Shown here in pieces: positions 1 through 64,000 of a DNA stretch of 64,000 nt; within the stretch, counting starts at the first letter, position 1, and each line of letters starts with the position of its first letter. The stretch is from Devosia sp. Root413D1 (lineage in GTDB: Bacteria > Pseudomonadota > Alphaproteobacteria > Rhizobiales > Devosiaceae). The position numbers and the translations under genes were made by a program. Under the pieces are notes generated by a model, which ran no database searches, was not told the DNA's origin, and worked only from the letters and a program-made list of their open reading frames with translations. The stretch is taken from contig NZ_LMEA01000011.1 of NCBI RefSeq assembly GCF_001425235.1, positions 496,001 to 560,000 on the forward strand, in the 5' to 3' direction.

Positions 1-1
1 G

Positions 2-250
2 GGCGACCCTACCTCCGGCGGCAGCACGCGGCAGCCGATCATGACCGCCTATCGGCAGCAGGCCCTCGCCTGTGCCGCGGCGCTGCAGGCCGGCCCGCTG
101 CGTCCGCGCGACCTCAAGACCACCACCCCGATCGCCGCGAAGATTCTCCTGCACAATGTCTATGGCTGGTTCGACCGCATCGATCGCGGCGTTTACGGAC
201 TGAGCGACGCCGGCGCCGAGGCACTGAAGCGCTGGCCCGTTGAGGCCTGA
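2..250 (+). CDS. DUF2161-family protein, C-terminal fragment (5' end outside window)
   Basis: The reading frame is open to the left edge, so this is the last 82 residues of a longer protein. The visible part contains GDPTSGGSTRQPIMTAYRQQ and then KILLHNVYGWFDRIDRGVYG before the stop. From family knowledge this matches the C-terminus of DUF2161 proteins, described as PD-(D/E)XK-type putative phosphodiesterases. The catalytic part would lie upstream of the window, so activity cannot be judged. An internal ATG at 41 is not the true start, because the conserved segment begins before it. The gene reads toward carB. Confidence 0.75.
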   Translation, partial: GDPTSGGSTRQPIMTAYRQQALACAAALQAGPLRPRDLKTTTPIAAKILLHNVYGWFDRIDRGVYGLSDAGAEALKRWPVEA

Positions 251-403
251 TCGCTAGCGGCCGCGACAACTTGCACACGCTTCGTTCGCGCTGGGGGTTC
301 CCTTCCCCCACCGCTTCGGTTACAGGACGCGCCTAGCCCATAGAGTCTGCCGCCCCAGCCCGCGCCATTCGCGCGGGTCTTTCCGCGCGCGCAATGCCGA
401 GGC

Positions 404-427
404 CCGAAAAGTTGCAGGACTTTTCGG
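404..427 (+). promoter_or_regulatory. Perfect 9-bp inverted repeat upstream of carB (GAAAAGT palindrome)
   Basis: CCGAAAAGT and ACTTTTCGG flank a 6-base spacer TGCAGG. A closely related palindrome (GGAAAAGT, TGCAG, ACTTTTCC) lies at 14678-14698 upstream of corA. Both sit 35-70 bases before a start codon. Similar elements occur in Rhizobiales intergenic regions as far as I recall; whether it is an operator or an RNA hairpin is unknown. Confidence 0.6.
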
Positions 428-463
428 ACAAGCCGAAGCACAACCGAGAACCGAGAGCCCGAG

Positions 464-3787
<3,324 letters not shown>

Positions 3788-3803
3788 GCCGCCAAACCGT
3801 CAG

Positions 3804-3852
3804 TCGTCTCTCCCTCCCCCTTGTGGGGAGGGATCAAGGGTGGGGGTGGCCA
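3804..3852. repeat. Family A intergenic palindrome
   Basis: CCCTCCCC, CTTGT, GGGGAGGG forms a hairpin followed by a G-rich arm (GGGTGGGGGTGG). The same C/G-rich module recurs at 24515, 42679 and 43644, and a related one at 13031. It lies just after carB, and there is no U-tract to suggest an intrinsic terminator. Confidence 0.7.
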
Positions 3853-3891
3853 CACGCTCGGACCACGGGGCAGTGCCTAGCAGCCTGATCC

Positions 3892-4320
3892 TCACTCTCC
3901 GGGGTGAACGAGGCACTGGATCGGCGAATAGAACGGGGGCGCGAGGATCGTCCCCATTCCGGTCTTCGGGTCGAACGCCAGCACCGCATCATTGGGCGCG
4001 CCGCCATCGCCCATTTCTGATTTGAGCCCGACGCCGGTGACGATTTCGTAAGCGCCCGACACCTGGCGCGTCCCCGGCCCGCTCCAGCACAGCGCCTCGC
4101 CGCATACCGTGAAGCGATCGTAGCCGTCGATCGCCACGGTCAGGATCGCCTCATCCATCACCTCGCACGCTGCATCGGCGCAGGCGACGCGCAGCAGCTC
4201 GGCATTGGAGCAGGTGTAAGACGTCGCGGCGAGCGCAGGCGTGCCAGCCAAGGCGAGCGCACCAGCCGAGGCAGCGATCATCCGCAATAGCTGGCAATGC
4301 CCAGCAGCATAGGTCGGCAC
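3892..4320 (-). CDS. Small secreted protein of unknown function
   Basis: The product has 142 residues. It begins with a long signal-peptide region whose hydrophobic core (MIAASAGALALAGTPALAA) ends in a typical AxA cleavage site. The mature part has six cysteines, suggesting disulfides in the periplasm. I do not recognise a named family. I chose the GTG start at 4320 because GGAGG sits 8 bases upstream; an ATG at 4281 would give a shorter signal peptide without a good ribosome site. It is divergent from the membrane protein at 4440. Confidence 0.65.
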   Translation of the reverse strand: MPTYAAGHCQLLRMIAASAGALALAGTPALAATSYTCSNAELLRVACADAACEVMDEAILTVAIDGYDRFTVCGEALCWSGPGTRQVSGAYEIVTGVGLKSEMGDGGAPNDAVLAFDPKTGMGTILAPPFYSPIQCLVHPGE

Positions 4321-4439
4321 TGGGACAACCTCCGTGTTCCTTGCATCGGTCGACCGTCGATGGCCCGACCGTCTTCATCCTGAGCATTCGTCCGACAACC
4401 TTAGCAAATCTGCAGCCGTCGTCGGCTAGATCTCCTCCC

Positions 4440-4988
4440 ATGCAGTGGTGGATCAATCTCTTCGGCCCGATCACAGCGGGGCTCGCTGGCGCGGCGGCAA
4501 CCGGCCTGCTGGTACGCGCCCTGTTTCGGCCGTCGCCCGAGCGCCACGGCTGGCGTCGGATCGCACCAAGCGGCATGCATTGGTCCGGCATCGTCCTGGG
4601 CGCGGGGCTTGTCTGCCTGATGCTCTATGTTCGTCTCTTCGTCGGGTCGGCGCGAGCCGACGCGGAAAACCAGATGCAGATTCTGACCTGGCTGATCCTC
4701 GCCTTCGCGCTGTGCGTGCTGACCGGCGTGGCGACAATTCGCTCCGTAGTGCGCACCGATGTCCGTTGGCGCGGCACCAGTCTCGACTACGCCGGGGCGA
4801 ACGGCAGCCGGATCACCAAGGACCTCGCGCAGGTGGTAGGAATGCAGCGGCGCTGGACCGGCAACATCCTGATCGGCTTTGCCGATGGCGATGTGCTCAA
4901 GCTCGACGGTTACGCCTCCGGTGTCAGTGACCTGTGCGCCCGCATCATCGAGATCGACGAACGGCTGGCGGCCGAGATGCCTTTGTGA
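4440..4988 (+). CDS. Predicted membrane protein of unknown function
   Basis: The protein has 182 residues. Three hydrophobic segments are visible: residues about 4-22 (INLFGPITAGLAGAAATGLL), 47-65 (GIVLGAGLVCLMLYVRLFV) and 80-100 (ILTWLILAFALCVLTGVATI). A soluble C-terminal part of about 80 residues follows, with alternating beta-like segments that could be a PH-like fold; that is only an inference. The frame extends upstream to 4341, but the ATG at 4440 leads straight into a membrane helix and leaves about 120 bases for divergent promoters. Confidence 0.6.
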   Translation: MQWWINLFGPITAGLAGAAATGLLVRALFRPSPERHGWRRIAPSGMHWSGIVLGAGLVCLMLYVRLFVGSARADAENQMQILTWLILAFALCVLTGVATIRSVVRTDVRWRGTSLDYAGANGSRITKDLAQVVGMQRRWTGNILIGFADGDVLKLDGYASGVSDLCARIIEIDERLAAEMPL

Positions 4989-5045
4989 GGTGCACGAGGC
5001 CGGCTGTTTGACACCGCCTCGTCCATCACCTAGACCCGGCCCATC

Positions 5046-5130
5046 ATGAAGCTGGCAGACCGAACCACCTCCATCGCGTCGCGCGCCTGATCGGCGTGGC
5101 GATGTTGCTGCCCCCGGCGCGTCGCGCCGG
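5046..5130 (+). promoter_or_regulatory. Possible leader ORF plus hairpin upstream of catB-like gene
   Basis: A 14-codon ORF (MKLADRTTSIASRA, 5046-5090) is followed by a strong GC hairpin at about 5110-5128 (CCCGGCG paired with CGCCGGG) and then by the acetyltransferase gene at 5214. The arrangement recalls translational or transcriptional attenuation leaders of drug-resistance genes. No ribosome site for the short ORF is obvious, so this is weak. Confidence 0.25.
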
Positions 5131-5213
5131 GTGAGTGCGGCTGCTCATTCTCCACAACCACATGGCTTGAAGCGTCCGCCTGTGCGGCGCCGGCCATCTA
5201 TCGAGACAGCATC

Positions 5214-5852
5214 ATGACCAATTATTTCGAAAGCCCGTTCAAGGGCATCCGGCTCGACGAGCAGGTGACCAACCCCAATATCCGGGTCGGCCGCTTCGGC
5301 TATTATTCCGGCTATTACCACGGCCACAGCTTCGATGATTGCGCCCGCTACCTGATGCCGGACCGCACCGATGTCGACCGCCTGATCATCGGCAGCTTCT
5401 GCTCCATCGGCTCGGGCGCCGCCTTCATCATGGCGGGCAACCAGGGCCACCGCAACGACTGGGTCAGCACCTTCCCGTTCCACTACATGCCGGAGATTGC
5501 GGCCTTTGCCGGCGCCGCCGACGGCTTCGCGCCGGCCGGTGACACCGTCATCGGCAACGATGTGTGGATCGGCTCGGAGGCGATCATCATGCCCGGCATC
5601 ACCATCGGCCACGGCGCCCTGATCGGCACCCGGGCGCTGGTGACCAAGGACGTCGAGCCCTACACCATCGTCGGCGGCAATCCGGCCAAGCCGATCCGCA
5701 AGCGCTTCGCCGAGGCGGAGATCGCCATGCTGCTCGAAATGCACTGGTGGGATTGGACCGACGAACAACTCGCCGGGGCGATGCCGCTGTTCACCTCGAA
5801 CCGCATCGCGGATCTTCATGTATATTGGCAGTCCAAAATACTGACAAGATAA
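5214..5852 (+). CDS. catB: CatB-type (xenobiotic) O-acetyltransferase
   Basis: This 212-residue protein belongs to the left-handed beta-helix (hexapeptide repeat) acetyltransferases, type B chloramphenicol acetyltransferase subgroup. These use acetyl-CoA to O-acetylate chloramphenicol or related alcohols. The CatB hallmarks are present almost throughout: [18 protein letters not shown] at the start, [50 protein letters not shown] and [14 protein letters not shown]. The histidine of GNQGH is in the usual catalytic context. Length is as expected (about 210). It is followed 67 bases later by a nucleotidyltransferase of antibiotic-modifying type. The true substrate in this organism is not known; chromosomal homologues may act on other hydroxyl compounds. 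Confidence 0.9.
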
Positions 5853-5919
5853 ACATAGGTCTTCTGGACCGCTCGACCTCCCTCTCTCAATACTGCGAAA
5901 ACCAGTGGGAGAGGACGTC

Positions 5920-6717
5920 ATGGACCAGAAAACCTTGATTGCGCGGGTCGCCGACAGCTTTGGCGGCGATCCGCGCATCGCGGCGCTGTTCCTCTCGGGC
6001 AGCTTCGGCACCGGCACCGCCGACGCGTTCAGCGATGTCGACCTGCTCGCCATCGCCGACCCTGCCGAGCACGAGGCGCTTGCAGCCGACTGGCGCAAGA
6101 CGCTCGAGACCATTGCCCCGATCGTCCACTACAACCGCCTGCCGCACGCCCTGGTGCTCAACGCCATCACCGATGACTGGCTGCGCATCGACCTGCATAT
6201 CGCCAGCCCCGAGCATCTCGCCAACACGGCGCAGGACTGCCTGAAACCACTGGTCGATCGCGACAACCTCCATGCCACGCTCCGCCCCGAGACGCCCGAG
6301 CCCGCCCGCAACCCAGGGCGCCTCGGCTGGATGGTCGGCGAGTTCATCCGCATCCTCGGCCTGACGCCGGTGGCCATCGGTCGCGGCGAAGTCGAACTGA
6401 TGACCGTCGGCAACACCTTCCTCCGCCGCTTCCTCACTGACCTCCTGACCATCGAGGTCAACCCGCGCATTCCCGGCGGCATGCTGCATCTGAGCCGCGT
6501 GCTGGATCCCGAGCGCATGGCCGTGCTGGCCGCGGCGCCCCTGCCGCAACTCACCGCCGACTCCGCTATCGCGTCGAACCTCGCTCTTGCCCGCACCTTC
6601 ATGCCGCGTGCCAAAACCCTGTGCGCCTCGCTCGGCGTCGAGTGGCCCAGCGCCTTCGAAGCCGCCACCCGCCGCAACCTGCAGCGCGCCCTCCCCGGCC
6701 GCAGCATCGACTGGTAG
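5920..6717 (+). CDS. Nucleotidyltransferase, aminoglycoside adenylyltransferase-like
   Basis: The 265-residue protein carries the polymerase-beta type nucleotidyltransferase motif near its N-terminus (LSGSFGTGTADAFSDVDLLA: GS, then DVD as metal ligands). This is the arrangement in aminoglycoside adenylyltransferases and related small-molecule nucleotidyltransferases. The rest is helical with no recognised motif. GGGAGAGG lies 5 bases before the ATG at 5920; the longer frame starts at a GTG at 5905 overlapping that ribosome site, so I rejected it. Its placement behind catB suggests a shared resistance or metabolite-modifying role (inference). Confidence 0.75.
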   Translation: MDQKTLIARVADSFGGDPRIAALFLSGSFGTGTADAFSDVDLLAIADPAEHEALAADWRKTLETIAPIVHYNRLPHALVLNAITDDWLRIDLHIASPEHLANTAQDCLKPLVDRDNLHATLRPETPEPARNPGRLGWMVGEFIRILGLTPVAIGRGEVELMTVGNTFLRRFLTDLLTIEVNPRIPGGMLHLSRVLDPERMAVLAAAPLPQLTADSAIASNLALARTFMPRAKTLCASLGVEWPSAFEAATRRNLQRALPGRSIDW

Positions 6718-6763
6718 CCGCCACCGGCGCATAGTGACGACACTGCCCGCGGAAGCACCTCGC

Positions 6764-7627
6764 GTGAAGATCGTCGTCCTCACCGCCATCGCCATGTTCG
6801 CCTTCGCCGCCAACTCGGTGCTGGCGCGCCTCGCCTTTGCGACGGCCAATGCCGAGCCATTGAGCTATACCGGCATCCGCCTTGCCGCGGGCGCCGTCGT
6901 GCTTGCGGCCCTGCTCCTCCTCCGCCGCGCGCCCGGGATGCCGGTCACCGTCGGCGGCAGCTGGCGCGCTGCTGCGGCGCTGTTCGGCTACGCCCTCGCC
7001 TTCTCGATCGCCTACATCCTCGTCGGCGCCGGCACCGGAGCGCTGATCCTGTTTGCCAGCGTGCAGATCGGCATGCTCGGCTGGGCAGTGTTCAAAGGCG
7101 ATCGCCCCGGCATGCTCGAATGGCTCGGCCTTGCCGTGGCGCTCGCCGCCTTCGCGTATCTCGTTTCTCCCGGTCTCGTCGCCCCGCATCCGCTCGGCAC
7201 GCTCCTGATGGTCGGCTCCGGCCTCTGCTGGGCCGCCTACACCCTGCTCGGCCGCGGCTCGAAAGCTCCGCTGGTCGACACCGCCGGCAACTTCATCCGC
7301 TGCCTGCCGGTCGCCATGCTCATCGTCGTTGCCGGCCTGGTGCTCCATCCGGTCGATCCCGGCGCTGCGGCTTACGCCGTCGCCTCCGGCGCGCTGGCCT
7401 CAGGCCTCGGTTACGCGGTCTGGTACGCCGTACTCCCGAGCCTCGCCCGCACTCAGGCGGCCATTGTCCAGCTCACCGTCCCTGCCATCGCTGCCGCAGG
7501 CGGCGTGCTGCTGATCGCCGAGCCGCTCACGCTGCGCCTCGTCATCGCCTCCATCGGCATCCTCGGTGGCGTGGCGCTCGCCCTCATTGCCGCCGATCGA
7601 CGCCGCCGGGCCAAAGCGGCTGTCTGA
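6764..7627 (+). CDS. EamA/DMT-family transporter
   Basis: About 287 residues with ten hydrophobic segments in two homologous halves, typical of the drug/metabolite transporter superfamily (EamA). The conserved N-terminal pattern is visible (FAANSVLARLAFATA, then SYTGIRLAAGAVVLAAL), and the second half has YAVWYAVLPSLARTQAA. It probably exports a small metabolite across the inner membrane; the substrate cannot be told. The GTG at 6764 immediately precedes the first helix and has GGAAG 8 bases upstream. A GTG at 6734 is an alternative start. Confidence 0.8.
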   Translation: MKIVVLTAIAMFAFAANSVLARLAFATANAEPLSYTGIRLAAGAVVLAALLLLRRAPGMPVTVGGSWRAAAALFGYALAFSIAYILVGAGTGALILFASVQIGMLGWAVFKGDRPGMLEWLGLAVALAAFAYLVSPGLVAPHPLGTLLMVGSGLCWAAYTLLGRGSKAPLVDTAGNFIRCLPVAMLIVVAGLVLHPVDPGAAAYAVASGALASGLGYAVWYAVLPSLARTQAAIVQLTVPAIAAAGGVLLIAEPLTLRLVIASIGILGGVALALIAADRRRRAKAAV

Positions 7628-7677
7628 ACAAGGCAACGGGTTGACCTCGTCGCTTCGTCCGCTATGTTCCCCGCATC

Positions 7678-7801
7678 ATGATGATGATCCGCAATTTCGC
7701 ATCGGTGTTCCTCCTCGCCTGAGCGAGCCATGAGGCAACACCACCGCGCCTGAGGGCGCCCTGCTCGCCCGTCGTCGGCTTTGCCGGTCTGGGCGTCGCG
7801 A
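7678..7801 (+). promoter_or_regulatory. Candidate attenuator-like leader with two tiny ORFs and alternative hairpins
   Basis: The leader contains MMMIRNFASVFLLA (7678-7722) and MRQHHRA (7730-7753), each ended by TGA. Then GGGCG near 7754 can pair with CGCCC near 7767, and that same CGCCC can pair instead with GGGCG near 7793 through a long stem (CGGC, TTT, GCCG inside). Mutually exclusive hairpins after a leader peptide are typical of attenuation or ribosome-sensing leaders. The regulated gene would be the PhyH-like oxygenase at 7826. No known RNA family is asserted. Confidence 0.4.
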
Positions 7802-7825
7802 GCTTATGCGAATTCGGAAACCACA

Positions 7826-8620
7826 ATGCCTGTGAACACTCCCGCGCTCACCGCAGCGCAGATCGACGCCTTCATCACCGACGGCTTCGTCCGCATCGAC
7901 CATGCCTTCTCCGCGGATCTCGCGGCAGAAGGCCGCGCCATCCTCTGGGCCGACACCGGATGCGACCCCAACGACCCCACAACCTGGACCAAACCTGTCA
8001 TCCGCCTCGGCAATTACAGCCAGCCGCCATTTGTTGCCGCGGCGAATACGCCGCTGCTCCGCGCCGCCTTCGATCAGTTGGTCGGCCCCGGCCGCTGGCT
8101 GCCGCAGGGCAATCTCGGCACCTTCCCGGTCCGCTTCCCCTCGCCAGAGGATCCTGGCGATGCCGGCTGGCACATCGATGTGAGTTTCGGCTGGGAAGAG
8201 AACCCGAGCGATTTCCTGAGCTGGCGCGCCAATGTCAGTTCGCGCGGCCGGGCGCTGCTGATGCTGTTCCTGTTCTCGGAGGTCGGCGCCGAGGATGCAC
8301 CGACTCGCATCCGCGTCGGCTCGCACCTCGATATCGCGCGACAGCTGGCGCCGGCCGGTGAAGCCGGGCTGACGTTGCGCGAGCTTGCCGCCGACAACTT
8401 TGCCGCGTCAGCGCATCGGCCGGAAGTTCTCGCCACCGGCAGTCCCGGCACGGTCTATCTCTGCCATCCGTTCCTGGTACACGCTGCCCAGCCGCACCAT
8501 GGCACCGAGCCGCGCTTCATGGCCCAGCCGCCACTGCTGCCGCGGGAGCCGCTGCGCCTCGACCGCGCCGACGGCGACTATTCACCGGTGGAGATCGCCA
8601 TCCGGCAGGCGCTTGCCTGA
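7826..8620 (+). CDS. Phytanoyl-CoA dioxygenase (PhyH)-family protein
   Basis: A 264-residue protein resembling PhyH-type, non-haem Fe(II)/2-oxoglutarate oxygenases. An HxD metal-binding pair is visible in GWHIDVSFGW (residues about 114-116) with a distal histidine in YLCHPFLVHAAQPH. The arginine expected for 2-oxoglutarate binding could be the R of PRFMAQPP. Its substrate is unknown. The ATG at 7826 begins the conserved region. The leader described at 7678-7801 lies just upstream. The gene converges on the methyltransferase, leaving 5 bases between stop codons. Confidence 0.7.
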   Translation: MPVNTPALTAAQIDAFITDGFVRIDHAFSADLAAEGRAILWADTGCDPNDPTTWTKPVIRLGNYSQPPFVAAANTPLLRAAFDQLVGPGRWLPQGNLGTFPVRFPSPEDPGDAGWHIDVSFGWEENPSDFLSWRANVSSRGRALLMLFLFSEVGAEDAPTRIRVGSHLDIARQLAPAGEAGLTLRELAADNFAASAHRPEVLATGSPGTVYLCHPFLVHAAQPHHGTEPRFMAQPPLLPREPLRLDRADGDYSPVEIAIRQALA

Positions 8621-8625
8621 TCCGA

Positions 8626-9672
8626 TTACAGCCGCTCGGCGAGGACGATAGCGCCCTCGACCGGCAGGCCGCGATCCATGCGGATCGTCGTGGCTTCCAC
8701 CATGACGGTCCGCAACCCCACCGATCGGCAGATCGCCAGGGTCGGCTCAGTCGCATGCTGGAACCGCAACGTGGTCCCCAGCCGCACCGCGTCCTCCCCC
8801 GCATGCGTCTCGAGCGAGAAGGCCACAATCCCACCGGGGCGCAGGGCCCCGCTGGCTGCCATCAACGCCCCGTGCAGCACGCCGACATAGTTGAACACAT
8901 CCGCTGCAACGATCAGGTCGGCCGACCCGGGCTCACCCAGCAGATAGCTCACCAGGTCCGCCTTCTCAAGGTGGTCGTAGATCCCCTTGCGCCGCGCCTC
9001 CGCCAGCATGTTTGCTGACAGATCCACGCCCTCCAGCCGATCGGCCAAGGGCCGCAGCCGCGCCCCCATCAACCCGGTACCGCAGCCAAGATCCAGCGCC
9101 CGCTCGAACCGCGCCGCGCCGCGCGCCGTGAGCGCATTGCGGATCACCACTTCGAGCATTTCCGGCGTCCGGTAGCCCAACCGCGCGACCAGTGAGTCTT
9201 CGAAGCGCGGTGCATAGTCGTCGAACAGCGCCTCGACATAGGCCGGCGCTGCCACTGACGATCCGCCTGCCCCGTGCGCCGCCAGCTTCAGCGCCGCGCC
9301 GAACAGCCCCTTGGCATCGAGCTGCAGCAGTTGCGTCCATGCCGCCACCGCCCCGGCGATATCGCCCGCCGCCTCGCGATAGCCGCCGAGCAGGTTCCAG
9401 CCGGCCACCCATTGCGGCACCATTTCCAGCGCCTGCACCATGAGATCGGCTGCTTCCGCAAAAGCGCGCTCGGCGGCGAGCGCCGCGGCGTAGGACGCAC
9501 GACGATCGGCGACGAGGTCGCCGGACGAATACTGTATTTCGCGCAAGGTTGTTTGGCACCGGGCTGGGACCGCACGCGTGTAGCGCGTCGGCTTGCCGCG
9601 GGGAAGATGGGCAAGAGCCGGAATTTCCACTTTGCTGTCACATTGCCGAGGCATAGACTGAGCTATGGGCAT
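8626..9672 (-). CDS. SAM-dependent methyltransferase with N-terminal TPR-like region
   Basis: The C-terminal part is a class I SAM methyltransferase: motif I is LDLGCGTGLMGARL and a later motif is VAADVFNYVG. Before it lie helical repeats that look like one or two TPR units (residues about 55-110, AALAAERAFAEAADLMVQAL and following). The substrate is unknown; similar TPR-methyltransferases are common in Rhizobiales. The first 42 residues of the frame look non-conserved, and family members usually begin close to the segment SSGDLVADRR. The true start may therefore be the TTG at 9546, though it lacks a clear ribosome site. Confidence 0.75.
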   Translation of the reverse strand: MPIAQSMPRQCDSKVEIPALAHLPRGKPTRYTRAVPARCQTTLREIQYSSGDLVADRRASYAAALAAERAFAEAADLMVQALEMVPQWVAGWNLLGGYREAAGDIAGAVAAWTQLLQLDAKGLFGAALKLAAHGAGGSSVAAPAYVEALFDDYAPRFEDSLVARLGYRTPEMLEVVIRNALTARGAARFERALDLGCGTGLMGARLRPLADRLEGVDLSANMLAEARRKGIYDHLEKADLVSYLLGEPGSADLIVAADVFNYVGVLHGALMAASGALRPGGIVAFSLETHAGEDAVRLGTTLRFQHATEPTLAICRSVGLRTVMVEATTIRMDRGLPVEGAIVLAERL

Positions 9673-9992
9673 CCCGCGGAAGCGGACGCCTGCCCATCGG
9701 GCCGAGTCGCCCGGTATCTCTACGCCTTCGGCGCCCCACTCCCCGGGCTCGATGGCCTGCTAGTCAGATCGAATTTCAACCCGACGTGCACCCCGCACGC
9801 CGGGCAAAAGCAGTTCACGGCGCCGTATTGATAGGCGGAATTTTTCGGTCTACAAGTTAATAGTCGAATATTGCGGCCGACACTTCGTGCCTGGCGTCTC
9901 AAACGCGCCTGCTGAGGTCATACCAAGAATTCGATTGGCGGAGTTTCCATTGGGGTGGGAACTGCCACGGCAGACTGCGAAAGGGACTATTT
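9673..9992. other. 320-base intergenic region: cspA promoter and long leader
   Basis: Apart from a promoter (9828-9856) and the long 5' leader of the cold-shock gene, I see no supported gene. A 60-codon minus-strand frame with one CFCPACG motif is present but weak. Confidence 0.5.
9828..9856 (+). promoter_or_regulatory. Predicted sigma-70-type promoter of cspA
   Basis: TTGATA (9828-9833), a 17-base spacer and TACAAG (9851-9856). It would give an untranslated leader of about 130 bases, as is typical for cold-shock genes. Confidence 0.45.
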
Positions 9993-10202
9993 ATGGCTAC
10001 CGGCACTGTGAAATGGTTCAATGGCCAGAAGGGCTATGGCTTCATTCAGCCCGACGAGGGTGGGGCTGATGTGTTCGTGCATATCTCCGCTGTCCAGCGC
10101 TCGGGGCTTTCGGGCCTCGATGAAGGCCAGAAAGTGACGTACGAGATCGTCAAGGACAAGCGGACCGGCAAGAACGCCGCCGACAACCTCCAGGCGTCCT
10201 GA
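9993..10202 (+). CDS. cspA: Cold-shock protein, CspA family
   Basis: A 69-residue single cold-shock domain protein binding single-stranded RNA and DNA. Both RNA-binding motifs are intact: KGYGFI (RNP1) and VFVHIS (RNP2), after the usual start [10 protein letters not shown]. An AAAGGGA ribosome site lies 6 bases before the ATG. The long leader is consistent with temperature-dependent translation, a known property of the family. It stands alone and ends in a clear intrinsic terminator. Confidence 0.96.
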
Positions 10203-10282
10203 TCCCGGACCAGGGTGCCGCAAGGCATCCTGATCGATCGGATGCTGCAAGGCATCCAGATGGGATCGGCGTAGATCACGAG

Positions 10283-10308
10283 GGCGCAGTCTCCGGACTG
10301 CGCCTTTT
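10283..10308 (+). terminator. Intrinsic terminator after cspA
   Basis: Perfect 9-bp stem GGCGCAGTC / GACTGCGCC with a TCCG tetraloop, followed directly by TTTT. Confidence 0.85.
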
Positions 10309-10333
10309 GCCTTTCCAGTGCTGGCCTTCCCCC

Positions 10334-10362
10334 TTGACCGGCAGGCAATCCGCAACGATATG
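10334..10362 (+). promoter_or_regulatory. Predicted promoter of greA
   Basis: TTGACC (10334-10339), 17-base spacer, GATATG (10357-10362), about 140 bases before the greA start. Confidence 0.45.
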
Positions 10363-10505
10363 CACCGCTCGCGCAACGGGGATACGCCCCGCTTGACCGA
10401 AGCCTTCGCCGAAGGCAGTTTACCCAGACGCTCCCCCTCAGGTCAGCATGCTGACGACGCCGAATGACTTTGGCAGGGGAGCCTTTCTTTGAGTTGGAGA
10501 CGGCC

Positions 10506-10979
10506 ATGGACAAAATTCCGATGACACCGAGCGGTCACAAGACCCTGTCGGAGGAATATCGTCGCCGCACGTCTGAAGAGCGCCCCAAGATCATTGCCGA
10601 TATCTCTGAAGCGCGCGCCCATGGCGACCTCAGCGAAAACGCCGAGTATCATGCCGCCAAGGAGCAGCAGAGCCTGAACGAAGGCCGCATCAAGGAACTC
10701 GAGTCTCTGCTGGCGCTCGCCGACATCATCGACGTCACCAAGCTCAGCGGCTCGACCATCAAGTTCGGCGCCACGGTGAAGCTGGTCGACGAAGATACCG
10801 AGGCCGAAAAGCAGTACCAGATCGTCGGCGACGCCGAGGCGGACCTGTCGAAGGGCCGCATCTCGATCTCGTCGCCGATCGCGCGCGCCATGATCGGCAA
10901 GGAAGCCGGCGATTCGGTCGAAGTGGCTGCCCCCGGTGGCGCCAAGACCTACGAAATCCTCGACGTGAAGTTCGTCTAG
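10506..10979 (+). CDS. greA: Transcription elongation factor GreA
   Basis: The 157-residue length matches GreA, which binds the RNA polymerase secondary channel and stimulates cleavage of backtracked transcripts. The N-terminal coiled coil carries the acidic tip motif ([17 protein letters not shown]), and the C-terminal FKBP-like domain ends [13 protein letters not shown] lies 6 bases before the ATG at 10506; the frame extends further upstream but lacks a ribosome site there. It lies in the conserved carB-greA-trxB-lsrB neighbourhood. Confidence 0.97.
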
Positions 10980-10980
10980 A

Positions 10981-11014
10981 GCCGCTGCGGGCGCTTTGTG
11001 GCGCCCGGCGGCTG
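10981..11014 (+). terminator. Probable terminator after greA
   Basis: Stem CGGGCGC / GCGCCCG extended by GCCGC / GCGGC with small bulges. It is followed by TGTGACTTTT, so the T-run is delayed. Confidence 0.5.
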
Positions 11015-11149
11015 TGACTTTTCGGTGAGTCCGTGCGCTCCATCGCCTCAGGGCGATGGTCGTGCCCTTGAAAGGTGCGCGCCGAACCTCCTATTTTGGT
11101 CCATACCTATTTGTCTTGGGCTTAGGTCTCAGAGTAAGTGGAGCGTAAG

Positions 11150-12100
11150 GTGCACGCCAAAGTCGTCATCATCGGATCGGGTCCTGCCGGCTACACGGCG
11201 GCCATCTATGCGGCGCGCGCCATGCTCGAGCCGGTCATGATCTCCGGCATCCAGCCCGGCGGTCAGCTCACCATCACCACCGATGTCGAGAACTACCCCG
11301 GCTTCGCCGACGTCATCCAGGGGCCCTGGCTGATGGAGCAGATGAAGGCGCAGGCCGAGCATGTCGGCACCAAGATGATCAACGACATCATCGTCGAGGT
11401 CGATTTTGACAGGCGCCCGTTCGTGCTCATCGGCGATGGCGGCACCCGCTACACGGCCGACACGGTGATTGTCGCCACTGGTGCGCAGGCGCGCTGGCTG
11501 GGCCTCGAGTCCGAAGAAAAGTTCCAGGGTTTCGGCGTCTCGGCCTGCGCCACCTGCGATGGCTTCTTCTATCGCGGCAAGGAAGTGATCGTCGTCGGCG
11601 GCGGCAATACCGCGGTCGAGGAGGCGCTGTTCCTCACCAACTTCGCGTCCAAGGTCACCGTGGTCCACCGCCGTGGCGAGTTCCGCGCCGAGCGCATCCT
11701 GCAGCAGCGGCTGTTCAAGAACCCCAAGGTCGAAGTGATCTGGAACGCCGAGATCGAGGAAGTCTACGGCCAGCACATGCCGCGCTCGGTTCAGGGCGTG
11801 AAGATCCGCGACACCAAAACCGGCCACGTCACCGAAAAGTCGGTCGACGGGGTGTTCATCGCCATCGGCCACTCGCCGGCGACGTCGATCTTTTCGGGCA
11901 AGCTCGACATGAAGCCGGGCGGCTATCTCGAGGTGCAACCCGGCAGCACCGCCACCAACGTGCCCGGTGTGTTCGCGGCCGGCGACGTCACCGACGACGT
12001 TTACCGGCAGGCGGTGACAGCCGCGGGGATGGGGTGCATGGCAGCCTTGGACGCAGAGGAATATCTGGCATCGCTCGAGCTCGCAGAAGCGGCGGAATAG
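11150..12100 (+). CDS. trxB: Thioredoxin-disulfide reductase
   Basis: A 316-residue FAD- and NADPH-dependent flavoprotein that reduces thioredoxin in the cytoplasm. The FAD-binding GxGxxG is in VVIIGSGPAGYTAAIYAARA, the redox-active pair is CATC in SACATCDGFFYRG, the NADPH fold has VVGGGNTAVEEA, and the C-terminal FAD motif is VFAAGDVTDDVYRQAVTAAG. I prefer the GTG at 11150 because GGAG sits 6 bases upstream; a GTG four codons earlier (11138) is the alternative. The lsrB gene starts 3 bases after the stop, so the two are probably co-transcribed. Confidence 0.97.
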   Translation: MHAKVVIIGSGPAGYTAAIYAARAMLEPVMISGIQPGGQLTITTDVENYPGFADVIQGPWLMEQMKAQAEHVGTKMINDIIVEVDFDRRPFVLIGDGGTRYTADTVIVATGAQARWLGLESEEKFQGFGVSACATCDGFFYRGKEVIVVGGGNTAVEEALFLTNFASKVTVVHRRGEFRAERILQQRLFKNPKVEVIWNAEIEEVYGQHMPRSVQGVKIRDTKTGHVTEKSVDGVFIAIGHSPATSIFSGKLDMKPGGYLEVQPGSTATNVPGVFAAGDVTDDVYRQAVTAAGMGCMAALDAEEYLASLELAEAAE

Positions 12101-12103
12101 CCG

Positions 12104-12997
12104 ATGCTGGATTGGGACAAGCTCCGCATCTTCCACACCGCCGCCGAATCCGGGTCCTTCACCCACGCCGCTGAAAAGCTCAACATGAGCCAGTCTGCCG
12201 TATCGCGGCAGATTTCGGCGCTCGAGGAGGATCTGGGGCTAAAGCTGTTCATCCGCCACGCCCGCGGCCTTGTGCTCACCGAGGTGGGCGAGCAGCTGTT
12301 CCGCACTGCGCACCGCATGCACTGGGAACTGCAGCAGGTCGAGACCCAGATGTCCGAGAGCCAGGAGGTGCCGACCGGCCCCCTGCTCGTGACCACCACG
12401 GTGGGTATCGGCTCGACCTGGCTATCCTCGCGCATCCACGAGTTCCTGATCCTTTATCCGGAAATCCAGATCGAGATTAAGCTCAACGACGCCGAGCTCG
12501 ATCTCGCCATGCGTGAGGCCGACGTCGCCATCCGCCTACACCGGCCGAACCAGTCCGAGATGATCCAGCGCAAGCTGTTCACCGTGCACAACCATTTCTA
12601 CGCCTCCGAGCAGTACCTCAAGGAGTTCGGCGAGCCGCAGGCGGTCGAAGATCTCGACAACCACCGCGTCATCTCGTTCGGCGAGCCGGTGCCGTCCTAT
12701 CTCGGCGACATCAACTACCTCGAGCGCCTCGGCCGCCCGGATTCCTCGCCGCGCCGCGCTTCGATGAAGGTCAACGCCATCTACGGCATGATGCAGGCCG
12801 CCCGCGCCGGCATCGGCATCGCCATGCTGCCGGATTACGTCACCGAGGGCGAAACCAACTTGCGGCGCGTGCTCGAAGGCATCGAGCTGCCGGCCTACGA
12901 AGCCTATTTCGTCTATCCCCCGGCGCTGAAGAACTCCAAGCGCGTCGGCGTCTTCCGCGACTTCCTCGTCGGCAAGGCCCGGGAGTGGTCGTTCTAG
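12104..12997 (+). CDS. lsrB: LysR-type regulator, LsrB/VtlR type
   Basis: The 297-residue protein has an N-terminal winged HTH (FHTAAESGSFTHAAEKLNMS, QSAVSRQISALEEDLGLKLF) and a C-terminal periplasmic-binding-protein-like effector domain. Position directly behind trxB identifies it as the orthologue of LsrB of Sinorhizobium meliloti and VtlR of Agrobacterium/Brucella. Those control envelope and oxidative-stress genes and, in VtlR, the AbcR small RNAs. The protein as read contains no cysteine at all, whereas I recall that S. meliloti LsrB is proposed to sense redox state through cysteines. The ATG overlaps the end of trxB with a GCGGAA-like ribosome site. Confidence 0.88.
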   Translation: MLDWDKLRIFHTAAESGSFTHAAEKLNMSQSAVSRQISALEEDLGLKLFIRHARGLVLTEVGEQLFRTAHRMHWELQQVETQMSESQEVPTGPLLVTTTVGIGSTWLSSRIHEFLILYPEIQIEIKLNDAELDLAMREADVAIRLHRPNQSEMIQRKLFTVHNHFYASEQYLKEFGEPQAVEDLDNHRVISFGEPVPSYLGDINYLERLGRPDSSPRRASMKVNAIYGMMQAARAGIGIAMLPDYVTEGETNLRRVLEGIELPAYEAYFVYPPALKNSKRVGVFRDFLVGKAREWSF

Positions 12998-13030
12998 GAG
13001 CTGGCCGCGTCCCCGCAATCTCAGTCGGCG

Positions 13031-13194
13031 TCCCTCTCCCGCTTGCGGGGGAGGGGGGACCAGCCGAAAGGCTGGTGGGAGGGGGGTGCCACAAACACTA
13101 GCCTCGGCCAAGTCCGCCCACCATTGGTGCGTGGGGCTCCCCCCTCCCACCACGCTTTCGCGTGGTCCCCCCTCCCCCGCAAGCGGGAGAGGGA
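13031..13194. repeat. 164-bp imperfect inverted repeat, family A-like
   Basis: Outer arms TCCCTCTCCCGCTTGCGGGG and its complement near 13175-13194 enclose further paired blocks (GGGGGGACCA with TGGTCCCCCC, GGTGGGAGGGGGG with CCCCCCTCCCACC). It separates lsrB from the convergent GNAT gene and could act as a bidirectional terminator or a mobile palindromic element. Confidence 0.75.
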
Positions 13195-13210
13195 ATCCCG
13201 ACTGCGCTTC

Positions 13211-13894
13211 TCAGCGCGGCCGCACCACGGTGAATGTCAGCTCTTTCCGCACAGCGAACCCGAGCTTTTCGTAAAGCGCGATAGCGCCAGCGTTCTCGGT
13301 CTTCACATGCAGGAACGGCACTCGCCCGTCCGCCGCGATCAGCGCCGAGACATACGACACCAGCGCCTTGGCCAGCCCCCTGCCCCGGAACTCCGGCCAG
13401 GTGCACACCGCGCTCACTTCGGTCAGTTGCCCGAGCTGCATCCGTTCGCCGGTCATCCCCATCAGCCGCCCATCCTCCGAGCGCAGTCCGAAATAGCGGC
13501 CCATGCCGAGGGTGCCGGCCCGGAACGGTCCCGGCTCGGTCGCCGTCGCCAGCTCCAGCGCCGCCTCGGCATCCGCTGCCGTCAGTTGCACCGGCACGAT
13601 ATCGGGTATCGGCTGCGCCGCTTCGCAAACCATCTGGAACACCGGCACCGCCTGCAGCACCTCCCAGTCCGCGGGCACCCGGTAGTGCGTCGCCGACACC
13701 AGCCCCACTGCGTCTTCCGGCGCAACCAGCGGCCGCAGCTCGGCAAACGCTTCGGCGTCATAGCGCGCGAGCCCGCCGATCGGCGTCAGCTCGGCCCGAA
13801 AGCGCGCCGCCGCACCGTTGCGCTGGCCCAGCGCCGCTTGGTCGGTGGTCAGGGCATGCCACGCCGGATCGTCAAGCACGGAGAAGTCGATCAT
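13211..13894 (-). CDS. GNAT-family N-acetyltransferase
   Basis: A 227-residue protein with a C-terminal GNAT fold. The acetyl-CoA loop appears as CTWPEFRGRGLAKALVSYV (RxxGxA-type), and the last conserved strand/helix is NAGAIALYEKLGFAVRKELT. It resembles the GNAT proteins related to the FR47 subgroup. The substrate is unknown. The ATG at 13894 has AAGGA 8 bases upstream; the longer frame before it is arginine-rich and unlike protein. Confidence 0.8.
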   Translation of the reverse strand: MIDFSVLDDPAWHALTTDQAALGQRNGAAARFRAELTPIGGLARYDAEAFAELRPLVAPEDAVGLVSATHYRVPADWEVLQAVPVFQMVCEAAQPIPDIVPVQLTAADAEAALELATATEPGPFRAGTLGMGRYFGLRSEDGRLMGMTGERMQLGQLTEVSAVCTWPEFRGRGLAKALVSYVSALIAADGRVPFLHVKTENAGAIALYEKLGFAVRKELTFTVVRPR

Positions 13895-14015
13895 TCCAAT
13901 AGTCCTTCGAATTCGCGTCACGCCTCTACCACCGCGGCGGCGAGTTCCCAACTCCCGGTGTTCATCGGCAATTCAGCGGCCTCGGCTAGAACGTAGAAAA
14001 CCTCAGGGGCCCCTC

Positions 14016-14510
14016 ATGCATCGCTTCGTCGTCGCTGCCGCACTCTGCCTCGTCGCCACGCCGTCCCTGGCCCAGATGGTCACCATCAGCCCCGAGCAGA
14101 TCGGCGAGATCTTCTGCATCTCGCGCCTCGGCAACGACATGGCGCCGGTTGAGGGCCTGCTCACCACCGAGCTCACCGCGGCGATCGCCGAAGCCGAAGC
14201 CAGGAACGACGCCATCCAGCAGGCCCACCCGGACGAGAAGCCGCCGCTCGGCGACGGCATCCCGTGGCAGGCCTTCCCCGACTACGCGGCCGAGTGCAAG
14301 GTCGGCGGGGTCACCCTCGAGGCCGATCGCGCCGTCGTCGATATCGCCTACGGCTTCCCCGACTATCCCGATGCCAACTTCACCGATCACCTGCAGCTGA
14401 TCCTCGTGGCTCAGCCCAACCTCAGCGAACCGCTCTGGCGCATCGAGAACCTTGGCTATGCGACGGAGAGCGACCTGCGCTCGGTGCTGGTCTCCGCCTT
14501 CGCGAACTAG
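14016..14510 (+). CDS. Secreted (periplasmic) protein of unknown function
   Basis: The 164-residue product starts with a clear signal peptide (MHRFVVAAALCLVATPSLAQ, cleavage after SLA). The mature part has two cysteines and no motif I recognise; it ends ENLGYATESDLRSVLVSAFA, reminiscent of short periplasmic proteins in which a C-terminal segment packs on a beta sheet. AGGGG lies 6 bases before the ATG. Likely a soluble periplasmic protein found in related genomes. Confidence 0.65.
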   Translation: MHRFVVAAALCLVATPSLAQMVTISPEQIGEIFCISRLGNDMAPVEGLLTTELTAAIAEAEARNDAIQQAHPDEKPPLGDGIPWQAFPDYAAECKVGGVTLEADRAVVDIAYGFPDYPDANFTDHLQLILVAQPNLSEPLWRIENLGYATESDLRSVLVSAFAN

Positions 14511-14677
14511 TGTCTCGCCACCCATTGCTTCGCCCTTGACGCCCCACGCGCAAAGGCGCATTGCGGCACTGTTCCGGACGCTTGCGTCAGGACCTTCATC
14601 AAGGACTGAAAATGAACCCCGACAGTCGAAGTCGATCTTCGATCTTGCCGGCGCTCTAGGCTCCAGAAGCGAGATCA

Positions 14678-14698
14678 GGAAAAGTTGCAGACTTTTCC
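14678..14698 (+). promoter_or_regulatory. Perfect 8-bp inverted repeat upstream of corA (GAAAAGT palindrome)
   Basis: GGAAAAGT, TGCAG, ACTTTTCC, 66 bases before the corA start. It is the second copy of the element found upstream of carB at 404-427. Confidence 0.6.
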
Positions 14699-14763
14699 GG
14701 TTCGATCTCGCGACAAACAGGTGGGCCAGGCGCGCCGGCGCGGCCATCTATTGGAGCCCCGCT

Positions 14764-15750
14764 ATGCTGCGTGCCTATATCCGCGAAGGCGACCGCCTCG
14801 TTCCCACCGATTTCGACCCCGCCGCCGGCACCCAGCTGACCGGCGCGGTCTGGTACTCGCTCACCGACCCCTCGCGCGAAGAGGATAAGTTCGTCGAGGC
14901 CTGTCTCGGCATCGACATCCCCACCCGCCGCGAAATGCAGGACATCGAGCCTTCCGCCCGCCTCTACAGCGAGGGAGGCGCCGAGTTCATGACCATCACT
15001 GCGCTGATCGAGGATGAGGCAGATCAGGTGGTCAAAACCCCGATCACCTTCGTGTTGCGCAACGACCAGCTGGTCACCGTGCGTTATGCCGATCCAAAGC
15101 CCTTCCGCCTCTACGAGCGCCTGGTTTCCCGCCCTGCCACCGGCGAGATCGGCGGCGAGCGCGTCATGATCGGTCTGCTCGAGTCCTTCATCGACCGCCT
15201 GGCGCAACTGCTCGAGAACACCGGCGACGGCATCGACCAGATTTCGCGCGAGGTGTTCGGCAACAAATCGACCAAGCCGACCCGCAAGACCCGCGACCTG
15301 CAGTCGCTGATCGAGCGCATCGGCAAGAAGGGCGATGTCCTCACCCTCGCCCGCGAGAGCCTGGTCTCGATCAGCCGGCTCGTCAGCTTTCACCAGTCGA
15401 GCGGCGCCGAGGACCAGAAATCGGCGCGCGACCGCAAGCAGGAAATCAAGGTGCTGCAGCGCGACGCCGCCGCGCTCAGCGACCACGCGGCTTTCCTCTC
15501 GGACAAGATCACCTTCCTGCTCGATGCGACGCTCGGGCTGATCAACCTCGAGCAGAACCAGATCATCAAGATCTTCTCGGTGGCCGCGGTGGTGTTCCTG
15601 CCCCCGACCCTCGTTGCCTCGATCTACGGCATGAACTTCCAGTTCATGCCCGAGCTGAGCTGGCCTCTGGGCTATCCATTCGCGCTGGGGCTCATGGTCC
15701 TCTCGGCGGCGGTGCCCTACCTGTTCTTCAAGCGCAGCGGCTGGCTCTGA
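14764..15750 (+). CDS. corA: Magnesium/cobalt transporter CorA family
   Basis: A 328-residue CorA-type channel. The large cytoplasmic N-terminal domain is followed by a long helix and two C-terminal membrane helices (residues about 270-290 and 300-320). The signature YGMN is present in ASIYGMNFQFMPELSW, and the protein ends with the positively charged KRSGWL tail. It forms pentamers that import Mg2+ (also Co2+ or Ni2+). GGAG lies 7 bases before the ATG at 14764. Confidence 0.93.
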   Translation: MLRAYIREGDRLVPTDFDPAAGTQLTGAVWYSLTDPSREEDKFVEACLGIDIPTRREMQDIEPSARLYSEGGAEFMTITALIEDEADQVVKTPITFVLRNDQLVTVRYADPKPFRLYERLVSRPATGEIGGERVMIGLLESFIDRLAQLLENTGDGIDQISREVFGNKSTKPTRKTRDLQSLIERIGKKGDVLTLARESLVSISRLVSFHQSSGAEDQKSARDRKQEIKVLQRDAAALSDHAAFLSDKITFLLDATLGLINLEQNQIIKIFSVAAVVFLPPTLVASIYGMNFQFMPELSWPLGYPFALGLMVLSAAVPYLFFKRSGWL

Positions 15751-15924
15751 GCCCCGGGGATTCGCCGTCGAATCTGACAAAAAACTGTCACAATCAAGCA
15801 CTTGGCGTCGCGTTCACATCGGCGTGCGACGCCACGACGCACGCCGGAAACCGCAATACACGAGCAAACTCATCGACTTAACAGCCATGCGAAAAACGCA
15901 TGCCCCTCATTCGATACTCCTCGG

Positions 15925-15952
15925 TTGCTGGGTCGGCACTCACCCCATATAT
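15925..15952 (+). promoter_or_regulatory. Predicted promoter of small RNA unit 1
   Basis: TTGCTG, 16-base spacer, ATATAT. The -10 region is within CCCCATATAT, which also resembles a heat-shock sigma (RpoH) -10 element. Confidence 0.35.
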
Positions 15953-15958
15953 CCCCGC

Positions 15959-16077
15959 TCGACAGCAGCTGAGCGCATCTCCCTCCTCCTCCTCGCGCTC
16001 GTTGTTTGTTCCTCCCTGTAGCCGGCAACGGCTGCTACTCGGCCCCGCTCTCCCCTCGAGCGGGGCCTTGTTTTTTT
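15959..16077 (+). ncRNA. Small RNA unit 1, AbcR/alpha-r15-like, with anti-Shine-Dalgarno loop
   Basis: About 119 bases. The first hairpin pairs GAGCGC (15971) with GCGCTC (15995) and exposes CTCCCTCCTCCTCCTC in its loop. A second unpaired CCTCCC lies at 16011. The unit ends in a strong intrinsic terminator (GGCCCCGCTC / GAGCGGGGCC, then TTGTTTTTTT). No protein frame fits. Size, CU-rich anti-SD motifs and the lsrB neighbourhood match what I recall of AbcR (alpha-r15) RNAs, trans-acting repressors of transporter mRNAs working with Hfq. The start point is inferred from the promoter. Confidence 0.65.
16041..16077 (+). terminator. Intrinsic terminator of small RNA unit 1
   Basis: Perfect 10-bp stem GGCCCCGCTC / GAGCGGGGCC with a 7-base loop, followed by TTGTTTTTTT. 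Confidence 0.9.
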
Positions 16078-16194
16078 CCGCCACACGAACGCCCGAACCA
16101 GCCGCTCGAACGGCAGGTGATTGACGCATGCGTCACGGCAGCATGGCTGACCTATGCCTGCACAAACTGCATAGCTGGCATGTTGAACTCCGCA

Positions 16195-16223
16195 TTGTGG
16201 ACCAAACGGTCAAAGTGCATATT
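16195..16223 (+). promoter_or_regulatory. Predicted promoter of small RNA unit 2
   Basis: TTGTGG (16195-16200), exactly 17 bases, CATATT (16218-16223). Confidence 0.45.
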
Positions 16224-16229
16224 GTGACT

Positions 16230-16424
16230 GTCGATGTGAGCCGCACCGTATCCTCCTCCCTCGGTCCTGCTCTGCGACACCGGTCCGAAGTCGTATCCTC
16301 CTCCCTCGACTTAGGGCCATCGGCAAATGGCGTATCCTCCTCCCTCGTCCATTTGCCACCACTTCAGATTTGGACTTCGGTCCTTTTCATTGGGCCCCAT
16401 CTTCGGATGGGGCCTCTTTTTTTT
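16230..16424 (+). ncRNA. Small RNA unit 2 with three CCTCCTCCC hairpin loops
   Basis: About 195 bases containing the 17-mer CGTATCCTCCTCCCTCG three times (16247, 16292, 16331). Each copy sits in the loop of a different stem: ACCG/CGGT, AAGTCG/CGACTT and GGCAAATGG/CCATTTGCC. The stems differ while the loops are identical, so the loops are under selection. The unit ends in a strong terminator at 16393-16424. The pattern resembles the cuckoo / CcsR class of alphaproteobacterial RNAs and a triple anti-SD RNA sponge or repressor. Confidence 0.7.
16393..16424 (+). terminator. Intrinsic terminator of small RNA unit 2
   Basis: Perfect 8-bp stem GGCCCCAT / ATGGGGCC, loop CTTCGG, followed by TCTTTTTTTT. 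Confidence 0.92.
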
Positions 16425-16491
16425 GCTTCGGCTCATCTTGCTTGCCCCGGCGCCTCGCGCCCAGCGCATGGCTGACGTTCCGACTTGGCGA

Positions 16492-16520
16492 TTGTTCCTT
16501 TCGCCGCATCACCCGATAGT
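16492..16520 (+). promoter_or_regulatory. Predicted promoter of small RNA unit 3
   Basis: TTGTTC (16492-16497), 17-base spacer, GATAGT (16515-16520). Confidence 0.4.
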
Positions 16521-16526
16521 CATCTC

Positions 16527-16637
16527 AACGAATTGCAGCCGCTCCTCCTCCCTGGCTGCGCTTCGATGGGTCGCCCGCTTCGGCGAGCCGGCCTTTGAAG
16601 GCTCCGCTCATCCCCTCGAGCGGAGCCTTTTTCTTTT
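16527..16637 (+). ncRNA. Small RNA unit 3, AbcR-like, with anti-Shine-Dalgarno loop
   Basis: About 111 bases. GCAGCC (16535) pairs with GGCTGC (16554) around the loop GCTCCTCCTCCCT. The unit ends in the terminator at 16599-16637. Its terminator loop (TCCCCTC) and closing bases match unit 1, suggesting duplication of one ancestor. It ends 61 bases before the aldo/keto reductase start. Confidence 0.65.
16599..16637 (+). terminator. Intrinsic terminator of small RNA unit 3
   Basis: Perfect 11-bp stem AGGCTCCGCTC / GAGCGGAGCCT with an 8-base loop, followed by TTTTCTTTT. Confidence 0.92.
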
Positions 16638-16698
16638 GGCTCTCAGGTTGCCCCGCGCACCAGCCGCGCTAGGCTGGTCGCCCAACCCGAGGCCGCTC

Positions 16699-17541
16699 AT
16701 GACTCTTCCCACCATTGCCCTCCCCTCCGGCAAATCCGTGCCCGCTCTCGGCCAGGGCACCTGGCGCATGGGCGAAGATCGCCGCCGCCATGCCGACGAG
16801 GTCACGGCGTTGCGCCGGGGCATCGAACTCGGCATGACGCTGATCGATACCGCCGAGATGTATGGCGATGGCGGCGCCGAGCTGGTGGTCGCTGAAGCGA
16901 TCAAGGGCCGCCGCGACGAGGTGCAGCTGGTCAGCAAGGTGCTGCCCCACAATGCCAGCCGCGGCGGCACCATCGCCGCCTGCGAGCGCAGCCTGAAGCG
17001 GCTCGGCACCGACCATATCGAGCTCTATCTGCTGCACTGGCGCGGCCGGCATCCCCTCGCTGAAACGGTCGATGCCTTCGAAACCCTGCAGCGCTCCGGC
17101 GCCATCGGCGGCTGGGGCGTTTCCAACTTCGATGTCGACGATATGGAAGAACTGCTCACCGTCCCCGGCGGCAAGGCCTGCGCCACCAACCAGGTGCTCT
17201 ACAACCTCAGCGCCCGCGGCATCGAGTATGACCTGCTCGCGTGGTCGGCCGGACACGCCATGCCGATCATGGCCTACTCGCCACTCGGCAACGACAACCG
17301 CATGCTCCGCCACCCGTCGCTGCAGCGCATCGCCAACGCCCGCGGCATCACCGCAGCGCAGGTCGCCCTCGCCTTCGTGCTGGCTCGGCCCGGCGTCATC
17401 GCCATCCCCAAGGCCACCGGCCTCGACCATGTCGCCGAGAACCGCGCCGCCGCCGACCTCACGCTGACCGCCGAAGAACACGCCGCCCTCGACGCCGCTT
17501 TCCCGCCGCCACGCCGCAAGCAGGCGCTGGAGATGATCTGA
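16699..17541 (+). CDS. Aldo/keto reductase
   Basis: A 280-residue NADPH-dependent oxidoreductase of the AKR superfamily (TIM barrel). The catalytic tetrad is visible: D in LIDTAEMYG with the Tyr four residues on, Lys in LVSKVLPHN and His in LYLLHWRG. The C-terminal cofactor segment is [16 protein letters not shown]. It reduces aldehydes or ketones; the substrate is unknown. GAGG precedes the ATG at 16699. The frame runs further upstream only through the small-RNA region and is not coding there. Confidence 0.9.
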
Positions 17542-17576
17542 GGTCATAGCTCCGAGGGAACCACCGGCCGAGCGGC

Positions 17577-17605
17577 GATCCTCCCCCGCGTGGCGGGGGA
17601 GGATC
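17577..17605. repeat. Perfect 13-bp inverted repeat
   Basis: GATCCTCCCCCGC, GTG, GCGGGGGAGGATC, directly after the aldo/keto reductase. It looks like a minimal member of the C/G palindrome families. Confidence 0.7.
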
Positions 17606-17748
17606 ACGGAGAGTCCGGCGCAACCAGCAATCCTTACTCGGCATTTCCTGCCGCCTGCCCGTTCTCGCTCCGCCCGAACGCCCGGAATCCCGGCCCTTCG
17701 CGCTGGCACGCCGCCTGCATGGTAAGGCGCGACCGCCCGGAGGCACCC

Positions 17749-18843
17749 ATGACCAGCGTCGGCACCGCGACCAGCACCAGTTCACTGACCTACGCGCAGA
17801 TCATCGCCAATGCGCAGAAGGCCCAGCAGCAGGCGCTGACCAATCCGCCCGCGCCTGGCTCCAGCGAGTCCGGCGCCACCAACGTCACCCTGTCGGATGC
17901 CGCCAAAGCGGCGCTGACCACTATCAAGGACTTCGCCACCGTCACGACCGAGGCCCGCGCCACCCTCGACAAGCTGCTCGCCGACGCCAAGCTCACCACG
18001 CCGTTGAAGGATGGCAAGCTCGCCCTCGATCTCAGCAAGGTCGATCGACGCGAGCTCTACGCGATGAGCACCAATTCCAACCAGCTGTTCACCGCCGACG
18101 AGCAGAAGGCCGCCGCCATTGAACTGCAGAACCGCTTCGACCAGGCAATGGCCGGCCCTACCGCCGTCGGTCGCGTTACCGGCAGCGTCAAAGGCCTCTA
18201 CGTCGCCGCCCTCGCCTATTTCGACGCCATGGGCCCCGAGGAGAAAGCCTCCGCCGCCTATGTGGACCAGCGCGCCGCACTCGAGGAGATGCTGAAGCAG
18301 ATCGAAGCCAAGCCCTCGACCTTGCCGGGCGCCGTGCCCAACGACCCGGTCAACGCTTACATGGAGCGCCTCGCTGGCGGCGAAACCGGCAAGCCGCGCG
18401 ACATCAAGGATGTGGCCGGCGACGCCCGCGCCACGCTCGATGCGCAATACAAGGCCAGCGGCAACGGCAAGCCCGACTATTCCGAGTTCGACAGCCGCTC
18501 GCTGGCCTCGGTGGCGCTCAATTCCAACGGCAAGTTCTCGGCCACCGAAGTCCGCACCGCCTCTATGGAAATGCGCTCGCGCTCCGGCACGGCGCTGCTG
18601 CAGAGCCTCAAATCCGCCGGCACCGGCAACCCGGCCGGTTTCGCTCAGAACGTCATCTCGCTCTATGGCGCGATGAGCAGCGAAGAACGCGCCGCCGCCG
18701 GCTGGTCCGAAAACCTCTATGCCGCCGCGGTGTCCAACTACCAGACCGCCAGCAAACTCGGCTCCCTGCTGAGTCAGGCCGCCGGGTCGTCAGCGTTTGG
18801 TGGGAGTGACGGTGGGTCGATGAGTTTGATGGATTATCTTTGA
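17749..18843 (+). CDS. Unknown protein with two copies of a helical, EF-hand-like module
   Basis: The 364-residue protein has a Ser/Thr/Gln-rich start and two homologous modules. Residues about 68-170 begin EARATLDKLL and contain NSNQLFTADEQKAAAIELQN. Residues about 225-325 begin DARATLDAQY and contain NSNGKFSATEVRTASMEMRS. The N-S-N-x-x-F-[TS]-A segment resembles an EF-hand loop followed by a helix, but I do not assert calcium binding. No signal peptide is seen. GGAGG lies 5 bases before the ATG at 17749. Function unknown. Confidence 0.75.
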   Translation: MTSVGTATSTSSLTYAQIIANAQKAQQQALTNPPAPGSSESGATNVTLSDAAKAALTTIKDFATVTTEARATLDKLLADAKLTTPLKDGKLALDLSKVDRRELYAMSTNSNQLFTADEQKAAAIELQNRFDQAMAGPTAVGRVTGSVKGLYVAALAYFDAMGPEEKASAAYVDQRAALEEMLKQIEAKPSTLPGAVPNDPVNAYMERLAGGETGKPRDIKDVAGDARATLDAQYKASGNGKPDYSEFDSRSLASVALNSNGKFSATEVRTASMEMRSRSGTALLQSLKSAGTGNPAGFAQNVISLYGAMSSEERAAAGWSENLYAAAVSNYQTASKLGSLLSQAAGSSAFGGSDGGSMSLMDYL

Positions 18844-18856
18844 GCAGAACCCCGGC

Positions 18857-18984
18857 AGACGGCCCCCTCCCATCCTCCCCCATGAAGGGGGAGGTGCCGC
18901 ATCGAGTTTGGGGCTCGATCTGATCAAGAGCACCGGCTCCTCTTCACCTCCCCCTTCATGGGGGAGGCCGGGAGGGGGCCGTCT
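18857..18984. repeat. Family B palindromic element, copy 1
   Basis: Arms AGACGGCCCCCTCCC and GGGAGGGGGCCGTCT enclose a second pair (CCTCCCCCATGAAGGGGGAG and its near mirror). The right end is followed by CTATCAG. The same element is at 40542-40664, and a disrupted one at 46819-47022. It separates two convergent genes here. Confidence 0.85.
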
Positions 18985-18987
18985 CTA

Positions 18988-19946
18988 TCAGTGGTCAACC
19001 CCGGCAAACCGATCCAGCGCCGCGGTGATCGCCTCGGGCATGCCGGCATCGCCGGCCGAGTGCCCTGCCCCGTCGATCACCACCAGCTTCGCCTCCGGCC
19101 AGGCCCGCGACAGCTCCCAGGCGGTGACCAGTGGCCCCTGCAGGTCGAGCCGACCCTGCACCAGCACGCCGGGGATGCCGCGCAGCCGATGCGCATTGGC
19201 CAGGAGCCTGCCGTCTTCCATCCACGCTGCGTGGCGGAAGACATGGGTAACGATCCGGCTACGCGCCAGGAGCCGCTTGGGGTCTACCCCATCGGATGCC
19301 CGGCCGACCTGCGCCGTGACCGAGACCGTCGCGTTGTCCCAATCGTGGAAATCCCGCGCCGCCTTGTCGCGCACTGCCGGATCGGGGTCGAACAGCAGCA
19401 CGTTATAGGCCGCGATCAGCCCGTCGTCCGGCGTTCCCACGGGGGCGCCGGCGACGAACCGCTCCCACTCCGCCGGGTAGAGCGGCGCGATGCCGCGATA
19501 GAGCCAGTCGATCTCGCGCCGCCGCGTCGTCGTCACCCCGCCGAACACCATTGCCGCGACGTGCTCGGGGTGCGCTTCGGCATAGGCGAGCCCCAGCGTG
19601 GCGCCCCATGAGCCGCCATAGATCACCCATTTGTCGACACCGAAATGCGCTCGCAGCCGTTCGATATCGGCGACGAGGTGCGCGGTGGTGATGACCGAGA
19701 AATCGACGCCCTCGCCCGAGGCATGCGGGGTGCTCTTGCCGCAACCGCGCTGGTCGAAGCCGATGATCCGATAGCGCTCGGGATCGAAGAACTGCCGCAT
19801 CGAGGCCGAAAAGCCAGAGCCCGGCCCGCCATGGAGGATCAGCGCCGGCACCCCGTCGGGGCGGCCGGCTTCTTCCCACCAGAGCGCATTGCCATCCCCG
19901 ACCTCGAGCCAGCCGCTCGCGACCGGCTCGGTGATCGGGTATGCCA

Positions 19947-19947
<1 letters not shown>
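18988..19947 (-). CDS. pip: Proline iminopeptidase
   Basis: A 319-residue alpha/beta hydrolase of the prolyl aminopeptidase family (peptidase S33), which removes N-terminal proline from peptides. Diagnostic motifs are the oxyanion segment LHGGPGSG, the FDQRGCGKS segment typical of this family, the nucleophile elbow GGSWGATL, and a C-terminal GAGHSA with the catalytic histidine. Its start codon overlaps the stop of the upstream aminotransferase gene by one base (TGATG), so the two are translationally coupled. Confidence 0.93.
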
Positions 19948-21179
<1,232 letters not shown>

Positions 21180-21245
21180 CTACGGCTTCGATTGCCCATA
21201 GACAACCGGGACGTTTGGTCAGATGGCAGAGGTCAGATGCCGTGC

Positions 21246-21413
21246 TCACACGGCGCGAGCGGGAACCGGCGCATGCGCCGGCAGGACGATTTCGGTCCCG
21301 TCGGCCCGCACGCTGCTCTTGCTGCCGCCCATCGCCTGTTCGCCATCGGGCATCAGGCTGACGAGAATGGCGGCGAGGACGGCGGAAAGGGCGAGAAGCT
21401 TCAACGGAAACAT
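21246..21413 (-). CDS. Small predicted membrane or secreted protein
   Basis: 55 residues: one hydrophobic helix (LKLLALSAVLAAILVSLM) and a short polar tail. AGG sits just before the ATG. No family recognised; kept because the helix and the start context are reasonable, but it could be spurious. Confidence 0.4.
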   Translation of the reverse strand: MFPLKLLALSAVLAAILVSLMPDGEQAMGGSKSSVRADGTEIVLPAHAPVPARAV

Positions 21414-21504
21414 CCTGGACAACGCGGGGCTTTGAATATCCGCTTTTCGCGCCAAGCCGTTGAACATTCACTGATACCGCCGTTCATCCTCGGCTCAGGA
21501 AAGC

Positions 21505-21960
21505 TCAGATTCCCACGCCGGCCGCTTTGGCGAGCTGCACGCCCTGCACCCGCCAGCCATTGGCCTCCTCGGCCAGCATATAGATAGCGCTGTACAGGCC
21601 CTGGTCGTTGCCGACGAACTTCACTTCCTGCGCCACTGCCTTGTCGCCAAGCTTCTGGAACTTGCCGAAGCTGTGCGAGCGCGATTCCATGATCGGCGCG
21701 TAGCCTGCCGTCACGATGGCGTTGAAGAACGCCTCGGCGCTTGGAAACGTCACTTGAAAGCCTGCCCCGGCATAGCTGAACGCCCCGGCGGCATCCTTGC
21801 TGCGAAACGCTTCGATCTGGCTGGTGATCACGCTCTGCCACGGCTCGAGCGCCGCGGCCTCGCTGGCCTGATCCTCGGCTCGCGCCGCCATTCCAATCAT
21901 CAGGAAGGCGGCCAACAGCCCCACCAGCACCAGCCTGATCCCCGTTACGAACAGTCGCAT
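21505..21960 (-). CDS. DUF4864 domain-containing secreted protein
   Basis: A 151-residue protein with a signal peptide (hydrophobic LVLVGLLAAFLMIGMAARAE) followed by a small alpha+beta domain. The start of the mature part (WQSVITSQIEAFRSKDAAGAF) fits DUF4864, a family of exported proteins with an NTF2-like appearance. It contains GGGAG shortly before the ATG at 21960; the longer frame to 22056 is not needed. Function unknown. Confidence 0.7.
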   Translation of the reverse strand: MRLFVTGIRLVLVGLLAAFLMIGMAARAEDQASEAAALEPWQSVITSQIEAFRSKDAAGAFSYAGAGFQVTFPSAEAFFNAIVTAGYAPIMESRSHSFGKFQKLGDKAVAQEVKFVGNDQGLYSAIYMLAEEANGWRVQGVQLAKAAGVGI

Positions 21961-22105
21961 GCTCCCGTCTCCCCATGTCGCCTGGCGGGTTTTCGCCACA
22001 CGATCGCCTTCAAATCGTACCCGCTTCACCCCTTTAGCAACGAAACATCCGCGCATTCAGTGAGCTTTATCACTGCGTTGTGATCTGCCGAGTCAGCGAG
22101 TCCTC

Positions 22106-22438
22106 ATGTCTCCCACCAAGCTTCCCCAGCCGAAGCGACCGTCATTGCGCCGGCCGTTGTTCCGCAACGCCCTGAGTGCGGCGACCGCCATCTCGTTCTC
22201 GCTCACCTTCGTCGGCGCCGGCATCGCGCTGCTGCTCGGCCTCATCCCGCCGCGCGCCATCATCGGCGCTGGCGAGATCGACACTGCCGTGGTGCTGCTG
22301 TTCGTGCCGCTCTGCGCCCTGCTCTTCGCCATCCTCGTCGAAGTGGTCCGCGCCATTCTGCGCGAAGGCCTGCAGCCGCCCAAAGCCCGGCAGTCCAATC
22401 CACTTTCCGCCTGGAAGCCCGGTCACGGCGAAGGCTGA
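22106..22438 (+). CDS. Predicted membrane protein, two helices
   Basis: 110 residues with two membrane segments (residues about 24-47 and 60-86, VVLLFVPLCALLFAILVEVV) between basic ends. No family recognised. Likely an inner-membrane protein conserved in relatives. The ribosome site is weak (GCGAG). Divergent from the DUF4864 gene. Confidence 0.6.
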   Translation: MSPTKLPQPKRPSLRRPLFRNALSAATAISFSLTFVGAGIALLLGLIPPRAIIGAGEIDTAVVLLFVPLCALLFAILVEVVRAILREGLQPPKARQSNPLSAWKPGHGEG

Positions 22439-22608
22439 AACGGCATAATTCAACGCGTTTCGCGCTCCGCCGTTCATCTTCCCGTTAGCTAGGGTAGTCT
22501 AGAAGCCCGTGACGCTCGCTTCGGGCCGTTCCCCGCGCCGTGTCCTTCCTCACCCAAAGGTGAACGCGGGACGCGGCGTCTCATGATTTTGCGACTGAGG
22601 AAACCGAC

Positions 22609-24498
22609 ATGACCCGTATCGCTTCTGCTCCGCTCGGCCGCCTGCGTCCGCTGCGCGCCCTTCTGCTCGGCTCCGTGTTTGCCGGCTTTGCCGCCACCGG
22701 CGCCTCCGCCGAAACCCTTTCGGTCACCGGCATCACCCAGGGCGCCGCCACCGGCCCCTACGAGCTGTCGGTCGCCAGTGTCGAAGTGGTCGACGGCAAC
22801 ATCAATGAAGGCGCGGTGCGTGGGCTGTTCACCGGTGCGCCGGGCGCGCTCGATGCACTGGCCACTCTCGATGCCAAGTCGGTCATCATCCCCGAGATCA
22901 AGGTCAGCTATCCCAGCTATGTCGAGGGCGCCGGCCCGTCGGTGATCACCTATCGCGACATCACCCTCACCGATGTCGCCAATGGCGTCGCGGCCTCCGC
23001 TCATGTCGGCGGCACCGATTTCAGCGGCGCCGAAAGCGTCACCGGCACTTTCGGCGAAATGTCGGTCGGCCGCTTCGATCTCGCCGCCCTGCTCGGTTTC
23101 TATGGTCTCACCGCTGCCCCTGCAGCCGGCACCGAGATGAAAGAGGTCTATGCCGACTTCAAGTTCTCCGGCGGCTCGCTGAAGGGCGGCGACGCCTTCA
23201 GCTGCGAGTTCGGCACTGGCGAGCTCGGCAGCTTCAGCGCCCGGCCGCTCAAGCAGAACTTCACCGAGATCAACGCGCTGATCGTCGAAGCCGATGCGGC
23301 GCAGAAGGCCGGCACCGAGGTGGCGCCCGAAACGGTCGACAAGCTCGTCCGCTTCTACGCCGACATGTTCACCGCCTTCTCCTCGACGCCGATGACCTTC
23401 AGCGGCTTCAACTGCTCGGGCAAGGACGACAAGGGCAACCCGCTCACCGTCGCCTCGGGCCCGATCACCGTCGGCGGCTTCGAGCCGGCGATCTATCCGG
23501 CAATCTCGCTCAACGATTTCGACATGACCGTCGAAAATGACGGCTTGCTGAAGTTCGGTAACTTCACCTGGAAGAAGATGGACTTCAGCGCCGCCATCGC
23601 GGCCATCGAAGCGGCCACCAAGCTCGATGAAGCCTACTTCACCACGAACTGGCGGAAGCTAGTTCCGGCGCTCGACGGCATGAGCCTCGCCAACCTCACC
23701 ATCGACGTGCCCGATCCGGAGTCCTCGGGCAAGCGCATCACCGGCACCCTCGGCGCTTTCGACGCGACGCTCGGCAACTACGTCAACGGCATTCCGGCCG
23801 ACATTTCGCTGAACCTCGCCAACTTCATCCTGCCGATCACCGCCGATATGACCGACCTGCCGGTGGCGGATCTGCTCGCCCGCGGTGTCGACAAGCTCGA
23901 TATTTCGCTCGGCACCAAGCTCGCCTGGGACCAGGCGACGTCCACCATCAATGTCGATGACGTGCTGATCGACATGGGCGCACTCGGCCGCGTCAACCTC
24001 TCGGGCACCTTCGGCAACGCCACTGAGTCGCTGTTCGCCGACAACACCGACGAAGCCACCATGGCCGCGATGCTGCTCACCCTGCGTGATGTCACCATCG
24101 AGATCGAGGACCGCGGCATGAGCGCGCTCGCCTTCGCCGCCGGTGCCAAGGATGCCGGCCAGTCCGAGGCCGCCTTCCGCACTGCCGTCGCCGGCATGGC
24201 CCAGGGCATGACGCTCGCCTTCCTCGGCAACACCACCGAGGCGCTGACCGCTGCCCAGCAGCTCGGCACCTTCCTCAGCGGCGCTTCGCACCTGAAGCTG
24301 ACCATCACGGCCAAGGACGAAGCCGGCATCGGCCTCGCCGACCTCGCCGCCGCCGAGACCAACCCGGCGGCGCTGGCCGGCAAGCTCAACGTCGTCGCCG
24401 AAGCCAGCGGCGAGCCGGTCGAGCTGCCGGTGCTCGATACGCCGGCCCCGTCGACCCAGGACGAAAAGCGCGACCTCAAGGCCCCCGCCGCGCAGTAA
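22609..24498 (+). CDS. Large exported protein of unknown function
   Basis: A 629-residue protein with a signal peptide (LRALLLGSVFAGFAATGASA, cleavage after ASA). The mature part is rich in beta-strand-forming, acidic sequence with few cysteines, and has repeated segments of the kind 'DITLTDVANGVAASA...' and 'LDKLDISLGTKLAWD'. This suggests a repetitive beta fold, possibly surface-exposed or periplasmic. No named family is asserted. GAGGAA lies 6 bases before the ATG. It is monocistronic, followed by a family A repeat. Confidence 0.75.
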   Translation: MTRIASAPLGRLRPLRALLLGSVFAGFAATGASAETLSVTGITQGAATGPYELSVASVEVVDGNINEGAVRGLFTGAPGALDALATLDAKSVIIPEIKVSYPSYVEGAGPSVITYRDITLTDVANGVAASAHVGGTDFSGAESVTGTFGEMSVGRFDLAALLGFYGLTAAPAAGTEMKEVYADFKFSGGSLKGGDAFSCEFGTGELGSFSARPLKQNFTEINALIVEADAAQKAGTEVAPETVDKLVRFYADMFTAFSSTPMTFSGFNCSGKDDKGNPLTVASGPITVGGFEPAIYPAISLNDFDMTVENDGLLKFGNFTWKKMDFSAAIAAIEAATKLDEAYFTTNWRKLVPALDGMSLANLTIDVPDPESSGKRITGTLGAFDATLGNYVNGIPADISLNLANFILPITADMTDLPVADLLARGVDKLDISLGTKLAWDQATSTINVDDVLIDMGALGRVNLSGTFGNATESLFADNTDEATMAAMLLTLRDVTIEIEDRGMSALAFAAGAKDAGQSEAAFRTAVAGMAQGMTLAFLGNTTEALTAAQQLGTFLSGASHLKLTITAKDEAGIGLADLAAAETNPAALAGKLNVVAEASGEPVELPVLDTPAPSTQDEKRDLKAPAAQ

Positions 24499-24514
24499 CC
24501 AGACCTCTCCGTCA

Positions 24515-24580
24515 GCGTCTCCCTCCCCCTCAGGGCGCTACTGCGTCCCTTGCGGGGAGGGGACAGGGGTGGGGGTCCCC
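24515..24580. repeat. Family A intergenic palindrome, with a short insertion in the loop
   Basis: CTCCCTCCCC pairs with GGGGAGGGG, and the loop holds an extra AGGGCGCTACTGCGTCCCTTG. The typical trailing arm ACAGGGGTGGGGGT follows. Confidence 0.65.
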
Positions 24581-24677
24581 ACGCACCGGCTTCAAGGCTT
24601 ATCCACCCCCAGACTTTCGGACTCTTGTCCGTTCCTCACCTTTGGCGCACTATGACCGCCTGAGAGGAGGAACAACG

Positions 24678-25106
24678 ATGCAAGTCGAGACTATCCTTCA
24701 ATCCAAGGGCCACACCGTCTTCACGGTGGAAGCCGGCGCGCCGCTCTCCGAAGCCGTCCGCATTCTCAACTCCAAGAAGATCGGTGCCGTGGTCGTCGTC
24801 GACGCCAAGGGCAAGGTCGCGGGCATCCTCAGCGAGCGCGACGTCGTCCGTCACCTCGAAAAGGACCCCGTTGCGGTTCTCGCCGGCCCGGTACGCAACG
24901 TCATGACCAGCAAGGTCATCACCTGCACATCGGCCAGCTCGGTTTCGGACCTCATGGAAACCATGACCCGCCACCGCATCCGCCACATCCCCATCGTCGA
25001 AGCCGGCAAACTGACCGGCATCGTCTCGATCGGCGACGTGGTGAAGCGCAAGATCGAAGAAGCCGAACAGGAAGCCCTGGCGCTGAAAGAGTACATCGCG
25101 TCGTAG
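24678..25106 (+). CDS. CBS-domain protein
   Basis: 142 residues forming one pair of CBS domains (residues about 8-65 and 75-132). The second contains RHRIRHIPIVEAGKLTGIVS. Such stand-alone CBS pairs bind adenosine nucleotides and act as energy sensors; the partner is unknown. AGGAGG lies 7 bases before the ATG. Monocistronic. Confidence 0.88.
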   Translation: MQVETILQSKGHTVFTVEAGAPLSEAVRILNSKKIGAVVVVDAKGKVAGILSERDVVRHLEKDPVAVLAGPVRNVMTSKVITCTSASSVSDLMETMTRHRIRHIPIVEAGKLTGIVSIGDVVKRKIEEAEQEALALKEYIAS

Positions 25107-25212
25107 CGATCGGCGATCATCTCAAAAACGTGCGCTGCGCACCCCACCCCATCCCTCCCCGTCAAGGGGAGGGTGTCCGCCGGTGACCTTGGCGTGATCC
25201 AGCCACATGCGC

Positions 25213-25404
25213 GATGCCCACCTCCCCCTCAAGGGGCAGGGCTATCGCATATGGGGCGCTGACAGTAGTTGGATGGCCTTCTCCCCTTGTGGGAGAAGGC
25301 AAGAGGTGCCCAGCGCCGTCATATGCGATAGCCCTGCCCTCGACGGGGAGGCAAGCGAAGCTTGGGAGTGAAGCGACCTAGCAGAGCTCGGATGGGTGCG
25401 CCAC
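25213..25404. repeat. Family D repeat interrupted by a 100-bp perfect-ended palindrome
   Basis: A family D module (GATGCCCACCTCCCCCTCAA ... GGCAAGCGAAGCTTGGGAG ... GAGCTCGGATGGGTG) is split by an element at 25237-25336. That element has 17-bp perfect inverted ends (CAGGGCTATCGCATATG / CATATGCGATAGCCCTG), an inner pair GGCGCTG / CAGCGCC and a central 10-bp hairpin GCCTTCTCCC / GGGAGAAGGC. This fills most of the 430-base gap between the CBS and Spy-like genes. Confidence 0.8.
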
Positions 25405-25536
25405 GGGCGCGATGTCGCCGTTGGGCGAACCGCCCCACCTTTCCAACCTTGCCGCGATTTCACCTTGCCGCAACACCCCGGCAAGCCGACGCAGCACATC
25501 CTTTTCCCGTTGCCACTCAACCGATGGGAGACCCCG

Positions 25537-26106
25537 ATGACCCCGACCCGAGCCACCATCCTCGCCGCCCTCGTTGCCGCCCTTGGCCTCACCGCCATGA
25601 GCCCGGTCTTCGCTGCCGGTCCCGATCGCCCGCGCAATGACAACCGCACCCTCGAGTTCCGCCGCGATGCCGCCGGTGGCGCCTTCCGCTTCGCCGAGTT
25701 CTCCTGCAACAACCGCGCCGTCGACCGGCTGGAGCGCCGCCTCGACCGCATGGCCAACAAGCTTCAGCTGACCAGGGACCAGGAAAAGCTGTTCGAGGAT
25801 TTCCGCACCTCGGCACTGACCGCGCAGACCGATTTCGCCGACCAGTGCGACACCATCCGCCCCGGCAAGAACGCCAACCGGGGCGAGCGTCCGGACCTGA
25901 TCCAGCGCCTCGAGCAGCGCCTCAAGTTCGATGAAGCTCGCCTCGCCGCGATGAGCGAACTGCTGCCGCAGTTCAGGAGCTTCTACGAAAGCCTCACCGA
26001 CACCCAGAAGCGCGAGCTCGCCCCGCGCGGCCACATGCAGGGCAAGTTCCAGCATCAAGGCAAGCACCTGACCCACCGCCCCGCGGCCCCTGGTTTGGAC
26101 GGCTGA
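25537..26106 (+). CDS. Spy/CpxP-like periplasmic protein with LTxxQ motifs
   Basis: The 189-residue protein has a signal peptide (ILAALVAALGLTAMSPVFAA) and a helical, charged mature part. Two LTxxQ-type motifs, LTRDQ (residue about 85) and LTDTQ (about 161), are the hallmark of the Spy/CpxP family of periplasmic chaperones and stress sensors. GGGAG is 6 bases before the ATG at 25537. It ends in an intrinsic terminator. Confidence 0.8.
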   Translation: MTPTRATILAALVAALGLTAMSPVFAAGPDRPRNDNRTLEFRRDAAGGAFRFAEFSCNNRAVDRLERRLDRMANKLQLTRDQEKLFEDFRTSALTAQTDFADQCDTIRPGKNANRGERPDLIQRLEQRLKFDEARLAAMSELLPQFRSFYESLTDTQKRELAPRGHMQGKFQHQGKHLTHRPAAPGLDG

Positions 26107-26163
26107 CCCCAGTCCCCGCCGGTCCGAGCCCCAACGCGACCGGCCGCGACGCCGTCCCCAAGA

Positions 26164-26204
26164 GAAGTCCCGGCGCCCCTCCCGCCGGGACTTCTTCCCT
26201 TTTT
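26164..26204 (+). terminator. Intrinsic terminator after the Spy-like gene
   Basis: Perfect 11-bp stem GAAGTCCCGGC / GCCGGGACTTC followed by TTCCCTTTTT. Confidence 0.88.
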
Positions 26205-26299
26205 CGCACGGCTGTACCGCCCCCTTTATCCACACGCCGCATTGCCGCGGTCACATCGCTCCGCTAACCATCGGGCATCTGATCTCCCGAGCGCCACTT

Positions 26300-27532
26300 A
26301 TGACCGCCCTGCCCCTCGACACCGACCTGATCCGCGCCGAGTTCCCGGCGTTTCGCGAACCGAGCCTCGATGGCTGGGCTTTTTTCGAGAACGCCGGCGG
26401 CTCCTACACGTCGCAGCAGGTGCTCGGCCGGCTCGACCACTATTATCGCGCCACCAAGGTGCAGCCCTATGGCTTCTACCCCGCCTCGCGCGAGGCGGGC
26501 GCCGCCATGGATCTGGCGCATCGCCGTATGGCGCAGGCGCTCAATGTCGGCATGGACTGGATCCATTTCGGCCCCTCCACCTCCGGCAACACCTATACGC
26601 TCGGCCATGCCTTTGCCGGCTGGCTGAAGCCCGGCGACGCCGTCGTCGTCACCAACCAGGATCATGAGGCCAATGGCGGCGCGTGGCGCCGGCTGGCCGA
26701 TCGGGGCATCGTCATCCGCGAGTGGCAGGTCGACCCGGTCACCGGCCATCTCGATCCCGCCGCGCTCGACAAGCTGCTTGATAGCAAGGTCCGCGCCGTC
26801 TGCTTCCCGCACGCCTCCAACATCGTCGGCGAGATCAACCCGGTCCACGAGATCGTCCAGAAGGCCAAGAGCTTTGGCGCCGTCACCGTGGTCGACGGCG
26901 TCTCCTATGCACCACATGGCCTGCCCGACCTGCTCGAGCTCGGCTGCGACGTCTACCTGTTCTCCGCCTACAAGGTGTTCGGACCACACCAGGGCGTCAT
27001 GGCGATCCGCCCCTCGCTGGCCTCGGAGCTCCCCAACCAGGGGCACTTCTTCAACGATACCCAGCCGCGCAAGCGGCTGACGCCGGCCGGCCCCGACCAC
27101 GCCCAGATCGCCGCCACCGCCGGTGTCGCCGACTATCTCGAGCGGGTTGCCGAGCTCGCCGGCGATCGGGTCGAAGGCGCCAATCCGTTCCGCAAGGCCC
27201 ACACCGCGATGCGGCTGCAGGAGGAGATCCTCCTCGCCCCGCTGATGGAGTTCCTGCGCTCCAAGAACAATGTCCGCCTCATCGGGCCCACCGATCCGGC
27301 AAAGCGCGCGCCGACCATCTCGCTGGCGCTCGGCGAGCTTGCCGTCGAAGCTGCCGACCGCCTGGCCCGCCACAAGATCATGGCCTCAGGCGGGCACTTC
27401 TACGCCTACCGCCTGCTCGAAGCCCTCGGCCTCAACCCTGGCCACGGCGTGTTGCGCGTCTCGTTCACCCACTACACTTCCGAAGCCGAAGTGCAGCGGC
27501 TGATCGAAGCGCTGGATGCAGAGCTGAAGTAA
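26300..27532 (+). CDS. Class V aminotransferase, cysteine-desulfurase-like
   Basis: A 410-residue PLP enzyme of aminotransferase class V. The Schiff-base lysine is in YLFSAYKVFGPHQGVM, the upstream aspartate in TVVDGVSYAPHG, and the cofactor motif NQDHEANGGAWRRL is present. It resembles the SufS/CsdA-like group, but the active-site cysteine loop of true desulfurases is not obvious, so activity may be a lyase or transferase. It ends 9 bases before the convergent NTF2-like gene. Confidence 0.85.
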   Translation: MTALPLDTDLIRAEFPAFREPSLDGWAFFENAGGSYTSQQVLGRLDHYYRATKVQPYGFYPASREAGAAMDLAHRRMAQALNVGMDWIHFGPSTSGNTYTLGHAFAGWLKPGDAVVVTNQDHEANGGAWRRLADRGIVIREWQVDPVTGHLDPAALDKLLDSKVRAVCFPHASNIVGEINPVHEIVQKAKSFGAVTVVDGVSYAPHGLPDLLELGCDVYLFSAYKVFGPHQGVMAIRPSLASELPNQGHFFNDTQPRKRLTPAGPDHAQIAATAGVADYLERVAELAGDRVEGANPFRKAHTAMRLQEEILLAPLMEFLRSKNNVRLIGPTDPAKRAPTISLALGELAVEAADRLARHKIMASGGHFYAYRLLEALGLNPGHGVLRVSFTHYTSEAEVQRLIEALDAELK

Positions 27533-27541
27533 GGCAGCCGG

Positions 27542-27889
27542 TCAGGCGCTGTAGCAGGCCGCCGAACGGACCACTTGGCGAGCCGCGTTGAATTCGACCG
27601 TTTCGGCAACCAGTTGCCGGCTCTGGTTGCGGTAGAGGATAGTGAGGCACTGGTGGCCGGAGAGCACCGCCTCGAGCTCGAACCGCAGATCCGGTATCGC
27701 CGCGAGCCCGCCGCGCCAGTATTCGCGCAACGCCGCAATGCCGACGACACGACCATCACCCAGTCGCCGCAGCGCGAACGGCGACAGGAACACGATCTCG
27801 GCCGCGTAGTGGCTGAGGATCCGATCGAGATCCCGCGCGTTCCACGCGGCGACCCATTCCTCGGCAAATGCCTGGTCAGCAGAGTTCAT
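27542..27889 (-). CDS. NTF2-like (SnoaL-type) protein
   Basis: 115 residues with the typical start AFAEEWVAAWNARDLDRILS and a beta-rich remainder (VGIAALREYWRGGL). This is the compact cone fold of SnoaL/NTF2-like proteins, which range from isomerases to binding proteins; the role is undetermined. GGGAG lies 9 bases before the ATG. Divergent from the DMT transporter with a palindromic operator between them. Confidence 0.75.
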   Translation of the reverse strand: MNSADQAFAEEWVAAWNARDLDRILSHYAAEIVFLSPFALRRLGDGRVVGIAALREYWRGGLAAIPDLRFELEAVLSGHQCLTILYRNQSRQLVAETVEFNAARQVVRSAACYSA

Positions 27890-27915
27890 CGAGCGGTTCT
27901 CCCATTCGACAATTT

Positions 27916-27936
27916 TATGTCAGTATTGCTGACATA
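27916..27936. promoter_or_regulatory. Palindromic operator between divergent genes
   Basis: Perfect 8-bp inverted repeat TATGTCAG, TATTG, CTGACATA, overlapping a TATAAT (27935-27940) that could be the -10 element of the transporter gene. Suggests a dimeric regulator controlling 27889 (minus) and 28056 (plus). Confidence 0.55.
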
Positions 27937-28055
27937 TAATCGGAGTGTGGGCAAGTGATACCCACTGCCGCTTCGCCGCCCCCATCACGCCGGCTGATCG
28001 GTCCATCGCCAAAATCCGTTCGACGCGAGGCCGTCGCTCCGGCTACACAGCGCCG

Positions 28056-28958
28056 ATGTCCCGTCCGCTCGCCGTCCTGCTGCTGCTCATTGCCACCGCC
28101 ATCTGGGGGCTCGCTTTCGTCGCCCAGAAGGCCGCCATGGCGCATATGGGACCGCTCACCTTCAGCGGCACGCGCTTCCTGATCGGCGGCGTGGCGCTGT
28201 TGCCCTTCGCGCTCATCGAGCTCCGCCGCAAGGGGCCGGCAGTCGGGCCGTTCACGCCGCGGCTCTGGCTGCAGGTCGCCGTGCTCTGCGCTGCCTTCTT
28301 CGCCGGCTCAATCCTGCAGCAATATGGCCTCGCCCAAACCAGCGTCACCAATTCCGGCTTCCTCACCGCGCTCTACGTGCTGTTCGTGCCGCTGATCGCT
28401 TTCCTGGTGATCCAGGCAAAACCCCACCCGATCATTTATCTCGGCGCCCCGCTGGCGCTGGTCGGGATTTTCTACCTGAACGGCGGGCGCTTCGAGAGCT
28501 TCAACTTCGGCGACCTGCTGGTAGTGATCAGCGCCGTGTTCTGGGGCGGGCACGTCTTCATGCTCGGCCTGCTCACCCGCCAGACCGGCCTGCCGATCGT
28601 GCTCTCGGCTATCACCGTGCTCAGTGTCGGCGTCGTCTGTATCGCCTTTGCCTTTGTCTTCGAGGTTCCCGACCTCCAGGGTATTCTCGGCGGCTGGGTG
28701 CAGATCCTCTATGTCGGGCTGATGTCCACTGCCGTTGCCTTCACCCTGCAGGCGATCGGTCAGCAGCACGTCCCCTCTGCCAACGCGGCGATCATCCTCT
28801 CGGCCGAAAGCCTGTTCGCCGCGCTCGGCGGCGCCCTGCTGCTGGGCGAGCGCCTGCCCCTCATCGGCTATGCCGGCGCGGCGCTGATCTTCTTCGCCAT
28901 CATCATGGTGGAGGCCATCCCGGCACTGCAGCAGCGCCGGGAAACAAAGCCAGCCTGA
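28056..28958 (+). CDS. DMT (EamA) family transporter
   Basis: A 300-residue, ten-helix membrane protein in two EamA halves. Motifs: TAIWGLAFVAQKAAM at the start, GTRFLIGG, and ILSAESLFAALGGALLLGE in the ninth-helix region typical of the RhaT/YdcZ-like subgroup. Likely exports small metabolites. The ATG at 28056 starts the first helix; the upstream frame covers the operator region and is not coding. Confidence 0.85.
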   Translation: MSRPLAVLLLLIATAIWGLAFVAQKAAMAHMGPLTFSGTRFLIGGVALLPFALIELRRKGPAVGPFTPRLWLQVAVLCAAFFAGSILQQYGLAQTSVTNSGFLTALYVLFVPLIAFLVIQAKPHPIIYLGAPLALVGIFYLNGGRFESFNFGDLLVVISAVFWGGHVFMLGLLTRQTGLPIVLSAITVLSVGVVCIAFAFVFEVPDLQGILGGWVQILYVGLMSTAVAFTLQAIGQQHVPSANAAIILSAESLFAALGGALLLGERLPLIGYAGAALIFFAIIMVEAIPALQQRRETKPA

Positions 28959-28961
28959 GAG

Positions 28962-29357
28962 CTACTGCACCCGCGTCAGGGTGATCTCGCGGCACACCAC
29001 GATGTAGGCGCAGGCCTTGACGTTCATGGTGTTGGCGCCATTGAGCGTCAGCGTCGCATCGCCGGTCTGGCCGAACAGGCTGAGCTTGCCCTTCCAGCGC
29101 CCCTGCCCGCTCGGCTTCGCCTTGTCGATCAGGTAGGTGTTGAGGTACGGCCGGTTCTTGTCGCTATCCATGTTGCCGCGCAGCGCCACGACCTTGATGC
29201 ACAGCTGGGCATTGTCCTTGCCGCACATGCTCATCTCGTAGTCGGAGTTCTTGTCCGGGCGCCACATGCCGGTGACATCGACGCCCTGCGCCATGCTCGG
29301 CGCGGCCATCGCCGCCGCCATCGCCAAACCCAATCCAGCCTTCCAGAAGGTCTTCAT
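28962..29357 (-). CDS. DUF2147-type exported protein
   Basis: 131 residues: a signal peptide (FWKAGLGLAMAAAMAAPSMA) and a lipocalin-like domain starting VTGMWRPDKNSDYEMSMCGK. It resembles DUF2147 proteins (GxW at the start, GRWKGKL in the middle), small periplasmic proteins. Two cysteine pairs are visible. GGAGAGG lies 3 bases before the ATG at 29357. It converges on the DMT transporter, with 3 bases between the genes. Confidence 0.75.
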   Translation of the reverse strand: MKTFWKAGLGLAMAAAMAAPSMAQGVDVTGMWRPDKNSDYEMSMCGKDNAQLCIKVVALRGNMDSDKNRPYLNTYLIDKAKPSGQGRWKGKLSLFGQTGDATLTLNGANTMNVKACAYIVVCREITLTRVQ

Positions 29358-29459
29358 TTGCCTCTCCAGCAGCCCTGCCCGCAGCTCTCCGCTACGGTGC
29401 GATAATGTCGCCAATATGAAACCGTTCGTCATCTGCTTGTCACGTCGGCTCAATAGCTT

Positions 29460-29629
29460 GCGGGTGTCCGGAACGTCCCCATTGTTCCGGCCTAGACCCG
29501 GTTGCACCCGCCACTATCGGCAGCCGGACGGTCCTTATGAGCAGGACATCGCCGCCAATTCGTATGTCCTGCGCCGAGCCCCAATTCGGCATTCTTATCG
29601 GCCGCCCCCGCCAGGCGGCCGATTTTTTG
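29460..29629 (+). ncRNA. Candidate structured RNA or tdk leader ending in a terminator
   Basis: In the 328-base gap before tdk a series of strong stems occurs. GCGGGTG (29460) can close with CACCCGC (near 29504) around CCGGAAC/GTTCCGG. Next comes GCAGGACAT/ATGTCCTGC (near 29541-29572), then CCGA/TCGG. Finally there is an intrinsic terminator, ATCGGCCGCC / GGCGGCCGAT followed by TTTTTG (29597-29629). It could be an independent small RNA of about 170 bases or an attenuator leader of tdk. The start is uncertain and no clear promoter was seen. Confidence 0.45.
29597..29629 (+). terminator. Intrinsic terminator upstream of tdk
   Basis: Perfect 10-bp stem ATCGGCCGCC / GGCGGCCGAT, 7-base loop, then TTTTTG. 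It ends 57 bases before the thymidine kinase start. Confidence 0.88.
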
Positions 29630-29685
29630 TTGAGAGCGACCGATTGGCCTCGCCGCCGCCCCTCGCCTGCGGCATGAACAGCCGC

Positions 29686-30285
29686 ATGGCCAAGCTCTAC
29701 TTCTCCTACTCGGCGATGAACGCCGGCAAGTCGACCCTGCTGCTGCAGGCATCCTACAACTATGTCGAGCGCGGCATGCGCACGCTACTGTTCACTTCCT
29801 CGCTCTATGCCGAAGGCGATGTCGGCCGCATCACCTCGCGGCTCGGCATTTCCGCCGATGCCGAAATGTTCAATGGCGAGGACGACCTGTTCCAGCGCGT
29901 CAACGATCACCTGCAGGAATCGAAGGTCGATTGCGTCTTCGTCGACGAGGCGCAGTTCCTTACTACCGACCAGGTCTGGCAGCTCGCCCGCGTCGCCGAC
30001 CGGCTCGATGTGCCGGTGATGTGCTATGGCCTCAGGACCGATTTCCAGGGCAAGCTGTTTCCCGGCTCCTCGGAGCTCCTCGCCGTCGCCGACGAGCTGC
30101 GCGAAGTCCGCACTATCTGCTTTTGCGGCCGCAAGGCCACCATGGTGGTGCGCCGCGACACCGAAGGCGGCGCGCTCACCGAGGGCAACCAGGTGTCGAT
30201 CGAGAAATCGGTCTACGTCTCGCTCTGCCGCCGGCACTGGGAAGAAGAAATCGGCCGCTGGCCGCCGAAAGGACCTCGCGCATGA
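29686..30285 (+). CDS. tdk: Thymidine kinase (type II)
   Basis: A 199-residue type II thymidine kinase that phosphorylates thymidine with ATP in the salvage pathway. The P-loop is in MAKLYFSYSAMNAGKSTLLL, the Mg-binding DE is in CVFVDEAQFL, the lasso region follows GLRTDFQGKLFPGS, and zinc-ligand cysteines are in TICFCGRKA and SLCRRHW. The ATG at 29686 gives the family-typical MAKLYF start; an ATG four codons earlier (29674) is possible. The stop overlaps the next start (ATGA). Confidence 0.95.
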   Translation: MAKLYFSYSAMNAGKSTLLLQASYNYVERGMRTLLFTSSLYAEGDVGRITSRLGISADAEMFNGEDDLFQRVNDHLQESKVDCVFVDEAQFLTTDQVWQLARVADRLDVPVMCYGLRTDFQGKLFPGSSELLAVADELREVRTICFCGRKATMVVRRDTEGGALTEGNQVSIEKSVYVSLCRRHWEEEIGRWPPKGPRA

Positions 30286-30674
30286 CCGACGCAGCCTCCA
30301 CCGCCGAGCCCAATGGTGCGCTGACCATCCGCACCCTCGCCATGCCGGCCGACACCAATCCGGCCGGTGACATCTTTGGCGGCTGGGTGCTGAGCCAGAT
30401 GGATATTGCCGGCTCGATCTGCGCCGTCGAGCGCGTGCAAGGCCGTGTCGCCACCGTGGCAGTCGAAGCCATGACTTTCATCGCGCCGGTCAAGGTCGGC
30501 GATGTGCTGTGCGTCTACACCACGATCGAGCGGGTCGGGAACACCTCGATCACCATCGCCATGGAGGCCTGGGCTCGCCGCAACCGGCTCGCCGACCGCG
30601 TGAAGGTCACCGAAGGGCGCTTCGTCTACGTCGCCCTCGACGACCAGGGCCAGAAGCGCGTCATCCCACGCTGA
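30282..30674 (+). CDS. yciA: Acyl-CoA thioesterase, hotdog fold (YciA-like)
   Basis: 130 residues of the acyl-CoA hydrolase hotdog family. The signature is DTNPAGDIFGGWVLSQMDIA with the catalytic Asp/Asn region, then TVAVEAMTFIAPVKVGDVLC. It hydrolyses short- to medium-chain acyl-CoAs in the cytoplasm. ATGA overlap with tdk makes it the second gene of a two-gene operon. AAAGGA lies upstream of the ATG. Confidence 0.9.
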   Translation: MTDAASTAEPNGALTIRTLAMPADTNPAGDIFGGWVLSQMDIAGSICAVERVQGRVATVAVEAMTFIAPVKVGDVLCVYTTIERVGNTSITIAMEAWARRNRLADRVKVTEGRFVYVALDDQGQKRVIPR

Positions 30675-30848
30675 ACCGACAGCCGTTCAGCACCCGTTCA
30701 GCACCACAATCGCAAAGCTTCACCTATCCCGTCCCGGGATGGGTGGCCTCTTCCCCGGGACGATGAGGGAGGCGCTGCGCGAGGGATTCCGCGCGGCGCC
30801 TTTCCGCCGCTGATCCTCTTCCATTCCGACCGGTCCGGCCCAAGACTC

Positions 30849-30914
30849 GATGCCCACCTCCCCCTTGACGGGAGCGGCAGCGACCTAGCGCAGCTCGGAG
30901 GGGGTGTGCGGAGC
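30849..30914. repeat. Family D repeat, single arm
   Basis: GATGCCCACCTCCCCCTTGA, then CGGGAGCGGCAGCGACCTAG and CGCAGCTCGGAGGGGGTGTG. Same module as at 25213 and 50941. It occupies part of the 361-base gap between the thioesterase and the first SH3/crystallin gene, where no other feature is seen. Confidence 0.7.
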
Positions 30915-31035
30915 CACAGTCTTTTGCGGCCGGTACCCCGCCAATTTTCCCCCACCCTGTTGCCGGCGCACCCTTCCAACCGTCATGCAGCGGCGCTACG
31001 CTTCGTCTCTGATTATTTGGTACGGGGCATTTTCG

Positions 31036-31605
31036 ATGAAGCAGTTGCTCGCCTGCCTGTCTGCACTAGCCCTTCTCGCTCTCGGCACGGCCGCCGCGAC
31101 CGCGGCGCCGGTGGGCTCGCCCGCCTGGTCGGTCCATCCGCTCATCCTGTTCGAAGGTCCAGGCAAGGCTTACGACGTCACCGGCGAGATCGAAGGTCAG
31201 GTCCGCATCTATGTCGATCGTTGCTCCAAGCGGTGGTGCCACGTCCATGCCGGACGCGCCGCCGGCTGGACCAGCCTCTACAACATCGCCTTCGGCAAGG
31301 TGATCCGTCACCCCTGGCAACTCGCCCCCATTCCCTACAACTGGGGCGGCCCCGGCACGGTCTGCCTCTATGAAGGCCACAACTTCACCGGCGCCTCGTT
31401 CTGCGCCAAGGCCGGCACCAGCGTCCGCGATTTCCTGCTGCTCGACACCGACAACCGCTACTCGTCGGTCCGTATCGAGGGCAACGTCTCGGTGGACCTC
31501 TGCCGCGACCGCGAGTTCCATAGCTATTGCGAACGCGTCAACGACAGCCGGACCAGCCTGCACGGCTTCCTCGACAACAATGTGAGTTCGATGCGGGTCT
31601 ATTGA
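31036..31605 (+). CDS. Secreted SH3-like plus beta/gamma-crystallin (peptidase inhibitor I36-type) protein 1
   Basis: 189 residues with a signal peptide (MKQLLACLSALALLALGTAA). An SH3b-like domain follows (residues about 30-75, with the usual RCSKRWCHVHAGRAAGWTS), and then a beta/gamma-crystallin or I36 domain (VCLYEGHNFTGASFCAKAGT to SSMRVY). Paired cysteines suggest disulfides outside the cytoplasm. The linker is short compared with its two downstream paralogues. The role may be envelope binding or protease inhibition; unproven. Confidence 0.8.
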   Translation: MKQLLACLSALALLALGTAAATAAPVGSPAWSVHPLILFEGPGKAYDVTGEIEGQVRIYVDRCSKRWCHVHAGRAAGWTSLYNIAFGKVIRHPWQLAPIPYNWGGPGTVCLYEGHNFTGASFCAKAGTSVRDFLLLDTDNRYSSVRIEGNVSVDLCRDREFHSYCERVNDSRTSLHGFLDNNVSSMRVY

Positions 31606-31632
31606 GTTTCGCCTGCCACGCTCAGTAACGAC

Positions 31633-31670
31633 CGGCCCGCTGCCTGCCCGGTGCGGGCCGTTTGTTTTGC
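31633..31670 (+). terminator. Probable intrinsic terminator
   Basis: CGGCCCGC / GCGGGCCG stem with a 12-base loop, followed by TTTGTTTTG. Confidence 0.7.
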
Positions 31671-31800
31671 AATTCAGTCGATTTCGCCTCGAATCGCGAA
31701 TACTGCTGTTTGTCGGCAGCGTTCGGCGCGCGGCACCTGATGCCCTGCTGATCTCGCGCCGCGGCACCGATCCCGGTGCCGTCAATCAGGGAACATCCTC

Positions 31801-32439
31801 ATGAAGCGTCTCCACCTCGTCGCCGCCGCAGCGCTGGCCGCGCTTGTCGGCCTTGCCGTCGCGCCTGCCTTCGCTGCGCCCAATGCCCACATGCTGCAGG
31901 ACTCCAACGTCCGCAAGACCGCCAACCCGAACTCGCCGGTGGTCAACTCGGTCGCAGCAGGCCAGCTCGTCACCGTGCTCGATTGCCAGGGCACCGTCTG
32001 CCTGATCCAGATCCCGGGCCCCGATGGCTGGGTGCGCCAGAACCGCCTCGGCGGGCTCAACAAGGGTAAGCCCGCGTCCAACGTGCCGTTCAGCTTCAGC
32101 TTCGGTGTCGGCGGCGACGGCAAGCCGTCGATCTCGATCGGCATCGGCAACCAGCCCAAGCCGCAGCCCCTGCCCGAGCCGGAAGAAGAAGACCAGGTCT
32201 GCTTCTACAAGAACGCCAATTTCAACGGCGCGAGCTTCTGCGTCGAGCCCGGCGACAGCGACGATGCGCTGGGCGGCAGCTGGAACGACTCGATCTCCTC
32301 GATCGAGGTGTTCGGCGATGCCGACGTGCTGGTCTGCCGCGATTTCGACCTCGAAGGCATCTGCGCCGACATCAGCTCGTCCAAGGCGTCGCTGCCCAAG
32401 CAGCTCAACAACGCCATCTCGTCCTACGAAGTTAACTGA
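31801..32439 (+). CDS. Secreted SH3-like plus beta/gamma-crystallin protein 2
   Basis: 212 residues: signal peptide (MKRLHLVAAAALAALVGLAV), SH3 domain (SNVRKTANPNSPVVNSVAAG through GPDGWVRQNRLGG), a Gly- and Pro-rich linker ending PLPEPEEEDQ, then a beta/gamma-crystallin domain (VCFYKNANFNGASFCVEPGD, WNDSISSIEVFGDADVLVCR). AGGGAA is 7 bases before the ATG. Same architecture as its neighbours. Flanked by its own terminator, so it is expressed independently. Confidence 0.85.
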   Translation: MKRLHLVAAAALAALVGLAVAPAFAAPNAHMLQDSNVRKTANPNSPVVNSVAAGQLVTVLDCQGTVCLIQIPGPDGWVRQNRLGGLNKGKPASNVPFSFSFGVGGDGKPSISIGIGNQPKPQPLPEPEEEDQVCFYKNANFNGASFCVEPGDSDDALGGSWNDSISSIEVFGDADVLVCRDFDLEGICADISSSKASLPKQLNNAISSYEVN

Positions 32440-32461
32440 CGCTTCACCATACTGAGAGCCG

Positions 32462-32498
32462 AACGCCGCCCAGGGGAGGAACTCCCGGGGCGGCGTTT
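32462..32498 (+). terminator. Intrinsic terminator after SH3/crystallin gene 2
   Basis: AACGCCGCCC / GGGCGGCGTT stem followed by a short T-run (TTTGCATTTT). Confidence 0.7.
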
Positions 32499-32611
32499 GC
32501 ATTTTAGGCGCAATCGACACGAATGCATGGAACTCCCTTGCGTTCGGGCCGTTTCGGCCTCGCGGCGACAATCGATAAATGCCCCAAAGCGTCACAAAGA
32601 GAGGACTATTC

Positions 32612-33274
32612 ATGCATCCCATCAAACTGGCAGGAGCCGCCACCGTGCTGCTCGGCTCGCTGTTCTTCGCCGGTGCGGCCAACGCCGCCGTCGCCACCAG
32701 CACTGTCAATGTTCGTGCCGCGCCGGTGAACGGCGCCGTGGTCGATGTGCTGCGCCCCGGCCAACAGGTCGAGATCGATCGCTGCTCCGGGGGCTGGTGC
32801 TACGTGATCAAGCAGGGTCCGGATGGCTGGGTCTCCGCCAGCTTCCTCAGCGACGACGATTCCGGCTTCGACGATGAGGACGATATCGATACCCGCGTCA
32901 TCGTTCCCGATCGTCCGGGCCCGAGCAGGCCGGATGTCGATGTAAGCATCGGCTTCGACGTCCCCGGCTTCAGCTTCCAGATCGGTTCGGGCGGCTTCGA
33001 CATGCGGCCCGGCCGTCCGGGTGGCAACCGCGACCGCGTCTGCTTCTACGAGAACACCAATTTCCGCGGCGACAGCTTCTGCGCCCGTCCAGGCGAGCGC
33101 CTCGCCCGTCTCGGCCGCTGGGACGATTCGATCCGCTCGATCGAAATCCGCGGCGATGCGCAGGCCCTGGTCTGCGAGCGCGCCAACTTCAACGGCCGCT
33201 GCATCGTGATCTCACGCAGCGTGCCGAACCTGCGCGGTGCCAACGACAATATCAGCTCGCTGCGCGTCCGCTGA
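32612..33274 (+). CDS. Secreted SH3-like plus beta/gamma-crystallin protein 3
   Basis: 220 residues: signal peptide (LAGAATVLLGSLFFAGAANA), SH3 domain (STVNVRAAPVNGAVVDVLRP to GPDGWVSASFL), an acidic then Pro/Asp-rich linker, and a beta/gamma-crystallin domain (VCFYENTNFRGDSFCARPGE, WDDSIRSIEIRGDAQALVCE). GAGGA sits 6 bases before the ATG at 32612; the frame extends 11 codons upstream but without a ribosome site. Third member of the tandem family. Confidence 0.85.
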   Translation: MHPIKLAGAATVLLGSLFFAGAANAAVATSTVNVRAAPVNGAVVDVLRPGQQVEIDRCSGGWCYVIKQGPDGWVSASFLSDDDSGFDDEDDIDTRVIVPDRPGPSRPDVDVSIGFDVPGFSFQIGSGGFDMRPGRPGGNRDRVCFYENTNFRGDSFCARPGERLARLGRWDDSIRSIEIRGDAQALVCERANFNGRCIVISRSVPNLRGANDNISSLRVR

Positions 33275-33297
33275 GCGCCGCCTGACTGAACACAAAG

Positions 33298-33331
33298 CGC
33301 CGCCCCGGCTTATTGCCCGGGGCGGCGTTTT
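33298..33331 (+). terminator. Intrinsic terminator after SH3/crystallin gene 3
   Basis: Perfect 11-bp stem CGCCGCCCCGG / CCGGGGCGGCG followed by TTTTGCTT. Confidence 0.88.
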
Positions 33332-33342
33332 GCTTCTTGCAC

Positions 33343-34170
33343 CTAGCGCCGGAAGATCGCGTCGAGCAACTGTCGCTCGATCCGCGCCAGGTCCTCGGCG
33401 CCCCGCAACCGCGGACGCTCGTGCTCGACCAGGATGTCGAGCACGATATGCCCCTCGTCGAGGACGATCACCCGGTCGGCCAGCGCCACCGCCTCGCCGA
33501 CATCGTGGGTGACGAACAGCGCGGTAAACCCCTGCTCCCGCCACACCCGCTCGACCAGCCCCTGCATGGTGATGCGGGTCAGCGCATCGAGCGCTCCGAG
33601 CGGCTCATCGAGCGCCAGGAAATCCGGCCGGCTGACCAGCGCACGCGCCAGCGCCACACGCTGCCGCTGCCCGCCGGAGAGTTGCGCCGGCCAGTCGCCA
33701 GCCTTCTCGTCGAGCTGCACCTCGCGCAGTGCCGCCAGCGACTTCTCCTTGGCCGGGCGGCCGCCCTGGCCCGGCCCCAGGCCCACCGCGACATTGCCGG
33801 CGACGCGCTCCCACGGCAGCAGCCGCGGCTCCTGGAACACGATCCGGGCATTCGGCGTCACTGCCTCGCCGCCCGGACCGGTGAAGGTGATGCGCCCGCC
33901 GGTCGGCTCGTCGAGACCGGTGAGCAGCCGCAGCAACGTGCTCTTGCCGCAGCCGCTCTTACCGACGATGGCGAGGAACTGCCCTGCGGGCACCTCGAGA
34001 TCGAGCTGGCGCAGCACCGGCACGCTGCCGAACGACTTATCCAGCCCCTCGATGCGGATGCCCACCGCACTGCCGCGCTCTGCCGTGGGCGCCGGTGCCT
34101 GCGGACCGTACTCCGGCTCGATCCCCTTGCCCCAGGCGTTGAACTTGCGGGCCTGCTGAATCTGGCTCAT
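33343..34170 (-). CDS. ssuB: Aliphatic sulfonate ABC transporter, ATP-binding protein
   Basis: 275 residues. Walker A GKSGCGKST, signature LSGGQRQRVALARAL, Walker B LALDEPLGALD and the switch histidine in FVTHDVGEA identify an ABC ATPase; the Q-loop VFQEPRLLPW is typical of SsuB/TauB. It energises sulfonate import with SsuA and SsuC. AAAGGGTG lies 5 bases before the ATG at 34170. Last gene of the five-gene minus-strand operon. Confidence 0.93.
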   Translation of the reverse strand: MSQIQQARKFNAWGKGIEPEYGPQAPAPTAERGSAVGIRIEGLDKSFGSVPVLRQLDLEVPAGQFLAIVGKSGCGKSTLLRLLTGLDEPTGGRITFTGPGGEAVTPNARIVFQEPRLLPWERVAGNVAVGLGPGQGGRPAKEKSLAALREVQLDEKAGDWPAQLSGGQRQRVALARALVSRPDFLALDEPLGALDALTRITMQGLVERVWREQGFTALFVTHDVGEAVALADRVIVLDEGHIVLDILVEHERPRLRGAEDLARIERQLLDAIFRR

Positions 34171-34174
34171 CGGA

Positions 34175-35026
34175 TCACCCTTTCGCCGGCGTTTGGAACG
34201 CCGGGTGCCATTGCAGTGTCCGCCGTTCGAGGAACCGCGCCGTCGCATCGGCCAGCTTGCCGAGCAGCGCGTAGATCACCAGCGCCAGCACCACGACATC
34301 GGTCATCATGAACTCGCGCGCCGAGTTGGCCATGTGCCCGATGCCTGAGGAGGCCGCCATGGTTTCGGCGACGATCAGCGTCAGCCACATGATGCCGAGC
34401 GAGAACCTCAGGCCCACGAAGATCGAGGGCAGCGCGCCTGGGAAGATCACCTTGCGGAACAAGGTCCAGCCGTTCATCCCATAGACCCGCCCCATCTCGA
34501 TCAGTTGCGGATCGACCGTCCGCACCCCGTGCAACGTGTTGAGATAGATCGGGAAGAACACCCCGAGCGAGGTGAGGAACAGCTTCGCCTCTTCGCCGAT
34601 GCCGAACCACAGGATCACCAGCGGGATCAGCGCCAGGTTGGGAATGGTGCGGATCATCTGCAGCGTCGTATCGGTCAGCCGGTGCGACAGGCTGGAAACA
34701 CCGTTGGCGATCCCCAGGAGGAAGCCGATCGAGCCGCCGACGAACAACCCCGACAGCGCCCGCTGCGCGCTGACCGCGATATTGACCCCGAGCTCGCCCG
34801 AAATCGTCTTGTCCCAGAAGGCCCGAAGCACATCCAGCGGCGCCGGCATCAGCCGGTTGCCGATCAGTCCCAGGCTCGACGCCGTCTGCCAGGCGACGAC
34901 GATGGCCACCGGCAGCAGCAGCGGCAGCGCACCGGCCAGCCGGGAAGAAATCCACCGTCCCGCCTGGCGCAGGTTTGGCCCGCCCGGCAAGGCGGCCGGT
35001 TTGGGAAGCTCGGCAACCAGCGTCAT
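34175..35026 (-). CDS. ssuC: Aliphatic sulfonate ABC transporter, permease
   Basis: 283 residues with about six membrane helices and the BPD-transport permease EAA loop (VYGMNGWTLFRKVIFPGALP). The N-terminal cytoplasmic stretch and LPVAIVVAWQTASSLGLI are typical of SsuC. It sits between ssuA and ssuB with only 4 bases to ssuB. AGGGAG lies upstream of the ATG. Confidence 0.93.
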   Translation of the reverse strand: MTLVAELPKPAALPGGPNLRQAGRWISSRLAGALPLLLPVAIVVAWQTASSLGLIGNRLMPAPLDVLRAFWDKTISGELGVNIAVSAQRALSGLFVGGSIGFLLGIANGVSSLSHRLTDTTLQMIRTIPNLALIPLVILWFGIGEEAKLFLTSLGVFFPIYLNTLHGVRTVDPQLIEMGRVYGMNGWTLFRKVIFPGALPSIFVGLRFSLGIMWLTLIVAETMAASSGIGHMANSAREFMMTDVVVLALVIYALLGKLADATARFLERRTLQWHPAFQTPAKG

Positions 35027-35100
35027 TTCGTGTCTCCCTGAAAGCGCGACAAATCAAAGGCCTCAGGCATTTCGTCGTTTCGGCGAAACGGCGGAATGCT

Positions 35101-36066
35101 CTAGAGCTCCGGCGCGTGCCAGAAGACCTCGGCGATCGAAAGCTTCCTGGGCAGGATCCCCAGCCCGAAGAACTCGTCGGCTAGCGCCTGCTGGTAGGTG
35201 AGGATGCTGTCGTCGAGCGGTTGGATGGCGCCGAGGTCGGCGCCCTTGCGGGTCAGCGCGATCTTCTGGATCGGTTCGGGCACCCCGGTCACCGCCGAGA
35301 TCTCGCCGACCGTGGCCTCGATATTGGCCTGCGCCGCCTTGCCGACCCTCGCCAGCTCGTCGATCACCTCGGCGAGGATGGTCGGGTTCTCCTTGGCGTA
35401 GCCGCCATTGGCCAGGTAGTAGCCCCAGGAGTCGACGATGCCTTCGGTCGTCACCAGCACGCGCGTATCCGGCGCCTGTTCGGCGATCGCATAATAGGGG
35501 TCCCAGATGATCCAGGCGTCGATCTGGTTGCTGGCGAAGGCCGGCGCCGCATCCGGCGGCCCCAGATCCAGCGCCTCGACATCGGCCGGCGTCAGCCCGA
35601 CCGTGCGCAGCGCCTTGACTGCAAAATTATGCGCACTGGAGCCGCGCTTGAACGCCACCTTCTTGTCCTTCAGGTCGGCGATCGACTGGATCGGCGAGTC
35701 CTTTTTGACGAGGATGGCTGAACCGGCGACGCTGCTCTTGCTGGCCGCCACATAGACCAGGTCGCCACCGGCAGCCTGGGCGAACAGCGGCGGGATGTCG
35801 CCGGTCGAGCCGAAATCGATCGCGTTGGCGCCCAGCGCCTCGAGCAGCGGCGGCCCCGAGGTGAACTCGGACCAGGTGATCTTGACGCCGCGCGCTTCGA
35901 GCCGCTTGTCGAGCGCCCCCGACGATTTGGCGAGCGCAAAGACCCCACCCTTCTGCCAACCGATGCGGAATTCCTTGGCGGTATCCTCGGCCCGTGCCAC
36001 GCCGGGCACGAGGCTCAGCGCCGACGCCGCGGCGAATAGCTTCAGTGTCGATCTGCGATCGATCAT
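35101..36066 (-). CDS. ssuA: Aliphatic sulfonate ABC transporter, substrate-binding protein
   Basis: 321 residues beginning with a Tat/Sec-like signal (MIDRRSTLKLFAAASALSLV), followed by an NMT1/SsuA-like binding protein fold (FRIGWQKGGVFALAKSSGAL, VTWSEF-type segment KITWSEFTSGPPLLEAL, AWIIWDPYYAIAEQ). It captures sulfonates or related organosulfur compounds in the periplasm. GGAG is 6 bases before the ATG at 36066; an ATG four codons upstream overlaps that site. Confidence 0.92.
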   Translation of the reverse strand: MIDRRSTLKLFAAASALSLVPGVARAEDTAKEFRIGWQKGGVFALAKSSGALDKRLEARGVKITWSEFTSGPPLLEALGANAIDFGSTGDIPPLFAQAAGGDLVYVAASKSSVAGSAILVKKDSPIQSIADLKDKKVAFKRGSSAHNFAVKALRTVGLTPADVEALDLGPPDAAPAFASNQIDAWIIWDPYYAIAEQAPDTRVLVTTEGIVDSWGYYLANGGYAKENPTILAEVIDELARVGKAAQANIEATVGEISAVTGVPEPIQKIALTRKGADLGAIQPLDDSILTYQQALADEFFGLGILPRKLSIAEVFWHAPEL

Positions 36067-36094
36067 CGTCGTCTCCATCAGAAACAGGTTGAAA

Positions 36095-36667
36095 TCAGGC
36101 GATGGCGCGCTGCGGCTCGGCCGCCTCGACGCGCTTGCCCTGCAGCCGCCAGTCGAGTTCCTCGGCCGCCCGTTCGATCCCCTTCAGCAGGCCGGGGCTA
36201 TGCGGCTGGTAGTCGGCGAAATCCGGCTCGCTGGCATAGATGCCGGTAGCGATGATGTCGGCCGAAAAGAATGCGAATAGCGGCCTCAGCCCGTGGTCGA
36301 TCGCCAGCGCGTGCCGCTCGCTGCCGCCGGTTGCCGAAAGCACGATCGGCTTGCCCTTCAGCGCCTTGGGCTCGATCAGGTCGAACAGGTGCTTGAACAG
36401 CCCGGCATAGGTGCCTTTGTAGATCGGCGAGCCGACCACCAGCGCGTCCGCGGCGGTGATCGTTGCGATCAGCTGCGCGAGATCGGCCGGCGCCGAGCGC
36501 GGATCGAGGGTCGAGCCCAGCGAGGGCTGGATCTCCTGCAGATCGAAGATCGAGACCTTAGCTCCCGAACGCTGCGCCGCCGCATCGGCGATCGCTTCCA
36601 CCAGGTTGCGCGTCCGCGACGGTCGCGACGAGCTGCCGGCAAATCCGACAATATTCAGCCCGGCCAT
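36095..36667 (-). CDS. ssuE: NADPH-dependent FMN reductase (SsuE/MsuE type)
   Basis: 190 residues of the flavodoxin-like FMN reductase family: GFAGSSSRPSRTRNLVEAIA at the phosphate-binding loop and VVGSPIYKGTYAGLFKHLFD in the middle. It supplies reduced FMN to the adjacent monooxygenase so that the C-S bond of the imported compound can be cleaved. Its start overlaps the upstream stop (TGATG), indicating coupling. It may equally be called MsuE. Confidence 0.9.
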   Translation of the reverse strand: MAGLNIVGFAGSSSRPSRTRNLVEAIADAAAQRSGAKVSIFDLQEIQPSLGSTLDPRSAPADLAQLIATITAADALVVGSPIYKGTYAGLFKHLFDLIEPKALKGKPIVLSATGGSERHALAIDHGLRPLFAFFSADIIATGIYASEPDFADYQPHSPGLLKGIERAAEELDWRLQGKRVEAAEPQRAIA

Positions 36668-38034
36668 CAGGCGCTCCTCTGGGTCTGCGCCGCAGCGCGT
36701 TCGACGAAACGATTGACCGGCCGCGCGAGCCCGAGATTTTCCCTGAGCGTCGCGCCTTCATATTCGGTGCGGAACCAGCCGCGCCGCTGCAGCACCGGCA
36801 CCACCTGGTCGACGAAGTCGGTGAGCCCGGTGGGCAGCACCGGTGGCATGATGTTGAAGCCGTCAGCCGCCCCGCCGTGGAACCACTCTCCGATGGCGTC
36901 GGCCACCTGCTCGGGCGTTCCGACCACCGTCCGGTGGCCGCGCGCCGTGGCCAGTGACAAATAGAGTTCTCGCAGGCTGAGGCCGCGCGCCGCGAGGTCC
37001 GACACCAGCTTCAGCCGGCTCTTGTTGAGTTCGGTATTGGTGGGCAGCGGCGGCGCCTTGTCGTCGAGCGAGTAGCCCGACAGGTCGACCCCGACATAAT
37101 ATTGCTTGAGGATCGACCAGGCGATCGTCGGGTGCACCAGCGACTGGATGAACTCGTAGTTCTCCTGCGCCTCTTTCTCCGTTCCACCCAGCACCGCGAA
37201 GATGCCCGGCATGATCAGCAGTTGTTCCGGCCGGCGGCCGAATTTGGCGAGCCGCCCCTTGATGTCGGAATAGAACTCCTGGGCATCTTCCAGCGTCTGG
37301 TTGGCGGTGAAGATCACCTCGGCGGTGCGCGCCGCCAGTTCCCGACCCGGCTCCGAGGCGCCGGCCTGCACCACCACCGGTCGGCCCTGCGGTGAACGGG
37401 CGACGTTCAGCGGCCCGGCGACATCGAAGAACTTGCCGTGGTGATTGACCTTGTGGACCTTGTCGGGGTCGAGAAAGATCCCGCTCGCTTTGTCGCGGAT
37501 CAGCGCATCATCCTCGTAGGAGTCCCACAGGTCGAGCACCAGATCGACGACTTCCTCGGCCCGCTGGTAGCGGTTGGCATGCGCCGGATGGCCAGCAATC
37601 GAGAAGTTCTTCGACACGTCGGCGCCGGTCGTCACCACGTTCCATGCGGCGCGGCCTTTCGAGATATGGTCGAGCGAGGCGAATTTGCGGGCGAGGAGAT
37701 AGGGATCCTCATAGGTGGTCGACGCCGTTGCGACGAAGCCGATCCGCTCGGTCACCTGCGACAGCGCCGACCACAGCGTCACCGGCTCGAAATGCGCCGA
37801 ATGGCTGACCCGGCTGCGCGTCTCGGCGTCCTTGTCGCCATCCCAGCCGGCCGGACTATCGGCAACGAACACCAGGTCGAACTTGCCGCGCTCGGCCGTC
37901 TCGGCGAGGCCGCGATAGTGGTCGATGCTGTGTCCGGCATCGGCGTCCGAATCCGGGTGCCGCCAGGCCGCGATATGATGCCCGGTCGCCATGATGAAGG
38001 CGCCGAGCTTGAGCTGTCTGTCCTCGGTGGTCAT
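36667..38034 (-). CDS. FMN-dependent monooxygenase, NtaA/SnaA/DszA family
   Basis: 455 residues of the luciferase-like (LLM) class. The family start LKLGAFIMATGHHIAAWRHP and the motifs FVADSPAGWDGD, STTYEDPYLLARKFASLDHI and SKGRAAWNVVTT match the NtaA/SnaA/SoxA/DszA group, which is larger than SsuD (about 380). With reduced FMN from the next gene and SsuABC behind it, it probably desulfurises an imported organosulfur compound. First gene of the operon; AT-rich DNA just upstream (near 38086-38105) probably holds the promoter. No clear ribosome site. Confidence 0.88.
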   Translation of the reverse strand: MTTEDRQLKLGAFIMATGHHIAAWRHPDSDADAGHSIDHYRGLAETAERGKFDLVFVADSPAGWDGDKDAETRSRVSHSAHFEPVTLWSALSQVTERIGFVATASTTYEDPYLLARKFASLDHISKGRAAWNVVTTGADVSKNFSIAGHPAHANRYQRAEEVVDLVLDLWDSYEDDALIRDKASGIFLDPDKVHKVNHHGKFFDVAGPLNVARSPQGRPVVVQAGASEPGRELAARTAEVIFTANQTLEDAQEFYSDIKGRLAKFGRRPEQLLIMPGIFAVLGGTEKEAQENYEFIQSLVHPTIAWSILKQYYVGVDLSGYSLDDKAPPLPTNTELNKSRLKLVSDLAARGLSLRELYLSLATARGHRTVVGTPEQVADAIGEWFHGGAADGFNIMPPVLPTGLTDFVDQVVPVLQRRGWFRTEYEGATLRENLGLARPVNRFVERAAAQTQRSA

Positions 38035-38415
38035 TTCGACATCGGTCCCCCGGTGCCGCGCTCCATGCTCGGCAATGAGACTTTAGACTACTAATTCAAT
38101 ATACAATGTCGACTGATGGCTTTGCGCCGATCGCTGGGTTCGTGAGCTTTTTTTGCCCGCACAATCGCCTTGCCGGGGAACGGACGGTCGGATGCGGTTC
38201 CTGAACCATTTCTGCAACCGACGTTCAGCGCTCTGTCAGCTGGGCTGTGATGCACTGCTCCTAAGCTGCCGAGTCGGTGGCACTGAGGGGGCACATCTCA
38301 GTTCATTTCTCCCATCGAGCTGCGACGCTCGATAGCCCGTGAGGCGGGGCGCCTCCCCTCCCTCACGACGCGGACCCGGCCCGCCGCACGGTGTCGGGTC
38401 CGCTACCTCGCGCAA
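38035..38415. other. Intergenic region between the divergent sulfur and cobalamin operons
   Basis: The first 70 bases are AT-rich (TTTAGACTACTAATTCAATA) and probably hold the promoter of the minus-strand operon. The rest contains GC hairpins (for example GGACCCG with CGGGTCC near 38380-38400) but no supported gene. Confidence 0.4.
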
Positions 38416-38444
38416 TTGACATCGCTCCCGAGTCCACGCTCTAT
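38416..38444 (+). promoter_or_regulatory. Predicted promoter of the cobalamin-controlled operon
   Basis: TTGACA (38416-38421), 17 bases, CTCTAT (38439-38444), immediately before the riboswitch. Confidence 0.5.
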
Positions 38445-38450
38445 GCGCCG

Positions 38451-38645
38451 GTTCAAGGTTCCTCGGCGGCCGCCAAGCCAACGGGGATTAAAAGGGAACA
38501 CGGTGCGACGTACCCATCAGGGCGCAAAACCGTGGCTGCCCCCGCAACTGTAAGCGGCGAGCTCTTCCGTAGACACCACTGACCCGACGGGTTGGGAAGG
38601 TTCGGAGGCGCTGTGACCCGCGAGCCAGGAGACCTGCCTCGACAG
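38451..38645 (+). promoter_or_regulatory. Cobalamin (adenosylcobalamin) riboswitch
   Basis: Conserved blocks appear in order: the 5' GGTTCC arm, AAAAGGGAACACGGTG, GCCCCCGCAACTGTAAGCGG-type core (the CCCCCGCAACTGTAAGCGG is exact) and the B12 box AGCCAGGAGACCTGCCT at 38623-38639. It precedes a FecCD-type ABC importer, so it should repress corrinoid uptake when cobalamin is abundant. Confidence 0.96.
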
Positions 38646-38764
38646 CTCACTGTAACCCGGCCGGGGTGTGCCGAGGGGAACGTCGATGGCGCTACGACTA
38701 CGCATCGCAGCTCGCATTTTGATCGGTTCGCCCGTCAGCCCTCGCCTATGCGCGGAGGCCTCCG

Positions 38765-39568
38765 ATGGAGCTTGCCCGATCCCTCGTCGGCTCTAGCCCG
38801 GCCGCCCTCACGGTCGAAGGCCTGAGCTGGGGCCCGTCGCATCGCGCCCCGATCGTCCGCGATCTGAGCTTTGTCGTCGCGCCCGGCGAGATGCTGGCGC
38901 TGGTCGGCCCCAACGGCGCCGGCAAATCCAGCCTGCTGCGCTGCCTCTACCGCTATCACCGCCCCACCGCCGGTACGGTCCGCCTCGATGGTGTCGACCT
39001 GTGGTCGCTGCCGCCCCGCGCCACCGCCCGCCGCATCGCCACCGTGCTGCAGGAGCCGGCCTCGGATTTCGGCCTCAGCGTCGCCGAAATCATCGAGCTC
39101 GGCCTCACCCCGCACCAGCATGACGGGTCACCACATGGTTACGCATCGGTCGAAGCCGCGCTGGAGTTGCTCGGCCTCGCGCCGCTGGCCGCCCGCGATT
39201 TCGCCTCGCTTTCCGGCGGCGAGAAGCAGCGCGTCATGCTTGCCCGCGCCCTGGTGCAGAAACCGGACCTGCTGATCCTCGACGAGCCCACCAACCACCT
39301 CGATATCCGCCATCAGCTCGAAGTGCTGGCGCTACTCGCGGCGCTGCCCACCACCATCATCGTCTCGCTGCACGACCTGGCGCTCGCTTCGGCCCATGCC
39401 GATCGCGTGCTGGTCATCGCCGATGGCCGGCAGGCAGCGCTCGGCCCACCGCTGGAGATTCTGACGCCGGCGGCCATCCGGGAGACTTTTGCCGTCGAGA
39501 CCGCCATCGACAGCCATCCGGCTACCGGCCGCCCCCGCTTTTCCTTTCATCTCGAACCACGCCGCTAA
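38765..39568 (+). CDS. btuD: Cobalamin-type ABC transporter, ATP-binding protein
   Basis: 267 residues. Walker A GPNGAGKSS, signature LSGGEKQRVMLARAL, Walker B LLILDEPTNHLD and the switch SLHDLALA place it in the iron-siderophore/cobalamin importer ATPase family. Cobalamin is favoured because of the riboswitch upstream. The ribosome site GGAGG (38754-38758) is followed directly by CCTCC, so it can fold on itself. Order ATPase, binding protein, permease is unusual. Only 11 bases separate it from the next gene. Confidence 0.9.
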   Translation: MELARSLVGSSPAALTVEGLSWGPSHRAPIVRDLSFVVAPGEMLALVGPNGAGKSSLLRCLYRYHRPTAGTVRLDGVDLWSLPPRATARRIATVLQEPASDFGLSVAEIIELGLTPHQHDGSPHGYASVEAALELLGLAPLAARDFASLSGGEKQRVMLARALVQKPDLLILDEPTNHLDIRHQLEVLALLAALPTTIIVSLHDLALASAHADRVLVIADGRQAALGPPLEILTPAAIRETFAVETAIDSHPATGRPRFSFHLEPRR

Positions 39569-39579
39569 CGGAGATCTTC

Positions 39580-40524
39580 ATGCGCCACAGCTTCCTTCTT
39601 GCCCCGCTTGTCGCGCTCGCCGCGACCAGCGCCTTTGCCTCCGACTTCCCGGTCACTATCAAGAGCTGTAACCGTGACGTTACGTTTGACACCGCCCCGA
39701 GCCGCGCCGTCTCCAACGACGTCAACCTCACCGAGATGATGCTGGCCCTCGGCCTCACCGGCTCGATGGCCGGTTATACCGGCGTGTCGGAGTGGAAGAC
39801 GCTGAACGAAACGCTGCGCGCCGGTGTCGCCGAGCTGCCCGAACTGTCGCCCGACTATCCCACCAAGGAAGTGCTGCTCGGCGCCGATGCCGACTTCTAT
39901 TTCGCCGGCTGGAACTACGGCATGAAGGTCGGCGGCGAAATCACCCCGGAGACCCTCGGCGCCTTCGGCATCAAGGTCTACGAGCTGACCGAAAGCTGCA
40001 TCCACATCATGGACAAGCCCAAGGCCGCGATCGACGACCTCTATGTCGACCTGCTCAATCTGGGAAAAATCTTCGGCGTCTCCGAACGCGCCGAAGCGCT
40101 GGTTGCCGGTTACCGATCCGAGCTGGCTGCCTTCACCGCGACGCTGCCCAGGCGCGACACCCCGCCAAAGGTGTTCATCTATGACTCGGGCGAGGAGAAG
40201 CCCTTCACCGCCGGCCGCTACGCCATCCCCACCGCGCTGATCGAAGCCGCCGGCGGCACCAACATCATGGACGACGTGAACTCGAGCTGGGTCGAGATCG
40301 GCTGGGAGCCGGTGATCGAGCGCAACCCCGACGTCATCGTCATCATCAACTATGGCGAAGTCACCGCCGAGCAGAAGGCAGACTTCATGCGCAACAACCC
40401 GGCTTTCAAGGACATTCCGGCGATAAAACATAACCGCTTCGTTACGCTTCAATATGTCGAAGCCACCCCGGGCCCGCGCAACATCGCAGCGATCAAGCAC
40501 CTGGCCGCGGCGTTCGCGGAGTAG
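39580..40524 (+). CDS. btuF: Cobalamin-type ABC transporter, substrate-binding protein
   Basis: 314 residues with a short signal peptide (MRHSFLLAPLVALAATSAFA) and a FecB/BtuF-like two-lobe binding protein (PSRAVSNDVNLTEMMLALGL, GADADFYFAGWNYGMK, NPDVIVIINYGE). It should bind corrinoids in the periplasm; a siderophore remains possible from sequence alone. The next gene lies 168 bases downstream because a family B repeat intervenes. Confidence 0.85.
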   Translation: MRHSFLLAPLVALAATSAFASDFPVTIKSCNRDVTFDTAPSRAVSNDVNLTEMMLALGLTGSMAGYTGVSEWKTLNETLRAGVAELPELSPDYPTKEVLLGADADFYFAGWNYGMKVGGEITPETLGAFGIKVYELTESCIHIMDKPKAAIDDLYVDLLNLGKIFGVSERAEALVAGYRSELAAFTATLPRRDTPPKVFIYDSGEEKPFTAGRYAIPTALIEAAGGTNIMDDVNSSWVEIGWEPVIERNPDVIVIINYGEVTAEQKADFMRNNPAFKDIPAIKHNRFVTLQYVEATPGPRNIAAIKHLAAAFAE

Positions 40525-40541
40525 CGGGGTAGACGGCCGAC

Positions 40542-40664
40542 AGACGGCCCCCTCCCATCCTCCCCCATGAAGGGGGAGGTGCCCCGCCGGTGAGAAGGGC
40601 TCGATCGAGCCACAAACCCCTCTTCACCTCCCCCTTCATGGGGGAGGCCGGGAGGGGGCCGTCT
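40542..40664. repeat. Family B palindromic element, copy 2, inside the btu operon
   Basis: Arms AGACGGCCCCCTCCC / GGGAGGGGGCCGTCT with inner pair CACCTCCCCCTTCATGGGGG and its mirror, followed by CTATCAG. Nearly identical at the ends to copy 1; the loop between arms differs. Confidence 0.85.
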
Positions 40665-40692
40665 CTATCAGTCAGCACCCCGTAAGGCCCCC

Positions 40693-41751
40693 ATGTCCCA
40701 CCGCCACCTCACCGGCCCGCGCCACGCCCTGATCCACGCCACCCCGGCGCTGGTGCTGGCGCTCGCCGCGCTGCTCCTCGTCACGGCGCTGGTCGCCGTC
40801 AGCGTCGGCGCCATCGCCATTCCGCTCGACACCGTCTGGTCCGTCGTTGCCCACCATCTCGCCCCCGGCAGCGTCGAGGTGAGCTGGTCGGCCGGGCGCG
40901 ACAACATCGTCTGGGAGGTGCGGCTGCCCCGCGTCATCCTCGGCGCCGCCGTCGGCGCCAGCCTGGCGCTGGTCGGCGCCGCCCTGCAATCGGTGACCCG
41001 CAACCCGCTCGCCGATCCGCATCTGCTCGGCATTTCCTCGGGCGCGGCGCTCGGCGCCATCATCGTGCTGCTGCATACCGGCATGTTCCTCGGCCTCGCC
41101 ACCGTCCCGCTCTTCGCCTTCGGCGGCGCGCTCCTGAGCACCGCCATCGTCGTCGGCATCGCCAATCTCACCCGCTCCACCGATGCCAGCCGGCTGATCC
41201 TCGCCGGCGTCGCCGTCAGCTTCCTCATCAGCTCCGGCGGCAGCCTCGCCATCTTCCTGGGTGATCCGCGCGCTGCCCACACTGTGATCTTCTGGATGCT
41301 TGGCGGCCTCGGGCTCTCGACCTGGGCGCAACTGCCCTACCCGCTCGTCGCGCTCCTCGCCTGCGGCGCTTACCTCATCGCCAACGCGCGCAACCTCAAC
41401 GCCATGACGCTCGGCGACGAAAGCGCCACCACGCTCGGCATTCCAGCCGGGCGCTTCCGCATGGTGGTGTTCATCGTGTCGGCCCTGCTGACCGGCGCCG
41501 CCGTGGCCTTTTCCGGCGTCATCGCTTTTGTCGGGCTGATGATCCCGCACATCGTCCGCCTGGTTGTCGGCGGCGACTATCGCCGGGTGCTGCCGCTCTC
41601 GGCTTTGCTCGGCGCCATCTTCCTCGTTCTCGCCGACATGCTGGCCCGCATCATCATCCCGCCGCAGGATCTGCCCATCGGCATCATTACCGGGCTGGTC
41701 GGTGGCGGCTTCTTCATCCTGCTGCTCCGCCGCCGCGGCCGTGCCGCTTGA
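40693..41751 (+). CDS. btuC: Cobalamin-type ABC transporter, permease (FecCD family)
   Basis: 352 residues with about ten membrane helices. FecCD hallmarks: LPRVILGAAVGASLALVGAA, NPLADPHLLGISSGAALGA and FVGLMIPHIVRLVVGGDYRR near the C-terminus. Together with the two preceding genes it forms a complete importer. The family B repeat before it may reduce or separate its expression from btuDF. Confidence 0.92.
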   Translation: MSHRHLTGPRHALIHATPALVLALAALLLVTALVAVSVGAIAIPLDTVWSVVAHHLAPGSVEVSWSAGRDNIVWEVRLPRVILGAAVGASLALVGAALQSVTRNPLADPHLLGISSGAALGAIIVLLHTGMFLGLATVPLFAFGGALLSTAIVVGIANLTRSTDASRLILAGVAVSFLISSGGSLAIFLGDPRAAHTVIFWMLGGLGLSTWAQLPYPLVALLACGAYLIANARNLNAMTLGDESATTLGIPAGRFRMVVFIVSALLTGAAVAFSGVIAFVGLMIPHIVRLVVGGDYRRVLPLSALLGAIFLVLADMLARIIIPPQDLPIGIITGLVGGGFFILLLRRRGRAA

Positions 41752-41770
41752 CAGCAACCAAGGCGAGGCG

Positions 41771-41808
41771 TATTCAACACAAACGTTGATCAACGAAAGT
41801 GTTGAATA
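41771..41808. promoter_or_regulatory. 38-bp palindromic operator overlapping the ArsR gene start
   Basis: TATTCAACAC, AAA, CGTTGATCAACG, AAA, GTGTTGAATA: a symmetric site with only a three-base mismatch in each arm. It ends on the first base of the ATG at 41808, as expected for autoregulation by the ArsR repressor. Confidence 0.75.
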
Positions 41809-42161
41809 TGTACTCCGCCACCGACCCACTCAGCACCACGCTCTCGGCCCTCGCCGATCCGACCCGCCGGGCCCTGCTGGCCCGGTTGAGCGAAGGCGAG
41901 GCAACGGTCAACGAGCTGGCCGAACCCTTCGACATTACCCTGCAGGCCGTGTCGCGCCACCTCAAGGTGCTGGAGACCGCCGGCCTGATCAGCCGCGGCC
42001 GCGAGGCGCAGTGGCGGCCCTGCAAACTCGAAACCGCCCGGCTGCAAGAAGTCGATGGCTGGCTCGCCCGCTACCGCATGTTCTGGGAAGGCAGCTTCGA
42101 CAAGATGGGCGCCTATCTCGACGAGATCACCAAGGGAGATGACAATGGCTCAAAGAACTGA
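41808..42161 (+). CDS. ArsR-family transcriptional regulator
   Basis: 117 residues, winged HTH: LSALADPTRRALLARLSEGE, then VNELAEPFDITLQAVSRHLK as the recognition helix. No metal-binding cysteine pair is present, so it belongs to the metal-independent subgroup often paired with SRPBCC proteins. The frame allows GTG at 41799, but the ATG at 41808 is closer to family length. It overlaps the next gene by 17 bases. Probably represses its own operon through the palindrome. Confidence 0.88.
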   Translation: MYSATDPLSTTLSALADPTRRALLARLSEGEATVNELAEPFDITLQAVSRHLKVLETAGLISRGREAQWRPCKLETARLQEVDGWLARYRMFWEGSFDKMGAYLDEITKGDDNGSKN

Positions 42162-42651
42162 GATGCGCACTGAGGCCCTGAAGCTGCGCGACGACGAGCT
42201 GTTCATCACCCGCAGTTTCGCTGCGCCGCTGTCGATCGTCTGGCGCATGTGGCAGGAGCCCGAACACATGATCCGTTGGTGGGGCCCGGAAGGCTTCACC
42301 GTCACCGACCTCAGCTCCGACTTCCGCCCCGGCGGCGCCTGGCGCGTCGGCATGACCTCGTCGATGTTCCCCAAGAGCTGGTCGGGCGGCGAGTATCTCG
42401 AGATCGAGCCGCATAAGCGCATCGTCCTCAGCTTCGCCTGGGACGAAGGGGCCGGCGAAACCGTGCCCACCACCATCACCGTGCAGTTCGAGGAACGCGC
42501 CGGCCGCACCACCCAGCATTTCCACCAGACCCCCTTCACCTCCGTCGCCTCGCGCGACAGCCATGTCGGCGGCTGGAACTCGCTCTTCAATAAGGAAGAG
42601 CAATACGCCACGGCTTTGGCCAAGGGCATCCAGCTGCAACAGCTGACCTGA
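42145..42651 (+). CDS. SRPBCC (AHSA1-like) domain protein
   Basis: 168 residues of the START/Bet v1-like fold, AHSA1 subgroup: FITRSFAAPLSIVWRMWQEP, WWGPEGFTVTDLSSDFRPGG, HVGGWNSLFNKEEQY. These proteins often bind hydrophobic ligands and are encoded with ArsR regulators; the ligand is unknown. GGGAG is 6 bases before the ATG at 42145, inside the arsR-like gene, indicating coupling. The same gene pair occurs at 48714-49519. Confidence 0.88.
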   Translation: MAQRTEMRTEALKLRDDELFITRSFAAPLSIVWRMWQEPEHMIRWWGPEGFTVTDLSSDFRPGGAWRVGMTSSMFPKSWSGGEYLEIEPHKRIVLSFAWDEGAGETVPTTITVQFEERAGRTTQHFHQTPFTSVASRDSHVGGWNSLFNKEEQYATALAKGIQLQQLT

Positions 42652-42678
42652 GCCCCTATCAACCGCCGGTGCTGGCTG

Positions 42679-42763
42679 CCCCCCACCCCTGTCCCCTCCC
42701 CGCAAGGGGGAGGGAGACCCTCACACCAGCATCTCAGTCTGCGTCTCCCTCCCCCTTGCGGGC
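42679..42763. repeat. Family A palindrome pair
   Basis: CCCCCCACCCCTGTCCCCTC, CCCGCAAGGGGGAGGGAGAC, then GCGTCTCCCTCCCCCTTGCG in opposite orientation. The two modules form an imperfect inverted pair with the right arm cut short. Confidence 0.65.
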
Positions 42764-42804
42764 CACCGGCACCTCAGCCGACAAGCAAAGGACCACCCCA
42801 CGCC

Positions 42805-43590
42805 ATGCTCGCCAACAAGATCGCCATCATCCACGGTGCCGCCGGCAGGATCGGCTCCACCACAGCCCGGCAGTTCGCTGCCGATGGCGCACGGCTGTTC
42901 CTCGCCGGCCGCACGCTCGCCAAGGTCCAGGCCGTCGCCGATGCCATCAACGCCGCGGGCGGCGAGGCCGAGGCCGCCGAAGTTGACGCCCTCGACGAAG
43001 CCGCCGTCCAGGCTCATGCCGATGCCATCGCCGCCAAAGCCGGCCGCATCGACATCACCTTCAATGCCATCTCGATCTTCGGCCACCTGCAGGGCACGCG
43101 CCTCATCGACATGAACAGCGCGGACGTGCTCACCCCGATCACTGCCGGCGTCCGCACGCACCTGTTCACCGGCCTCGCCGCCGCCCGCCATATGGTCAAG
43201 CAGGGCTCCGGCGTCATTCTCACCCTGTCGTCCACCGGCGCCCACCTCTCGGGCCGCGACCAGATGGAGCACAGCGCCGGCGGCTTCGGCATCGCCTGCA
43301 CCGCCATCGAAGCGCTGTCGCGCACCCTCGCCGCCGAACTCGGTCCCAAGGGTATCCGCGTCGTCTGCCTCCGCTCCGAGGCCATCCCCGAGACCTGGCC
43401 CTCCGCCCCCGAGCACGCCGAGCTGGTTCGCGAGATCAAGGCCTACATGACAGCCGGCACCATTCTCGGCCGCATGCCGACCCTCGCCGAGGTCGCCAGC
43501 GCCGCCGCCTTCGCCGCCTCCGACCGCGCCACCGCGATATCAGGCGCCATCATGAACCTCACCTGCGGCTCGGTGATGGACGCGGACTAG
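42805..43590 (+). CDS. SDR-family protein lacking the YxxxK catalytic pair
   Basis: 261 residues with an SDR Rossmann fold: HGAAGRIGSTTARQFAADGA at the cofactor loop (normally TGxxxGIG), then SGVILTLSSTGAHLSG. Where classical SDRs have YxxxK, this protein reads FGIAC within GGFGIACTAIEALSRTLAAE: Tyr is replaced by Phe and Lys by Cys. The conserved GIRVVCLRSEAI follows. It may bind NAD(P) without classical dehydrogenase chemistry. Stand-alone gene between family A repeats. Confidence 0.8.
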   Translation: MLANKIAIIHGAAGRIGSTTARQFAADGARLFLAGRTLAKVQAVADAINAAGGEAEAAEVDALDEAAVQAHADAIAAKAGRIDITFNAISIFGHLQGTRLIDMNSADVLTPITAGVRTHLFTGLAAARHMVKQGSGVILTLSSTGAHLSGRDQMEHSAGGFGIACTAIEALSRTLAAELGPKGIRVVCLRSEAIPETWPSAPEHAELVREIKAYMTAGTILGRMPTLAEVASAAAFAASDRATAISGAIMNLTCGSVMDAD

Positions 43591-43643
43591 CCGTCCGAGC
43601 GTGTGGCCACGCCAATTCGCAGGACGTGGGAGGATGGTTCAGT

Positions 43644-43770
43644 GCGGGAAGGGTACCCCCCACCCTGTCCCTCCCCCGCAAGGGGGGAGGAGACCAAAAC
43701 ACCGGCCTCAGTGAGAGCGTCTCCCTCCCCCTTGCGGGGAGGGGACAGGGGTGGGGGTACTCTTCCCGCG
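43644..43770. repeat. Family A inverted pair, about 127 bp
   Basis: Two complete family A modules face each other with outer arms GCGGGAAGGGTACCCCCCAC and GTGGGGGTACTCTTCCCGC, inner arms GTCCCTCCCCCGCAAGGGGG and its mirror. The sequence between them is short (AAAACACCGGCCTCAGTGAG). Confidence 0.8.
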
Positions 43771-43845
43771 CCGACCATTGTGCTATTGGTGCCCCGACCA
43801 CCGGAGCCCTCCCCCATTCCCGACTCTCTCCACATCGGCGGCGCC

Positions 43846-44244
43846 GTGCATCTCCCGCTGTCGGAGATTTCGATCGACTATATCCGCAGCCCCGGCCCGG
43901 GCGGCCAGAACGTCAACAAGGTGTCGAGCGCGGCGCAGCTCCGCTTCGACCTGATGGGTTCGCCGTCGCTGCCCGAGCCGCTGAAGCACCGCGCCGCCGT
44001 TCTCGCCGGCAGCCGGCTCACCACCGAGGGCGTCATCGTCATCACCGCCAACCGCCTGCGCAGCCAGCCGCTCAACCGCGACGACGCCATCGACCGCCTC
44101 GTCGCCATCCTGCGCGAGGCGCTGGTCCCGCCAAAACCCCGGCGCCCGACCCGCCCTACCCTCGGCTCCAAGCAACGCCGCCTCGAAGGCAAGTCGCAGC
44201 GCGGCGCCACCAAGAAGCTGCGCAGCGTCAAGAGCTGGGATTAA
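43846..44244 (+). CDS. arfB: Ribosome-rescue peptidyl-tRNA hydrolase ArfB
   Basis: About 132 residues. The class I release-factor GGQ motif is in SPGPGGQNVNKVSSAAQLRF, and a basic C-terminal tail (GSKQRRLEGKSQRGATKKLR) fits insertion into the empty mRNA channel, as in ArfB/YaeJ. It frees ribosomes stalled on truncated mRNAs. I used the GTG at 43846 just before the conserved LPLSEISIDYIR; no strong ribosome site is visible and an upstream GTG near 43779 is possible. Confidence 0.88.
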   Translation: MHLPLSEISIDYIRSPGPGGQNVNKVSSAAQLRFDLMGSPSLPEPLKHRAAVLAGSRLTTEGVIVITANRLRSQPLNRDDAIDRLVAILREALVPPKPRRPTRPTLGSKQRRLEGKSQRGATKKLRSVKSWD

Positions 44245-44271
44245 CGCTCGTCGGATCGGCGGTGAAAGGCT

Positions 44272-45435
44272 CTAGGCGCCGATCTCGCCAAGGCTCTGGC
44301 GCGCCGCCGCGCCGATCTCCGCCGCAGCGATCGTCGGCATCGCGTCCTCCGGCGGATGCTGCGCATGGTCCGCCTCGATATGCCGCGCGAACTGCTCGAT
44401 ATCGTGCTGGAACTGTTTCGCCGACGACTTCAGCCCGGCATCCGACATCATCCGGCCCAGCAACGGGCCACTCGATTTGCTGAAGATCTGCGTCAGCCGG
44501 GTGCCGGTCCCCGAGTCTTCGAGCCGCAGCTCGGTCAGCCCCGACACCCCACGGATCGGTACCGGCGACACATACTCGACCAGCATCTGCTCGAATGGCT
44601 GCCATTCGAGCACCGTCAGCGGAATGATCGCGTCGCCGTGGTAGCACTGGAACACGCTGCCAACCGCTACCCGCCCGGCGCTTTTGCCGTTGATATCGAG
44701 ATGCGTCGCCGCCAGCAGCACCCGGTAGTGCTCGGGCTGCACCACATAGTCCCACACCCGCTCGCGCGGCAGCGCGATCTCGGCGCTCACCCGCATCAGC
44801 TCGCTGTCCCCCGGGATGCTCACTCGGGTCAGCTGGCGCTTCGCTTCCCACACCGGATGCATGTCCTCGATCCACACTGCGACCGGGCCGAAATTCTCGT
44901 AGCTCTCCTGATGCGCCACCAGCCCCTCGGTCCCCAGCCCGAGCCGGGTCAGCGCCGCATCGGTGAACAGCGTATAGGCCCGGAAGCCGGTCGCCTCGGT
45001 CACGTGGTTCTTCAGCAGCCGATGGATCAGGATCACCTCCGAGCCCACCAGCTCGTCATGTGCATCGAGCTTCTGCACGGCGAATTCGCCATGATGGACG
45101 AAGAACTTCAGATCCAGCGTGCCGATATTGCGGCAGGCATTGCAGGGGCATGTGGTGTTGTGCACCATCCGCTCGATCGCCCTGCGGAAATCGACATAGG
45201 TGTCCTCGATGGTCTCGGCGAAGGTCTGGCCGGTGAGGAAATTGTCGCTCAGCCCGTAGCTGATCACCGCATCGCCAGCGAGCCGTGAGATCACCAGCGG
45301 CGGCCGCGTGTCGTGGATCAGGAGGTTGAGCAGCGCCGTCAGCGTCTGCTGCGCATGCTCCAGCTCCGACGCTCCCAGATACTGGGTGTAGCCGGTAATG
45401 TCGGCGATGAGGAAATAGCCAAGCCGGGTCGACAC
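44272..45435 (-). CDS. DUF2652 / SRPBCC two-domain protein
   Basis: 387 residues. The N-terminal part (residues 5-180) starts GYFLIADITGYTQYLGASEL, resembling class III nucleotidyl-cyclase folds and called DUF2652. The C-terminal part (about 210-350) looks like a polyketide-cyclase/SRPBCC domain (EIALPRERVWDYVVQPEHYR). A CxCxxC motif (CPCNAC) lies near residue 97. Whether it makes a cyclic nucleotide is unknown. GTG start at 45435 with GGAGG 6 bases upstream. Confidence 0.8.
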   Translation of the reverse strand: MSTRLGYFLIADITGYTQYLGASELEHAQQTLTALLNLLIHDTRPPLVISRLAGDAVISYGLSDNFLTGQTFAETIEDTYVDFRRAIERMVHNTTCPCNACRNIGTLDLKFFVHHGEFAVQKLDAHDELVGSEVILIHRLLKNHVTEATGFRAYTLFTDAALTRLGLGTEGLVAHQESYENFGPVAVWIEDMHPVWEAKRQLTRVSIPGDSELMRVSAEIALPRERVWDYVVQPEHYRVLLAATHLDINGKSAGRVAVGSVFQCYHGDAIIPLTVLEWQPFEQMLVEYVSPVPIRGVSGLTELRLEDSGTGTRLTQIFSKSSGPLLGRMMSDAGLKSSAKQFQHDIEQFARHIEADHAQHPPEDAMPTIAAAEIGAAARQSLGEIGA

Positions 45436-45842
45436 CTGTCACCTCCCCCGCCGCGCCGTCATTGTCTCACGGAACGGGGCAGCAGGGCCAGTGTCGCGGT
45501 GGCCTCTTGCCGATCCGCTCGCGGCGGCCGCTTGCCGTCCGCCCGCAACGGCCGCAAGCGGCCGTCCGATGTCAGCGGAATTGCCGGAACGATCCGCTAT
45601 CAATAGGTGGACCCCGACGCATGGCGGCATCGGGGTCCGAGCAGTCACCTAGAACGCCGGGAGCTGGAAAGCTCCTGGCGTCGTGCCACGAGGCGGGGAG
45701 CCCAGAGGCACCCGACAAATTACCACGAATGCACCGCGCTTCACAGCGGCGCCTGTGACCGCACGGTTCCCGACTCCACGCCATACACCCGCCGCAATTT
45801 GCGCCCCAATCTGGTTTGCGTCACAAACCAGAGTCACCGGCC
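45436..45842. other. 407-base intergenic region rich in hairpins
   Basis: Strong stems include GGCCGCTTGC with GCAAGCGGCC (45519-45560), GGACCCCGA with TCGGGGTCC (45608-45637) and CGCCGGGAGC with GCTCCTGGCG (45655-45680). No U-tract follows them and no supported protein gene was found. Possibly a long 5' leader or small RNA. Confidence 0.4.
45810..45832. promoter_or_regulatory. Palindromic site just upstream of the membrane protein gene
   Basis: Perfect 9-bp inverted repeat TCTGGTTTG, CGTCA, CAAACCAGA, ending 10 bases before the ATG at 45843. Probable operator for the winged-helix regulator encoded by the next gene, or an RNA hairpin at the ribosome site. Confidence 0.5.
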
Positions 45843-46451
45843 ATGTCCGACCTCGACAAAGCCCTCGCCGATATCGTCGAGATAAAGTCGCGCCTCGCCC
45901 AGTCGAGCGAGTTCCTCGGCCTCGGTCCGGCCGCCCTCGCCACCTCGGGCCTCCTCGCCTTCGCCGTTGCGGCGCTGCAGTCGGTGCTGCCGGGCGCCGC
46001 CGAGCCCATGGCCTACTTCACCGGCTGGGTGCTCACCGCCATTGTCGCCGTCGCGCTGATCGGCGCCGAGATGCTGCGCCGGGCCCAGCGCCACCATGCC
46101 GGCCTTGCCGACCAGATGATCCGCGAGGCGGTGCTGAACTTCGTGCCGGCAGGCGTCGCCGGCGCGACGCTGCTCGCCTTCTTCGCCCGCTTTGCGCCCG
46201 AGCAGCTGTGGCTGGTCCCCGGCCTGTGGCTGATCCTCGTCAGCCTCGGCATTTTTGCCGCCGTCCGCTCGCTGCCGCGCGCCATCGCGCTGGCCGGCGC
46301 CTGGTACCTGCTGTCAGGCTTCACCGTGCTGCTCTTCGCCGCCGGGGACCACAACCTCTCGCCGTGGCATATGGGCCTGCCCTTCGCCGTCGGCCAGCTG
46401 CTGATCGCCGGCATCGTTCACCGCGCCTCGGAGGCCGCCAATGTCCGTTGA
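45843..46451 (+). CDS. Predicted inner-membrane protein in operon with a regulator
   Basis: 202 residues with about six hydrophobic helices (for example LGPAALATSGLLAFAVAALQ and LWLVPGLWLILVSLGIFAAV). The N-terminus DLDKALADIVEIKSRLAQS is amphipathic and cytoplasmic. Family unknown to me, but pairs of a small polytopic protein and a winged-helix regulator are common. Overlaps the next gene by 11 bases. Confidence 0.75.
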   Translation: MSDLDKALADIVEIKSRLAQSSEFLGLGPAALATSGLLAFAVAALQSVLPGAAEPMAYFTGWVLTAIVAVALIGAEMLRRAQRHHAGLADQMIREAVLNFVPAGVAGATLLAFFARFAPEQLWLVPGLWLILVSLGIFAAVRSLPRAIALAGAWYLLSGFTVLLFAAGDHNLSPWHMGLPFAVGQLLIAGIVHRASEAANVR

Positions 46452-46803
46452 GCCCGATGCCCCCTTCGCCTATGACGGGCTCGATCGCGTCATCCACGAG
46501 AAGGCCCGCCTGGGCATCCTCACCTCGCTGGTCAGCCGGCCCGACGGCCTCGCCTTCAACGACCTGCTGCGCCTCTGCGGCCTCACCCAGGGCAATCTCA
46601 GCCGCCACCTCGCCGTGCTGCAGGAAGCCGGCCTGGTCGACATTCACAAGGGCTACACCGGTAACCGCCCGCTGACCGAAATCCGCCTCACCCCCGCCGG
46701 CCGCCAGCGCTTTCTCGACTATCTCTCGGTGCTCGAACGCGTCGTCCGCGACGCCTCGGCAAGGGCTGAGCAGGCTGCGCCGGGGAAACCGCAGGTGGCT
46801 TGA
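46441..46803 (+). CDS. Winged-helix transcriptional regulator
   Basis: 120 residues: IHEKARLGILTSLVSRPDGL, FNDLLRLCGLTQGNLSRHLA as the recognition helix, and the wing GYTGNRPLTEIRLTPAGRQR. This is the MarR/PadR-like HTH_27 type used by small regulators co-encoded with membrane proteins. It likely controls its own operon. Start overlaps the upstream gene. Confidence 0.85.
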   Translation: MSVEPDAPFAYDGLDRVIHEKARLGILTSLVSRPDGLAFNDLLRLCGLTQGNLSRHLAVLQEAGLVDIHKGYTGNRPLTEIRLTPAGRQRFLDYLSVLERVVRDASARAEQAAPGKPQVA

Positions 46804-46818
46804 GGTGCTGACTGAAGC

Positions 46819-47022
46819 AGACGGCCCCCTCCCGGCCTCCCCCATAAAGGGGGAGGTGAAGAGTCGAGGCTTCGTCTTCGATTGTGCCCAATGAACCGGC
46901 GGGGCACCTCCCCCTTCATGGGGGACTTCGAACCGTCCCGAAGGGCAAATCGCTCCAGTGGAGCGATTTGAGGCGAGAAGGCCATGAGAGCTATGCTCGA
47001 ATGGCGAGGGAGGGGGCCGTCT
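46819..47022. repeat. Family B element, copy 3, disrupted by an insertion
   Basis: Left end AGACGGCCCCCTCCCGGCCT and right end AGGGAGGGGGCCGTCT match copies 1 and 2. The right arm is broken after CACCTCCCCCTTCATGGGGG by about 80 extra bases, which contain the hairpin CAAATCGCTCC / GGAGCGATTTG. Confidence 0.75.
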
Positions 47023-47101
47023 CTCTCCGTCGACCACTGCCAATTCGTAACCGATGCCTGACCAATTCATATCCGCTCAACCGATGTCCAAGAGGTTTAC
47101 A

Positions 47102-47785
<684 letters not shown>

Positions 47786-47845
47786 GGCTCTGTGAGAGCC
47801 GTAAACGGACCCGAGATGGCCCACGGCCTCACCTCCCCACCGGCC

Positions 47846-47923
47846 GTCATCCCAGCGAAAGCTGGGACCCAACTCACAGCCCGCGCCAGCCGATAGATGG
47901 GTCCCAGCTTTCGCTGGGATGAC
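47846..47923. repeat. Family C palindromic element, copy 1
   Basis: Perfect 25-bp inverted arms (GTCATCCCAGCGAAAGCTGG plus GACCC, and complement), each itself nearly palindromic (CCCAGC GAAA GCTGGG). The loop is about 28 bases. Copies at 61069 and 63270. Confidence 0.88.
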
Positions 47924-47962
47924 ACCGAGTGCGTGGACAAATACTGCCCCCCACCCGTAACC

Positions 47963-48577
47963 CTAAGGCCGCTGGAACGTCTCGTATTTCGCCTCGCCCA
48001 CCCGCTCGAACACCTGGATGTTGAGCCCGCCCGGCGTCCTGTCGTTGCGCAGCGTCTGCATCGCCGTCGCCACGCCATCCCGTGCAAACAGCTTGTGCCC
48101 GGCCCCGACAATCACCGGCGCCACCACCAGCCGCAGCTCATCGACCAGCCCCGCCGCCAGCAGCGACCCGGCAAGGCTGCCACTGCCATGCACCTGCAGC
48201 TCACCGCCATCCCGCGCCTTCAACGCCTCGACCTGCTTGAGCACGTCGCCACCCAGCACCGTCGCCGGTCCCCAGCTGGTTGCCTCGAGCGTCGCCGAGG
48301 CCACGTATTTCGGCAGCCGGTTCATCATCAGCCCGATGGCGTCATCCGGCTTGTTCATCTCCGGCCAGTCGCGCGCAAAGCTCTCATAGGTCCGCCGCCC
48401 GAGCAGCAGCCCATCGGCCTGCCCCAGCCAGCTGCGCGCCTGATCGAGAAAGCCCTGCTCGAGATAGGGCACGAACCAGCCGCCGCGCGAAAAGCCGTCG
48501 CTGCGGTCCTCGTCCGGGCTGCCCGGCCCCTGGTAGACGCCGTCCAGCGATACGAAGGTCATGACCACCAGCTTCAT
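47963..48577 (-). CDS. Dihydrofolate reductase / RibD C-terminal-like protein
   Basis: 204 residues: MKLVVMTFVSLDGVYQGPGS at the start, GLLLGRRTYESFARDWPEM as the NADPH-binding region, LQVHGSGSLAGSLLAAGLVD and LFARDG. This is the 'dihydrofolate reductase family' related to RibD reductase domains; substrate unknown. GGAG is 8 bases before the ATG. It faces the ArsR gene at 48714 across two operator-like palindromes, so ArsR may control it. Confidence 0.88.
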   Translation of the reverse strand: MKLVVMTFVSLDGVYQGPGSPDEDRSDGFSRGGWFVPYLEQGFLDQARSWLGQADGLLLGRRTYESFARDWPEMNKPDDAIGLMMNRLPKYVASATLEATSWGPATVLGGDVLKQVEALKARDGGELQVHGSGSLAGSLLAAGLVDELRLVVAPVIVGAGHKLFARDGVATAMQTLRNDRTPGGLNIQVFERVGEAKYETFQRP

Positions 48578-48632
48578 TTTTCGAACTCCGAGTGAGAAAC
48601 ACTATGCCTTTTGGCTAACTATCAACCGCAAA

Positions 48633-48690
48633 CACTTAGCGCAACGGCTAAGTGACGTCAGCACTAAACACTTAGCCATTGCGCTAAGCA
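48633..48690. promoter_or_regulatory. Two tandem operator palindromes between divergent genes
   Basis: Site 1 is perfect: CACTTAGC, GCAACG, GCTAAGTG (48633-48654). Site 2 is nearly so: CACTTAGC, CATTGC, GCTAAGCA (48669-48690). The sites are offset by 36 bases, and a half site GGCTAACT is at about 48613. They are the likely binding sites of the ArsR-family protein encoded at 48714. Confidence 0.75.
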
Positions 48691-48713
48691 TTAGCCGATG
48701 CTAGTCGTCGCCC

Positions 48714-49043
48714 ATGCATGCGGGCACCGAGCAACTCGACGGGATTTTTCAGGCCCTCGCCGATCCGACGCGGCGGGCCATCCTGCAACGTCTCGGCGGC
48801 GGCCCGGCCGGCGTGGGCGAACTGGCCAAACCCTTCGACATGGCCCTGCCCTCGTTCATGAAGCACATCACCGCGCTCGAGCAGAGCGGCCTGATCCGCA
48901 CCGCGAAAACCGGCCGGGTGCGCACCTGCACCCTCGAAAAGGGCACGTTCGCGCTGGTCGACAGCTGGCTGGATCATCAGCGCCGGCTGTGGAGCGGGCG
49001 TACCGACCGGCTCGAGGCCTTTGTCACCAGGGACAAGCCATGA
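48714..49043 (+). CDS. ArsR-family transcriptional regulator (second cassette)
   Basis: 109 residues: IFQALADPTRRAILQRLGGG and ELAKPFDMALPSFMKHITAL form the winged HTH. No metal-binding cysteines are apparent. It resembles the regulator at 41808 but with a different recognition helix. The stop overlaps the start of the SRPBCC gene (ATGA). Controls itself, the SRPBCC gene and perhaps the divergent reductase. Confidence 0.88.
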   Translation: MHAGTEQLDGIFQALADPTRRAILQRLGGGPAGVGELAKPFDMALPSFMKHITALEQSGLIRTAKTGRVRTCTLEKGTFALVDSWLDHQRRLWSGRTDRLEAFVTRDKP

Positions 49044-49519
49044 CCGAGATGTTCGACCCCGAACGCGACCTCACCATCGAGCGCTTCATCCGGGCGCCGC
49101 GCGCCGCCGTCTGGGATGCCTGGACGCTGCCGCGGCAGTTCGAGCAATGGTGGGTGCCCGAGCCGGCCAAGTGCCGGGCAGTCCGCTTCGAAGCCGTGCC
49201 CGGCGGCCCGCTGGTCACCGAGATCAGCGAAGCCGGCCAGCCCTTTGCCCCGCATATGGATGCCTGCTTCCTGATCGTCGAACCGCAGCGCCGCCTCATC
49301 TTCACCGATGCCCTGCTCGCCGGCTTCCGCCCAGCGCCCAATAGCTTCATCACAGCCGAAATCACCCTCGACGAGGTGAATGGCGGCACGCAGTACGCGG
49401 CCCGCGTCATGCATTCCGACCGCGCCACGCGCGACAAGCACGCCGAACTCGGCTTCTACGACGGCTGGGGTACCGTGATCGAACAGCTGGCGCGGTTTGT
49501 TGAGGTGCCGACCAGCTAG
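49040..49519 (+). CDS. SRPBCC (AHSA1-like) domain protein (second cassette)
   Basis: 159 residues, Bet v1-like: LTIERFIRAPRAAVWDAWTL, PRQFEQWWVPEPAKCRAVRF, ELGFYDGWGTVIEQLARFVE. Same family as the protein at 42145 but clearly diverged. AGGGA lies 6 bases before the ATG. Ligand unknown. Confidence 0.88.
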   Translation: MTEMFDPERDLTIERFIRAPRAAVWDAWTLPRQFEQWWVPEPAKCRAVRFEAVPGGPLVTEISEAGQPFAPHMDACFLIVEPQRRLIFTDALLAGFRPAPNSFITAEITLDEVNGGTQYAARVMHSDRATRDKHAELGFYDGWGTVIEQLARFVEVPTS

Positions 49520-49638
49520 AGCGAAGGCGCCCGGTCCGGCGCAGTTTGGCACCGGCGGATGTCTCGCGTCCCCTCTCCCCTCCTAGGGGGCGTTGATGGC
49601 ACCGCCAGTGGAAACACAACCAAGCCGCCTCGCCCCCC

Positions 49639-50814
49639 TTACGACCCCTCCTCATCCACCCGCTCGCGTGGCCCTTCCGGCACCGAACGCCACACAATCA
49701 GCGCCAGGGCGACCAGGGGGATGCCGATCAGCGGCAGGGCCATAGCGCCCCAGCTGTCGAGCACGATGCCTCCTAAGGCCGCTGCCACCGCCATCCCGAT
49801 CATGAAGGCGGACATATTGAGCGAGATTGCCACCGGCACGGCGCCCGGCGCGATCTGCGCCATGTGGCTGGCCACCGCGATCGAATACGTGCGGCCGACG
49901 AAACCCTGTGCGCCGACCGTCAGCATCAGCGCCGGCAGGGCGAAGGCCGGCGGCACATAGGAGAGGCCGAAAAACACCGCCATCACCACGATCACCGCCA
50001 GCCCGGCGATGGTTGCTGTCCGGCCGCTGCCGAACCGATCCGACATCCGGCCCGCGGTGGCGCTGCAGGCAATGGCGCCGATGCCGCCGGCCAGCAGCAC
50101 CAGCGGCAGCGTTTCGTAGCCGACGCCCACCGCCGCCATCAGCGCGCCGATATAGACGATCAGCGGCGACGAGCCGATCATGAACAACAGGGTCGAGAGC
50201 AGCGCCCGGCCCACGCCGGGGTTGCGCAGCACCCGCAGCCGGTCGCGAATGCTCAGCGTATCGCCCAGCATGCCGCGCGGCAGCCGCATATACAGCGCCG
50301 TCGCCGCCAGCCCGGCCATGATCGCCAGCATCACATAGACGACGCGCCAGCCGAACTGCGCCGCGATCCACGCCCCGAGCGGCACGCCGGCCAGCGCCGC
50401 GATCGCCTGCCCCATGCTGATCACCTGCATGTAGCGGCCACGCTTGCCGTAAGGCGCGATCATCGCGGCGGTCGCCATGGCGGTGCCGGTATAGGTCCCC
50501 GCCACCACCGCCAGCGCCGTCCGCACCACGACGAGGGCTTCGAACGTGGTCGAGAGCACGATCAGCAGCGCGCAGAGCGCAAAGCCGAACTCGGCGCCGG
50601 CGAGAATGCGCCGCCGCCCCACCCCGCCGAGCAGCAGCGCCAGCAGCGGCGGGCCGAACGCATAGGCCAGCGAATAGAACAGCACCACCAGGCCCGCCTG
50701 CCCCAGGCTCACCCCGAGGTCGGCGCCGATCAGCGGCAACAATCCGGCGATCAGGCCCCCTTCAATGGCCCCGACAAATGCCGCCAGCGCCAGCCAATAC
50801 AGCCGCGAATCCAT
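49639..50814 (-). CDS. Major facilitator superfamily transporter
   Basis: 391 residues with twelve predicted helices. The loop 2-3 region carries the charged motif GGVGRRRILAGAEF, and motif C-like AIAALAGVPLGAWIAAQFGW suggests a drug:H+ antiporter (DHA1). It probably exports a toxic or signalling compound. The ATG at 50814 starts the first helix with GGGGGAG just upstream; the much longer frame to 51240 runs through a family D repeat and is not coding. Confidence 0.87.
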   Translation of the reverse strand: MDSRLYWLALAAFVGAIEGGLIAGLLPLIGADLGVSLGQAGLVVLFYSLAYAFGPPLLALLLGGVGRRRILAGAEFGFALCALLIVLSTTFEALVVVRTALAVVAGTYTGTAMATAAMIAPYGKRGRYMQVISMGQAIAALAGVPLGAWIAAQFGWRVVYVMLAIMAGLAATALYMRLPRGMLGDTLSIRDRLRVLRNPGVGRALLSTLLFMIGSSPLIVYIGALMAAVGVGYETLPLVLLAGGIGAIACSATAGRMSDRFGSGRTATIAGLAVIVVMAVFFGLSYVPPAFALPALMLTVGAQGFVGRTYSIAVASHMAQIAPGAVPVAISLNMSAFMIGMAVAAALGGIVLDSWGAMALPLIGIPLVALALIVWRSVPEGPRERVDEEGS

Positions 50815-50940
50815 AGCTCCCCCTCGGGAGGGTATTCTTGGCGTCGTGCGGAGGCATGGGAAAGGGCAAATCGCCCGCAGCGACACATCCAATGGTAGCG
50901 GTCCCAATCGCATTGCTGGGCCGGATCCAGCCACAAGCTC

Positions 50941-51202
50941 GATGCCCACCTCCCCCTTGACGGGGGAGGCAAGCGAAGCTTGCGAGCGCAAGCGAGCTAG
51001 CGCAGCTCGGAGGGGGTGTGCGGAGCCTCGGTGCCTGCGGCCGGTCACTGCCTGGTCTGGGAACCACCACCGAGTGTGGGGCTCCACGTCAAAAAGCCTG
51101 GCCGCACGCATCGAGCCCCCTGCGCACCCCCTCCGAGCTGCGCTAGGTCGCTGTCGCTCCCAAGCTCCGCTTGCCTCCCCCGTCAAGGGGGAGGTGGGCA
51201 TC
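50941..51202. repeat. Family D inverted repeat, 262 bp
   Basis: The left arm (GATGCCCACCTCCCCCTTGA, CGGGGGAGGCAAGCGAAGCT, CGCAGCTCGGAGGGGGTG) and the right arm (its imperfect complement to 51202) are each about 85 bases, with about 100 bases between them. The right arm lacks part of the internal hairpin. It fills much of the 555-base gap between the MFS gene and uvrB; nothing else coding is seen there. Confidence 0.85.
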
Positions 51203-51270
51203 GTGCCCTCGGCACCCCCTGTTCCCTTTCCGTTCGCCACACCCTATATTGACGTGGAACCACGACAACA

Positions 51271-51290
51271 CTGACAGATTCTGACAGCAC
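51271..51290. other. Direct repeat CTGACAG upstream of uvrB
   Basis: CTGACAGATT CTGACAGCAC, two copies one helical turn apart, 80-100 bases before the uvrB start and shortly after TTGACG (51249). Could be a regulator site; it does not match the usual alphaproteobacterial SOS box GTTC-N7-GTTC. Confidence 0.3.
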
Positions 51291-51369
51291 ACCTATCTAT
51301 GGTGCTGGCTGCGCACCGCCCGCGCTCCTATCGCGGGGCGCCAAGTGAACCAAACGCCGAGAGTCCGCC

Positions 51370-54015
<2,646 letters not shown>

Positions 54016-54066
54016 CCGTGCTCCATCCCCGCTCTCCTAGCTACGACTTCGGTCCCAACACATCCA

Positions 54067-54561
54067 TCAAGCAACCATTTGCCTCGTGTCGAAGTCAAAG
54101 TCCGGCAAAAAGCCACCAGCGCCTTGAGCGTTAGCCAACCACTTCGCTGCTTGAACTGACGAAATGGCACCCCCGTCTATGCATTGACATAGCAGCCCAA
54201 TAAAGCCGGTGACGTTCTCCGCACCCAACAGATCTACACCGACATCCCTCGCCCTTCGATCATCAGAGATCAGTAGCTCCCCGGACTCGACACAGATCGT
54301 AACGCACTCGGCCTCTCCGACGCCAATCTCATGATCGGCAGCGATATCACCTACCGCCGTCGCAGACAGAGATGACCCATCGAAACGATGAATCAGACCG
54401 GCTTCTAGTAGTTGTTCGAGGATAACCTTGTCCTTTACGATTTCGTCTTCGACCAACCCCTGAAACCAGACCTCAGTTGGGATGGCAGACAGTATCTCGG
54501 CCGCCCCACCTGACCTGATCAAATTTATTAGGGCGCAGGCATCAATGATAGCGGCTTGCAT
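54067..54561 (-). CDS. PIN-domain protein (putative toxin nuclease)
   Basis: 164 residues. The PIN acidic residues are recognisable: D7 in AIIDACALINLI, E38 region in VEDEIVKD, E82/E84 in GVGEAECVTICVES and D99/D100 in LLISDDRRARD. PIN domains are Mg-dependent ribonucleases, often toxins; DUF3368/DUF4411-type PIN proteins are frequently encoded beside ImmA/IrrE proteases. It overlaps the upstream gene by 20 bases and is the last gene of the four-gene operon. Base composition is lower in GC than the surroundings. Confidence 0.75.
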   Translation of the reverse strand: MQAAIIDACALINLIRSGGAAEILSAIPTEVWFQGLVEDEIVKDKVILEQLLEAGLIHRFDGSSLSATAVGDIAADHEIGVGEAECVTICVESGELLISDDRRARDVGVDLLGAENVTGFIGLLCQCIDGGAISSVQAAKWLANAQGAGGFLPDFDFDTRQMVA

Positions 54562-55654
54562 CGACTACTTCCAAGGCCTCCTGCAGCGATAGCCCAAAGA
54601 TCTCCGCGGCCCGCTCCACCGATATCTCACCCGCCCGTATTTGCTCAGCACAGCCCCTCATTGCGCCACGAGCCACACTGTTCCACTCTTCACCCGGATC
54701 GGCAGCAAGACCAAAATGGTCTCCAAACTTCTCAGGAGAAGCAAACTCTTCGGTGATAGCTCGCCTTAACGAGCGCGTGGCACCTGCAGGCAGTAATTCC
54801 AGGACCTCAAGACGTCCGCCCGCCACGTCAAAGCTAGTGCCGAACGACCTCGCTACATTCATGACCTCAAGGGCGGTCAGGCCGTCCGCAGGGGAGTCGT
54901 GAGTGGCCCGCCAGCGCCTTACTACGTCGGAAACGCCTCCGGGCGGCAACAGACAGGCGGCAGCAAAGGCGTTGGCGAAACTCTCCTCCTCAAAGGAGGA
55001 GCCTGCCGTTTCGTGGGTAACTTCCTGATCTAGCCAGATCTCGTCGCTGCCGACTGGGAGATCTGTGATGAGGTGGCAAACCTCGTGACACAGAGTGAAG
55101 CGCATCCGCCCGAGATGACGCTCAGCGAGAAGAACGATGGCCGTCCCATTTGTGCGCGTCGCGACGCCATCGAGCGAACGAAACTTGCTCACGAGCTGCA
55201 CCACGCCGAACTTTGCAAATAGAGTTTCTGACAGCCCAAAGAGCGCGGAGCGACGGTCAATCCCGAGTATGTTCTCGCGAAACATTCTTGCCAGCTGCTC
55301 GGCAGAAGCCAGCGTCTTTGGGAAGTCGGAAAAGAAGGGAAGGTCGGACACGTCAACTAACCGAGCGACAAGCTTAGCCCGATAGGACCCAAGCGCCCCT
55401 TCGTACTCCAGCTCGTCAGCCGGTGACCGTCCAAAGTTGGAGCGGTACTTTTGTAGCGACCTGGCATCGCTCGGAGGGCTAACCAAGAGCTCCCTGACAG
55501 GGATATGAAGGTGCTTGGATAAGAGGCGAACCTCGTCCACAGTGGGATCTGCGTCACTCAAAAGCTCAGCAATGCGTCGCTCGCTTAGCCCACTAGCAAT
55601 GAGCCGCTCCAGCCTAACAGACCGGGCGGCCAGCGCCTCCTTCAGAGCGGTCAT
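54542..55654 (-). CDS. HTH plus ImmA/IrrE-family metallo-endopeptidase
   Basis: 370 residues. An N-terminal XRE-like helix-turn-helix (about 18-58, GLSERRIAELLSDADPTVDE) precedes a zinc protease domain whose HExxH motif is HEVCH at 190-194, followed by the third-ligand region FEEESFANAFAAACLLP. ImmA/IrrE proteases cleave repressors or antitoxins, and many HTH-fused ones act as antitoxins themselves. Paired with the PIN gene it looks like a toxin-antitoxin unit. The start overlaps the upstream stop by 4 bases (ATGA). Confidence 0.85.
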   Translation of the reverse strand: MTALKEALAARSVRLERLIASGLSERRIAELLSDADPTVDEVRLLSKHLHIPVRELLVSPPSDARSLQKYRSNFGRSPADELEYEGALGSYRAKLVARLVDVSDLPFFSDFPKTLASAEQLARMFRENILGIDRRSALFGLSETLFAKFGVVQLVSKFRSLDGVATRTNGTAIVLLAERHLGRMRFTLCHEVCHLITDLPVGSDEIWLDQEVTHETAGSSFEEESFANAFAAACLLPPGGVSDVVRRWRATHDSPADGLTALEVMNVARSFGTSFDVAGGRLEVLELLPAGATRSLRRAITEEFASPEKFGDHFGLAADPGEEWNSVARGAMRGCAEQIRAGEISVERAAEIFGLSLQEALEVVDASRYH

Positions 55655-56217
55655 TTCCCCCCCTGCAGCCGCCGAAGCTCCTGAACGAGGGCCTTAACTT
55701 GCTCCTCGTTCAGCCCGCGCCAACGAGGGACAAGATCCGCTGTATTGTTGGAGCGCACCTTGAGAATTCGCTCGAGCATACCGTGGGTTCGGGCCCGCGC
55801 GAGCTCGATCGCTCGCTCCCCTACAATCGCGACAGCTTCTTTCCCTACTAAGTAATTTTGCCGCCGCTTGGCAAACTGATCATGATCGTCCAAGGCGTTG
55901 TGTTCGCCATCTGCGTTGACAATGATGTTGCCGATGACCTGACCACGCTCGTTCTTCTTCAGCCGATACTCAGGAAAACGCTCATACGCATCGAGAGCAT
56001 CCAGCTTTTCGTCGACTTTAAAGCCGCCAATGACATAGGGGACCCTTTCGGGAACCTTGCCGCTCAGCGCAAACACCCAATCTCCGATATCGAGGAACCT
56101 GCGGATGTTCGGCATACAGGCGCCCAATGTGGCGTACTTGCCGAATATGGGGTCGTTGAACTCCCATCCCATCGAGGGGTCCGCACCGGCGTACAGCTTG
56201 TAAATGTAGCCTTTCAT
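55651..56217 (-). CDS. Unknown protein resembling nucleotide-modification-associated domain (Nmad2-like)
   Basis: 188 residues. The first 80 (MKGYIYKLYAGADPSMGWEF, NDPIFGKYATLGACMPNIRR, FLDIGDWVFALSGK) resemble, from memory, the pattern Y-x-Y-x(n)-NPFFG-x-TLA-x-CKP-x-IR-x(4)-GDW of the Nmad2 family, predicted accessory proteins of nucleobase modification. The C-terminal half is charged and helical. The match is only partial, so function is not asserted. ATGA overlaps with both neighbours show tight translational coupling. Confidence 0.6.
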   Translation of the reverse strand: MKGYIYKLYAGADPSMGWEFNDPIFGKYATLGACMPNIRRFLDIGDWVFALSGKVPERVPYVIGGFKVDEKLDALDAYERFPEYRLKKNERGQVIGNIIVNADGEHNALDDHDQFAKRRQNYLVGKEAVAIVGERAIELARARTHGMLERILKVRSNNTADLVPRWRGLNEEQVKALVQELRRLQGGK

Positions 56218-56912
56218 TCGCCGCTCCAGTATCCGCTGTTCGGGATGGCTGCTTGTAACATCCCGTCATAGTGAAGGCTCGTTGCAGCAAACGCATCACG
56301 TACCGCTACAGCAATCTCATGCTCCATGGCCTGCGCCAGCGTCGTTTCCAACACCTTTAGTGCTCGCTCCCCGTGCTGGGCGTCCATTGGTCCGTGCAAC
56401 TCGTACGTTTTCGCGTCCTCGGCCGTGAAACCGTAAAGGTCGACGTAGGCTGAAAATATCTGTGGGCTGAGCTTGCTGTAGAAAAACTCGACACATCCAG
56501 CACCGATCATGTGCTGAAGCGGCCCACGATCAGCAATGTCTTTGTAAAGGGCCATAGCCGCTGCGTTTGCTGGGGTTGGCACAGCCACATCCAACTCTCG
56601 TTGAGTGACGCCGTTGGCCAACAGGAACGAGCGAATCAAGTCAACATGGCTAGGACCCGACTCATCTAGCTGGCACTCCTCCCGCGCAGTCTGATCCAGC
56701 AGCTCGAAAAGTTCGCCGCCGATCAGGCGCGCGCTAATGGCGGCCCGTTCTCGATACAGTCGCCCTACGTTGGAGCGTAGATAGTGCTGTATCTCGGCTA
56801 GTATGATCTGTTCTTTTGTCAGACGCCGTTCAAGCACCGCTGTCCATAGCGGGTGTCGTTCGAAAGGCCACTGATCATAGTACTTGAGCGCATCAGATCT
56901 GGTCAGTCCCAT
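56214..56912 (-). CDS. Haem-oxygenase-like (TenA/PqqC/CADD-type) putative diiron enzyme
   Basis: 232 residues, all helical. Candidate metal ligands follow the haem-oxygenase-like diiron oxidase pattern: E40 and H43 (LAEIQHYLRSN), E79 and H89 (REECQLDESGPSHVDLIRSF), E142 (GCVEFFYSKLSP) and E171-H173-D177-H180 (TYELHGPMDAQHGERAL). Relatives such as CADD, UndA, BesC and SznF oxidise amino or fatty acids with O2. It is first in the four-gene operon. A GGGGGT sequence lies 6 bases before the ATG. Confidence 0.75.
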   Translation of the reverse strand: MGLTRSDALKYYDQWPFERHPLWTAVLERRLTKEQIILAEIQHYLRSNVGRLYRERAAISARLIGGELFELLDQTAREECQLDESGPSHVDLIRSFLLANGVTQRELDVAVPTPANAAAMALYKDIADRGPLQHMIGAGCVEFFYSKLSPQIFSAYVDLYGFTAEDAKTYELHGPMDAQHGERALKVLETTLAQAMEHEIAVAVRDAFAATSLHYDGMLQAAIPNSGYWSGE

Positions 56913-57235
56913 GCATTACCCCCAATACGTGTTGAAAGTAAGCTACCAGAGAACATCTAAAGAACAAGAGATGAAAGATCGACATGCCATTCCCGTGCGC
57001 GGGCCCCGATGCACTGTAGCGGCAGGCGTCGTTGTCGTCCGGGCAGCGTACCGCCGCGCCTCGCCCACAAGGTCCTCCGCTGCCACAATCCTGCCCACTA
57101 CGGGCTGTTGGCGCGAAGCCGCCAATACCTGACAGAACCACCGCCGAAACCCCGCCACTTTCGGTTCATCCTCAATTCATCATATGACTTTCATGTTCGC
57201 CCCGTTGCATCCCGCAACGCGAGGTAAAACATCAA
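56913..57235. other. 323-base divergent intergenic region
   Basis: The left part is AT-richer (GTTGAAAGTAAGCTACCAGA, GAACATCTAAAGAACAAGAG) and should hold the promoter of the minus-strand island operon. The right part returns to high GC and leads to the SH3 gene at 57236. No clear promoter pair or gene could be fixed. Confidence 0.4.
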
Positions 57236-57526
57236 ATGCTGCCAAAGCTTAGCGTCACGGCTTTTGCCGTTGCGGCCGCCTGTTTGACTGCCCCGTCCTT
57301 CGCTCAATCCTTCCCGGAGATCACCACAGTTCGCGCCACCGACCTGCTGCGGGCTCCGCCGCCGGATGGCCGGCGCGTCACCAGTATCGCCAAGGGCGAG
57401 CGGCTCAGGCTGTACGAATGCGTGGGCAAGCCGACCTGGTGCCGGGTCGGGCAGCTCGCCGGGCCGCATCCCCGCAGCGGCTGGGTCGCGGCCGATGCGC
57501 TCGACGGCGCCGTCTCCACCAAGTGA
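57236..57526 (+). CDS. Small secreted SH3-like protein A
   Basis: 96 residues: signal peptide (LSVTAFAVAAACLTAPSFAQ) and one bacterial SH3-like domain (TDLLRAPPPDGRRVTSIAKG, VGKPTWCRVGQLAGP, GWVAADALDG) with a cysteine pair. Probably periplasmic, perhaps binding cell-wall peptides. Lies 14 bases before its paralogue at 57541, so the pair is likely co-transcribed. Confidence 0.75.
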   Translation: MLPKLSVTAFAVAAACLTAPSFAQSFPEITTVRATDLLRAPPPDGRRVTSIAKGERLRLYECVGKPTWCRVGQLAGPHPRSGWVAADALDGAVSTK

Positions 57527-57540
57527 CGGGAGCCGTAACC

Positions 57541-57837
57541 ATGCTCAGCAAACGCCATCCCGCCGCGCTCGCCCTGATCGCCACCCTCGTCGCGCCCGGC
57601 TCTTTCGCCGCCCCTGCTTTGGCGCAGGATTTCCCTGAGGTCACCGTGCTGCGTTCGACGCCGGTCTACCGCACCCCCGGCCACCGGCCGTTCGGCCAGC
57701 TGATGAAGGGCGAACGGGTGATGCTGCACGAATGCACCGAGCTGCCCGGCTACTGCCAGGTCTCAGTACGCCAGCCCGGCCGCCGCCTGACCGGCTGGGT
57801 CAACTCCGAGGCGCTGGACGGCATCGTCGCCAAATGA
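57541..57837 (+). CDS. Small secreted SH3-like protein B
   Basis: 98 residues: signal peptide (PAALALIATLVAPGSFAAPA) and an SH3-like domain (STPVYRTPGHRPFGQLMKGE, CTELPGYCQVSVRQPGRRLT, GWVNSEALDGIVAK). The ending GWVNSEALDG parallels GWVAADALDG of the preceding gene, indicating duplication. GGGAG precedes the ATG by 8 bases. A GC hairpin without T-run follows (ATCGGGCCGG / CCGGCCCGAT, from 57842). Confidence 0.75.
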   Translation: MLSKRHPAALALIATLVAPGSFAAPALAQDFPEVTVLRSTPVYRTPGHRPFGQLMKGERVMLHECTELPGYCQVSVRQPGRRLTGWVNSEALDGIVAK

Positions 57838-58026
57838 TCGATCGGGCCGGCCACGCGCCGGCCCGATCCTGTCGCGCAGTCCCGAACTCGCAGCGCTCCG
57901 TGAGCGAATGTCGGCAACAGCTCGAAAAATGCCCGACCTAAGATCGGCTCGAACTCGGCAATGAGACAGCCAAGCGCTGATGCTGTGATAGACGTTCAGC
58001 GTCTTACGTCTACCGGAGTGTCCTAA

Positions 58027-58566
58027 TTGGTCGTGATAAAGTTGGAAGAGGAAACGCGCTTCTTCGAGGAAATGGGAAAATCAGACGCCCTCGGCGTGGT
58101 GATCCGGGGGCTCATCTACATCGAGCACGAACTCATCGAACTGCTCACGGAGAACCTGGAAAACCCCGTGGCCGCCAAGCTGAACTCGCTCGAGTACTCC
58201 GCCAAGGTTGACCTTGCCGTCGCCATCGGCCTGCGTCCTGACTTGGGAAAGGGGCTCAACGCTCTTGGCTCGCTCAGAAACAAACTGGCTCACGACCTCA
58301 GGGCGAAGGTCGACACCAGCGCTGCAAACAATGCGTACAAAGCGCTGGCTGCTGTAGACAAAGACATAGTGCAGAACACGTTCGCCCGCGTTCAGAAGCT
58401 CAATTCGCCGAGCCCCAAGACGTTCTCCGCCCTCGAGCCGCTTGATCAGGTTCGGGTACTGATGGTGTCCCTCAGGCAGGCCGTTCGCGCTGCGCGCAGG
58501 GCCTCCCAGGCCCACCGTGAGGAAGTGGAGGCGGCATTGGCCGCTCATAGAGCCGCACCATCCTGA
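58027..58566 (+). CDS. HEPN-like protein (MtlR / DUF4145-type)
   Basis: 179 residues, helical. GVVIRGLIYIEHELIELLTE and SLRNKLAHDLRAKVD show the Rx4H HEPN signature (R84 to H89), in the arrangement of MtlR-like and DUF4145 proteins. HEPN domains are found in RNases, toxins and regulators; whether this one is catalytic is unclear. The frame starts at TTG 58027 with a GTG two codons later (58033); no clear ribosome site. It is near the island but has a more typical composition. Confidence 0.65.
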   Translation: MVVIKLEEETRFFEEMGKSDALGVVIRGLIYIEHELIELLTENLENPVAAKLNSLEYSAKVDLAVAIGLRPDLGKGLNALGSLRNKLAHDLRAKVDTSAANNAYKALAAVDKDIVQNTFARVQKLNSPSPKTFSALEPLDQVRVLMVSLRQAVRAARRASQAHREEVEAALAAHRAAPS

Positions 58567-58682
58567 CCGACGCCGCCGGTTCTCCCGACCGGGTATCATC
58601 AGTCACAACCGCCTTAAGCAATCATCAACCTCCGTAGTATCTGTCGCTGGCCTTACACCAACGACCAGGTCACGCTTCCGCA

Positions 58683-58859
58683 ATGGACAAGTTCACCAAA
58701 AAAGAGATCGAAGCAGAGCACCGTCGGCGGCGACGTCAACCCGAACGGGAGTCTTCCGCTGCGACGACGACATGTTTCCATTGTGGTCAGCCGTTCAATG
58801 CTGCCTTGGCAGTGGCCGGCGATCATGGTCTCTGCGACGCCTGCAATCTCCGCGACTAG
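58683..58859 (+). CDS. Tiny zinc-finger-like protein (58 residues)
   Basis: A short frame, MDKFTKKEIEAEHRRRRRQP at the start, with two CxxC knuckles (CFHC and CDAC) separated by about 18 residues: a zinc-ribbon pattern typical of small regulatory or RNA/DNA-binding proteins. The basic, arginine-rich N-terminus could contact nucleic acid. The ribosome site is weak, but regular CxxC spacing and a stop right after the second knuckle support it. Confidence 0.55.
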   Translation: MDKFTKKEIEAEHRRRRRQPERESSAATTTCFHCGQPFNAALAVAGDHGLCDACNLRD

Positions 58860-59204
58860 GCGACTAAGTCGATCTTATGGACTTCTCCTTGGCCACGAAA
58901 GGGCCCTTTGGGCTCGATTTGCAGTCGGTGCGGCAGCTCGCGCGCCAGGCCAGGCGCTGCAAAGCCGGCCCGCCAGCAACAGAGAAGCAAGTCCGCCCCC
59001 AATCCATCGCAGCATTGAAGACGCCCGATCGTGACTTCCTGAGTCGAGGTTGGCGGGCTGTCTTCCGCCCGCCAAATCCCGCGCCGTCGTTTGTGCCATA
59101 TCCGCAGCATTGCGCCACGCGCCTGTATCGGCCGCTCCCTGCCCCATGCACCTGCGCAGCAAGAGTTTAGGGTGTCACATTTGCCGGTTTGGGGAGGTCG
59201 CACC
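58860..59204. other. 345-base stretch without a supported gene
   Basis: Several overlapping open frames exist on both strands, but none has a ribosome site, a recognisable domain or protein-like composition. The last 30 bases contain the GGGGAGG ribosome site of the next gene. Confidence 0.4.
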
Positions 59205-59707
59205 ATGCATAATCCAGTGACGCCCGCGTCGTCTTACACCACTGTCCGCCTGACACCGGGGGAAGTGCTGATCACCCAGGGCGCGCCGGGCGGCAGCCTC
59301 TACGTGCTCGAGGAGGGTGAGTTGGGGGTGATCCGCGACGGCGTCGAGATCGCCACCGTGTCGCGGCCCTTTTCGGTGGTTGGCGAAATGTCGGTGGTGC
59401 TCGGCACCCCGACCAGCGCCACAGTGCGCGCCATCAAGGAGACCGGGTGCGGGTGTTCTCCGATGCCCGCAGCACGCTCTCCAGCGACGCCGATTTCGCC
59501 TTCCGCATGGCCTACCTGATGGCCAGCCGGCTCGACGCCACCTCGGCGCTGCTGGTCGAGCACAAGCGCAAGCAGGGCAGCAAGCCCGAGACCGACCTGA
59601 TGAGCCGGCTGTTCAACGCCCTGCATCTGCCGAGCGACGAGCCGCCTGCCCCGCCGACCAACCGGCAGGAAATGTTCAGCGCCCCGCAAGGCGCCTTCCC
59701 CCGGTAG
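59205..59707 (+). pseudogene. Cyclic-nucleotide-binding domain protein, frameshifted
   Basis: The first frame (59205 onward) reads a CNB domain: LTPGEVLITQGAPGGSLYVL, VIRDGVEIATVSRPFSVVGE, MSVVLGTPTSATVRAIKETG. At about 59446-59449, in a GGG run, homology moves to another frame: VRVFSDARSTLSSDADFAFR, then SRLDATSALLVEHKRKQG, ending at 59707. The intact paralogue at 61723 has the same ending (QRLDATSALLVQLKKE). One base appears to be missing, either a real mutation or a sequencing error. GGAGG precedes the ATG by 7 bases. Confidence 0.75.
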
Positions 59708-59890
59708 AGCCTTCGCCATTGCCCCTGATCGCCTGCTTCCTCGGCGGGCTGCTCGCAGCCCCTGAACGGTTGCGTCACGCCCCATTCAGCGCGACGCCAC
59801 TACCCTCCTTCCTCATGAGGTCGAACGACCTCCGCGCTCCGGCGCGACCCTCCGGTGCGCGGAACTGCATCCACCGAGGAGGAGGATCCG

Positions 59891-60232
59891 ATGATCTCCG
59901 TGACCAGACTTGGGGCGATTGCATTGCTTACCGGCGCGCTGTGCGCCACCGCCATGCCGGCGCATGCGGCACTCACCAGCTGCTATCCACAGATGGAAGG
60001 CATCGGGCGCGGCCCCACCGCCGCCATCGCCTTCAGCAAGGCCAAGATCAACTGGCGCATCCACGTCGAAGACAGCTACGGGATGTACTTCGCCAGCTGG
60101 GCCAACGCTGACGATGCCACCCGCAGCTGCAAGACCACTGATGGCATCACCTATTGCCGCGTCCACGCCAAACCCTGCAGCTCGAACCCACCTGGCGGCG
60201 AAGGCGTGAACAAGAACCCGGTCTACGACTGA
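59891..60232 (+). CDS. Small secreted protein of unknown function
   Basis: 113 residues with a signal peptide (RLGAIALLTGALCATAMPAH, cleavage near AHA). The mature part contains four cysteines and segments GPTAAIAFSKAKINWRIHVE and DSYGMYFASWANADDATRSC, reminiscent of small exported proteins with an amphipathic helix followed by beta strands. Family not recognised. GGAGG is 5 bases before the ATG at 59891. Confidence 0.65.
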   Translation: MISVTRLGAIALLTGALCATAMPAHAALTSCYPQMEGIGRGPTAAIAFSKAKINWRIHVEDSYGMYFASWANADDATRSCKTTDGITYCRVHAKPCSSNPPGGEGVNKNPVYD

Positions 60233-60406
60233 GCGTGCAGGCCGCAGGACAGATCGGAACTGTCCCACCCCCCATGGCGTCGCCCCGGCGGCGCCCTCTG
60301 GCCGCGCAGCGGCAGCGCATGGTTCAGACCGGCCGGCCATGGCCCCCCCTGTCGAAATCGGCCCAGCTCGCGCGACATAAGGTCAGGCAAGCGAAAGGAG
60401 CCGATC

Positions 60407-60685
60407 ATGTCAGTAACTCTCCCCACCAGCTTCGAGGCCACTTTGGTTCAGAGTTCCGCCGAGGGCGGCTGGACCTACCTGGTCTGGCCCGAGTCCGTCG
60501 CCTTCTTCGGCACCCGCGGCCTGGTCAAGGTCGTGGGCACCATGGATGGCAAGCCGTTCCGCTCCAGCTTCATGGCGCTCGGCAACGGCACGCATAAGCT
60601 ACCGGTCGCCGCAAAACTCCGTAACCAACTGGGCAAGCGCGTCGGCGACGCCATCGCCGTAACGCTGACCGAACGGCTCAATTGA
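60407..60685 (+). CDS. DUF1905 domain protein
   Basis: 92 residues that fit the DUF1905 beta-barrel: [40 protein letters not shown] and [13 protein letters not shown]. The domain is often fused to a YdeI-like (OmdA) helical domain; here it stands alone. Function unknown. AAAGGAG is 6 bases before the ATG. Confidence 0.82.
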
Positions 60686-60691
60686 GGCGTC

Positions 60692-60889
60692 TCAGCCCTG
60701 CTCGATGGTCAGCGTGCCATGCGTCCGATCCTCGATGGTCTGCAACGGCAGGCTCAGCCGGAACTCGTCGCCGGCGGGGTGGTAGATGGCGAAGCGGAAG
60801 CCCTTCTGCAGCAGCGCTTCCACCTCGTCCTGGGTGAACTTGGTGTGCCGCGTGGTGCGACCGTTGAGCGGAATGGTGTGTCTGGGCAT
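60692..60889 (-). CDS. Small conserved-looking protein, 65 residues
   Basis: MPRHTIPLNGRTTRHTKFTQ and YHPAGDEFRLSLPLQTIEDR suggest a small alpha+beta protein without membrane segment. GGAG is 7 bases before the ATG at 60889. Convergent with the DUF1905 gene (6 bases apart). Family not recognised. Confidence 0.55.
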   Translation of the reverse strand: MPRHTIPLNGRTTRHTKFTQDEVEALLQKGFRFAIYHPAGDEFRLSLPLQTIEDRTHGTLTIEQG

Positions 60890-61068
60890 GGCGCGTCTCC
60901 GGCAAGTGTTCTTGATTTGTTCTAGGCGTGAGGTTTTCGCGGAGTCCACTCCCTTCGTTGGGATTTCAACCCTGCCGCTCTGGCGAGGGCGCGGGCGGGC
61001 GGGGCTGCACGAGCGCGAGACTGCGTCGGCGTAGAGGGTTTGGCTCGGTATCGAACCACCCACCGGCT

Positions 61069-61146
61069 GTCATCCCAGCGAAAGCTGGGACCCAACGCGC
61101 AGCCCGTGCCAGCGGTTGGATGGGTCCCAGCTTTCGCTGGGATGAC
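61069..61146. repeat. Family C palindromic element, copy 2
   Basis: 25-bp arms identical to copy 1 (GTCATCCCAGCGAAAGCTGG + GACCC and complement). The loop AACGCGCAGCCCGTGCCAGC is very similar to that of copy 1. It occupies the middle of a 421-base gap (60890-61310) in which no gene is seen. Confidence 0.88.
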
Positions 61147-61310
61147 ATCGAGTATGTTCTGGCCATCTGTGAAAATGGGGCTCCCGCGTCCCCCCAAAGG
61201 AGAGGTGAAGAGGTCGAAGCCGGCACCGCGCCTTCACCACTCCGTGACCCCGCATTGCGCCACCGCCTGCCGGCTCCTAGCCTTGGTGGGCCATCCCGGA
61301 GGAGGCTCGC

Positions 61311-61643
61311 ATGCGCAATCCGTTCCTCGCCGTTGCCCTGGCGGTGCCGCTGGTCATCGGCGGGCTCGCCCTCGGCGTCCTGCCCGCCGAGGCGGCCGGG
61401 CACACCGTCACGATCCAGGGACACAAGTTCAAACCCGCCAAGCTCACTGTCGCCAAAGGCGACACCATCACCTTCATCAACCAGGACAGCGCCCCGCACA
61501 CCGCCACCGCCAATGACGGCGCCTTCGACACCGGCCGGTTGTCGACCGGCAAGCGGGCCACGGTCACCGTCAGCGCCGCGGGTGCGCACGCCTATATCTG
61601 CAAGATCCACCCCTCGATGAAGGGCACCGTGACCGTCCACTAG
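61311..61643 (+). CDS. Cupredoxin-domain (plastocyanin/azurin-like) exported protein
   Basis: 110 residues: signal peptide (FLAVALAVPLVIGGLALGVL) and a small blue-copper fold. Type 1 copper ligands are visible: His in DSAPHTATA, then Cys, His and Met in YICKIHPSMKG. It probably carries electrons or copper in the periplasm (pseudoazurin/amicyanin-like). GGAGG is 5 bases before the ATG. Monocistronic. Confidence 0.9.
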   Translation: MRNPFLAVALAVPLVIGGLALGVLPAEAAGHTVTIQGHKFKPAKLTVAKGDTITFINQDSAPHTATANDGAFDTGRLSTGKRATVTVSAAGAHAYICKIHPSMKGTVTVH

Positions 61644-61722
61644 CTGCCCAACGGCGCCCGGTCGCACCGACTCGACGGCCACGCTCCGGGCCGCTAGCCT
61701 GCCGTCAAACGGGGGATCGACC

Positions 61723-62166
61723 ATGGCCAATCTGCTGGCGCTGACCAATACCTATCCGACTGTGAGCCTCGCGCGCGGCGAGCGGCTGATCGAAACCGGC
61801 GAGTCGCGCGGCGAGCTGTTCATCCTCGTCTCCGGCCGGCTGGTGGTCGAGCGCGACGGCGTCGAAGTGGCGCGCATCTCCGAGCCCGGCACGCTGGTCG
61901 GCGAAATGAGCATCCTGCTCGGCGCCGATCACTCGGCCAACGTCACCGCCCTCACCCCGGTCGAAGTGCGCCATATCGAGGATGGGCTGCGCTGGCTCGA
62001 ACAGAGCCCGATCGCCGCGCTGCACGTCGCCACCCTCGCCTGCCAGCGGCTCGATGCCACCAGCGCGCTGCTGGTGCAGCTGAAGAAAGAGAGCGAGGGG
62101 CACCGCGACCAGGGCTTGCTCGAGCGGCTGTTCGGCGCCGTCACCGGGGCCGAAACCCGCGCCTGA
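61723..62166 (+). CDS. Cyclic-nucleotide-binding domain protein
   Basis: 147 residues forming one CNB domain: VSLARGERLIETGESRGELF, VSGRLVVERDGVEVARISEP, LVGEMSILLGADHSANVTAL. The arginine of the classic cAMP phosphate cassette (RxA) is not obvious, so nucleotide binding is uncertain. No HTH follows. It is the intact paralogue of the frameshifted gene at 59205. Confidence 0.82.
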   Translation: MANLLALTNTYPTVSLARGERLIETGESRGELFILVSGRLVVERDGVEVARISEPGTLVGEMSILLGADHSANVTALTPVEVRHIEDGLRWLEQSPIAALHVATLACQRLDATSALLVQLKKESEGHRDQGLLERLFGAVTGAETRA

Positions 62167-62241
62167 GCCATCGGCAGGGTTGATGGCAGCCATAACCGCG
62201 ACTGCATTGATCTTGTCGCCGCGCCGCCCGAACATGGCGTC

Positions 62242-62586
62242 ATGCTGAAAGACCAGACCCTCGACGGGCAAGACACAGACGATCGCAACGACCCGGAGGC
62301 GCCTGCCGCCCCGCTCTCGAACGGCGGCCCGCCATTGAACGATTCGCCGCGTCCCTGGGGCGATAACGGCATCGGCAACTATTTCGAGTGGAAGGCCGCC
62401 AGCGAAAAGGCCTTCAACGACGTGCCCTACGATATCGCGGTGATGCGGGCCCGCCGCGCCGAGGCGATGGGGCTCACCTACCGAGAGTACACCCTCGAGA
62501 TTCTCGAGCGCGGCCGCTACCTCAGCGCCGACGCCGATGCCGAGCGCATCGCCGAGATCAAGCGGCGCCGCCCGATCCGCTACTGA
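62242..62586 (+). CDS. Unknown cytoplasmic protein, 114 residues
   Basis: An acidic, Pro/Asp-rich first 40 residues, then a helical, charged part (NYFEWKAASEKAFNDVPYDI, MGLTYREYTLEILERGRYLS). No signal peptide. Family not recognised. ATG at 62242 without a strong ribosome site; the neighbour starts 75 bases after the stop. Confidence 0.6.
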   Translation: MLKDQTLDGQDTDDRNDPEAPAAPLSNGGPPLNDSPRPWGDNGIGNYFEWKAASEKAFNDVPYDIAVMRARRAEAMGLTYREYTLEILERGRYLSADADAERIAEIKRRRPIRY

Positions 62587-62661
62587 TCACTTCGCCATCA
62601 GGTGGCAACTCCGCGGGCCCTTGGCCCGTTTGCCTCGTCATCGCAACGACAGGAGCCGACT

Positions 62662-63201
62662 ATGGCCAATGAAGAACATCACCTCACTCCGGCTGAGCTG
62701 ACCGACAAGGCGTGGGAAATCGCCGAGAAGATCCGCATCGCCCTCGTCACCACCTGGGATGGCGAGCAGCAGCGCATCAGGCCGCTCTCGGCGCACGTCG
62801 ATCGCGAGGGCGATGTGATCCAGTTCCTCATCGGCGCGCATGGCGGCACCACCCTGGCCGAGGCCACCGGCGCCCCGGCTCTCACGCTGGTGCAGCAGGT
62901 GAAGAAATACCCGACCGTCACCCTCGCCTTCGCCGATCACGACGCGCAGGACTATGTCACCATCACCGGCCAGGCGGCGCTCAGCAATGATCGCGCGCGG
63001 ATCAAGGAGCTGTGGACGCCCTTCGCGAGAGCCTGGTGGGACAGCGCCGACGACCCGGAAATCCGATTGCTCACGGTGACGCCGGAGAATGCCGAGATCT
63101 GGGAAGGCCCCAACCAGCTGGCCGCCACCGCCCTCATGCTCACCGCCGCGATTACCGGAGCGAAGCCGCCGGTGGGCGACCATGGCGCGGTGCGGATGTA
63201 G
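62662..63201 (+). CDS. Pyridoxamine-5'-phosphate oxidase-like (general stress) protein
   Basis: 179 residues with the split-barrel PPOX fold: AWEIAEKIRIALVTTWDGEQ, IRPLSAHVDREGDVIQFLIG, VTLAFADHDAQDYVTITGQA, IKELWTPFARAWWDSADDPE. It matches the 'general stress protein 26' type that binds flavin or F420-like cofactors. Exact activity unknown. CAGGAG lies 6 bases before the ATG at 62662. Confidence 0.87.
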   Translation: MANEEHHLTPAELTDKAWEIAEKIRIALVTTWDGEQQRIRPLSAHVDREGDVIQFLIGAHGGTTLAEATGAPALTLVQQVKKYPTVTLAFADHDAQDYVTITGQAALSNDRARIKELWTPFARAWWDSADDPEIRLLTVTPENAEIWEGPNQLAATALMLTAAITGAKPPVGDHGAVRM

Positions 63202-63269
63202 GGCGGTCCAGCGAGGGCGAGGGGCGCGACACCTATCGGTTTGACGCGCTCTCGCCTTCCCCACCGGCT

Positions 63270-63374
63270 GTCATCCCAGCGAAAGCTGGGACCCAACTAT
63301 CGGCTGGCGCGGGCTGCGAAAGCCGGACGAGGGCAGAGCCCTCGCCGTGAGGTCCCAGCTTTCGCTGGGATGAC
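63270..63374. repeat. Family C element, copy 3, with inverted and enlarged loop
   Basis: The arms (GTCATCCCAGCGAAAGCTGG... / ...CCAGCTTTCGCTGGGATGAC) match the other copies. The loop start ACTATCGGCTGGCGCGGGCT is the reverse complement of the copy 1 loop (AGCCCGCGCCAGCCGATAGA) and is followed by about 30 extra bases. It fills part of the 351-base gap 63202-63552, where no gene is seen. Confidence 0.85.
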
Positions 63375-63552
63375 ACCGAGTTTGATGGGGGCCATAGTGC
63401 CCCACCCATTTCCCTCCGGACTTTCAAAGTCCGAGCCGTGGCATCCCTGCCCTGGCAACTGCACAGAACCGCCCCCCTGCGCATGCCCCGATTTTGCCCG
63501 CTTTCCGGCGTTGCTGCTCGCCAACAAGAACAACAACAGCCGGAGTCTCCCG

Positions 63553-63921
63553 ATGCGTATCGCCCTTCTCGCCCTCAGCCTCGTTGCCGCCAGCCTGGCG
63601 GTGCTGCCCGCCGAGGCTGCGTCGCGTGGTACGGCGCGGGCTTCGGCCGATATCCCGGTGCGCAGCGGGCCGGGCGCCGGCTACCGCACCATCGGCACGC
63701 TGCCCAAGGGTAGCCAGGTGCAGTTGCAGCGCTGCACCAGGGACTCCAACTGGTGCCTGTTCCTCGGCAGGGATGGCGAGCCGGCCGGCTGGGTGCGCGG
63801 CTCCTATCTCGTCGGTTCCGGCGCCAAGCTCGAGGTCACGCCCTACAAGTTCGAAGGCTTCGATCCGCTCGATCCGATCGATACCTGCGACGACGACGAC
63901 AACAGCATCTTCTGCTGGTAG
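63553..63921 (+). CDS. Secreted SH3-like protein C
   Basis: 122 residues: signal peptide (MRIALLALSLVAASLAVLPA, cleavage near AEA), then an SH3 domain (DIPVRSGPGAGYRTIGTLPK, CTRDSNWCLFLGRDGEPAGW, VRGSYLVGSG) and a short acidic tail with DTCDDDDNSIFCW. GGAG is 7 bases before the ATG. Same domain type as the genes at 57236 and 57541. The last 79 bases of the window after it hold no gene. Confidence 0.8.
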   Translation: MRIALLALSLVAASLAVLPAEAASRGTARASADIPVRSGPGAGYRTIGTLPKGSQVQLQRCTRDSNWCLFLGRDGEPAGWVRGSYLVGSGAKLEVTPYKFEGFDPLDPIDTCDDDDNSIFCW

Positions 63922-64000
63922 GCGCCGCCGCCCTCAGGCGCCACCTTTGCCGCCACAATGATGAACAGATTCCGCGCAAGGCGCGAAATCATTCTACATG

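Follow-up and report, generated by a model that had tools for sequence, protein, structure and literature searches.

The window, as we call the whole 64,000-nucleotide stretch of Devosia sp. Root413D1 DNA analyzed here, contains a tandem array of three putative small RNA (sRNA) units ~3 kb downstream of a LysR-type regulator gene, lsrB (Table 1). A corA-like gene and other open reading frames (ORFs) lie between lsrB and the array. The corA-like gene, the one directly upstream of the array, was scanned and scored 198.5 bits, slightly below the TIGR00383 cut-off of 200.75, and the aldo/keto-reductase-like gene 3' of the array likewise fell below its NCBIfam cut-off. For the regulator itself the top NCBIfam models are LysR-type regulators, none of those listed reaching its cut-off. 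We named the gene lsrB because the order trxB-vtlR is that of A. tumefaciens (PMC7486931; this and the other papers given by PMC number are cited from excerpts) and because AbcR follows the orthologue in some other families. The window gene is up to 99% identical to lsrB of named Devosia records, and 99% identical to that of Devosia insulae DS-56. The family Devosiaceae includes Devosia, Pelagibacterium and Maritalea.

Table 1. Features of the window, with positions counted from its first nucleotide; aSD, anti-Shine-Dalgarno.
Feature	Position	Strand	Remarks
trxB, thioredoxin-disulfide reductase	11138..12100	+	NCBIfam TIGR01292, 414 bits versus cut-off 343.45
lsrB/vtlR-type LysR regulator	12104..12997	+	immediately 3' of trxB; presumed activator
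Palindrome ATGCGAAAAACGCAT, upstream of unit 1	15887..15901	+	GCAT at 15898, ~ -62
Unit 1 promoter-like TTGCTG-N17-TATATC	15925..15953	+	hexamers at 15925/15948
Unit 1 putative sRNA, ends predicted	15960..16077	+	AbcR-like layout
Unit 1 terminator-like site	16041-16067	+	
Extra LsrB-type box GCATGGCTGACCT	16141..16153	+	
TGCA-N6-GCAT before unit 2	16159..16172	+	-71 to -58 of predicted start; form of the nfeR1 LsrB site
Unit 2 LsrB/VtlR-type box GCAT-N3-TG-N3-T (GCATAGCTGGCAT)	16169..16181	+	
Unit 2 promoter-like TTGTGG-N17-CATATT	16195..16223	+	hexamers at 16195/16218
Unit 2 putative sRNA, ends predicted	16230..16424	+	alpha-r14/NfeR1-like; three aSD hairpins, small hairpin, terminator
Unit 2 aSD loop a, CCTCCTCCC	16252..16260	+	conserved in 28/29 homologues
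Unit 2 aSD loop b, CCTCCTCCC	16297..16305	+	conserved in 29/29 homologues
Unit 2 aSD loop c, CCTCCTCCC	16336..16344	+	conserved in 29/29 homologues
Unit 2 terminator-like site	16392-16415	+	
Unit 3 LsrB/VtlR-type box GCATGGCTGACGT	16466..16478	+	
Unit 3 promoter-like TTGTTC-N17-GATAGT	16492..16520	+	hexamers at 16492/16515
Unit 3 putative sRNA, ends predicted	16527..16637	+	one aSD hairpin, hairpin, terminator (loop CATCCCCTCGAG)
Unit 3 aSD motif CCTCCTCCC	16544-16552	+	
Unit 3 terminator-like site	16597-16630	+	
Cobalamin riboswitch RF00174	38439-38655	+	130.6 bits; sole Rfam match above cut-off in the window

The first-pass annotation had described three successive terminators in a gene-free stretch, each with a plausible promoter upstream, and five hairpins that expose one and the same CU-rich loop. 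Terminator-like sites are indeed present on the + strand at all three units, a count that is not significant alone since shuffled sequences gave a mean of 1.7 (sd 1.5) against the three found. The stretch is not free of reading frames: mechanical ORFs cross the array, one of 115 aa at 16128-16475 for example, and the reductase frame is open as far back as 16327 (a 404-aa ORF), into the array. Four of the five loops are exact copies of the 9-mer CCTCCTCCC, three in unit 2 and one in unit 3, all on the + strand, and the 64-kb window has no other copy on either strand; unit 1 differs in carrying CCTCCTCCTCC, at 15982, in place of the exact motif. The 17-mer said to occur three times in the middle unit does so (CGTATCCTCCTCCCTCG at 16247, 16292 and 16331). 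The sequence CCTCCTCCCT occurs eight times on both strands of the 5.85-Mb genome, and four of these copies fall inside 302 bases of the array. Unit 1 consists of a CU-rich 5' hairpin with CCTCCTCCTCC, an unpaired TTCCTCCC, a second hairpin and a terminator having the loop CTCTCCCCTCGAG.

In order to ask what is conserved we used lsrB loci collected by protein similarity regardless of motif, the best 80 of 113. All 69 of these loci with more than 4 kb of sequence after lsrB have at least two exact motifs on the same strand within 5 kb downstream of the gene; in one of them, L083, the two motifs lie 3.5 kb apart. The remaining 11 of the 80 loci are short, and six of the 11 show no motif. In the same best 80 loci, the 9-mer occurred 435 times in the 362,324 bases lying within 5 kb downstream of lsrB, versus nine times in 1,095,190 bases elsewhere on the lsrB strand and twice on the opposite one. 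The link to lsrB made in the first-pass annotation therefore stands, both in the position of the window gene and in the arrays found near lsrB in relatives. The interval between corA and the aldo/keto reductase, which had been offered as the anchor for comparing genomes, fared badly: both flanks were present at only two of the 80 loci and a corA match at 16, several contigs being short. Across the relatives the array is anchored to lsrB rather than to corA or the reductase gene.

The motifs of the 69 loci fall into several groupings. The pattern 1+3+3 was found at 27 loci, 3+3 at 13, 3+1 at six (L011 and L084, the nearest kin of the window, among them) and 15 other patterns at the remaining 23, the loci having one to four motif groups and 2 to 10 exact motifs. 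By eye we distinguished four recurring unit types, A to D. Type A has one aSD hairpin followed by GTTCCCTC, a hairpin and a terminator with the loop CTCTCCCCTCGAG; types B and C have three aSD hairpins each; and type D had no intact motif in the loci in which it was seen on inspection. Read from the sequences, window unit 1 resembles type A, unit 2 type C (by its promoter) and unit 3 type D (by place and terminator). A tree of the triples, with mostly weak support, left old B/C duplicates and re-homogenised copies unseparated. At L047, L055 and L061 a fourth, unit-D-like element follows unit C, with a GCATGGC word upstream, a terminator-like loop CATCCCCTCGGG and no intact aSD motif. The locus of a Devosia MAG (L029, 11787-13134) has 10 exact aSD motifs after lsrB in four groups, 1+3+3+3, and by eye the first two triples hardly differ, which suggests a recent duplication.

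Unit 2 gave a DNA match in 105 of 136 family genomes. In the 29 best matches, homologues selected by DNA similarity with the own genome excluded, identity to the window was 99.7% in the motif columns and 75.5% in the rest of the stretch; all three motifs were kept in 28 of the 29. Near relatives are over-represented in this set because it consists of the best-scoring matches of a DNA search. Constant loops on varying stems had been taken in the first-pass annotation to argue for selection on the loops, and conservation of the loops in related species had been named beforehand as one test of the array; the loops are conserved and, as described below, the stems covary.

For the stems we aligned 40 of 53 candidate triples with the window, 13 being omitted by hand (alignment A1). 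Double changes were seen in 20 of the 26 consensus pairs of these 41 triples, and 95.4% of the cells pair. The covariation value was 0.632 versus 0.220 in shuffles, none of 500 shuffles being as high, and it fell to at most 0.122 once the pairing partners were slid. The count of doubly changed pairs discriminated less sharply, the observed 20 being reached in four of 500 shuffles (mean 16.0). When all 53 candidate triples were included with the window, 19 of 24 pairs had double changes and 93.9% of cells were paired. As the rows of A1 were chosen by the exact motif, the invariance of its loops is partly by construction, and loop conservation was therefore judged on the 29 homologues taken by DNA similarity; stem pairing is unaffected by this choice of rows. 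For unit A we made a second alignment (A2) from every locus of the 1+3+3 pattern (27 in all), together with L011, L084 and the window. In the RNAalifold consensus of A2 the second hairpin and the terminator appear; the first hairpin does not, and it thus has no covariation support.

Given the CCUCCUCCC-type loops we compared the array with the known sRNA families. The Rfam ar14 model (RF02344) gave 46.9 bits for unit 3 and 34.4 bits for unit 2, both below its cut-off of 58.8, and CcsR1 (RF02791) gave 26.1 bits in the array, below its cut-off of 65.3. The kinship with CCUCCUCCC-loop RNAs suggested earlier is borne out by these scores, and the curated Rfam cut-offs miss the array in the window. 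A whole-genome search with ar14 at E<=0.001 returned two matches, both in the array. At the same E-value 114 of the 136 family genomes were matched, five of them above the cut-off. The best ar14 scores in the arrays of three relatives were 45.2 (L067), 37.1 (L055) and 67.8 bits (L076, Maritalea); the lsrB-linked triple of L076 passes the 58.8-bit cut-off and, because synteny leads from L076 to unit 2, the best reading of unit 2 is as a divergent relative of alpha-r14/NfeR1 ('cuckoo') that is no member by Rfam's rule. Unit 2 shares with alpha-r14/NfeR1 (SmelC397) three CCUCCUCCC-loop hairpins with variable stems and, by sequence, both LsrB-type sites upstream. Three CCUCCUCCC hairpins, the mark of alpha-r14, were found in unit 2 only, units 1 and 3 having one aSD-type hairpin each. 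There are two differences. The ar14 model has its U-run straight after the third aSD hairpin, whereas unit 2 adds a hairpin and a separate terminator, and NfeR1 of S. meliloti lies ~31 kb from AbcR1/2 (by the coordinates in the PMC7143759 excerpt), whereas several units lie near lsrB in the window.

Unit 1 was a different case. Like AbcR1/AbcR2 (alpha-r15) it lies downstream of trxB-lsrB on the same strand. Its parts also come in the order given for AbcR: a CUCCUCCC-type loop on a 5' hairpin, a second CU seed left unpaired, and finally a terminator (PMC8844928, excerpt). However, the AbcR core TTCCCCTCTGG is absent from unit 1, which has TTCCTCCC there, as against GTTCCCTC in 27 of 30 aligned units. 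A search of 15750-16720 with the ar15/AbcR model (RF02345) came back empty at E<=10, as did one of the own genome under stricter filters, which miss weak matches, and one of the arrays of L067, L055 and L076 at E<=1. On the model search and the core we rejected AbcR membership of unit 1, and with it the alpha-r15 identity first proposed. In the absence of an RF02345 match unit 1 is therefore AbcR-like in layout and position only.

Each unit is preceded by a promoter-like pair of hexamers spaced 17 nt apart, as the first-pass annotation had claimed; the pairs were chosen by eye, and a generic sigma-70 scan found no promoter at the array. The predicted starts follow a convention, 7 nt after the -10 hexamer. 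The unit 2 promoter is similar by eye to the unit-C promoter consensus of the relatives. The LsrB/VtlR box is given as GCAT-N3-TG-N3-T (PMC8844928, PMC7486931, excerpts), and in the S. meliloti abcR1 promoter (PabcR1) the LsrB box is reported at -61 to -49 (PMC8844928). In the window GCATAGCTGGCAT spans -61 to -49 of the predicted unit 2 start at 16230, with the first aSD motif 83 nt on, and GCATGGCTGACGT begins at -61 of the predicted unit 3 start at 16527, with the aSD motif 78 nt on. Unit 2 has in addition a sequence of the form TGCA-N6-GCAT reported for the LsrB site of S. meliloti nfeR1 (PMC10746234, excerpt). The palindrome before unit 1 lacks the TG of the LsrB box, its GCAT lying about as far from the predicted start as those of units 2 and 3. 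In the relatives, an LsrB-type box is part of the unit-A promoter consensus.

The box spacing was then counted from boxes, not from motifs. Within 5 kb after lsrB the exact motif followed 75-89 nt on in 118 of 177 boxes (best 80 of 113 loci), the other 59 having no motif at that distance, versus none of 72 boxes elsewhere in the same loci. Counted from the motif groups of the relatives, a box lies no more than 200 nt upstream of 122 of the 186; of 127 box instances, 118 sit 75-89 nt before the first motif. That the aSD sRNAs are real and LsrB is not their controller, the GCAT boxes serving another regulator and lsrB being an inherited neighbourhood, would agree with the lack of a full box at unit 1, with the 64 of 186 groups that lack an exact box in the 200 nt upstream, and with conflicting S. 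meliloti evidence: the excerpts of PMC7486931 and PMC8844928 disagree on LsrB control of the AbcR sRNAs. We consider this unlikely, as the box agrees in both sequence and distance with what is published for LsrB/VtlR, an LsrB orthologue is encoded nearby, and the spacing of box and motif is fixed across loci after lsrB and not elsewhere.

We consider it probable that the array encodes three separately transcribed, trans-acting aSD sRNAs that are made from LsrB/VtlR-activated promoters and block mRNA translation. Each RNA would expose CU-rich aSD seeds, either unpaired or in the loop of a hairpin, and the seeds would pair with ribosome-binding sites and so block translation initiation of many mRNAs. 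LsrB/VtlR, encoded ~3 kb upstream, would activate the unit promoters; unit 2 would be the NfeR1 (alpha-r14) counterpart, with units 1 and 3 as shorter relatives, unit 1 in the AbcR-like layout. From the conserved loops, the covarying stems of the unit-2 type, the boxes at fixed spacing and the linkage to lsrB, all read from DNA, the units appear to form a conserved cluster of aSD sRNA genes tied to lsrB, a variant of the NfeR1/AbcR kind. We infer that the units are transcribed, with ends near those predicted, that LsrB binds the boxes and that mRNAs are silenced, ABC-transporter messages possibly among them. If the promoters are LsrB-activated, LsrB would therefore, we propose, act on its regulon partly via redundant riboregulators. 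In S. meliloti LsrB activation of NfeR1 and aSD silencing have been reported, as has redundant riboregulation below LsrB for NfeR1 and AbcR1 (PMC10746234, PMC8844928, excerpts). In the literature, with subscription journals thinly covered, we found no report of such RNAs in Devosia.

The hairpins might instead be cut from one longer transcript, might mainly bind protein in the manner of CcaF1/DUF1127, or might act as a sponge. The CcsR1-4 RNAs (RF02791) and the cuckoo family resemble the array in having CCUCCUCCC hairpin loops repeated in clusters, and in Rhodobacter the CcsR RNAs follow a DUF1127 gene and are processed from a single ccaF1 precursor (PMC10253847, excerpt). Several ar14 matches of other families also follow a DUF1127 gene: at 10 of 30 ar14 loci, picked by eye for a DUF1127-like upstream frame, all 10 ORFs end just before the motifs, and six of six scanned were DUF1127. 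In the window, however, the next gene upstream is corA-like, every unit comes with a terminator and a promoter-like pair of its own, and boxes precede units 2 and 3, so that we give this explanation very little weight. That the array is protein-coding or a chance GC-rich repeat devoid of RNA function is hardly credible: mechanical ORFs do cross it and the terminator count alone is within the range of shuffles, but the motif is strand-specific in relatives, the stems covary, the loops are conserved far above their surroundings and in relatives the distances between neighbouring motifs fall evenly into all three frames (86/78/85), which disfavours coding, and we rejected the coding explanation since the spacing is not frame-bound.

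As candidate targets we took ORFs of the own genome with a start region complementary to the seed. AbcR and NfeR1 regulate ABC-transporter messages, and NfeR1 is nitrogen-responsive. The pattern GGGAGGAG occurs 27 times in the genome 2-12 nt before an ATG versus eight times for the reversed pattern, and by Pfam eight of 16 seed-complementary ORFs of at least 90 aa are ABC-transporter components; by sequence, the seed thus fits many ABC-transporter messages. A control with a different strong Shine-Dalgarno pattern gave 30 occurrences versus four reversed, and six of its 21 ORFs (20 of the 21 scanned) were ABC-transporter components. As the control gives 6/21, specific target enrichment is not supported and we discarded the 8/16 as evidence. 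The presumed ntrB was likewise rejected as a strong target, GGAGG alone preceding its start; it was taken as ntrB by its position before ntrC (TIGR01818, 681.5 bits).

Outside the family we hand-picked, among the matches listed, 29 lsrB loci that represent 25 further families of the same order, one or two per family. Within 6 kb of lsrB, two of these had a single exact motif and none had more; the AbcR core TTCCCCTCTGG stood in the first 1 kb after lsrB in nine. A weak ar14 match (37 bits; G246:C385:4504-4647), 149 nt downstream of lsrB in G246 of family f38, is possibly an older trace of the linkage, and because of this match the lsrB linkage is not strictly exclusive to the family. In 249 genomes of the order, searched under stricter filters at the cost of weak matches, 78 had an ar14 match, 41 of them above the cut-off. 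One, G267, has three tandem ar14 matches ~1.5 Mb from its lsrB; as tandem alpha-r14 matches thus occur away from lsrB, array expansion as such is not unique. The distinctive feature is expansion beside lsrB with LsrB-type boxes. The 30 ar14 loci of other families have an exact box within 130 nt in five cases, in two of these at 76 nt.

Tentatively, and with the odds rather against it, the Devosiaceae cluster may be near the ancestral state, an LsrB-activated aSD tandem that in rhizobia later split, AbcR staying beside lsrB and NfeR1 coming to lie elsewhere. On that view LsrB would at root be an aSD-RNA activator, and a graded genome-wide translational brake would have its strength set by how many seeds a locus carries (2 to 10 exact motifs). 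A redox link of LsrB has been reported in S. meliloti (PMC10746234, excerpt). Should the proposal of LsrB-activated aSD sRNAs hold, a soil and marine family would possess a conserved multi-unit aSD sRNA set under one regulator, and AbcR and NfeR1, studied separately in rhizobia, would be joined by a shared place and activator. The natural variation among loci lets one test why aSD sRNAs occur in redundant sets. High motif numbers were also seen at alpha-r14 matches elsewhere in the order: L243 (from G267) and L245 (from G202) each have nine CCTCCTCCC within 3 kb, a DUF1127 ORF terminating right before the motifs of L243, and L262, L263 and L267 (family f10) each have eight CCTCCTCCC in 3 kb that overlap ar14 matches.
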